Shown here in pieces: positions 1 to 35,499 of a stretch of DNA of 35,499 nt. Source of the stretch: an uncultured Acidimicrobiales bacterium (GTDB lineage Bacteria > Actinomycetota > Acidimicrobiia > Acidimicrobiales > SHLQ01); contig CALLAA010000007.1 in NCBI GenBank assembly GCA_938002955.1, forward strand, positions 1 to 35,499. Reading direction: 5' to 3'. Within the stretch, counting starts at the first letter, position 1; each line of letters opens with the position of its first letter. The position numbers were made by a program, and so were the translations under genes. The notes beneath the pieces were generated by a model. The model made no database searches and was not told the DNA's origin. It worked only from the letters and a program-made list of their open reading frames with translations.

Positions 1-78
1 GCGGACGAAGTGGTGGCGGCAGCGGCAACGGGCGATTCCTTCATCATCACGAGTGTACGAACAACAAAGTCCTTTTGA
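1..78 (+). CDS. possible 3' end of an upstream gene (partial)
   Basis: Frame 1 is open from the window edge for 25 codons and ends at TGA 76-78; the tail is rich in Ala and Thr. The fragment is too short to assign to a family. The opposite strand also reads an ATG-ATG-AAG start out of the window near position 50, so this could instead be the first codons of a divergent gene. The base at the third codon position does not separate the two readings. If the forward reading is right, it ends 69 bp before the IclR gene. Confidence 0.3.
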   Translation, partial: ADEVVAAAATGDSFIITSVRTTKSF

Positions 79-147
79 CGATTCCCTCGTTCAGCTTCGA
101 CGGTCCCAAATCATCAAATCGATTACTGATCTGCTAGGTAAGTACGC

Positions 148-918
148 ATGTCCGACGCAAAGAACCGAGAAAGCCTGTCGCCGGCGGTTAATAGCGCAGC
201 TGACATTCTCAACCTGCTCGCCGAAGTCGGTGAGCCACTGAGTGGTGCCGAAATTGCGCGGCGTATCGATCGAGCGAAGTCGACGTGTTCAAACATCCTC
301 GCAGCGCTCGAGCAATCGGGCTTGTTGGAGCGCGCAGGTGGCGAGTTTCAGCTGGGCCGCAAGCTCGTCGAGCTTGGTGGTGCGTATCTTGCACAAACAG
401 ACCTGGTGTCGGAGTTTCATCGGATTTGCCGCGAGCTCCCGATAGCGAAAGAAGAAACTCTGTCGCTCTCATCACTCCAGGGTGATGAGATTCTGTATCT
501 CGCTCATCACAACGGCAGCCAGCCGGTTCGATGGTTCGCGAATGTGGGTGCCCGCCTGCCGGCGGTGGCAACGGCGATGGGGATCACGATGCTTGCCTCG
601 CTACCAAAGACAGACTTCGAAGACTTTCTTGCTCTGGATCCGAAGTACCCCGTCCAGACAACGTACGCCTACACCAATAGCGACGAGCTAACGATCGCGG
701 TCGATGAAGCGCGAAGTGACGGATACGCGATTGGGGATCAGCTCAACACGCTGGGATTGTGCAGTCTTGCTCGGCCCGTCCGCAGCCGATTCGATAGCCG
801 CAACCTTGCGGTAGGTGTGACGATGTTGTCTGCTCGTCGGGACCCAGAGCTCGAGCGCATGCTGCTCGCAGACCTTCTGGTTCTTGCCGAGGCATTACCT
901 CCAGCGACTGCGGAGTAG
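148..918 (+). CDS. IclR-family transcriptional regulator
   Basis: A 256-residue protein with the two-part IclR layout. An N-terminal winged helix-turn-helix (about residues 14-70, with the recognition helix around the AKSTCSNILAALE stretch) is followed by an effector-binding domain (about 80-250). Length is normal for the family. It lies directly upstream of, and in the same direction as, the sugar-acid import and catabolic genes, so it is very likely their local regulator, sensing a sugar acid or pathway intermediate; that role is inferred from position. ATG 148 is preceded by TAGGTA 7 nt upstream, a poor match to a leaderless -10, and by no good ribosome binding site. A half copy of the inverted repeat found upstream of 1243 (TGTACG, 54-59) lies in its own 5' region, which would fit autoregulation. 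Confidence 0.9.
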   Translation: MSDAKNRESLSPAVNSAADILNLLAEVGEPLSGAEIARRIDRAKSTCSNILAALEQSGLLERAGGEFQLGRKLVELGGAYLAQTDLVSEFHRICRELPIAKEETLSLSSLQGDEILYLAHHNGSQPVRWFANVGARLPAVATAMGITMLASLPKTDFEDFLALDPKYPVQTTYAYTNSDELTIAVDEARSDGYAIGDQLNTLGLCSLARPVRSRFDSRNLAVGVTMLSARRDPELERMLLADLLVLAEALPPATAE

Positions 919-926
919 TCCTCATC

Positions 927-946
927 GGGAGCGTATGGACGCTTCC
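927..946 (+). terminator. hairpin downstream of IclR gene
   Basis: GGGAGCGT (927-934) pairs with ACGCTTCC (939-946) over 8 bp, with one G-T wobble and the tetraloop ATGG. It starts 8 nt after the IclR stop codon and is followed by TTCGTTCG, a weak T-rich tail. Placement suits a terminator that insulates the regulator from the importer genes. Confidence 0.5.
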
Positions 947-1137
947 TTCGTTCGACAGAGCCAGTTCTAGCCTCGCTGTTCACCTTCTCTTATGTCCCGC
1001 ATTCGAAGAGGCCGATCACCAGCTCCGCGCTCGTGTCACGTCCTGTTGATTGAGCAACGCCCGCTGCCCGATGCTTTGTCATCGTGCATTAACTCGGAAT
1101 TTCTTTGATTTTGGTCTTCCATGTTGCGCACGTCACG

Positions 1138-1151
1138 TGTACGGTCGTACA
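1138..1151. promoter_or_regulatory. candidate operator, TGTACG-GT-CGTACA
   Basis: A perfect 6-bp inverted repeat with a 2-bp centre, about 90 bp before the binding-protein start and touching a possible -10 (TAGTAT, 1152-1157). A single half-site (TGTACG) occurs at 54-59 upstream of the IclR gene. Assignment to the IclR protein is inference from position; the base pattern alone does not identify the regulator. Confidence 0.45.
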
Positions 1152-1242
1152 TAGTATTGGTCGTCGCCCAGAATATTGGACACTGAAAACCTCGGGGGAG
1201 GTTGAAGGACGACTGAAAATAATCCCGTAGGAGGGGCCAGAC

Positions 1243-2412
1243 ATGAAGAAGACGAAGTTCTTGGCGTTAATTGCAGCGCTGGCGCTAGTTGCTGCTGCGT
1301 GCGGTAGCAGTGCGACCGACGTCGTGGAAAACGCCGTTGACGAAGCAGCCGAGACGGTCGAGGGCGTTGCTGATGAGGTGGAAGAAGCGGCTGAAGAGGT
1401 CGTCGACGACGCAATGGACGAGGACGAGGAATCGTCAACCACGACGGAAGCCATGGCAGACGAGCCATGCGAACACCCATACGGCACCGACTTTGTCTGT
1501 GACTTGACGGCGAACGACGACTACCTCGTCGGCGTTTCGCTCCAGCAGAACAAGGCCAACTTCTGGGTAGCGGTAAAGAACGGTTCGACCGACGCTGGTA
1601 GCCGCGCTGCGGCACAAGAACCAACGTTCGCCGACGCAAACGGTGAAGATGACAAGCAGCTCAACGATGTCAAGAACATGCTCGCCGCTGGCATTGACGG
1701 CCTCGTGCTCGGAGCAACGAACTCTGGTTCAGCGGTTGGTATTGCCGAAGAAGCAATCTCTGCCGGTGTCCCAGTAGTTGCTGTGGCGCTCCAGATTGGG
1801 GACCCTGCGACATTCGGTGGGAACCACGTTTACGAGGGCACGCTGGCGCTTGTGACCAACAATGACTCGGACATGGGTATGCGTGCGTCTGCCTTTGTTG
1901 GACCTGTTGCCGAAGCGAAGGGCGACACGCTCAACATCGTCGTCCTCTCGGGAACCCCTGGCACGTCGAACGCAACCCTGCGTAACGAGGGATTCATCGC
2001 AGGCCTCGACGCCGCTGGCATCGATTACGAGATCACGAACGACCAGACCGGCCGTTTCAAGCGTGAAGAGTCCAAGGTCGCTTGCGACAACATGCTCGCC
2101 GCTGATGACTCGATCGATCTCATCTTCTCGCACTCCGACGAGATGACCATCGGTTGCGTGACCTCGATGGAGAACAACGGTCGTACCGACATTCCCGTCG
2201 CCTCGATCGGTGGAAATACCGAAGGCATCGCTCTCGTTGCTGACGGCAAGGTTCTCGGAACCGTTTGTCAGAAGCCAGCAACCATGGGTGCGGTTGCAAC
2301 GCAGCTGATTATCCGTCACCTCAACGGCGAGACCATTCCCGCTGAGCCGTTCTTCTACGCAACACCAGCCATCACCGCTGACAACCTTGAGGATTGCGTA
2401 CCTGAGTGGTAG
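1243..2412 (+). CDS. sugar ABC transporter substrate-binding lipoprotein (CUT2/RbsB type)
   Basis: A 389-residue lipoprotein. The signal peptide (MKKTK plus a hydrophobic core) ends in VAAAC with the lipidated Cys at residue 20. A strongly acidic, Ala/Val/Glu/Asp-rich linker (about 26-72) precedes a periplasmic-binding-protein type 1 fold from about residue 95. There the protein resembles ribose, rhamnose and fructose binding proteins: GVSLQQNKANFW near the start and a LIFSHSDEMTIG stretch in the second lobe. It captures the substrate outside the membrane for the permease and ATPase encoded next. AGGAGG (1229-1234) lies 8 nt before ATG. The substrate is not visible from sequence; the neighbouring enzymes suggest a sugar acid, its lactone or a related sugar. 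The acidic linker is longer than usual. Confidence 0.9.
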   Translation: MKKTKFLALIAALALVAAACGSSATDVVENAVDEAAETVEGVADEVEEAAEEVVDDAMDEDEESSTTTEAMADEPCEHPYGTDFVCDLTANDDYLVGVSLQQNKANFWVAVKNGSTDAGSRAAAQEPTFADANGEDDKQLNDVKNMLAAGIDGLVLGATNSGSAVGIAEEAISAGVPVVAVALQIGDPATFGGNHVYEGTLALVTNNDSDMGMRASAFVGPVAEAKGDTLNIVVLSGTPGTSNATLRNEGFIAGLDAAGIDYEITNDQTGRFKREESKVACDNMLAADDSIDLIFSHSDEMTIGCVTSMENNGRTDIPVASIGGNTEGIALVADGKVLGTVCQKPATMGAVATQLIIRHLNGETIPAEPFFYATPAITADNLEDCVPEW

Positions 2413-2470
2413 GCGCTGGGAGGACACACTTCCCATTGAGGCAGAACCGCCCATTCAGTAGGTAGTTGAT

Positions 2471-2520
2471 TGCCGAACGACACCCCCCAGGGGATGATTC
2501 CCCAGGGGTGCCGTTCGGCA
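2471..2520 (+). promoter_or_regulatory. long intercistronic hairpin between binding protein and permease
   Basis: TGCCGAACG (2471-2479) pairs with CGTTCGGCA (2512-2520). After an A/C mismatch, CACCCC (2481-2486) pairs with GGGGTG (2505-2510). After a small internal loop, GGGGA (2490-2494) pairs with TCCCC (2499-2503) around a TGAT loop. This gives about 20 bp of stem and no T tract afterwards. Hairpins here in ABC operons commonly stabilise the binding-protein mRNA or limit read-through, so that the binding protein is made in excess. Confidence 0.75.
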
Positions 2521-2564
2521 CAACCCTGCCGAAGCCAGTACGCAAGCATCACCAGGAGGACTGG

Positions 2565-3830
2565 GTGAACGATAAATCCACTGCGACCAAGTTCGACGAC
2601 ACAGGAGTCGAAGTCGCGACACAGAGCATTCGAGAGTCACTGACATTTCGCAATGCAGGCATCTACTACGCGTTGATGCTGATCGTCGCCATCTTTACCT
2701 GGTGGTCGTACAGCAGCTCTGGAATCTTCTATCTGAATGCGTCCAACGTTGAGAACGTTCTCGAACAAGCAGCCACGCCGGTCGCCATCATCGCCATCGG
2801 CATGACGGTCTTGATGGTCAGCGGCAATTTCGACCTGTCGGTGACATCGAATGCTGCCCTGTCGGCGATGTCCATAGCGATCGCCATCGAGCATCAGTGG
2901 TTTGACTTTCTCGGCAGCGTGGAAGCTGCTGTCGTAGCGTCGCTCATTTTCGGGATTGTGGTCGGCAGCGTGGCAGGCCTTCTCAACGGTCTCATCCACT
3001 GGTACGTGGGCCTGAACTCGTTCATCGTGACCCTCGGGTCTCTAACGGCGTACCGAGGCCTGACGCTCCTTATCGCCAACGATGCATCGGTCGACGTTCG
3101 GTTCCGTAAGGAGCTCACCGAAGAACAGATTGCAAACAACGACCGTGAGACCGAGGAAGGAGTGTTCCTTGGAGATCTCATCGGGGACACCATTGGCGAC
3201 TTCAACCTGCTACTCCTCGCCGGCATTGGCTTCCTCGTAGCCGCTGGCGGTATGCGGATTTCTGGACAGGGCAAGGTTCCCATTCGTATTGCCATCGCGA
3301 TTGGCATGTTGAGCATTGTGAGTTCGGTCTTTGTTGACTACACGACGTCTATCTCGCACAAGCTGGTCGTTCTTGTCGCCCTGCTCATCATCACGTGGGC
3401 GTTCATGACGTTCACTGCACCTGGCCTTCATCTGTACGCAGTCGGTGGAAATCTTGAAGCATCAAAGGCAGCTGGAATAAATGTCGCGCTGTATCGCATC
3501 GTGCCGTTTGTGTTTGTTGGCTTCTGCTGCGGCCTCGCCGCCGTGACCTACATTGCCGAGCAAAAGAACATCGAACCAAACCTCTGGTTCGGTCGAGAGC
3601 TATGGGTGATTGCCTCATGCATCATCGGCGGTGTCTCGCTGACCGGCGGATCTGGCAAGGTCATGAAATCGATGGCTGGAGCGTTGCTGCTCTACACGCT
3701 CCTCAATGGTTTCCAAATCAATCGAGTAAGCCCGGCACTCCAAGACACGAGTATCGGCGTCCTTATTGTCGCATCGGCAGCCGCCTATGTCGTCGCCGAG
3801 CGTCGTGCCGCAGCAAAGGGGAAGATCTGA
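2565..3830 (+). CDS. sugar ABC transporter permease (RbsC/FrcC family)
   Basis: A 421-residue integral membrane protein of the CUT2 permease family (BPD_transp_2). It has multiple hydrophobic helices, the GNFDLSV motif near residue 87 that matches the GGIDLSVG of RbsC-type permeases, and a late EPNLWFGRELWVIASCIIGG segment typical of the family. A charged loop (around KELTEEQIANND) interrupts the middle, making it longer than RbsC (about 320). Start chosen at GTG 2565 because AGGAGG (2554-2559) lies 5 nt upstream; the longer in-frame TTG at 2466 would run through the intercistronic hairpin. It forms the membrane channel with the ATPase, whose start codon overlaps its stop by one base (TGATG). 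Confidence 0.9.
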   Translation: MNDKSTATKFDDTGVEVATQSIRESLTFRNAGIYYALMLIVAIFTWWSYSSSGIFYLNASNVENVLEQAATPVAIIAIGMTVLMVSGNFDLSVTSNAALSAMSIAIAIEHQWFDFLGSVEAAVVASLIFGIVVGSVAGLLNGLIHWYVGLNSFIVTLGSLTAYRGLTLLIANDASVDVRFRKELTEEQIANNDRETEEGVFLGDLIGDTIGDFNLLLLAGIGFLVAAGGMRISGQGKVPIRIAIAIGMLSIVSSVFVDYTTSISHKLVVLVALLIITWAFMTFTAPGLHLYAVGGNLEASKAAGINVALYRIVPFVFVGFCCGLAAVTYIAEQKNIEPNLWFGRELWVIASCIIGGVSLTGGSGKVMKSMAGALLLYTLLNGFQINRVSPALQDTSIGVLIVASAAAYVVAERRAAAKGKI

Positions 3831-4645
3831 TGACCACAGCAACGAACCATCGCACGCCCGCATCCAGCCCGAACGTAACGCCAGCACTTGAGGTACGCGA
3901 CGTGAGCAAGAACTTTGGCGCCGTGCAGGCGCTGAAGTCGGTCAGCTTCAACATCACTCCGGGAAAGATCACCGGCCTCGTTGGCGATAACGGCGCTGGC
4001 AAATCCACGATGGTGAAAGTTCTCTCCGGCGTACATGCACCGTCGTCGGGAACCCTGCTCCTGGACGGAGAGCCGATCGTATTCTCAAACCCTGGCCAAG
4101 CCCGGGCAGCGAAGATCGAAACCGTATTCCAAACACTGGAGCTCGTCGAGGAGTTCGATGTGGCGGAGAACTTCTATATGGGCCAAGAGCTCACGCGGCT
4201 GGGACCGCTGAGGATCCGCCGCACCGCAGAGATGCGAAAAGAAGCTGCGGTAGCCGTTGGACAGCTTGGGATCAACATCCCCGGCGGCGTGACGCGCAAG
4301 GTGCGGACGATGTCAGGTGGCCAGCGCCAGGCGGTCGCCATTGCCCGCGCTGCATTCTGGAGCAGCAAAGTTCTCCTGCTCGACGAGCCAACCGCAGCGC
4401 TCGGTGTCCGAGAAACCGCCCAGGTGTTGGAGGTCATCGAAACGCTCCGAGACCAGGGCGCAGCCATCTTGTTGATCAGCCACAACATGAAAGACGTCGA
4501 GCGGCTGTGCGACAACGTGGTGGTGCTTCGGCAGGGTCGCAAGTCCGGGCATCTGACTGGTGAATTCACGGGTCAGGACTGTGTCTCCTATATCACCGGC
4601 GCCGTGTCCGATCTCGACACAAACGAAGCAGGCGATGGCGAGTAG
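3830..4645 (+). CDS. sugar ABC transporter ATPase, single nucleotide-binding domain (FrcA-like)
   Basis: A 271-residue ATPase that energises the importer from the cytoplasm. Walker A GDNGAGKST (52-60), signature MSGGQ (161-165), Walker B VLLLDEP (181-187) and switch His 218 are all intact. Most CUT2 ATPases such as RbsA carry two nucleotide-binding domains in one chain; this one has only one, as in the fructose importer FrcA, so it should work as a homodimer. ATG 3830 overlaps the permease stop. The longer in-frame reading upstream lies entirely inside the permease gene and is rejected. Followed by a strong hairpin. Confidence 0.9.
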   Translation: MTTATNHRTPASSPNVTPALEVRDVSKNFGAVQALKSVSFNITPGKITGLVGDNGAGKSTMVKVLSGVHAPSSGTLLLDGEPIVFSNPGQARAAKIETVFQTLELVEEFDVAENFYMGQELTRLGPLRIRRTAEMRKEAAVAVGQLGINIPGGVTRKVRTMSGGQRQAVAIARAAFWSSKVLLLDEPTAALGVRETAQVLEVIETLRDQGAAILLISHNMKDVERLCDNVVVLRQGRKSGHLTGEFTGQDCVSYITGAVSDLDTNEAGDGE

Positions 4646-4665
4646 TGCTTCCCTCCCGCAGCGCA

Positions 4666-4704
4666 GGCCCCGCACATTGGCGTCCCCTCCGAATGTGCGG
4701 GGCC
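4666..4704 (+). terminator. 13-bp perfect hairpin after the ATPase gene
   Basis: GGCCCCGCACATT (4666-4678) pairs perfectly with AATGTGCGGGGCC (4692-4704) around a 13-nt loop. No T run follows, so it may be a partial terminator or mRNA-processing signal between the importer genes and the catabolic genes rather than a full stop. It sits 21 nt after the ATPase stop and 49 nt before gnd. Confidence 0.65.
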
Positions 4705-4753
4705 GGCGGTCGCACTGCAGCTGCAGACCTACCCGATCTTTAGGAGATTCGAA

Positions 4754-6225
<1,472 letters not shown>

Positions 6226-6229
<4 letters not shown>

Positions 6230-7269
6230 GCGATCACGCGCACGCCGTTGTCATTCACGCCGCCGAGGATGTCCGGGTTGAGCAACGCCCGGTTGTACCT
6301 CCTGCTGCCGGTGAGGTCCAGGTCGGGGTATTGCTCGGCGGCATTTGTGGTTCCGACATTTCGTACTACAAGAACGGTGCGGTCGGTCGATTCAAAGTCA
6401 CCGCGCCCATGATCCTCGGACACGAGGTCATTGGCACAGTCCAAGAGCTCGGACACGGCGTTTCCGGCTTTGAAGACGGCCAGCGGATTGCTGTGGATCC
6501 GTCGTCTCCATGCATGACGTGCGACCGCTGCAAGGAGGGCCGGTTCAACATCTGCTTGAGTCCGTCGTTCCTTGGTAGCGCATCGACCCAACCGCACACC
6601 GATGGCGGGTTTTCGTCAGTCCTGTTGAGCCGGTCACCAAACATCGTCCCGCTCGATGACTCGCTGTCGAACGAACTCGCCGTATTCGCCGAGCCGTTGT
6701 CGGTGTGTGTGCATGCCGTTGCCCGCGCCGGTGGCGTGAAGGGAGCACGAGTGCTCGTTGTCGGCGCAGGACCCATTGGAGGAATGCTCACTGCAGTGTG
6801 TGCCGCCGAAGGTGCCGCCGAACTGGTGGTGGCAGATATTGAGTCCGGTCGATTGGAAACTGCGACCTCGCTTGGTGCTCATGGGGTCCGCCTTGTCAGC
6901 AACGAAGATCTGGGCAAGGACTACGACGTGGTCTTCGATGCCTCGGGCGCAGCACCGGCCATTTCCGATTCGCTTGAGCGTGCCCGTCGTGGCGGAGTGT
7001 TATGCCTCGTGGGGCTACCTCACGGTGGCCCCGTCCCGATGCCCGTCAACCTCAGCATCACCGGCGAGGTCGACATTGTTGGGTCGTTTCGATTCAACCA
7101 CAGCGAGTTCCGCCGTTCGATCGAGCTACTCGGCAACGGACTCGATCTTCGTCCACTGATCTCAAACCAATACGACTCTCACGATGCGGGCGCCGCCTTT
7201 GTCGAAGCGTCGTCGGGCCAAGCCATGAAGGTCCAACTCGACTTCAGCGGGAACACCAAGGAGAACTGA
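6226..7269 (+). CDS. idnD: L-idonate 5-dehydrogenase, zinc-dependent (MDR family)
   Basis: A 347-residue medium-chain zinc dehydrogenase. The catalytic zinc ligands Cys41 (GGICGSD), His66/Glu67 (GHE) and Glu156 (AEPLSV) and the structural zinc cysteines 96, 99, 102 and 110 are all visible. The cofactor motif GAGPIGG is at 180-186. The GGICGSDISYYKNGAVGRF segment and the FGSA-like FLGSASTQPHTDGGF segment closely follow E. coli IdnD, which oxidises L-idonate to 5-keto-D-gluconate. A sorbitol/xylitol dehydrogenase role is the main alternative, but the gluconate 5-dehydrogenase gene 1 bp downstream supports idonate. Confidence 0.82.
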
Positions 7270-7270
7270 C

Positions 7271-8038
7271 ATGCCAACCAACCCATTCACGCTCGAGGGC
7301 CGTGTCGTGCTCATTACCGGTTCCAGTCAAGGCATCGGCCGGGCGCTCGCATCGGCATGCGCCGAAGCGGGCGCTCATGTGGTGATCAATGCTCGGTCTG
7401 CGGACAAGGTCGATGTTGCCGTCAGGGAGCTGCAGGCTGTCGGATTCAAGGCATCGGGACAGGTCGCAGACGTGACCGACCCGGACGCGGTTGCAGCCAT
7501 GGTCGACTCGATCGAGACTGAAGTCGGCCCGATCGCCGGGCTTGTCAACAATGCCGGAATACAGCGTCGGGCGCCGTTTCTCGAGTTCGATCTGGGCGAC
7601 TACCGCGACGTCATGGAGATGAACCTCGTCGCCCCGTTCATCGTCTCCCAAGCAGTGGCTAAGCCGATGGCCGAACGCGGAGCGGGTCGGATTGTCAACA
7701 TCGGTTCCGTGCAGTCGCAGCTTGGCCGCCCGACCATCGTCCCGTACACCGCTAGTAAGGGCGGCGTTGTTCTACTAACCCGCGGTATGTGCGCCGACCT
7801 CGGGCCACTCGGACTGCAGATCAACAGCATCGCTCCCGGGTACTTCGCCACCGAACTCACTCAAGCACTTGTCGACGACGACGAGTTTTCGGCGTGGGTG
7901 TCGAACCGAACACCTGCTGGACGTTGGGGCGAGGTCTCCGAGCTTGGCGGAGCCACAGTTTTTCTCTTGTCCGACGCTGCCAGCTTCATCAACGGACAGA
8001 CCCTCTTCGTCGACGGAGGCATGACGTCCGTTGTCTAG
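7271..8038 (+). CDS. idnO: gluconate 5-dehydrogenase (SDR family)
   Basis: A 255-residue classical short-chain dehydrogenase. It has cofactor motif TGSSQGIG (16-23), NNAG (93-96) and catalytic Ser146, Tyr159 and Lys163 (YTASK). NNAGIQRRAPFLEF is characteristic of gluconate 5-dehydrogenases, which interconvert 5-ketogluconate and D-gluconate. AAGGAG (7258-7263) lies 7 nt before ATG and inside the end of idnD. Its 3' end overlaps the next kinase gene by 8 bp. Placement directly after idnD gives the two redox steps of the idonate route. Confidence 0.85.
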   Translation: MPTNPFTLEGRVVLITGSSQGIGRALASACAEAGAHVVINARSADKVDVAVRELQAVGFKASGQVADVTDPDAVAAMVDSIETEVGPIAGLVNNAGIQRRAPFLEFDLGDYRDVMEMNLVAPFIVSQAVAKPMAERGAGRIVNIGSVQSQLGRPTIVPYTASKGGVVLLTRGMCADLGPLGLQINSIAPGYFATELTQALVDDDEFSAWVSNRTPAGRWGEVSELGGATVFLLSDAASFINGQTLFVDGGMTSVV

Positions 8039-8546
8039 CAAGTCCCACGTTGTGATCATCGGCTTGATGGGCGTAGGCAAGTCGACCCTTGGTCGAACAC
8101 TCGCCGACGCTCTCTCGACCCAATACATCGACTCCGATGACGACATCTCGAGGTTGTTCGGTGCTCCGGGTTCTGCGATTGCGGAGCGCTTCGGCGTGCA
8201 AACTCTGCATCGCATCGAGTCTGGCGTGCTGCTGGGGGCTCTCGCTCGCGAAGAACCTGCCGTGATCACGGCCGCGGCTTCGGTCGTTGAGGACCCGATC
8301 GTTCGGGAGGTCGTTGCCCATCGTGCTGAAGCTGTTTGGATTCATGCCGAGTTGACCGAGGTACTCCGCCGTCAGAGCGAGGGCGACCACCGGCGGCCAA
8401 TGGCCTATGACGAGCTCTCCTCCCTGGCCGAGGTACGTCGTCCGCTCTTCGCCGAGATGGCCGACATCGAAGTCGTCGCCGACGGCGAACCCGACCAGGT
8501 CGCCACGTACGTACTCAACAATCTCCAACCCCGTCAATCTCGATAG
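8031..8546 (+). CDS. shikimate-kinase-like small-molecule kinase, presumed gluconate kinase
   Basis: A 171-residue P-loop kinase starting at TTG 8031. GGAGG lies 11 nt upstream, and any later start would crowd or remove the P-loop GLMGVGKS (11-18). Overall it follows shikimate kinase rather than classical GntK/IdnK: the DSDDDI acidic motif (34-39), Arg61 in the FRxxE-like position, a RRP lid segment (121-123) and RRPLFAEMAD (136-145). However, the glycine triad that binds shikimate (GGG) is replaced by AAA (81-83, in VITAAASV). Between gluconate 5-dehydrogenase and a lactonase, and with gnd in the same operon, the needed step is ATP-dependent phosphorylation of gluconate to 6-phosphogluconate, so gluconokinase is inferred. 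No aroK neighbours are present. Confidence 0.6.
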   Translation: MSSKSHVVIIGLMGVGKSTLGRTLADALSTQYIDSDDDISRLFGAPGSAIAERFGVQTLHRIESGVLLGALAREEPAVITAAASVVEDPIVREVVAHRAEAVWIHAELTEVLRRQSEGDHRRPMAYDELSSLAEVRRPLFAEMADIEVVADGEPDQVATYVLNNLQPRQSR

Positions 8547-8564
8547 AGAAGAAAGCCACCAAAA

Positions 8565-9683
8565 ATGCTCGACCAGGATTACCCACTTCTTGTTGGAACG
8601 TACAGCGATCTTGATGCGCTGGCCCACCAGCCGTATGCCCCGGTCCCCGGGGAAGGCATCTATTCGATGGTGTTGAGCGCTGACGGTGAACTCACGCAGA
8701 CATCGGTGATGCCAGCGCTCAACCCCGCCGTGCTTATCCCCGCCCCAGATCGGGGCATGTATGCCATCTTGGAGACGATTCAGCAGAACGGCTCCGTGGT
8801 CCGCTACGACGTCAACCCCGATGGCAGCCTCACGCAGAACGAGACGTGGGAAGCATCCGGTAAGTCCACCTGCTACCTGGCGCTTTCGCCCGATGAGGAC
8901 AATGCGGTCGTCATTAACTACTGGGATGCGACGATCGACGTCACCAAGGTCGCTGACGGCGTGCTTGCCCCCGTTCACCAGAGCTTCGTGCAGTTCCATC
9001 GGCCAGAAGACACCTGGCGCCAGGTCGAAAATCGGGAAGACCATTGGGGCAACCGTCAGGTTGGACCGCACGCACACTGCGCACACTTCTGGCACGACTG
9101 GGTCTTCATCCCCGACCTCGGGGAGAACGCCGTCTTCCAGTACCGCTGGGACAAGGCAAACAACAAGCTGATCCCCGAACTCCACATCGATTTCGCTCAA
9201 GGCTCGGGTCCTCGGCACATGGCCATGCACCCAACGCTCGATGTGTGCTACGTCTCAAACGAACTGTTCAACACCGTTTGTGTTGCTCGCCTCGACGACT
9301 CAGACCCAAGCGACGTGAAGCCTCGCCTCATCCCCTTCGAGTACGAGTCGACGCTCGAGAACCGCGATCAGGTGAGCTATGTATCGGAGATCAAGCTCTC
9401 GCCTGACGCTCGATTCCTCTACGTCTCGAACCGAGGCGACAACTCGCTCGCAATTTTCTCGGTCGACCCTAAGGATGGCACGCTCACCCGTACGGGCCTG
9501 GTGCCCACCGGTGGCAAGTTCCCTCGACACTTCTCCATCACCCCCGATGGCAAGGCGGTAATCGTCGCGAACCAGGATTCGGGCCACCTTCGGGTCTTCG
9601 ACCGCGATGTCGAGTCGGGCGATCTACTGATGACCGACGAAATCGTCGAGATTCCAGCCCCGAACTACATTCGCTTCCTGTAG
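8565..9683 (+). CDS. lactonase family protein (seven-bladed beta-propeller, YbhE/Pgl type)
   Basis: A 372-residue protein of the Lactonase family (PF10282). Recurring blade signatures include YAILE, LALSPDEDNAVVINY, GPHAHC, GSGPRHMAMHPT, ARFLYVSNRGDNSL and GKFPRHFSITPDGKAVIVANQDS. Members hydrolyse sugar lactones such as 6-phosphogluconolactone. Here it would open an aldonolactone, for example glucono- or idonolactone, to the acid used by the neighbouring dehydrogenases. No signal peptide is apparent, so it acts in the cytoplasm. It begins 18 bp after the kinase gene. The exact lactone is not visible from sequence. Confidence 0.82.
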   Translation: MLDQDYPLLVGTYSDLDALAHQPYAPVPGEGIYSMVLSADGELTQTSVMPALNPAVLIPAPDRGMYAILETIQQNGSVVRYDVNPDGSLTQNETWEASGKSTCYLALSPDEDNAVVINYWDATIDVTKVADGVLAPVHQSFVQFHRPEDTWRQVENREDHWGNRQVGPHAHCAHFWHDWVFIPDLGENAVFQYRWDKANNKLIPELHIDFAQGSGPRHMAMHPTLDVCYVSNELFNTVCVARLDDSDPSDVKPRLIPFEYESTLENRDQVSYVSEIKLSPDARFLYVSNRGDNSLAIFSVDPKDGTLTRTGLVPTGGKFPRHFSITPDGKAVIVANQDSGHLRVFDRDVESGDLLMTDEIVEIPAPNYIRFL

Positions 9684-9702
9684 ATCGAGAGGCCACTGTC
9701 CG

Positions 9703-10485
9703 ATGATTCTCATTTCTGCCAACCTTGGGTTCTTGTGGACCGACCGCTCGCTGCCCGACGCGATCCGAGCGGCGAGCGAGGCCGGCTTTGATGCCGTTGA
9801 ATGCCACATGCCCTATGAGTTCGATCCTGTCGATGTCCGGAGAACGCTCCAGGAAACCGGCCTCGAGATGGTGTCGTTGAACACGAGAATCGGCGACCAG
9901 GAGGGCGATCTCGGAGTGGCAGCAGTACCTCGTCGCGAAGCACTGGCACGTCAGTACATCGATGAGGCCATCGACTACGCCGTGGCGATTGCCTGTAGGA
10001 ACGTGAGTGTTGTTGCGGGGAGAACCGGACGCTCGAGCGCGGCCGAAGTGACGTATCGCCAGAACCTCGCATACGCAGCCGAACGGGCTGCCCAGCATGG
10101 CATTACGGTGCTCATCGAGCCGCTAAATACCGGTGTCGCAGAGGACTACCACCTCGTCAATATCGATCGAGGCATCGAAACCATCATCTCGGTTAATGCT
10201 CCGAACCTGAAACTCATGGTCGATTGTTTCCATACTCGCAAGATGGATGGCGATCTTGTGCCGGTGTTCGAGCGGGCAATGCCGTACGTCGGCCATATCC
10301 AATTTTCTTCGTTCCCGGATCGGGCCGAGCCAGACCACGGAGACATCGACTACACGACGCTGCTTCCGTGGTTGGTTGCACAGGGTTTCGATGGGCCATT
10401 CGGTGCCGAGTACACCCCAGCTGGAGATCTTGATGCCGGGCTCGGTTGGCTCGCGTCGTGGAAATCTGAAGGAGAAGCAGAATGA
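9703..10485 (+). CDS. hydroxypyruvate isomerase / OtnI-like TIM-barrel sugar isomerase
   Basis: A 260-residue AP-endonuclease-2-type TIM barrel of the hydroxypyruvate isomerase (Hyi) group. Candidate metal ligands line up with the family: Glu139 (LIEPLN), Asp174 and His177 (DCFHTRK), Gln200 (HIQFSS) and Glu236 (GAEYTP). Family members isomerise hydroxypyruvate/tartronate semialdehyde or 2-oxo-tetronate phosphates. With no glyoxylate carboligase or OtnC aldolase nearby, the substrate here is unclear; a keto-sugar-acid isomerase is possible. It lies 19 bp after the lactonase and shares ATGA with the following SDR gene. Confidence 0.75.
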   Translation: MILISANLGFLWTDRSLPDAIRAASEAGFDAVECHMPYEFDPVDVRRTLQETGLEMVSLNTRIGDQEGDLGVAAVPRREALARQYIDEAIDYAVAIACRNVSVVAGRTGRSSAAEVTYRQNLAYAAERAAQHGITVLIEPLNTGVAEDYHLVNIDRGIETIISVNAPNLKLMVDCFHTRKMDGDLVPVFERAMPYVGHIQFSSFPDRAEPDHGDIDYTTLLPWLVAQGFDGPFGAEYTPAGDLDAGLGWLASWKSEGEAE

Positions 10486-11222
10486 ACAACGTTGCAGTGG
10501 TCACCGGTGGAGGCCGAGGTATTGGCAAAGGTGTTGCGATCGCATTGAGCGAAGCTGGCTGGTCCGTCGTCGTCGCCGGCCGTACACAATCGTCGTTAAA
10601 CGAAACCGTACGTGACCTCGCCGGCGATGGGCTCGCCACCGTTGGGGACGTGAGCGACGAGTTGCAGGTCGACAAGATATTTGAGGCAGCCGTCGAGCGA
10701 TTCGGGCGGGTCGACTTGCTCTTCAACAATGCTGGCATTGCCGCTCCAGCCGTCCCGATTGACGAACTCGATGTTGATGCTTGGCGCAAGCTGATCGATA
10801 TCAATGTCACCGGAGCGTTTTTGTGCGCTCGTGCGGCCTTCCGGCAAATGCGGAACCAAGATCCACAGGGTGGTCGTATCATCAACAACGGGTCAATATC
10901 GTCGCAAACGCCGCGGTTGTACTCCGCGCCGTACACGACCTCGAAGCACGCGGTCACGGGTCTAACAAAGTCCCTGGCACTCGACGGCCGCAAGTTTGGT
11001 ATCGCGTGCGGGCAGATCGATATCGGAAACGTTACGACGGACATGGGGTCGGCGGCGGCCGCGAACGCACTACAGGCAAACGGCACCACTATCGAAGAGC
11101 CATTAATGGCAATGAAAAACGTGACCGACGCGGTGTTGTACATGGCTGGGTTGCCGCCCGAAGCGAACGCGCTATCGATGACAATAATGGCGACAAACAT
11201 GCCCCTTGTTGGTCGGGGCTAA
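10482..11222 (+). CDS. short-chain dehydrogenase/reductase of the sugar-acid locus
   Basis: A 246-residue classical SDR: cofactor motif TGGGRGIG (8-15), NNAG (82-85), Ser138, Tyr151 and Lys155 (YTTSK). It ends in the MATNMPLVGRG tail common in a subgroup of actinobacterial SDRs. The start overlaps the isomerase stop by ATGA. The reaction is NAD(P)-linked oxidation or reduction of an unidentified hydroxy compound, probably another keto-sugar acid. The gene is followed at once by the 3' remnant of a related gene. Confidence 0.85.
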   Translation: MNNVAVVTGGGRGIGKGVAIALSEAGWSVVVAGRTQSSLNETVRDLAGDGLATVGDVSDELQVDKIFEAAVERFGRVDLLFNNAGIAAPAVPIDELDVDAWRKLIDINVTGAFLCARAAFRQMRNQDPQGGRIINNGSISSQTPRLYSAPYTTSKHAVTGLTKSLALDGRKFGIACGQIDIGNVTTDMGSAAAANALQANGTTIEEPLMAMKNVTDAVLYMAGLPPEANALSMTIMATNMPLVGRG

Positions 11223-11245
11223 CGAAGGCAGGCCCGAAGCGACCT

Positions 11246-11431
11246 GCGACCGATAGGGACCAAATTTCCCAGGGCGCACCCCGACCGAACGAGACCATCA
11301 TGGGGGAACCGGTAATGCAGATGCACAATGTTGTCGACGCATTGCTCTACATGGTGGGACTTCCGCCGAAGCCAGGGGTGTTGTCATTGACGGTGATGGC
11401 CACCAACATGCCCTTCGTCGGGAGGGGCTAA
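11246..11431 (+). pseudogene. 3' remnant of a second SDR gene
   Basis: After the intact SDR stop, codons from about 11246 read ATD..ISQGAPRP.., then align with the last roughly 60 residues of the preceding SDR and end in MATNMPFVGRG at TAA 11429-11431. In the best part (from the Ile before GEP/EEP to the end) I count about 29 identical residues of 44. The Rossmann core and catalytic residues are absent and there is no credible start. It is too diverged for a recent duplication, so a tandem paralogue lost about three quarters of its length. It is conserved enough at its end to suggest recent loss or a residual role as spacer. Confidence 0.8.
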
Positions 11432-11459
11432 CCAACACCACTGCACCGAAGGAGAACCT

Positions 11460-13214
11460 GTGAGCGCAGAACTCATCGACTACGACCTGATTGTTATTGG
11501 CGGCACCGCTGGCGGCCTATCGACCGCCATCTCCTCGATTCGTTCCGGACTCAAGAAGGTCCGTGTTGTTGAACCCGGCGCAGCGGTTGCATTTCCCGAG
11601 CTCGTACCCGAGAACCAGGTCGAAGTTGGCTACGGCGAACAGCTCCTCGGAATCGATGCTGAGGACGATGTCGTCATCGTGAATACGGACCAGCGCACCT
11701 ACCGCACCCGCGGCTGCCTCGTCTCGCGGCGCCATCGCGACCCGAACTGGACGCCGCCGATAAACGCTCCACTTTCCGAACATGTCACCGTCGACGCCCT
11801 GCCCGAATGGCTCAACGACCGCGACGTGCTCGTCGTTGGACACACCAACCACGCAGCAGAACTCGTCGCCGAAGCTGCAGCCGGTGGTGCTGGCGTGGTG
11901 TTCGCCGCTGGCGGGCTCGACCCGGCAAAGCTCGCACCTGCCGCCGACGCGATGCTTCGCCGACTCGAGCGCGAACGACGGATCACCGTGCTCTACCGGT
12001 CAGTCCCCGACGAGATCGGCCACGACGGCGAGTTCCCGATTGCGTACTTCAACGATCGCCGTACGCCAGATCTCGAGTTCGACCACATCGTCTTCGCGTC
12101 CGAACGATGCCGCCCCACCGTCGGCGAACTGAACGTGAGCCAAGCCGCGATCGACAGCGGCAAGCTTTGGTTCGACGGCGCCCCCGAAGACGGTATCGAT
12201 GTCCCGAACGGTCATTCCTGGGAAGTCGGCAACTTGCTCGCCGCCGCGTGTTTCCCCGAACTCGAACCAGCCGAGCCGCCATCGGTCGTACGCCGTCGCG
12301 TCCGTCACGAATCGGCGATCAACGAATTGCGCGAAGAGAGCTACAACGCAACCATCACCGCATTCGAACAACGCCACTCGGACCTGTGGGTGCTGCGTGT
12401 TCGCCCCGACCACGGAGACACGAGCCATCTTCCCGGCCAATACGCCTCGCTCGGCCTCGGGTTCTGGGAAGACCGAGTCGACAACTACGCCGACCCCGGC
12501 ATCGACAGCAAATGGCACAAGCTGATCCGACGCTCCTACTCGATCTCACACTCGATGTTCGAAGCGTCCGGATACCTGGCGCCGCCCGACACCGAGGAGC
12601 TCGAGTTCTACATCGTGCTGGTGCCAGCCGACGACGACCACGTCTCTGCACTCACCCCGCGACTCGCGACCAAACAAGTCGGGGACCGGATCTACCTCGG
12701 GCCAAAGGTCGCCGGCCGCTACACGCTCAACGCTGTGCAATCGCCAGACACCGCAGTGGTCTTCTTCGCCACCGGAACCGGCGAAGCCCCGCACAACTCG
12801 ATGGTCACCGAGCTCCTTCGCAAAGGCCACACCGGCCCGATCGTGTCCACGGTGACCGTTCGCAACTGGCAAGACCTCGGATACCTCGACGCGCACCGCC
12901 ACCTCGAAGAGCGCTTCCCGAACTACCACTACATCCCGATGCCAACACGCGAGCCAGACGTTCCCAAGCGTTACCTCCAAGACCTGATTCGCGATGGCGA
13001 TATCGAGATGGCCCTCGGCGGAACCATGGATCCGTCGAACACGCATGCATTCCTCTGCGGCAACCCGGCCATGATCGGCCTACCCGAAGAAGACGAGAAC
13101 GGCGAAACCAGCTACCCCGAGACCACCGGCGTCATCGAACTGCTCGTCGAACGAGGCTTCACCATCGACCGTCGCAACCAGCCAGGCAATATCCACTTCG
13201 AAGAGTATTGGTAA
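11460..13214 (+). CDS. fused FAD/NAD(P)-binding domain and Fpr-type ferredoxin-NADP+ reductase
   Basis: A 584-residue flavoenzyme built from two oxidoreductase modules. Residues 1 to about 275 resemble a thioredoxin-reductase-like FAD/NAD fold: a dinucleotide motif IVIGGTAGGLSTA (11-23), a second Rossmann strand LVVGHTNHAAEL (124-135), and no CxxC redox pair seen. Residues from about 290 form a ferredoxin-NADP+ reductase: FAD-binding RRSYSI (357-362), NADP-binding FFATGTGEAPHNSM (435-448) and a C terminus ending in an aromatic pair, as in bacterial Fpr. GTG 11460 has AAGGAG (11448-11453) 6 nt upstream. It could pass electrons between NADPH and ferredoxin or flavodoxin. Its link to sugar-acid catabolism is unknown. 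Confidence 0.75.
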   Translation: MSAELIDYDLIVIGGTAGGLSTAISSIRSGLKKVRVVEPGAAVAFPELVPENQVEVGYGEQLLGIDAEDDVVIVNTDQRTYRTRGCLVSRRHRDPNWTPPINAPLSEHVTVDALPEWLNDRDVLVVGHTNHAAELVAEAAAGGAGVVFAAGGLDPAKLAPAADAMLRRLERERRITVLYRSVPDEIGHDGEFPIAYFNDRRTPDLEFDHIVFASERCRPTVGELNVSQAAIDSGKLWFDGAPEDGIDVPNGHSWEVGNLLAAACFPELEPAEPPSVVRRRVRHESAINELREESYNATITAFEQRHSDLWVLRVRPDHGDTSHLPGQYASLGLGFWEDRVDNYADPGIDSKWHKLIRRSYSISHSMFEASGYLAPPDTEELEFYIVLVPADDDHVSALTPRLATKQVGDRIYLGPKVAGRYTLNAVQSPDTAVVFFATGTGEAPHNSMVTELLRKGHTGPIVSTVTVRNWQDLGYLDAHRHLEERFPNYHYIPMPTREPDVPKRYLQDLIRDGDIEMALGGTMDPSNTHAFLCGNPAMIGLPEEDENGETSYPETTGVIELLVERGFTIDRRNQPGNIHFEEYW

Positions 13215-13263
13215 CCCTTAGTCGCCAGCGACTCCGTCGCCGATTCTGGCGACACGGGTTACC
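13210..13263 (+). terminator. two-tier hairpin at the end of the sugar-acid locus
   Basis: GGTAACCC (13210-13217) pairs with GGGTTACC (13256-13263), and inside it GTCGCCAG (13221-13228) pairs with CTGGCGAC (13246-13253). Both 8-bp arms are perfect, with a 17-nt loop. The outer arm includes the stop codon TAA of the reductase gene (13212-13214). A second small hairpin, TCCCC-TTC-GGGGA, follows at 13273-13285. There is no T tract. The position suggests the 3' end of the operon transcript. Confidence 0.65.
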
Positions 13264-13335
13264 AACCTGTCTTCCCCTTCGGGGAGCGTTTGTTCGATGT
13301 TTCGAGCCCCTAGGCGAGAAACTCGGTTAGTGAGC

Positions 13336-13438
13336 GGAGCGAACGGCGGGCACGCAGCCTTTACGCCGGAGGCGGTGTTCGGTTTTTGAATGGAGCGAAC
13401 GGCAGGCACGCAGCCGTTACGCCGGAGGCGGTGTTGGG
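13336..13438. repeat. two copies of a 47-bp tandem repeat, period 56
   Basis: Copies at 13336-13382 and 13392-13438 match at 44 of 47 positions (differences at copy positions 13, 25 and 45). Each unit contains CGCCGGAGGCG, a small self-complementary core. The block sits in the 290-bp gap between the reductase and diguanylate cyclase genes, which otherwise shows no gene. Such units are probably dispersed elsewhere in the genome, but that cannot be seen here. Confidence 0.8.
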
Positions 13439-13504
13439 TGGCGTTTGGTTTGGGTCTCGTACCAAGATTGATGTGTCGAAATTGGCCTTTTGAGGGCTTA
13501 GGTC

Positions 13505-14557
13505 GTGGCCCGCGTTCGCCGAAAACTCGGGTGTATGGAGAGCGAAGATTCCGAGGACAGAAGTGACGGCGATGCTCGCCTGATCGAAATGTGCAACCGG
13601 ATCTTCCCGCGCCTGACCCCGGTCTACGCAGCTGTTGGATTGCTCTTGCTGTTGTCCACACCGTTCTATGGCTGGTGGGTCATGCTGCCGGTCATCGTCG
13701 ATGGAGCCAAGGCCGCGCTTGCGCATCGCATGGCCCAGACCAGCAAGAACCCGCAGCTCGTCTACGTCACCGACCAATACACGAGCGTCGTCCTCATCGG
13801 CACCGCCATCTTCTTCGCCGGCGGTGCCAGTTCCCCGTTCTTCCCGTTCATGGCCGCGTTCGCTGGGCTGTTCCCCGTGCTGTTCAACCGACGCCACGTC
13901 CGCAGGAGCTTCGCACTGCTCGTCATCACCTGTGCAATCACTGCACTTGGACCGGCGAGACCAATCGAATACGAGATGTTCTTCCGGCTCGGAACCCTCG
14001 TGTGTCTGATGTTCGCATTGCGGGTATTTGCGACAGAGCTGATGAACTCGGACCTGCAGTACCGGGCAGCGTCGCTCGTCGATGGACTCACCGGCCTTGC
14101 CAACCGTCGCTCCTTCGAATCCGAACTCGCGGCACTAAACACGCGATTTGCCGAGCGCCCGATGGCCGCGGCGCTCATCGTCGGCGACATCGACCATTTC
14201 AAAAAGGTCAACGATGAGCACGGACACGCCGTTGGCGACCGGGTGTTGAAAGATGTCGCCCACGAACTCACCCGAGCGTTCCGCAGCGAAGACAGCGCGT
14301 ACCGAATTGGCGGCGAGGAGTTCGCGTTCATCGCGCTCGGTGTCACGCCCGAACTCGCCGAAGGCATGGCAGACGCCATTCGCGACCGGATCACGGTTTC
14401 CTATCCCGCCGGACTCGACATTTCGATGTCGTTCGGCGTGGCCATGTACCACCCCGGAGAATCGACAAAGAAGTGGTTCCGGCGCTCCGATGCTGCGCTG
14501 TTTGAGGCCAAACGGGCTGGACGGAACCGTGTCACCATGGCGACGTCCACGCAGTGA
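13505..14557 (+). CDS. membrane-bound diguanylate cyclase (GGDEF)
   Basis: A 350-residue protein (from GTG 13505; ATG 13535 is an alternative, neither with a clear ribosome site). The N-terminal half has about five hydrophobic segments (roughly 40-60, 93-108, 113-127, 136-150, 160-176). The C-terminal half is a full GGDEF domain: DGLTGLANRRSF (193-204), metal-binding GDIDHFKKVND (227-237), active-site GGEEF (269-273) and an inhibitory I-site RSED (260-263) exactly five residues before it. It should make cyclic di-GMP from GTP and be product-inhibited. No c-di-GMP phosphodiesterase or receptor gene is adjacent. Confidence 0.92.
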   Translation: MARVRRKLGCMESEDSEDRSDGDARLIEMCNRIFPRLTPVYAAVGLLLLLSTPFYGWWVMLPVIVDGAKAALAHRMAQTSKNPQLVYVTDQYTSVVLIGTAIFFAGGASSPFFPFMAAFAGLFPVLFNRRHVRRSFALLVITCAITALGPARPIEYEMFFRLGTLVCLMFALRVFATELMNSDLQYRAASLVDGLTGLANRRSFESELAALNTRFAERPMAAALIVGDIDHFKKVNDEHGHAVGDRVLKDVAHELTRAFRSEDSAYRIGGEEFAFIALGVTPELAEGMADAIRDRITVSYPAGLDISMSFGVAMYHPGESTKKWFRRSDAALFEAKRAGRNRVTMATSTQ

Positions 14558-14575
14558 GCTAGCGGCGAGACGCGA

Positions 14576-14638
14576 CTATTCGCTGCTGAGCCGCAGTTAT
14601 TCGCTGCTCAGACGCAATTATTCGCTGCTCAGACGCAG
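14576..14638. repeat. three 21-bp tandem repeats spanning a stop codon
   Basis: Units at 14576-14596, 14597-14617 and 14618-14638; the last two match at 20 of 21 bases and the first is more diverged. On the minus strand each unit encodes Leu-Arg-Leu-Ser-Ser-Glu-stop or a close variant in the same frame, so the final seven codons of the trehalose-phosphatase/GH15 gene, stop included, are present three times. Confidence 0.85.
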
Positions 14639-17167
14639 TGCATTGTTGATGACCCCAAGGTGGCTATAGGCCTGAGGGTGGTTGCCGAGCGACCGGCACG
14701 CGACCGGGTCGTATTCCTCAGCGAGCAGCCCGGTCTCCCCAGCCGTTGCCAGCAGCTTTCGGAACAAGCTGTGGGCTTCCTCGGTCTCGCCGAGCAGCGC
14801 ATACGAGTCGACCATCCACGACGTCATCAGATGGAACCCACCCTCGGCACCCGGCAGGCCATCCTCATGGTGATAGCGGTACACGGTCGGCCCTTCGCGT
14901 AGCTGCGCTTCGACACCGCGAACCGTCGCGGCGAACCGCGGATCGTCGGCGGCGATGAGCCCGCTGAGCCCGATCATGAGCACCGAAGCGTCCAAGTCGG
15001 TTCCGTCGTACGCCGTCGTGAACGATTGCACAGCCTCGTTCCAGCCATTCTCGAAGATGTCCGCAGCGATGGTGTCTCGCAGCTCAGCCCAGTCCGAACG
15101 GTCGCGCTCGAACACATCGGCTGCGATCTTGATCGCCCGGTCGACCGTGACCCAACACATGACCTTGGAGTACACGTGATGACGTGGCGCGGAGCGGATC
15201 TCCCAGATGCCGTGATCTGCTTCGTTCCAGCGCAGCTCGACCGCACCGACCATGCCCTCGACAAGTCGCCAATGACGCGAGGACAGGGGAGCGCCCCGCT
15301 CGCCGAGGAGGTGCACGAGATCGACGATCGGTCCGAACACATCGAGCTGGACCTGGTTGTCGGCAGCGTTACCGACACGGACCGGGCGAGAGCCGCCGTA
15401 GCCGGAGAGCTCGGTAATGTCGGCTTCCGGTGGCAGCTTGCCGCCGTCGAGTGCGTACAAGGGGTTGAGACGCTCTGGTTGGCCGTCTCCCGCCTCGAGA
15501 ACGCCCAGAACCCAGTCGAGGTAATCCATGGCTTCCTCGTGACTGCCGAGGCGGACGAGGGCAGCAGCGCTCAGCGCCGCGTCGCGCAGCCAGCAGTAGC
15601 GGTAGTCCCAGTTGCGGACACCGCCAATGTGCTCGGGAAGACTCGTCGTCGCAGCGGCCGCAATTCCACCGCTCGGGCCGTAGACGAGCGCCTTGAGTAC
15701 GAGCGCCGAACGACGAACAAAGTCCGTTGCCTCCGCTGGCAGCTCAAGCTTGTCGGCCCAGTCCGCCCAGAAGCGCCGGGTGTGGTCGCGCTTGCGAGAT
15801 TCGGTCGACTCAGCGCGAAGACTCGCGGTACCAACACGCATCTCGAGCGTGAGCGGACCAGCCGACAAATCGACGGTCGCAACCGCGGTCTGATGCTGGC
15901 CGGTGTGCTCGATCGACCACTCGACGCCGGGCGAACGAAGCACGATCAGGTCGCGCGCACCGGTGACCTCGAGGCCATCGGAGCGGACCTCGATCTGCGT
16001 TGGGAAACGGCCAAAGTCGAGGCGGGGAGCAAACTCGATAATGGCCTCACCCGATCCGCTCAGATGTCGAATCAAATCGCTTCGTCCAGCGAGCAAGGTC
16101 GGACGGCCGTCGGAAACGTCGAGATAATCAGTCACGGTCATGTTGGGCCAGATCGTCTCGAGCACCATCGTGTCGCCCGCATACCGCTGCAAACTCGGCC
16201 CGCGGCCATCCTTGCTCTTCACCGCGAAGTACCCGGCCGTCGGCCCGCCGAGCAGCTCGGCGAAGATCGCGGGATCGTCCAGACGAGGAGCGCAGAACCA
16301 GGTGACGCGAGCATCGGGGGTGACGATCGCGGCGGTGCGCTGGTCAGAGAGCAGGCTGTGTTGCTCGATCGGCACAAGCCCGGCGCCAGCGAGCCAGTCG
16401 GTCCGCAACGAACACAACGTGCTCAGCAACAACGCAACGTCTTCGGTATCGGCAATGCGGAACGGAGCAGCCGTCTCGCCCTCGCCGACCTTGACACCAA
16501 GGTCGGGGCCCGAAAGCGAACGGAACGCGTCCTCATCGGTGGTGTCGTCGCCCACGAAGAGCACGGCGGACGCGCTCACGTTCGTACGAAGCACATCGAG
16601 CGCTTTGCCCTTGTCGGTCTGCATGACGCCGACCTCGCAGACCATCTTGCCGGTGCTGTACACGAGCGTCTCATCCGCAGCAGCGAGGGCTTCGACCTCA
16701 GCGATAGCGTCGGCCACAATCTCGGGGGCCGCATTGCGCGTGTGAAACGCAACCGACGCTGGCTTCTGCTCGAGACTCGCACCGGGGTAGCGGCGGCAGA
16801 TCTCGGCGAGGGACTCACCGAGCGCATCGCGTCGCCCCTGGGTCTCGGCATCCATCTGCAACGCGAAGTCGACGTCGAACTCGCTCCCGTGGCTACCGAC
16901 GAGGTGAATCTCGGCGGGCAGGCGGCTGAGCGCAGCGAGATCTCGAAGCGCTCTCGACGACACGATGCCGACATGGGTCTGGTCGAGCGTTGCTAACGAA
17001 CGCAGCGCAACCGACGTCTCTCGATCGGGGACTGCTCGCATTGGGTCGTTGACGATCGGCGCGATCGTGCCGTCGTAATCCGTTGCGACAAGCAGCTGAG
17101 GCACCTGGGCCAACTGCGCAAGCGCTTCCATGAGTTCGGGGGAAAGGGTTCGTGTGTCCTCAGCCAT
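14618..17167 (-). CDS. trehalose-6-phosphate phosphatase fused to GH15 glucoamylase/trehalase-type hydrolase
   Basis: An 849-residue bifunctional protein. Residues 1 to about 255 are a HAD phosphatase of the OtsB family: ATDYDGT (28-34; nucleophile Asp30, acid Asp32), SSR (70-72), DKGKAL (185-190) and VGDDTTDED (205-213). Residues from about 266 to the end are a GH15 domain: PIEQHSLLSD, NWDYRYCWLRDA, GIWEIRS and LLAEEYDP carry the family's active-site acids, and it ends in LGNHPQAYSHLGVINNAL. The first half would make trehalose from trehalose 6-phosphate; the second would split trehalose or another alpha-glucan to glucose. No otsA is in the window. Start at ATG 17167 is chosen because the phosphatase begins there and TACCGT lies 7 nt upstream; a longer reading overlaps the rhomboid gene. 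Confidence 0.9.
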   Translation of the reverse strand: MAEDTRTLSPELMEALAQLAQVPQLLVATDYDGTIAPIVNDPMRAVPDRETSVALRSLATLDQTHVGIVSSRALRDLAALSRLPAEIHLVGSHGSEFDVDFALQMDAETQGRRDALGESLAEICRRYPGASLEQKPASVAFHTRNAAPEIVADAIAEVEALAAADETLVYSTGKMVCEVGVMQTDKGKALDVLRTNVSASAVLFVGDDTTDEDAFRSLSGPDLGVKVGEGETAAPFRIADTEDVALLLSTLCSLRTDWLAGAGLVPIEQHSLLSDQRTAAIVTPDARVTWFCAPRLDDPAIFAELLGGPTAGYFAVKSKDGRGPSLQRYAGDTMVLETIWPNMTVTDYLDVSDGRPTLLAGRSDLIRHLSGSGEAIIEFAPRLDFGRFPTQIEVRSDGLEVTGARDLIVLRSPGVEWSIEHTGQHQTAVATVDLSAGPLTLEMRVGTASLRAESTESRKRDHTRRFWADWADKLELPAEATDFVRRSALVLKALVYGPSGGIAAAATTSLPEHIGGVRNWDYRYCWLRDAALSAAALVRLGSHEEAMDYLDWVLGVLEAGDGQPERLNPLYALDGGKLPPEADITELSGYGGSRPVRVGNAADNQVQLDVFGPIVDLVHLLGERGAPLSSRHWRLVEGMVGAVELRWNEADHGIWEIRSAPRHHVYSKVMCWVTVDRAIKIAADVFERDRSDWAELRDTIAADIFENGWNEAVQSFTTAYDGTDLDASVLMIGLSGLIAADDPRFAATVRGVEAQLREGPTVYRYHHEDGLPGAEGGFHLMTSWMVDSYALLGETEEAHSLFRKLLATAGETGLLAEEYDPVACRSLGNHPQAYSHLGVINNALRLSSE

Positions 17168-17174
17168 CGCAGGA

Positions 17175-17180
17175 ACGGTA
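17175..17180 (-). promoter_or_regulatory. -10 hexamer TACCGT of a leaderless transcript
   Basis: On the minus strand TACCGT is followed by 7 nt and then ATG 17167, the spacing expected if transcription starts at the start codon. No ribosome binding site is present. Confidence 0.55.
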
Positions 17181-17236
17181 GCGCCACTGAGCCAGAAACT
17201 GGGAATGAAGCAGGTAACGTCGACGCTTACCGCTAT

Positions 17237-18127
17237 ATGACTGGTGATATGAGCAGCACGGATCCACAAGACAGCGCCGTCGAAGAGGTGTGTTACCGCC
17301 ATCCAGATCGGGCGACCGGCGTGTCGTGCCAACGGTGTGACCGGCTGATCTGTGGCGACTGTATGCATCAAGCGTCGGTCGGCGTGCACTGCCCCGAATG
17401 CACCAAGGGAACCGCCCAACGCGTCTACACGCCGAGCACGCTGCCCGGCGCCCAAGGTCTGGTCACCCGAACGCTCGTCGGGATCAACGTAGCCATCTTT
17501 GTGGCATCGATTCTGCTGCTGGGGTCAACGCTCACCGGTATCGGTCGCGACGCGTCGCTGAACTTCGCGACCTACGGCCCCGCAATATCGGAGAGCGGCG
17601 ACTGGTGGCGCATCATCAGCGGCGGCTTCTTCCACTCCGGCCTCATCCACATTGGGTTCAACATGTACCTGCTCTGGCAACTCGGCCAGCAGATCGAACG
17701 AGTCGTCGGCCCCAAGTCCTACATTGCCGTGTACCTGACGTCGCTCATCGGCGGATCCTTCGGAGCGCTCCTGCTCGACCCCGACGTTCGCGTCGTCGGT
17801 GCGTCCGGAGCGGTCTTTGGCCTCATTGGCTTCACCGTCTTCATGTATCGCAGCCGTGGCATCGGCCTGTTCGACACCGGCCTCGGCTTCCTGATCGTCA
17901 TGAACATCTTGTTCAGCTTCCGCGGCGGGGTCAGCCTCGGCGGCCACGGCGGCGGATTCCTCTTCGGCCTGCTGCTGGGAGCCCTGTTCTTCGGCCTGAA
18001 CCCGGGCGACAAACGGCCACTCGGCGGCGACGAGAAGAAGCACATCGGTGTCACCGCGGCGATCGGGGTCGTGGCCTTCGCTGGTGCCATCTGGGCCGCC
18101 TCGACGTGGGCGAGCCCGCTGTTCTAG
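17237..18127 (+). CDS. rhomboid-family intramembrane serine protease with N-terminal zinc ribbon
   Basis: A 296-residue membrane protease. Residues 17-57 form a B-box-like zinc-binding module (Cys19, His22, Cys31, Cys34, Cys39, Cys42, His51, Cys52, Cys55). The rhomboid domain follows: HIGFNMYLLW with Asn142, the catalytic Ser190 in GASGAVFG and the catalytic His237 in GGHGGGF. About seven hydrophobic helices are visible. It cuts membrane proteins within or near their transmembrane helices; the target is unknown. ATG 17249 (MSSTD) is an alternative start. It is divergent from the trehalose gene and ends 4 bp from the convergent SRPBCC gene. Confidence 0.93.
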   Translation: MTGDMSSTDPQDSAVEEVCYRHPDRATGVSCQRCDRLICGDCMHQASVGVHCPECTKGTAQRVYTPSTLPGAQGLVTRTLVGINVAIFVASILLLGSTLTGIGRDASLNFATYGPAISESGDWWRIISGGFFHSGLIHIGFNMYLLWQLGQQIERVVGPKSYIAVYLTSLIGGSFGALLLDPDVRVVGASGAVFGLIGFTVFMYRSRGIGLFDTGLGFLIVMNILFSFRGGVSLGGHGGGFLFGLLLGALFFGLNPGDKRPLGGDEKKHIGVTAAIGVVAFAGAIWAASTWASPLF

Positions 18128-18131
18128 GCCG

Positions 18132-18584
18132 TTAGGCGACGACTTGGCCGTTTTTGAAACGCTTGGCCAGGTTCTGCAGGTTTCGCTTCCAGATCATCTT
18201 CAGGACGATCGATCCGATCGGCTCGGTCACCGGACCGCCGAGCCACCACGGAAACGTAAGTTCTTCAGCCCACCGAAACAGTGTGCGGTCGCCGGGCAGC
18301 GGGGACAGCGAGAAGGCCCCTTCGCCGGTGACGACGCCGGTATGGCGCACGCCCATCGTCTCGGCCTCGACCCACTCGGTGATCTCCATCACGTCGGTCA
18401 GCTGAATTGGACCAACCTTGGTCTCGCAATCAAAGGTCGTGCCGACACCTTCGCGGTGATCCGACGTAAACCAGATCGACTCGGCGTCGTGCATCCACTG
18501 CACGTGGCTCGAGATATGGCGAAGGTCAGACCAGACCACCTCTGGGGTGGCATCGAGTTCGGTCTCCACGGTGATAGCAACCAT
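18132..18584 (-). CDS. SRPBCC (START-like) family protein
   Basis: A 150-residue protein with the beta-strand-rich SRPBCC pattern: ITVETELDATPEVVWSDLRHI at the N terminus, then alternating strands and a long C-terminal helix (VLKMIWKRNLQNLAKRF). Such proteins bind hydrophobic ligands such as lipids or polyketides. No catalytic motif is visible. ATG 18584 is chosen because TAGCCT lies 6 nt upstream; a TTG two codons earlier is possible. Confidence 0.8.
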   Translation of the reverse strand: MVAITVETELDATPEVVWSDLRHISSHVQWMHDAESIWFTSDHREGVGTTFDCETKVGPIQLTDVMEITEWVEAETMGVRHTGVVTGEGAFSLSPLPGDRTLFRWAEELTFPWWLGGPVTEPIGSIVLKMIWKRNLQNLAKRFKNGQVVA

Positions 18585-18590
18585 GATCAA

Positions 18591-18596
18591 AGGCTA
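18591..18596 (-). promoter_or_regulatory. -10 hexamer TAGCCT of a leaderless transcript
   Basis: On the minus strand TAGCCT is followed by 6 nt and ATG 18584. It points away from the thioesterase promoter 30 bp further on. Confidence 0.55.
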
Positions 18597-18625
18597 CGGC
18601 TTCGTTGCACGAGCCGCTCGGTCAC

Positions 18626-18631
18626 TAGCGT
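18626..18631 (+). promoter_or_regulatory. -10 hexamer TAGCGT of a leaderless transcript
   Basis: TAGCGT is followed by 6 nt and ATG 18638. TTGCAC at 18605-18610 is a possible -35 at 15-nt spacing. Confidence 0.55.
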
Positions 18632-18637
18632 GCAGGT

Positions 18638-19048
18638 ATGCCAGCGCATGAGACCCCACATCGAGTTCGCTTCCACGAACTCGACCCATATGACCACGTA
18701 AACCACGCCATGTACGTCACGTACTTTGAGATTGGTCGGGTCGACGCACTCGATTCGGTGAACCTCGGGCTCGATGCGCTCAAAGTCGACGGATTCCAGT
18801 TCGTAGTCACCACGCTCGAGGTCCGCTTTCGCAACGCAGCGACGGCCGGCGAAGACCTGACGATCTCGACCGGGGTGAGCAAGTTTGGTCGAGCCTCCAC
18901 GGTGTGGGCCCAAGAGATTCGGCGTGGCGAGGACCGTGTGGCGACCGCCGAAGTCACCGTCGCCGTCACCGACCGCACAGGCAAACCAATCCGCCCGCCC
19001 GCCTACATCTTCGAGGGCCTGGCCCCGCTCGCACTGGACCCGCGCTAA
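18638..19048 (+). CDS. acyl-CoA thioesterase, hotdog fold (4HBT/YbgC-like)
   Basis: A 136-residue single hotdog domain, normal length for the family. The motif ELDPYDHVNHAMYVTYFE (14-31) matches the D-x-x-G/D-HVNN-x-x-Y-x-x-Y catalytic signature, with Asp16 as the likely catalytic residue. It would hydrolyse an acyl- or aroyl-CoA thioester. The gene stands alone between divergent SRPBCC and convergent methyltransferase genes, so the substrate cannot be inferred. Confidence 0.87.
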   Translation: MPAHETPHRVRFHELDPYDHVNHAMYVTYFEIGRVDALDSVNLGLDALKVDGFQFVVTTLEVRFRNAATAGEDLTISTGVSKFGRASTVWAQEIRRGEDRVATAEVTVAVTDRTGKPIRPPAYIFEGLAPLALDPR

Positions 19049-19058
19049 GCCGAGGGGG

Positions 19059-19823
19059 TTAGATGGCGATGTAGACGCTGACCGCGTTGGCCGAGTCGGC
19101 GGTTACTGGGTCGCCCTGCCAGTTTGCGAACCGGTCTCCCAAGCGCAAACCAGCGCCATCTGCGAGCTCGTCAAGTTGCTCGGGCGTGGCGTAACGGATC
19201 TTCCATGGACGCAACCGCGTGCCAGCTTCGGAGATCTGGATGTGCTGGCCCGTGATCTGCTGCGCGGCGTCGTCGCGGATCGTTGCGGTCAGCACCACCG
19301 AGTCGACATCGATCGATCGGGTCGTCACCAGCCGATCGAGATGCGGATCGGGCTCGCCAGGGACCATTGCCTCGATGACCAGGCGGCCGCCCAATCGCAA
19401 GGCCCTCCGGCTCTCCGCAAGACACGCTGCTTGCCCGGCCTCGGTATGCAGGTTGAACAACGTGTTCGTGGCCACGAGAACGGTGTCGAACGCACCATCG
19501 CGCACGGGCAGCACGGCCATGTCGGCGCCAACGGCCAACGATCGGTCCGAACCCGAAAACCGTTCGAGCATCGACACCGACGCATCGACGCCAACAACGA
19601 CATGACCAGCATCGGCGATCGGTCGGGCGAGCCGACCCGTCCCAACCCCGAGCTCGAGCACCCGCTGCGACGGTCCAAAGCGCTCCACAAACGCAGCCGT
19701 CGCATGCGCATCAGAAACGTCGTCGTACCAATCGTCGTATACGTCGGCGAAGCTCTCGCCGTAGCGGTCGGGTCCGAATCCATCAGATCCGGGCGGAACC
19801 ATCTGTCTCGTAGGGTCTGACAC
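19059..19823 (-). CDS. class I SAM-dependent methyltransferase
   Basis: A 254-residue protein with a Rossmann SAM-binding motif LELGVGTG (56-63), acidic Asp80 at the end of strand 2 (VVGVDAS), and ALRLGGRLVIEAM at strand 5. The C-terminal half, with strands around VVLTATIRDD and LRPWKIRYATPEQL, resembles small-molecule methyltransferases. The substrate is unknown. The GTG start at 19823 is favoured because CATTCT lies 6 nt upstream as a leaderless -10; ATG 19802 is an alternative. Convergent with the thioesterase, 10 bp apart. Confidence 0.85.
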   Translation of the reverse strand: MSDPTRQMVPPGSDGFGPDRYGESFADVYDDWYDDVSDAHATAAFVERFGPSQRVLELGVGTGRLARPIADAGHVVVGVDASVSMLERFSGSDRSLAVGADMAVLPVRDGAFDTVLVATNTLFNLHTEAGQAACLAESRRALRLGGRLVIEAMVPGEPDPHLDRLVTTRSIDVDSVVLTATIRDDAAQQITGQHIQISEAGTRLRPWKIRYATPEQLDELADGAGLRLGDRFANWQGDPVTADSANAVSVYIAI

Positions 19824-19828
19824 CGACT

Positions 19829-19835
19829 AAGAATG
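19829..19835. promoter_or_regulatory. overlapping divergent -10 hexamers in a 17-bp intergenic region
   Basis: Plus strand AAGAAT (19829-19834) is followed by 6 nt and GTG 19841. Minus strand CATTCT (19835-19830) is followed by 6 nt and GTG 19823. The two elements share five bases, so RNA polymerase could open only one direction at a time. Both are imperfect matches to TANNNT. Confidence 0.45.
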
Positions 19836-19840
19836 GCTCA

Positions 19841-20728
19841 GTGACCGGCCTGCAATCCAACGCAGCGGCGCGGCGTCCACTTCGTGTCCCGACCGCAGAA
19901 GAGCTCCCCCCGCTGGTGGAGCGCTCCTCGCTGGCCGTATTCGATGAGGCGCTTACCTTTCTGCGTATCCAACCGGGCCTCCTTCTCGGGATCGCCTTCG
20001 CGGTGCTCCTGCCACTGCGCCTTATCGCCGCTGCCATGCCGGGCTCGGCGCTGCGCGATGCTCGCCCGGATCAACTGACCGACATCTTCATTGGCAACAT
20101 TGGCCAACCCGGAGCGATCGCTGCGGCGTTCGTGACCCTGATACTCGAATCGATCGCGCTGCTAACCGTTGCCTCGATCTACGGGGAACTGATTGCGTCC
20201 TGGTACTCCGGTCGCTCGATCTCGGCGACCGACCTGCTCGTGTCCTCGATCAAACGATCACCGAAAATCGTCCTGGCATGGATTATCTGCAAGGTGCTGA
20301 TTCTTGGTGGCGGGCTCGCTACCGGAGGCCTCCTCGGCGTGCTGGTCGGGGTCTTCCTCATCGTGGTCGGTCCCGTGATGGGCGCAGAGAACGCATCTCC
20401 AATGACCGCAATCCGCCGCAGCATGAACCTGGTATCGGGCCGTTTCGGACAAGCGACGTTCGTGTACTCCATCACCGGCATTGGCGCGATCATCATGCGC
20501 GCCATGATCGAATTCGCTCCATCGGTCATCACCCAGCAGTTGCGGGTACCCCTCTGGCTCAGCGCAGGTGTCCTCGACCTCGCCGCATCGGTCTTTGCCA
20601 TGGCCTTTACCGCTGCAGCGTCCGTCGTCATGTACCTCGACCTCCGAGTCCGAGGTGAAGGCATCGACCTCGACATGGCCATTAGCCGCTCATTCCATGC
20701 AACCACCCAAAGGCGGGGTCGTGGCTGA
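19841..20728 (+). CDS. multi-pass membrane protein, first gene of the MoxR block
   Basis: A 295-residue protein with a roughly 45-residue cytoplasmic N terminus and about six hydrophobic helices (for instance around LLLGIAFAVLLPLRLIAA, IAAAFVTLILESIALLTVA and ATGGLLGVLVGVFLIVVGP). It ends in a charged tail. I do not recognise a catalytic motif. Membrane proteins of this sort often precede DUF4129 genes in actinobacterial MoxR clusters. The next gene overlaps it by 8 bp (GTGGCTGA, 20721-20728), so the two are probably co-translated. Confidence 0.8.
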   Translation: MTGLQSNAAARRPLRVPTAEELPPLVERSSLAVFDEALTFLRIQPGLLLGIAFAVLLPLRLIAAAMPGSALRDARPDQLTDIFIGNIGQPGAIAAAFVTLILESIALLTVASIYGELIASWYSGRSISATDLLVSSIKRSPKIVLAWIICKVLILGGGLATGGLLGVLVGVFLIVVGPVMGAENASPMTAIRRSMNLVSGRFGQATFVYSITGIGAIIMRAMIEFAPSVITQQLRVPLWLSAGVLDLAASVFAMAFTAAASVVMYLDLRVRGEGIDLDMAISRSFHATTQRRGRG

Positions 20729-21353
20729 TCTCACCAACGACGAGGCCAACGACCTCGCCGACGACATCTTGTTGCGCGAGGAATTCCTGCCCGCACGCGA
20801 CCCCGGCTTCTTTGCGCGGCAAGTCGAGCGGGTAACCAACTTCATCGGCGACGTTCTCGAGCGGATCTTCGGAGCGATCTTTGGTGGCGGGGGAGGGGCG
20901 GCGGGTAGCACGCTCGCCATCATTCTCGTGTCGCTCGCGGTCCTCGTCCTGCTGTTCGCCATCTATAAGGCGATCACGGGTCGCGTGCCCAAAGACAAGA
21001 CAGAGGACGCCACCGCACGCATCGTCTTCGACGAGGTCGTCGAACCCGAACAGCTCCGCGCTGAGCTTGCCAAGCACCTATCGAGCCAGAATTGGAGAGC
21101 CGCCGTGATCGCCGGGTTCCGTCTGGGTGTCGTTGGGTTGATCGATGCCGGCGTCGCTCGGGAAGTCGCCGGAGCGACCACGGGAGACTTCGCTCGCGCG
21201 GTCGAAGTACGTCGACCCGAACTCGTCTCTACCTACGGCTCAGCAGCCCACTCGTTCGACCGTGCGTTCTATAGCGATCTCACCATCGAACGGGCCGATG
21301 TCGACCGCGTGCAAGCGCTGCTCGACGCGCTTACCACAGCGGGGTCCCGATGA
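20721..21353 (+). CDS. DUF4129-type membrane protein
   Basis: A 210-residue protein with one clear transmembrane helix (IILVSLAVLVLLFAIY), preceded by a glycine-rich stretch and followed by a soluble helical domain typical of the DUF4129 C terminus (WRAAVIAGFRLGVVGLID ... HSFDRAFYSDL). GTG 20721 is preferred because AGGCGGGG lies just upstream and the overlap with the previous gene fits coupled translation; ATG 20697 is possible. DUF4129 proteins are usual partners of MoxR and DUF58; their biochemical role is not established. Confidence 0.82.
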   Translation: MADLTNDEANDLADDILLREEFLPARDPGFFARQVERVTNFIGDVLERIFGAIFGGGGGAAGSTLAIILVSLAVLVLLFAIYKAITGRVPKDKTEDATARIVFDEVVEPEQLRAELAKHLSSQNWRAAVIAGFRLGVVGLIDAGVAREVAGATTGDFARAVEVRRPELVSTYGSAAHSFDRAFYSDLTIERADVDRVQALLDALTTAGSR

Positions 21354-22699
21354 CCGGGGTGACCACCGGTGGGCCACCGGCAGGCAAAGCGTCACCGATC
21401 ATCTGGGTCGGGCTCCTGCTCGTGGCGGCAGCCGTCGTCTTGCTCGCGTTTAGCACCCGAGACGACCCAAACATCGGAACCCCTGGCGACCCCGACGGTG
21501 TGGGCGAATTCGGGCTGTTGGCCTTCCGGCTCTTCGTCGAAGAATCCGGTGGAGATACCCAGCGCAACGTCGGACTTCCCCGCGAAGACATCGATGTTGC
21601 CGTTATGGCAATCCCTCGGTTCGGCCCGCCGTTCGGAGCCGAGGATGGGGTGAATGCACTCGAGACGTGGGAACCGTTGCTCGACTGGGTACGCAACGGC
21701 GGCACGTTGCTGACCTCGCTCGACGTCGATGGAGGTCCGACGGGCGGTCTCTCCTTCGTCGAAGAAGACGAGCTCGTTCCCCGGGGACAGTGCAGCCTCG
21801 AAGAACTCGCAGCCACCCAGGAAGTCCGACCCCTCGAGCACAACCCGGTCGTACCCGGCCCCCGTGATCAGTCGTGCTTTGGCAACTCCACCGAAGCCGT
21901 CATCGTCGTGCGCGAAGTGGGCCAAGGACGCATTATCCGCGTCGCCAGCATGGGCCTGTTCGCCAACCGGGCACTCGACGATGCGGACAACGCTGCCGTC
22001 CTCGCCCGACTTATTCGGATCAACACCGAACCAACCGTTGGCTTCCTGCCGCAGCCGCCAACGTGGTTCGAGGCTGAACAACTCGACGGTGAAGACTCTG
22101 CAGCCGAGCTCCGGCTCGACGAGGCAGGCAACCCTATTCCTTACGGGGGCGCCGGAAACCCGTTCGGCTTCGACGGACCCGTCGACAGTGAGGGCAACCC
22201 GATCGGACAAGGCGACGAAGGACTCTTTGGACTCTTGCCAACCTCGGTTCTCGCGCTGCTCGCCGGGCTCGCTGCGTCTGCGGTGCTGTACGCGCTCGCC
22301 AAAGGTCGACGGCTCGGTTCGCCCGTCCTCGAACCCAAGCCCATCGAACTCCCGAGCTCGAGCTACGTCGATGCCGTTGGCAGGCTCTACCGCAACACCG
22401 CCGACGCCGAGGAACGAAGTGCTGCGATCCTGCGCCATGACCTACGAACCGACCTCGCTCGGCGCGTCGGCATGTCGGCCGACTCTTCGGCCGAACAGTT
22501 GGCCACTGCGCTCGCATCGGGCGACCAGCGCAACGCGATCATCGCCATGCTCGACGGGCCAGCTCCTCGCAACGACGACGAGTTTGTCGCTCTTGCCACC
22601 CAGCTGATCGAAACCCGAGACCGCATCGAACGCGGCGGCGTTTCAACGCTCGCACGAAGTGAAGACATATCGATAGTCACCGAAAGGACCTTCCGATGA
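21350..22699 (+). CDS. DUF4350 domain protein
   Basis: A 449-residue membrane-anchored protein. It has an N-terminal helix (about 17-34), an extracytoplasmic domain with the DUF4350 pattern (GVGEFGLLAFRLFVEESGGD ... WEPLLDWVRNGGTLL), a second helix (about 286-305) and a cytoplasmic C-terminal region. The fold resembles glutamine-amidotransferase-like domains without visible catalytic residues. It overlaps its neighbours by ATGA on both sides (21350-21353, 22696-22699), so it belongs firmly to the MoxR operon. Confidence 0.85.
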   Translation: MTGVTTGGPPAGKASPIIWVGLLLVAAAVVLLAFSTRDDPNIGTPGDPDGVGEFGLLAFRLFVEESGGDTQRNVGLPREDIDVAVMAIPRFGPPFGAEDGVNALETWEPLLDWVRNGGTLLTSLDVDGGPTGGLSFVEEDELVPRGQCSLEELAATQEVRPLEHNPVVPGPRDQSCFGNSTEAVIVVREVGQGRIIRVASMGLFANRALDDADNAAVLARLIRINTEPTVGFLPQPPTWFEAEQLDGEDSAAELRLDEAGNPIPYGGAGNPFGFDGPVDSEGNPIGQGDEGLFGLLPTSVLALLAGLAASAVLYALAKGRRLGSPVLEPKPIELPSSSYVDAVGRLYRNTADAEERSAAILRHDLRTDLARRVGMSADSSAEQLATALASGDQRNAIIAMLDGPAPRNDDEFVALATQLIETRDRIERGGVSTLARSEDISIVTERTFR

Positions 22700-23805
22700 C
22701 CGATCACCTGCCACCTCCCCCCGACGATGTGCCACCACATCTCCCACCGGCGATGAGTCCGCCGCCGCTGCCGGACCCCGCTCCCGCGGTGACTCCTACA
22801 GCGCCGCAAGCGTCGGCAGCCGTGCCGCCAGCAACTGCGCCGGTGGCAACACCGACAGCGACACCAACGTCGCTCGTTGACGACGTCCGCAACGAGGTCG
22901 GAAAGGTGGTCGTTGGCCAGCAAGGTGTTCTCGCCGGTTTCCTCGCGGCACTTCTCGCCGATGGCCACATTCTGCTCGAGGGTGTGCCAGGCGTTGCAAA
23001 GACGCTTCTCGTCAAGACGGTGGCGTCGACCTTGAGCATCGAGATGGCTCGAATCCAGTTCACCCCCGACCTCATGCCATCGGACATCACCGGGCAGCTC
23101 ATGTACGAACAGGCAACATCGGAATTCACCTTCCGAGAAGGCCCCGTCTTCACGAACCTGCTCCTCGCCGATGAGATCAACCGCACCCCACCAAAGACTC
23201 AGGCCGCGCTGCTCGAGGTCATGGAGGAACGTCAGGCCACCGTCGCTGGCGTTCCACGGGCGTTGCCCGATCCGTTCATGGTGATCGCCACCCAGAATCC
23301 TGTCGAATACGAGGGCACCTACCCGTTGCCCGAGGCCCAACTCGACCGGTTCCTCGCCAAGTTGTACGTCGGTTATCCCGAACGCGACAGCGAACAGGAG
23401 GTATTGGCTCGTCACCACCGAGGACTCAACCTGCACGAGGTCGCATCCAACGGTGTCCAAGCGGTCGCAACCGCGGCCGACCTCGCTGCCGCCCGAGCCG
23501 AGGTTCGTGCAATGCAGGTCGACGATTCGATCCTGAGTTACATCACCGAACTCACCCGGGCTACCCGTACGTCACCAGTCGTCGATCTCGGAGTGTCGCC
23601 GCGAGGCGGCGTCGCTCTGCTCGGCTTGTCCAAGGCGTGGGCATGGATGGCAGGTCGTACCTTCGTCACGCCCGACGATGTCAAGATGATCGCAAAGCCC
23701 GGACTACGTCACCGTCTCCAAGTTCAGCCCGAGGCCGAACTCGAAGGTGTCACCCCCGACATTGTTCTGGACGGACTGCTCGAATCCGTTCCCGTCCCCC
23801 GATAG
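22696..23805 (+). CDS. MoxR-family AAA+ ATPase
   Basis: A 369-residue AAA+ ATPase with a proline/alanine/threonine-rich disordered N terminus (1 to about 58) that is unusual for MoxR. Walker A GVPGVAKT (96-103), Walker B LLLADE (155-160), the MoxR signature INRTPPKTQAALLEVMEE (161-178), sensor ATQNP and EAQLDRF are intact. MoxR proteins act as chaperones that mature or remodel partner proteins, usually VWA/DUF58 proteins such as the product of the next gene. Confidence 0.93.
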   Translation: MTDHLPPPPDDVPPHLPPAMSPPPLPDPAPAVTPTAPQASAAVPPATAPVATPTATPTSLVDDVRNEVGKVVVGQQGVLAGFLAALLADGHILLEGVPGVAKTLLVKTVASTLSIEMARIQFTPDLMPSDITGQLMYEQATSEFTFREGPVFTNLLLADEINRTPPKTQAALLEVMEERQATVAGVPRALPDPFMVIATQNPVEYEGTYPLPEAQLDRFLAKLYVGYPERDSEQEVLARHHRGLNLHEVASNGVQAVATAADLAAARAEVRAMQVDDSILSYITELTRATRTSPVVDLGVSPRGGVALLGLSKAWAWMAGRTFVTPDDVKMIAKPGLRHRLQVQPEAELEGVTPDIVLDGLLESVPVPR

Positions 23806-23817
23806 TCCCGTCCGTTC

Positions 23818-25119
23818 GTGATCTTCCAGCCACGCCTCGCGCTCTTTGCCGCACTGCTGTCGCCAGCGGTGCTGCTCTTTGGCGACCGTCCGTGGCTGGC
23901 ATTAGCTGGGGTGGGAGCCATCGTGTTCCTGGTGTGGCTGGTCGACTGGTTGCTCGCAACCTCGCCAAGCCGTATCGGGGTCGCACGAAAGTTGCCATCA
24001 TCGGTGACCCTTGGACGGACCGGTTCGGTCTCGTGGCTCGTCACGAACGGTTCGGAACGTGCGGCCTCGATCCGATTTGCCGAAGGCCTTGCCCCATCGC
24101 TTCAGGCCGACGTACGCCGAGCGCATCTGCGCCTCGCGGCCGGACGCTCAGCGACCGTTGAGACCGACGTTACGCCGATGCGGCGCGGACGTTTCGCACT
24201 CGGCGAGCTCGTCATTCGTGTCGACGGTCCACTCGGGTTTGCGGCTCGGCAACAGGTGCGATGGCTACCCGAGGAGCTGCGTATCTTCCCGCGGTTTCCA
24301 AGCCGCGCGGAAGCAGAGCTTCGGCTGAAACGAAACCGTCTCGACATGGGCCTGCGGTCTGCACGGATGCGCGGTGGCGGCTCCGAATTCGAACAGCTTC
24401 GCGACTTCACCGTCGATGATGAGTTCCGCAAGATCGACTGGTCGGCGACCGCCCGCGCAAACCGATTGATCGTCAAGACGTTCCGGACCGAACGCAACCA
24501 GACCGTGATCAACATCTTGGACAATGGCCGGCTCATGGCTGGACAGGTCGCTGAGGTTCCCCGCTCGGAACATGCAATGGACGCAATCATGGCGGTCACG
24601 ACGGTCGCCACCGGACTTGGGGATCGCACGGGCCTGCTCATCTTTGACCGAAACGTTCGAACTTCGGTTGCAGCTTCGGCGCGGTCGACTCAGCTCAGCC
24701 GGATCACGAACGCGATGTTCGACATCGAGCCCGAACTTGCCGAGAGCGACTACCGCGGCGCCTTTACCGAGACGTTGCTCCGTTTCAATCGCCGCACGAT
24801 GCTGATCATCCACACCGAATTGGTCGAGCAAACCCTTGGCGAGTTTCTTCTGCCCGCCCTACCGCTGTTGACACGCTCCCACGTGGTTGTCATCGCAGCG
24901 GTGCGCGACCCCGCTGTCGACGCGTGGGCAACGGCTGTGCCCGCCAATGCTGAGGAAGCACATCGTCATGCTGCGGCCCGAGCCTCGCTCGCTGAACGTC
25001 AGCGCACGATCGCCGAGCTTCGCCGCAATGGAGCGTCGGTAATTGACGCGGTGCCTGGCAAGTTGTCGGCCCGGCTCATGGACCATTACCTCGACGTGAA
25101 GGCCAAGGGAAAGCTCTAG
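23818..25119 (+). CDS. DUF58 domain protein (VWA-like), MoxR partner
   Basis: A 433-residue protein. Two hydrophobic helices (about 8-22 and 27-47) anchor it, followed by an immunoglobulin-like region and the DUF58 hallmark RDFTVDDEFRKIDWSATARA (195-214). A VWA-like domain comes after it (VINILDNGRLM, where the first MIDAS Asp is present but the usual DxSxS is degenerate). It starts at GTG 23818, 12 bp after moxR. It is likely a MoxR client with a role in cell-envelope or stress physiology. Its stop shares CTAG with the stop of the convergent SpoIIM-family gene. Confidence 0.9.
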   Translation: MIFQPRLALFAALLSPAVLLFGDRPWLALAGVGAIVFLVWLVDWLLATSPSRIGVARKLPSSVTLGRTGSVSWLVTNGSERAASIRFAEGLAPSLQADVRRAHLRLAAGRSATVETDVTPMRRGRFALGELVIRVDGPLGFAARQQVRWLPEELRIFPRFPSRAEAELRLKRNRLDMGLRSARMRGGGSEFEQLRDFTVDDEFRKIDWSATARANRLIVKTFRTERNQTVINILDNGRLMAGQVAEVPRSEHAMDAIMAVTTVATGLGDRTGLLIFDRNVRTSVAASARSTQLSRITNAMFDIEPELAESDYRGAFTETLLRFNRRTMLIIHTELVEQTLGEFLLPALPLLTRSHVVVIAAVRDPAVDAWATAVPANAEEAHRHAAARASLAERQRTIAELRRNGASVIDAVPGKLSARLMDHYLDVKAKGKL

Positions 25120-26147
25120 CGCGACGTGTCGGCCGGTTCGATTCGCACGACTGCGTTCTGGGTAATCGACCCGGTGTGGCCGAGGGCCACCGCACTTGGC
25201 CCAAGGGCCAAGACGTAGGACCAGAACGCACAGAACGCAGCGACGCCGATCGAGACTCGGGCCCATGTATCGAGTGGCGATGGGGTGACGAAGCCTTCGA
25301 TGAGCCCGGCACAGATGAATACCAAGATGAGACCGATGACGATCGATGCAGCTCGCTGGGCTTCGTTGACGAGCGCTTCAGAGCGTGCCCGGTCGCCGGG
25401 GTTGATCAAGGCCCAGCCCATCTGCATGCCCGCTCCTCCAGCGACGACGATTGCGGTGATCTCGAGCAAGCCGTGGGGCAAGATCAGCCCCCAGAACTTT
25501 GGCGCTTCGCCCGCGGCGTGAAACAAGCCGGCGGCCACGCCGATATTGGCGCCGTTGAAGGCAAGGATGGCAATCGTCGGCACCGCCCAGGCAATGCCGA
25601 TCACGAAGGCCAAGAACGATACGTAGATGTTGTTGACCAGGACCTCCGTCGCGAACTCTGCTGCTGGCGCTGAGGAGTAGTAGGCCTCGAAATCGTTCTG
25701 AATGTACGACTCGCGCAACGCGGGCGGTGCTGCAGCATTGAGCGCAGCGTCGGAGTTCGCAATCCACACACCGGTTGCAATCGCTGGCAAGAAGAACGCC
25801 AGAGCAGAAACCACAATGAAACGGCGTGCCGACCACACCGCAGCCGGAAAGGTCGAGCCGAAGAACGTACGGATCGCCCCGCCCGCCCGAGGCTGCGTGC
25901 CGTAGATGACGGCTCGAGCGCCGGCGACGACGCGAGTAAGCCGAGCGGTGACCTGCGGGTCGGCATAGGTGCTGCGGACATGGGATAGATGCGCGGAGGC
26001 ACGCTGATAGCGATTCAACAATTCGTCGAGCTCAGGGCCCTGCAGCTTGTAACGCTTCTTGTTTGCCTGCTCGACGAGTTCTTCGAGACGCGCCCATTCG
26101 GCGGAGTTCTCTAGAACGTAACTGTCGAGGGTTCGCACGAGAGCCAC
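25116..26147 (-). CDS. stage II sporulation protein M (SpoIIM) family membrane protein
   Basis: A 343-residue membrane protein. A cytoplasmic helical N terminus (about 1-105) precedes several membrane helices. The SpoIIM core is clear: VNNIYVSFLAFVIGIAW, NGANIGVAAGLF, and ILPHGLLEITAIVVAGGAGM. In non-sporulating actinobacteria this family is regularly paired with RDD proteins and MoxR clusters and is not evidence for sporulation. Start taken at GTG 26147; GTG 26138 is possible. Convergent with the DUF58 gene and divergent from the RDD gene. Confidence 0.87.
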   Translation of the reverse strand: MALVRTLDSYVLENSAEWARLEELVEQANKKRYKLQGPELDELLNRYQRASAHLSHVRSTYADPQVTARLTRVVAGARAVIYGTQPRAGGAIRTFFGSTFPAAVWSARRFIVVSALAFFLPAIATGVWIANSDAALNAAAPPALRESYIQNDFEAYYSSAPAAEFATEVLVNNIYVSFLAFVIGIAWAVPTIAILAFNGANIGVAAGLFHAAGEAPKFWGLILPHGLLEITAIVVAGGAGMQMGWALINPGDRARSEALVNEAQRAASIVIGLILVFICAGLIEGFVTPSPLDTWARVSIGVAAFCAFWSYVLALGPSAVALGHTGSITQNAVVRIEPADTSR

Positions 26148-26191
26148 GCTAGTGGGCCTACGGTGGTGGCTGTGATCATGGAGCGAAACTC

Positions 26192-26971
26192 ATGACGGCG
26201 ACGGTGATCGCCGGGCGCGGCATCGTTACGCCGCAAGGCGTGGTGCTCGATCTCGAGACCGCGGGTGTGGGTCATCGTGGGCTGGCCCGGTTGATCGACA
26301 TGTTGCTCGTCGGCGCCGGGCTGTTCGCCATCGCCGGTCTCGGTGGTTTGCTCGGGTCATCCAACGGCAGCACGCTCGCCCTCGTCCTTTCGCTGCTGCT
26401 CGGCTTTGGTTGGTTCTTTGGGTACCCCGTGGTGAGCGAGACCTTCTTTCGGGGCCGAACCATCGGCAAAATGGTCCTCGGCCTACGCGTCGTTACCCTC
26501 GAAGCTGGCCCGATCGGATTTCGCGAGGCGTTCATCCGGTCGCTCTTTCAGATCATCGACATTCTCGCGAGCTTCGGGTCGGTAGCGCTGCTCACCGGCA
26601 TGTTCACGAATCGCTCACAGCGGCTCGGCGACTTTGCCGCTGGAACCTTCGTGATCATCGACCCACGGATCGTCACGCACGTACCCGCAGTGCCGTTCAC
26701 CCCACCAATGGGTACCGAAGAGATCGTTGCGGCAATGGACGTTTCGAAGCTGCGTCCCGAACAAGAACGGCTCATTCGGTCGTTCCTCCTGCGGGTCGGA
26801 GATCTCTCTGGCGCTGCTCGAATCGACCTCGGTCACCGCCTCGCGGCTTCGACATCACAGTTTCTCGGGCACGATCAGCAATACGGTCTGCCTCCCGAGC
26901 CATACCTGGTTGCCGTGATGGCAGCGCGGCAACTCCGCGAAGGTGGTCTCGCACAGCTCGCGATCCAGTAG
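26192..26971 (+). CDS. RDD family membrane protein
   Basis: A 259-residue protein. The RDD domain (about 25-165) has the defining Arg-Asp pair in RLIDMLLVGAG, several hydrophobic helices, GRTIGKMVLGLRVV, and the late SQRLGDFAAGTFVI. A soluble C-terminal extension of about 90 residues follows. RDD proteins are of uncertain function, often linked to transport or ion homeostasis. GGAG lies 8 nt before ATG 26192. It is divergent from the SpoIIM-family gene with a 44-bp gap. Confidence 0.87.
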   Translation: MTATVIAGRGIVTPQGVVLDLETAGVGHRGLARLIDMLLVGAGLFAIAGLGGLLGSSNGSTLALVLSLLLGFGWFFGYPVVSETFFRGRTIGKMVLGLRVVTLEAGPIGFREAFIRSLFQIIDILASFGSVALLTGMFTNRSQRLGDFAAGTFVIIDPRIVTHVPAVPFTPPMGTEEIVAAMDVSKLRPEQERLIRSFLLRVGDLSGAARIDLGHRLAASTSQFLGHDQQYGLPPEPYLVAVMAARQLREGGLAQLAIQ

Positions 26972-26990
26972 GGAGCGGGCTCACTGCCCA

Positions 26991-26996
26991 TACGCT
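26991..26996 (+). promoter_or_regulatory. -10 hexamer TACGCT of a leaderless transcript
   Basis: TACGCT is followed by 6 nt and GTG 27003, and decides the start of the cysteine desulfurase gene over a longer reading from 26943. Confidence 0.55.
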
Positions 26997-27002
26997 GTAG
27001 GG

Positions 27003-28118
27003 GTGCCTACCTACCTCGATCACGCCGCATCGTCGCCGCTTCGCCCCGAAGCCCTCGACGCCATGCTTCCGTGGTTTTCTGAGCGGCACGCCAACCCGAC
27101 AGCTGCTCATCGACTCGGGCGGCGTGCTCGCCAAGCCCTCGACGATGCTCGTGCGGTCATCGCCGAAGCCACCGGTTTCGAGCGCGGCGAGGTGGTGTTC
27201 ACCGGCGGTGGCACCGAGTCGGACAACCTTGCTATTGGACGTAACCGGCCGCCGGGCTCGGTCATCGTTGGGGCAACCGAACACCCTGCGGTGCTCGAAC
27301 CAGCGGAGCGCCAAGGCGCCCACGTGGTAGGCGTCGACGCCAACGGCATCGTCGACCCAGCTGCTGTCGCCGCCCATGTCGATGGCACGACCGAGGTCGT
27401 GTCGATCATGACCGTCAACAACGAGACGGGTGTCCGCCAGCCAATCTCCTCGATCGCCGACGCCGTACACGCTGTCTCGGACTCGGTCCTGGTGCACTCC
27501 GATGCCGTGCAAGCGTTGCCATGGCTCGATCTGGCAGAAGCAACTTCGGGCGTGGACATGTTGTCGATCACCGGGCACAAGATCGGCGGTCCGCAGGGTG
27601 TTGGTGCAGTAGTCGTTCGCGACGGATCGATGCCCGATCCGCTGCTGGTCGGCGGCGGACAGGAACGAGACCGACGAGCCGGCACGCAGAACGTCGCAGG
27701 AATCGTCGGCTTTGCCGCCGCGGTCCAGGCTTCTCTCGACGACCGAACCGAGCGGCTCGCTCGCATCGATCGCCTCGCATCTCGACTGCTGACCGAGCTC
27801 ATGGCGTCGATCGACGGACTGGTCCCGACCGTCGATCGTGCGGTTCGTGTCCCCGGCATCGTGCACGTCACGATCCCGGCGGTGAAGAGCGAGCCGTTGC
27901 TGTTTCTGCTCGACGAACAAGAACTTGCGTGCTCGGCCGCGTCGTCGTGCGCAAGCGGAGCACAAGGAGCCTCGCATGTGCTCGACGCCATGGGCGTCGA
28001 TGCAGCCAACGCAGCACCCTTGCGGCTCTCACTCGGATGGTCGACGACCGAAGCCGAGATCGACGCAGCGCTCGAGATGATTCCGGCGGCCGTGTCCCGA
28101 CTGCGAGGTGTGTCATGA
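27003..28118 (+). CDS. cysteine desulfurase (NifS/IscS family)
   Basis: A 371-residue PLP enzyme that takes sulfur from cysteine and passes it on as persulfide. It has YLDHAASSP (4-12), GGGTESDN (68-75), His94, SITGHKIGGPQG with PLP-binding Lys193, RAGTQN (225-230) and the persulfide Cys316 in SSCASG. The longer in-frame reading from 26943 overlaps the RDD gene and lacks a family N terminus. The mnmA gene overlaps its end by ATGA, so the protein is most likely the sulfur donor for tRNA 2-thiolation, although it may also serve Fe-S assembly. Confidence 0.92.
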   Translation: MPTYLDHAASSPLRPEALDAMLPWFSERHANPTAAHRLGRRARQALDDARAVIAEATGFERGEVVFTGGGTESDNLAIGRNRPPGSVIVGATEHPAVLEPAERQGAHVVGVDANGIVDPAAVAAHVDGTTEVVSIMTVNNETGVRQPISSIADAVHAVSDSVLVHSDAVQALPWLDLAEATSGVDMLSITGHKIGGPQGVGAVVVRDGSMPDPLLVGGGQERDRRAGTQNVAGIVGFAAAVQASLDDRTERLARIDRLASRLLTELMASIDGLVPTVDRAVRVPGIVHVTIPAVKSEPLLFLLDEQELACSAASSCASGAQGASHVLDAMGVDAANAAPLRLSLGWSTTEAEIDAALEMIPAAVSRLRGVS

Positions 28119-29146
28119 GCGAACGTGTTCTTGTCGGCATGTCCGGCGGCGTCGATTCTTCGGTGGCTGCAGCGCTCCTCGTCGATCACGGCTTCGACGT
28201 GGTCGGGGTAACCATGAAGCTGTGGGGTGGCGAGTCGGACTCCGGATGCTGTTCGGTCTCCGACGTCGACGATGCCCGCTGGGTCGCGAATCAGCTCGAC
28301 ATCGAACATCACGTCTTCAACTTCGGCGACGAATTCCTCGAACACGTCGTCAATCCATTCGTTGACACCCATCGCACCGGCGGCACGCCCAACCCGTGCA
28401 TCGAGTGCAACCGACACATCAAGTTCGATCTCTTCTTCGAGCGTGCCGCGATGCTCGGCTTCGATCGCATCGCCACCGGCCACTACGCCCGCGTTGCGAC
28501 GCTCGAGGACGGTACGTTCCGCATGCAACGCAGCATCGACCCATTGAAGGACCAGAGTTACGTCCTGCACATGCTTGGCCAGGACGTTCTGAGCCGGGTA
28601 CTGCTGCCCATCGGCGGCTGGAACAAACCCGACCTGCGCGCTGAAGCCGAACGCCGTGGTCTGCTCACCGCATCCAAGCCGGACAGCCAAGACGTGTGTT
28701 TCATCACCAAGGACGGTGGACGAGAGAAGTTCCTCGGAGCGCGAGGCGGTCTGACCCCGGGTGTCATCCTCACCGAAGACGGCACGAAGGTCGGCGATGT
28801 CCCCGCGACCGAGCTCGTCACGATCGGCCAGCGCAAGGGCCTCAACGTGTCGGGAATGAGCGAGCCCCAGTTCGTCGTCGACGTGAATCTGCAAGAGTCG
28901 ATCGTGACGATCGGTCCGCGTCGTTCGCTTCAAGATGACGAAACCGGCTTCACGCAGCCGGTCTGGGCACACAAACCGTTTACGGGAAACGCGCTCGTGC
29001 AAGCGAGCGCACACGGCACCGCGCTGCCAGCCACCGTCGAACTCGACCGGGTTGTGTGGCACGACAAGCGAGATCGCATCGCCCCGGGCCAGAGCTTGGT
29101 GTTCTACGACAACGACTACGTCATCGGCGGCGCAATCGCCACCTGA
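28115..29146 (+). CDS. mnmA: tRNA-specific 2-thiouridylase MnmA
   Basis: A 343-residue PP-loop enzyme that thiolates U34 of tRNAs for Lys, Glu and Gln, using ATP and persulfide sulfur. The PP-loop SGGVDSS (10-16), the catalytic Cys98 in NPCIECNRHIKF, the second Cys195 in PDSQDVCFI and the KDQSYVL segment are intact, and length is normal. It overlaps the cysteine desulfurase gene by 4 bp. Thirteen bases after its stop the first REP-like core of the RAYT element begins. Confidence 0.95.
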   Translation: MSERVLVGMSGGVDSSVAAALLVDHGFDVVGVTMKLWGGESDSGCCSVSDVDDARWVANQLDIEHHVFNFGDEFLEHVVNPFVDTHRTGGTPNPCIECNRHIKFDLFFERAAMLGFDRIATGHYARVATLEDGTFRMQRSIDPLKDQSYVLHMLGQDVLSRVLLPIGGWNKPDLRAEAERRGLLTASKPDSQDVCFITKDGGREKFLGARGGLTPGVILTEDGTKVGDVPATELVTIGQRKGLNVSGMSEPQFVVDVNLQESIVTIGPRRSLQDDETGFTQPVWAHKPFTGNALVQASAHGTALPATVELDRVVWHDKRDRIAPGQSLVFYDNDYVIGGAIAT

Positions 29147-29158
29147 CTACCGCCCAAC

Positions 29159-29281
29159 GGGGCCTGTCCCCCTACCGAAGGGGGCCTGTCCCCACAGCGC
29201 CCACTATCTGTTGATATTTCAACCTTTCGATCCGACCAGACCGCGTGGGGCCTGTCCCCGTACCGAACGGGGCCTGTCCCC
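29159..29281 (+). repeat. left REP-like cluster, two doublets
   Basis: GGGGCCTGTCCCC occurs at 29159-29171, 29181-29193, 29247-29259 and 29269-29281. Within each doublet the 9-bp spacer is nearly the same (CTACCGAAG and GTACCGAAC). The 53-bp stretch between doublets contains GTTGA-TATT-TCAAC, itself a small inverted repeat. Confidence 0.92.
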
Positions 29282-29334
29282 ATCGGTCCCTCGGATAGCG
29301 CCTCGCTGGCTCGATTGGCCTGGTGCAGCTTTCG

Positions 29335-29907
29335 CTAGCCGGCGAGACCCTTATCGATGAAGTCTGAGGGGACGCTTTCTTCGGTGAATCGGCGGAATGC
29401 AGTGAGGTTGTTGTCGAAGAGTCCGAGCGTTAGGTCGGTTCGCAGCCACTCCGGTTTGGAGCGTAGGCCGAGGTATGCCCCGTAGCTCGACGATGGGAAG
29501 TAGGCGAGGTCCTTGATCGGCACATGTAGGTCTTTCGGGTTCCGATGGATGTAGCGGACAACTGTCGCAAAGTACCGGTCATCTTCAATCGGGCTGTTGC
29601 TGAACCGGTCTCGACAGAGTCGTCCGGTGTAGTCGTAGCGTCGGTTGATCTGCTGGGAGTAACACATTGCAATCCAATGCATCACCTGCGACATATTTCG
29701 GTCGGGGAATTGGCCGAGTAGGTGATAGTGGTTTCCCATCAGGCATGTTGCGTGGAATTCGACGCCGAACTTCTGGTGCGCCCGGCCGAGCAGATCGGTA
29801 AATACCGCCCGGTCATGATCATCGAGATAGATGTCGCTGTGCCGCGCACCTTGATTCGTCAGATGATGGAATTCCGCCTGCGGCTGATTTCTTGGTTTTC
29901 GTGCCAT
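29335..29907 (-). CDS. REP-associated tyrosine transposase (RAYT, IS200/Y1 type)
   Basis: A 190-residue single-domain HUH transposase. FHHLTNQG (13-20) starts the fold, the metal-binding HUH motif is NHYHLL (His60, His62), and the catalytic tyrosine is Tyr119 in VVRYIHRNP. Basic residues are scattered through the first 130 positions. Length and motifs match the RAYT group that mobilises short palindromic REP sequences rather than the usual IS200 element. No accessory gene is present. TACGTT lies 6 nt before ATG 29907. The reading frame is intact, so it may be active. Confidence 0.92.
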   Translation of the reverse strand: MARKPRNQPQAEFHHLTNQGARHSDIYLDDHDRAVFTDLLGRAHQKFGVEFHATCLMGNHYHLLGQFPDRNMSQVMHWIAMCYSQQINRRYDYTGRLCRDRFSNSPIEDDRYFATVVRYIHRNPKDLHVPIKDLAYFPSSSYGAYLGLRSKPEWLRTDLTLGLFDNNLTAFRRFTEESVPSDFIDKGLAG

Positions 29908-29913
29908 GAATCA

Positions 29914-29919
29914 AACGTA
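29914..29919 (-). promoter_or_regulatory. -10 hexamer TACGTT of a leaderless transposase transcript
   Basis: On the minus strand TACGTT is followed by 6 nt and ATG 29907, so the transposase would be made without a 5' leader. Confidence 0.5.
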
Positions 29920-30001
29920 GAGAACGGGTGTGACACCCGACTTTGGAGTGGCTTGGCGAGGCGCGAGTCGACGATGAATCGTGCATCAACCGGCGGTCTG
30001 T

Positions 30002-30124
30002 GGGGACAGGCCCCATAGGAAATGGGGACAGGCCCCACTGCGATGTTGGCGTTTAGATTGTTGAAAATGGGCGAGTTGCGTAGCGAAATGGGGACAGGCC
30101 CCATCGCGATTGGGGACAGGCCCC
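30002..30124 (-). repeat. right REP-like cluster, two doublets, inverted relative to the left
   Basis: GGGGACAGGCCCC occurs at 30002-30014, 30024-30036, 30090-30102 and 30112-30124. Nine-base spacers are ATAGGAAAT and ATCGCGATT. The 53-bp stretch between doublets, read on the minus strand, carries TTTCAAC at the same offset as the left cluster. The last core ends one base before the decarboxylase stop codon. Confidence 0.92.
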
Positions 30125-30125
30125 G

Positions 30126-31475
30126 TTAGGCCATAGCGGCGAGGATCTCGGCGATCTCGTCGGTGGTGGTGCGCGGGTTGACGAAACAGAAGCGGTAAAT
30201 CGGCTCGCCGGCGAGGCGCGACGGCGTCACGAACGCGAGCCCTTCGTTCATTGCCTTCTCGCTCCAATCCTGATATTCCGCTGGCCCCCAGCCAGTGCGG
30301 GTGAACGCTACGACCGACAGCGATGGGGGATGAGCGAGCTCGACATAGTCGAGGTCGCGGATCATGTCGGCTGCAGCATCGGCGAGATCGAGCGTTGCAT
30401 CCACCGCATCGGCGTAGGCCTTGGTTCCATAGGTTGCGAGGCTGAACCAGAACGGCAACCCACGAACACGGCGCGTCAGGTGGATTGCGTAGTCGGAGGG
30501 GTTGCGGTCGCCGTGGGCATCGAGAAACGCCAAGTACCCAGCATGTTGCGCGTGCGCGTTCACAGCCTTTTGCGGATCGCGATACAGCAGAGCACAGCAA
30601 TCGAAGGGGGCGAACAACCACTTGTGCGGATCCACGATGAACGAATCGGCGAGTTCGAGGCCATCGAACAGGTGGCGAGTGCGCTCTGTTGCGAGCCCGG
30701 CGCCGCCGTACGCGCCGTCGACATGAAGCCACACACCGCGCTCGCGGCAGACTTCGCCGATGCCGCGCAGATCGTCGATCACACCCAGGTTGGTCGTACC
30801 CGACGTCGCCGCCACCGCACAGATCCGATCACCGTATTCATCGAGGGCCGCAGCCACCGCAGCGCCGGTCATCCGTCGGTTCTCGTCGGTGTCGACCAGC
30901 ACCACATCACAATCCATAACTTCAGCTGCGGACTTGATCGAGCTGTGTGACTGCTTCGACGCAACGATGGCGAAGCGGGCGGGCCGGGCGTCGCCGAGGC
31001 GGTCGGCAGCGTCCCGGCGTGCGGCGTGAAGCGCAGAGAGGTTGCCGATCGTTCCGCCCGAAACAAAGACACCTTCGGTGCCTTCTGGCATGCCGGCGAT
31101 TGAACGAATCCACTCGAGCGCCTCGTTCTCGGCGTGGACTGCGCCCGCACCCTCAAGCCACGAACCTCCGTAGATCGACGCCGCTCCGACGACGAGGTCG
31201 AACAGAATTGCGGCTTCCGTTGGTGCTGCAGGCACGAACGAGAGGTACTTGGTGTAGTCGACCGAGAGCGATGCGGGCTCGAGCACGTCGATGAACAGAT
31301 CGAGGGCCCGCTCGCCACCGATTCCGGCTTCGGTGATCGTCTCGCCAACAAGCGATCGCAGTTCGGCTTCGGTCTTGGGGAAGTTCAGCGGAATGGGGTC
31401 GAGACGAGTACGCGCCTTTGCGTACTCGAGAACTCGTTCGGCTAACGCATCGGTGTTCTCGTCGAAGTAGTGCAC
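30126..31475 (-). CDS. PLP-dependent decarboxylase (aromatic-L-amino-acid/glutamate decarboxylase family)
   Basis: A 449-residue group II decarboxylase. His177 (SKQSHSSIKSA) stacks on PLP, Asp253 (HVDGAYGG) holds the pyridine nitrogen and Lys285 in DPHKWLF forms the Schiff base; the FVSGGTIGNLSALHAAR segment is typical. It removes CO2 from an amino acid, probably an aromatic one, to give an amine; the substrate is not certain. GTG 31475 is chosen because AAGGAG (plus-strand 31482-31487) lies 6 nt upstream. It is encoded downstream of the polyamine-type binding protein on the same strand, a hint that amine metabolism and sensing are linked here. Confidence 0.88.
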   Translation of the reverse strand: MHYFDENTDALAERVLEYAKARTRLDPIPLNFPKTEAELRSLVGETITEAGIGGERALDLFIDVLEPASLSVDYTKYLSFVPAAPTEAAILFDLVVGAASIYGGSWLEGAGAVHAENEALEWIRSIAGMPEGTEGVFVSGGTIGNLSALHAARRDAADRLGDARPARFAIVASKQSHSSIKSAAEVMDCDVVLVDTDENRRMTGAAVAAALDEYGDRICAVAATSGTTNLGVIDDLRGIGEVCRERGVWLHVDGAYGGAGLATERTRHLFDGLELADSFIVDPHKWLFAPFDCCALLYRDPQKAVNAHAQHAGYLAFLDAHGDRNPSDYAIHLTRRVRGLPFWFSLATYGTKAYADAVDATLDLADAAADMIRDLDYVELAHPPSLSVVAFTRTGWGPAEYQDWSEKAMNEGLAFVTPSRLAGEPIYRFCFVNPRTTTDEIAEILAAMA

Positions 31476-31577
31476 AACTCTCTCCTTGTCGACGCCACGT
31501 ATCGAGACCAACGGTCACGTCGCGACAGCGCCATTCTTGCTATCGGCACGGCCACCACGAACAAAAAGCTGCCGTAC

Positions 31578-32783
31578 CTATTCGAAGAAGTCGAAGAGCG
31601 AGTCAAATTCGGCTTCTATTTCCAACTCGGTATCGAGATCGAGGCTGCCCCAAGTGAAGAGGCGGTTACGAGTCTCGTTGTCGGGAAACAGTAGCGGGTT
31701 ATCGGCGAGCTCTGCAGCATCGCCGCCTTGGGCACGTAATGCGTCCTGAGCGCCGAGGACGGGAGAGACGTACAGCGTGTATGCCGAGATCTCGGCCGCG
31801 TTGACCGGGTCATAGGCCCAATTCATCCACTCGGCGGCGTTCGCGTAGTTGATGGCACCCTTGGGGATCACCATGGTGTCGAACCACGAGATCGCCCCCT
31901 CGTCGGGGATCACGTACTGAAACTCCGGCCGATCGAGTTGCAAGAGCGCCGCTTGACCCGACCATGCCATCGATGCCGACAGGGTTCCATCGACGAGGAG
32001 GTCGACAAAGTCGTCGAACACGATCGAGTGGAAGTGGCCACGTTCAACGGCGGCGCGAATAACGGCGAGCCCAGCGCGAGCCGAGGCCGGCGTAGGCCGC
32101 GAGGGGTCGTCGCCGTTGAGCAACATGGCAAAGCCGACAGCCTCACGCATCTCGCCGACGAGGCCAACGGTTCCGGCGAGCGAGGGGTCGAAAAGCTCAG
32201 CGATCGATGTGATCTCGCCGTCGGTGCGTTCGGGGTTGTACGCAATGCCGGTGATACCCGCCTGCCAGGGCATTTGGAAGCGAGACCCGCGATCCCAATC
32301 GTTGGTGAGATAGGCCGGATCGATGTTGACGTGGTTGGTAATGACCTCGAGCGGCAGTTCCTCGACCCAACCGTTGTCGATCATGCGGCCAGCCAACCAG
32401 TTGGTGGGCACGATGATGTCGAAGTCGGGCTGAGCCCCAACGGACAACACGGGCTCGATGATGTCGGAGAACCCGGTCACGTTGTCCGGATATACCGGAA
32501 CGGCTGCGCCAGTTGCGTCATCGAGGACTTCGATGCCGCCTTCGCCGTACAGGCGATCGCGGTAGTTGAGGCTGATCCCGAGTTCGCTCGCGAACCGGTC
32601 TGCGGTCGCGAGGTCGATGTAGTCGTACCAATTGATGACGTCGAGTGCCCCGGTGCGAACCAGCGGACGTCGGCTGGAATTCGATAGTGCACAGCCGCTC
32701 AACAGTGCCGCAGCGCCGAATGCGGATGACTGCGCCAAGAACTGGCGGCGGGAGTACGGACGGCGGGATCTCTTTGGCAACAC
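31578..32783 (-). CDS. spermidine/putrescine-type substrate-binding lipoprotein with Tat signal
   Basis: A 401-residue exported protein. The Tat signal SRRQFL (Arg12, Arg13) and hydrophobic core end in LSGC, with lipidated Cys31. The mature part follows the PotD/PotF fold: VINWYDYIDL at the first strand, DIIVPTNWLAGRMI, and a middle AGITGIAYNPE segment. GTG 32783 lies 7 bp after the stop of the GlnX-like gene; an upstream extension would run into that gene. No ABC permease or ATPase is nearby, so it is more likely a sensor subunit for the membrane protein than a transporter part. In the mycobacterial GlnX locus the equivalent protein is GlnH, from an amino-acid-binding family. Confidence 0.85.
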   Translation of the reverse strand: MLPKRSRRPYSRRQFLAQSSAFGAAALLSGCALSNSSRRPLVRTGALDVINWYDYIDLATADRFASELGISLNYRDRLYGEGGIEVLDDATGAAVPVYPDNVTGFSDIIEPVLSVGAQPDFDIIVPTNWLAGRMIDNGWVEELPLEVITNHVNIDPAYLTNDWDRGSRFQMPWQAGITGIAYNPERTDGEITSIAELFDPSLAGTVGLVGEMREAVGFAMLLNGDDPSRPTPASARAGLAVIRAAVERGHFHSIVFDDFVDLLVDGTLSASMAWSGQAALLQLDRPEFQYVIPDEGAISWFDTMVIPKGAINYANAAEWMNWAYDPVNAAEISAYTLYVSPVLGAQDALRAQGGDAAELADNPLLFPDNETRNRLFTWGSLDLDTELEIEAEFDSLFDFFE

Positions 32784-32790
32784 GATCGAC

Positions 32791-34050
32791 CTACCAGTAC
32801 TCGTTGATTCGGGATTGATAGCCGGCCAGAGCGAGCACAGCTGCGAAGAGGGGCAGCAGCACCGCTCCGAGCTGTAGCCAGTTGAGTCGATTCGCAGCGC
32901 TCGATACGGAGGCATCGAACTGGTCTCGGTTGGCGAGAAGGACGCTCTCGACGGTGGTGTTGAACCCGTTGAAGTCACGGTTGCCGTCGCCGATCGCGAG
33001 CGAGCGGGCGTCGTCGTCAGAACCCGACGTCAGCGCGCTTCGGATCCGGTCGCTCGTCGCGACATATCGGTCCCATCGGGTTTGAAGCCCAGCGATAGCG
33101 CTGACCTCGCGGTTGTCGTCGGCCTCTGCGGCGAGCCCGATCAGGAGGATGTCGATCTGCTCGAGCGAGTCGTCACCGGGGAGCAGTGCCGGGTTGGACT
33201 CGATGATCGCCCGAGCTTCCTGCGTCTTGTAGTCGAACGCAGCGGTTTGCAGCTGCGAGGTCAACGCAATGGAGTCGTAGCCGCTCTCGCGCGCCGTGTT
33301 GAGGTCAGAGACGCGACCGACTTGCGCGAGCACGAGCCACACCAAGAGCACCGCTATCAGACCGGTCGCAAGTAACAACGGCGGATTGATCAGCCGCTGC
33401 GTCCGCTTTCGCAACCGTCCCTGGGCGACGAGCAGCACGATGAGGGAAACGGCGAGTAGGGCGACGGCGCTAATCCACTCGACGGTCCCCGAGCTGACAT
33501 CCTCATCGAAGCTCGCCTGGGTTCGCTCGGTCACCGACCGTGCGTTCGCCAACATGCCGGTGGAGCCGCTCACCAGGTCGATCGATGCGCTGAGCTGCTC
33601 GGTGGCATCGACGTCTCCAGCGAGGTTCGACAGTCGAGCCCGCTCGACCAGACCGGCGTATTCGGTGAGCTGGCTCGCAACCGCCTTTAGCGAGTCGTGC
33701 GAACGCTCGTCGTCGCCAATTCCTGACGAGATGTCTTCGATCTGCTGGGGAGCTCGCGAAAGCGCGGTCTCGTACAAGCGTCGCTGCTGGCGGTCTTCGT
33801 TCTCTCCGGACAAGAACACTGCGGTGTTCGCCGCATCGGCCTCGGCGATACTGGCGACGAGCCCCTGGGTCGAGATCAGTACAGGGCCAGTGTTCTGCTC
33901 GATTTGTTCGGCGCCGGACGCGAACTGTCGGGCCGCAAGCGATGCGAGCAGCGCTGCGAGGAGCACGAGAACGGTGATCACCACGGACCACGTTCGAAGA
34001 ATCGCAGGCGTGGTGCGCAAGCGATTCGTGGAGAGCCAAGACTGCGTCAC
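32791..34050 (-). CDS. GlnX-like membrane sensor protein
   Basis: A 419-residue protein with four hydrophobic helices (about 21-40, 190-209, 222-244, 390-410). Two extracytoplasmic helical domains (41-189 and 245-389) lie between helices 1/2 and 3/4, joined by a short basic cytoplasmic loop (GRLRKRTQRL). The halves look like a duplication: each has helix-rich segments with LVASIAEADAANTA or ALTSQLQTAAFDY, then YAGLVERAR or WDRYVATSD. The layout matches GlnX, which in mycobacteria couples GlnH ligand binding to the kinase PknG. It starts at GTG 34050 with TACGAT 6 nt upstream. The name rests on architecture and neighbourhood, not on an alignment. Confidence 0.7.
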   Translation of the reverse strand: MTQSWLSTNRLRTTPAILRTWSVVITVLVLLAALLASLAARQFASGAEQIEQNTGPVLISTQGLVASIAEADAANTAVFLSGENEDRQQRRLYETALSRAPQQIEDISSGIGDDERSHDSLKAVASQLTEYAGLVERARLSNLAGDVDATEQLSASIDLVSGSTGMLANARSVTERTQASFDEDVSSGTVEWISAVALLAVSLIVLLVAQGRLRKRTQRLINPPLLLATGLIAVLLVWLVLAQVGRVSDLNTARESGYDSIALTSQLQTAAFDYKTQEARAIIESNPALLPGDDSLEQIDILLIGLAAEADDNREVSAIAGLQTRWDRYVATSDRIRSALTSGSDDDARSLAIGDGNRDFNGFNTTVESVLLANRDQFDASVSSAANRLNWLQLGAVLLPLFAAVLALAGYQSRINEYW

Positions 34051-34056
34051 GCCAAC

Positions 34057-34066
34057 ATCGTAGTCT
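34057..34066. promoter_or_regulatory. overlapping divergent -10 hexamers in a 23-bp intergenic region
   Basis: Minus strand TACGAT (34062-34057) is followed by 6 nt and GTG 34050. Plus strand TAGTCT (34061-34066) is followed by 7 nt and GTG 34074. Both fit TANNNT and share two bases, so the two halves of the signalling locus would be transcribed as leaderless mRNAs from one shared promoter patch. Confidence 0.6.
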
Positions 34067-34073
34067 CGTCCTC

Positions 34074-35192
34074 GTGCTGACCTCCGAGATCGAACAACGG
34101 CGCAGCTATTACCGCGATGTCGTGCGGCAATGGGCTGACAATCTCTACGAGCTTGACGAGCATGCGACCTACCGGCTTTTGGCCGCTGGCGAGATGAGCG
34201 GAACCACCGGAGACCAGACGAATCAGGTCATGGCGGAGTCGCCCCAGCTGTGGCTTTGGCTGGGACAACTGCGCGACAAACTCCAGCTCGTGGACGATCT
34301 CGTCGCCGATCAGAGCATGTTTCGCAACAACACCGAGACCGTCGCGCAACACCTACGGGAGTGCGACGAACTCATCGAGGATTTTCGGCGAGCGTACGAA
34401 CCGGTGCGAGATGTCGTTGCCCGGGTCGATGCCGTGTGGCGTGATCTCATGCCGCGGATCGATGCAGCGACCACGACGCTCGCTCGTGCGTCGGCGGTGA
34501 GTGAACGTGTTGGGGTTCGGGTACCCGAAGTGTCGCTCGCTACGCAGCGGCTCGAAGCGGTCCGAGCATCGGTGGCCGACGACCCGCTGAGTCTGTCCTC
34601 GAAGGTCGGCCCCGACCTCGATGCGCTCGTCAGTGCTGCGGCGACTGCGGCCGGAGCGCTCGACCGTGCGCACAGCTCCCTCGGGTCAGATCTAGAAGGA
34701 ACCGACGCGATCCTGGCCGAGCTGCGGGTGCTCCGCGCTCGGGCCGCGGCTGCCTACTCTGAAGCCGAAGCCAAGGTCATACCCGTGACGTCGCTGATTC
34801 GCGCACCAGGAACGTCGGTTCTCGACGGCCCGAACGGACTTGCACATCGAGCTGCCCAGATCGTGGGAGATGCTGAGAAGGGGGCCACCGACTGGCGTGA
34901 CGCTCGGGCCGCCCTCGACCGGTGGCATCACGCAGCTCAACGGCTGCGCTCGCAGTTGCAAAAGGCGCTCGCGGTCAATGCCGAGCCGATCGCGCAACGA
35001 AACGAGCTGCGGGGTCGCCTGCGGGCGTACCGCGTGAAAGCATCGATGACGCCGGGGCTCGCCGACGACGTGTCCGCGCTCGGCCAGCAAGCCCATGATG
35101 AGCTCTATACGAGTCCGACCGATCTCGATCGTGCGAACCAGCTGATCAATGAGTTTGCGGCGACGCTGTCTCCCGCTGGCTCGTCTGATTAG
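34074..35192 (+). CDS. helical/coiled-coil protein of the PknG locus, function unknown
   Basis: A 372-residue soluble protein made almost entirely of predicted helices rich in Ala, Arg, Glu and Leu, with heptad-like stretches (for instance around residues 105-150 and 205-240). No signal peptide or membrane helix is present. The C-terminal part (ELRGRLRAYRVKA ... SPTDLDRANQLINEF) resembles a conserved tail in uncharacterised proteins encoded beside PknG-like kinases in other actinobacteria, from memory. It starts at GTG 34074 as a leaderless gene and ends 11 bp before the kinase gene. A scaffold or kinase regulator is a guess. Confidence 0.7.
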   Translation: MLTSEIEQRRSYYRDVVRQWADNLYELDEHATYRLLAAGEMSGTTGDQTNQVMAESPQLWLWLGQLRDKLQLVDDLVADQSMFRNNTETVAQHLRECDELIEDFRRAYEPVRDVVARVDAVWRDLMPRIDAATTTLARASAVSERVGVRVPEVSLATQRLEAVRASVADDPLSLSSKVGPDLDALVSAAATAAGALDRAHSSLGSDLEGTDAILAELRVLRARAAAAYSEAEAKVIPVTSLIRAPGTSVLDGPNGLAHRAAQIVGDAEKGATDWRDARAALDRWHHAAQRLRSQLQKALAVNAEPIAQRNELRGRLRAYRVKASMTPGLADDVSALGQQAHDELYTSPTDLDRANQLINEFAATLSPAGSSD

Positions 35193-35203
35193 GGTGGACC
35201 GAT

Positions 35204-35499
35204 ATGAGCCCATGTGCGCAACACGGTTGTGATGGTTCGATAGCCGCTGACGGCTATTGCGACACGTGCGGGTACGCGGGAACCTCGTCGTCACCAGCAC
35301 CAGCACCAGCGCCGCCGCCACCTCCGCCTCGGTCGGCCTCGCCGCCACCGCCTGCCACACCAGCAGCGGTGCCAACGTCCGTTCCCGCTGGGAGCGCGTG
35401 TACTGAGGACGGGTGTTCGGGCACGGTTGCGAGCGACGGCTACTGCGATACGTGTGGAATGCAAGGCACGTCGACGCCCAAGCCCAGTCCCAGTGTCCC
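35204..35499 (+). CDS. N terminus of a PknG-like serine/threonine kinase (partial, runs off the window)
   Basis: Only the first 98 codons are present. They encode two copies of a zinc-ribbon, CAQHGCDGSIAADGYCDTCG (4-23) and a second beginning CTEDGC (68-87), both with spacing C-x4-C-x9-C-x2-C. They are separated by a low-complexity proline/alanine/serine linker. DGYCDTCG is the hallmark of the redox-sensitive zinc ribbon at the start of PknG-type kinases. The kinase domain itself lies beyond the window, so PknG identity is inferred from the ribbons and the GlnX-like neighbour. AGGGTGG or the hexamer TAGGGT (35190-35195), 8 nt upstream, could drive its start. Confidence 0.65.
   Translation, partial: MSPCAQHGCDGSIAADGYCDTCGYAGTSSSPAPAPAPPPPPPRSASPPPPATPAAVPTSVPAGSACTEDGCSGTVASDGYCDTCGMQGTSTPKPSPSV

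Follow-up and report, generated by a model that had tools for sequence, protein, structure and literature searches.

The locus between mnmA and a decarboxylase gene in this uncultured Acidimicrobiales bacterium is, with a probability of roughly 0.7, a REPtron without the GTAG guide, the repeats of which form a miniature element of three parts. The system is of a known kind; unusual is its build, with quartets of cores that all point the same way, a fixed plan and a common middle.

In the proposed scenario, a resident, vertically inherited RAYT, an HUH/Y1 nuclease of the IS200-like superfamily, would stay in place beside two repeat units of its own that are inverted around it, as REPs are around RAYTs in general. 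Each unit comprises two doublets of near-palindromic cores and, between them, a linker, usually of 53 nt, the central GTTGA-N4-TCAAC palindrome of which has often decayed to a half-site. Judging from the enzyme superfamily, the RAYT would bind core hairpins on single-stranded DNA and nick beside them; such cuts could allow pieces bounded by equivalent cores to be excised or copied, and the freed units would then lodge in short gaps beside stop codons. RAYTs cut REPs in vitro; to our knowledge, movement of REPs has hardly ever been caught, and their spread is an open question in the field. The small size of the present family (52 cores and about ten units), the unit-sized differences between genomes, the empty sites and the fixed geometry allow a mobile unit to be named and tested.

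The frame of repeats and the RAYT at its center

Eight exact 13-bp cores, GGGGCCTGTCCCC, identified by pattern search in the window (the whole analysed stretch of 35,499 nucleotides), bracket the RAYT gene, four to its left and four inverted to its right, with a spacing of 22/66/22 on either side, exactly as in the original prediction (Table 1). With up to two mismatches allowed, the window contains nine matches to the core against 1.13 expected, and this number was reached in none of 100 shuffled sequences; the ninth match, at 19014, is unrelated to the frame. The frame had been described as perfectly mirrored, which holds for the cores and the distances only: the two sides have different spacers and linkers, and complementarity between the outer 48-nt arms is 79%. 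The statement that it fills the gap between two stop codons almost to the base is accurate on the right, where the frame ends 1 nt short of the decarboxylase stop (TAA, complement of 30126-30128), and less so on the left, where it starts 12 nt past the stop of mnmA (TGA, 29144-29146). The two neighbors, the names of which are borne out by profile matches, are convergent around the frame.

Table 1. Features of the mnmA-decarboxylase region (positions in the window)
Feature	Position	Strand	Support
mnmA (MnmA, tRNA 2-thiouridine synthase), left neighbor	28115..29146	+	NF001138, 347.8 bits, cut-off 284; ORF
Left outer doublet, cores 29159-29171 and 29181-29193, 9-nt spacer CTACCGAAG	29159..29193	+	
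Left 53-nt linker, GTTGA-TATT-TCAAC palindrome at 29210-29223	29194..29246	+	
Left inner doublet, cores 29247-29259 and 29269-29281, spacer GTACCGAAC	29247..29281	+	
RAYT-type Y1 transposase, 190 aa	29335..29907	-	PF01797, E 2.5e-9
Right inner doublet, cores 30002-30014 and 30024-30036	30002..30036	-	
Right 53-nt linker, palindrome reduced to half-site GTTGAAAAT (30060-30068 on +)	30037..30089	-	
Right outer doublet, cores 30090-30102 and 30112-30124	30090..30124	-	
PLP-dependent decarboxylase, right neighbor	30126..31511	-	PF00282, E 1.8e-57

In a fold of the left outer doublet alone, a hairpin with a 5x5 internal loop is formed, with a z score of only -0.65. When the 990-nt stretch is folded as one DNA strand, the left quartet pairs with the right one (z -9.8, from only 20 shuffles). 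It had been anticipated that every left core would be able to pair with any of the right cores; this is true, and such end-to-end pairing is what any inverted repeat of this kind gives. Four quartets that were folded had moderate scores (z -2.4, -2.3, -0.4 and -2.1); the fold of the quartet on contig C23 (z -0.36) is no more stable than those of shuffled sequences.

The protein encoded within the frame contains an HUH/Y1 domain in which the HUH pair (H60/H62) and the catalytic tyrosine (Y119) are invariant across 29 aligned relatives. A profile of these relatives matches the solved TnpArep structure 4er8 (E 1.7e-5); a single-sequence search of the PDB gave no match at E up to 0.1, and the score against the NCBIfam model REP_Tyr_transpos (NF047646; 51.4 bits, E 1.1e-13) falls short of the curated cut-off of 80. 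According to the accessible parts of the respective papers, TnpAREP cuts beside REP hairpins (PMC8266576), and REPtrons (PMC2817692, PMC6006769) consist of a Y1/HUH gene flanked by inverted REPs that keeps its place in relatives and evolves fast, with the REPs dispersed and matched to the RAYT. The present locus shares these features, including the inverted flanking repeats and the dispersed cognate repeats that co-occur with the gene. It differs in that a GT[AG]G guide is found at the foot of the palindrome in only 3 of 52 cores, so that the repeats do not qualify as GTAG-tagged REPs. The region of the residues that read GTAG in the E. coli enzyme (numbered as in the accessible part of PMC6006769) is, by eye, not conserved in the profile alignment; the same text (Quentin 2018) assigns atypical repeats without GT[AG]G to subclass 2.6 and class 3.

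A dispersed unit that follows its RAYT

The two-doublet layout was proposed to be a defined unit, and it indeed recurs without the gene. The genome to which the window belongs (G000; 3.93 Mb in 270 contigs) contains 52 exact cores and no match to the reversed control pattern. The cores make up ten quartets, two in the window and eight with no adjoining RAYT, on contigs C3, C23, C85, C95, C120, C132, C139 and C180 (the C95 quartet is counted with two one-mismatch cores, and the C85 quartet has a fifth core). The other cores form doublets at C48 and C60, one pair 110 bp apart at C82 and seven singles. Reading the C82 pair as a 22+66+22 array that has lost its inner cores was rejected because a genome of a close strain, G008, shows a 21-bp core loss there. 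The doublet-to-doublet step is 66 bp in eight of the ten quartets and 77 and 78 bp in the remaining two, so the cores do not occur elsewhere at random without the predicted spacing. Within doublets, the spacing is 22-23 or 34 bp, and in all ten quartets the two values agree within 1 bp (334 of 200,000 random pairings).

The linkers are related as well. Nine in-register 53-nt linkers (eight from G000 and one from G008) have a mean identity of 20.6 of 53 positions compared to 13.3 after shuffling (0 of 1000 shuffles). The two linkers of the window are identical at 20 of 53 positions, within the range of 12-26 of 53 seen against the solitary copies and in other pairs; being no closer to each other than other pairs, they appear to be two copies of a dispersed unit and not a fresh pair. 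No spacer covariation inside doublets beyond that of shuffled partners was detected, except at the base adjoining the core. Spacers within one locus can be nearly identical, as in the three-fold repeat at C85. This, together with the unit-sized differences between direct repeats described below, which slippage can also produce, would fit arrays made by direct-repeat slippage and gene conversion alone, with the RAYT now inactive on them. Such an origin is quite improbable, as it would leave unexplained the related linkers at unlinked loci, the RAYT-matched distribution and the fixed 66-bp step.

Two further candidate properties of the quartets were considered. The possibility that a quartet represents the 3' end of its own gene, which would account for the inversion, was rejected because the C139 quartet, by eye, runs opposite to its genes. 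Helical phasing is not claimed: the 22 non-main linker lengths among the matches listed gave R 0.44 at 10.5 bp (p about 0.015), with the best period at 12. Just downstream of the C95 quartet (L031), there is a stretch of about 48 bp with dozens of matches in the genus among the matches listed, which is another dispersed repeat.

Across genomes, the repeat follows this RAYT. Exact-core doublets are present in five of 59 relatives (G000, G005, G006, G008 and G010), and the same five genomes hold a RAYT 56-100% identical to that of the window, all genomes compared being MAGs and the G008 RAYT being represented by only 78 residues at a contig end. Fourteen other genomes encode only RAYTs of at most 46% identity and have no core doublets; several of these carry different repeat words beside their RAYTs. 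In a search of 395 genomes of the class, the matches listed place doublets in the window's own genome only. The four full-length RAYTs of the focal group form one clade (support 100/99). The dN/dS values are 0.13-0.24 for the RAYT against 0.03-0.06 for mnmA, with the RAYT dS of 1.2-2.5 near saturation; by this measure, the RAYT evolves faster than mnmA. The gammaproteobacterial RAYTs described in the accessible part of Nunvar 2010 (PMC2817692) likewise stay in place and evolve fast.

The frames of the carriers are less uniform. In G008, the left quartet is the same as in the window and the contig stops within the RAYT. In G005, a coreless stretch of 33 bp separates mnmA from the RAYT, and seven cores 35-36 bp apart lie on the other side, whereas G010 and G006 show other arrangements that include inverted pairs. 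Two further sets of loci (L047/L125 and L062/L124) have RAYT flanks that consist of head-to-tail arrays of 12- or 13-bp repeats and not of spaced doublets.

Empty and altered sites, and the probable mobile form

Comparison of G000 with G008 reveals differences of exactly one core or of a doublet plus linker. The difference at C23 amounts to 88 bp, exactly one doublet with its linker, and those at C132 and C82 to 23 and 21 bp, respectively; C3, C48 and C95 have fewer cores in G008. At C139, four cores are kept in G008, with one substituted, and the left quartet of the window is unchanged. C85 reaches a contig end, the alignment with G008 at C180 ends next to the element, and at C60, C120 and C141 the alignments do not cleanly cross the site. 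Sister species lack two of the solitary elements: with up to two mismatches allowed, none of four genomes (G001, G004, G006 and G010) has a core at the C3 junction, and none of four (G004, G005, G006 and G010) has one at the C48 junction. In the scenario proposed above, the quartets would be mobilised by the RAYT of the window.

Empty sites between mnmA and the decarboxylase gene, a search for which had been suggested, exist as well. The decarboxylase adjoins mnmA without a RAYT at 3 of the 16 mnmA loci examined, contig C176 (see below) aside. The junction is 24 bp long in G003 and 42 bp in G004, where it includes one degenerate core with two mismatches. In G007, it holds a quartet of another family, GGTGCCTGGCACC (L287; C51, around 136188-136304). 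The latter quartet and the degenerate core in G004 indicate that use of this gap is not confined to a single family. Contig C176, which belongs to the G008 bin, shares 97.5% identity with the window over mnmA and 92.2% over the decarboxylase stretch, and runs from the mnmA stop through CAGGCCCC to the decarboxylase, with eight bases of the outermost right core left. The break on the left coincides with the mnmA stop and involves 2 nt of shared sequence. A half core combined with a break at the stop codon is the pattern that a plain deletion would give, and loss of the RAYT is likelier than its never having been there, given the RAYT-bearing genomes that surround this contig. The G008 bin contains two differing versions of the same neighborhoods (contigs C176/C392 and C265/C340) and thus seems to mix strains.

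On the second of these contigs, C392 (L200), identity to the window increases toward the RAYT, from about 80-93% over most of 26427-28676 to 95-97% over 28677-29126 and 98-100% over 29127-29572, the latter stretch covering the fast-evolving RAYT and the non-coding quartet. Recent allele exchange by homologous recombination or a chimeric contig end would explain this pattern; homing-like spread is also conceivable.

The C176 and C392 contigs are relevant to the suggestion that the RAYT and its two quartets together constitute the transposable form, a composite transposon moving in one piece. The symmetric inverted ends, the long-range pairing in the fold, the direct joining of mnmA to the decarboxylase in C176 and the rise of identity in C392, as if a cassette had been recently shared, are compatible with such an element. 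However, the half core in C176 fits a plain deletion, and the C392 identity fits exchange or a chimeric end; the linkers of the two sides are not sister copies; and the nearest RAYT outside the five carriers among the 59 genomes is 46% identical. The gene adjoins mnmA in five of the five carriers, and three of the other four (G005, G006 and G010) have a different frame. The RAYT plus its frame is therefore probably not the mobile form, and movement of the whole as one piece is highly improbable.

The placement of the units can be interpreted in another way. In a survey of placement, the outer cores were often found 1-16 nt from a stop codon, and at C23, C60, C85, C120 and C429 of G008 they are close to the stops of both convergent genes. 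In addition, an exact copy of the central palindrome follows a tRNA-like gene ahead of a T-run, in a terminator-like arrangement (L305; C224 of G000, 600-615). Quartets that are host elements at gene ends, such as transcript ends or nucleoid or replication sites, with only an incidental link to the RAYT, would show such features. This is an unlikely explanation, considering that the distribution tracks the cognate RAYT, that the sites are not conserved, as seen at the C3 and C48 junctions, that the elements have no Rfam match at E up to 1, and that REPs are themselves known to sit at gene ends (PMC3733652, in its accessible part).

A central palindrome and the relation to other repeat systems

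A motif search of 16 linkers (those at C3 and at C452 of G008 being orthologous, and that at C69 of G010 not caught) gave a score of 70.6 against 40.1 +- 3.0 for shuffled sets (0 of 100; 150 restarts for the real set and 60 per shuffle), with the consensus TTtGTtGAttTT; GTTGA or TCAAC is present in only 8 of the 16. The full palindrome, CGTTGAN4TCAACG, which was picked after viewing the linkers and for which the G007 and C180 copies were partly the seeds, was found 20 times in 11 genomes of the same genus and not at all in 8 genomes from other genera; its reversed control was found once in either group. For 13 of the 20 sites, a core (with at most one mismatch) of GGGGCCTGTCCCC, GGGGTCAGACCCC, GGTGCCTGGCACC or GGTACCTGGTACC lies within 110 nt, and in 12 of these cores are found on both sides, the thirteenth being at a contig end. 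The corresponding counts for random positions in 43 other loci are 125 of 3000 for one side and 30 of 3000 for both. The other seven palindromes have no core nearby. The G007 repeat, GGTGCCTGGCACC, comprises at least 159 cores including variants, with doublets 26 bp apart; among its 20 listed core pairs separated by 48-78 bp, there are, by eye, nine core-free linkers of 65-67 bp and one of 56 bp. In G006, three core-free linkers measure 77 bp. These observations suggest that sister species make similar three-part units from other repeat families, following one plan for REP building. The exact core and the three other repeat words were searched for in print, and no occurrence was found.

As described in the accessible part of Bertels and Rainey 2011 (PMC3116915), REPINs are likewise two-ended miniature units of fixed length, with 71 or 110 bp between REP starts, compared to 88 or 100 bp from doublet to doublet in the window family. 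The two halves of a REPIN are inverted around a spacer, whereas the cores point the same way in all ten G000 quartets and each end is a doublet; the cores are near-palindromic, and G010 and G006 do carry inverted pairs at the RAYT. BIMEs of E. coli and other bacteria, as far as the accessible descriptions go, also are clustered REPs with linkers but alternate in REP orientation, which the quartets do not. The linkers of E. coli BIMEs can hold host-factor sites. Members of the IS200/IS605 family (ISDra2 and IS608) have an enzyme of the same superfamily; in the accessible accounts, they move with the gene and have non-inverted hairpin ends. Here, no gene-bearing element was found at several loci in the five RAYT carriers, which are MAGs with 73-90% completeness: the gene lies beside mnmA only. 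The central palindrome contains TTGAT and TCAA, words that, in the same accounts, belong to the target of ISDra2 and to the right cleavage site of IS608; this is a resemblance only.

It is conceivable, if rather doubtful, that REPs across the genus are built to a plan in which the outer doublet cores track the cognate RAYT and the central CGTTGA-N4-TCAACG does not. The latter would be a common cutting, joining or host-factor site, and the quartet, comparable to the right-end/left-end junction of an IS200-like circle, would be the true mobilisation substrate of several RAYTs. If the palindrome is common to REP families with different RAYTs, the REP unit would consist of an enzyme-specific part and a common part, a split that was not found described in the accessible parts of the REP and REPIN literature.

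Flanking of RAYTs by REPs, which the original prediction took as given, is published in the form of inverted REPs (Nunvar 2010, PMC2817692, accessible part) and extends to the wider relatives of the window RAYT. The best 80 of 516 relatives were fetched, and 67 of these loci, from several phyla, were surveyed, the two focal loci and those near contig ends being set aside. A GGGGNCA-headed 11-mer is present within 700 bp on both sides of the RAYT in 34 of the 67 loci and in 2 of 101 shifted controls. Among these 34 loci, strict inversion was seen in 32, a mixed arrangement in two and the same orientation on both sides in none. The weaker comparison, with any common 11-mer, yields 56 of 67 loci against 53 of 101 controls and warns against over-reading. 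The inverted frame is thus the rule among these RAYT loci. Reading the head of the repeat as GGGGYCWG would give the window frame the same orientation as the others. A similar layout is found in a distant host, the gammaproteobacterium Thioalkalivibrio sp. ALJT (L150), where a 38/63/38 array of GGGGTCAAACC lies upstream of the RAYT and an inverted array lies downstream.
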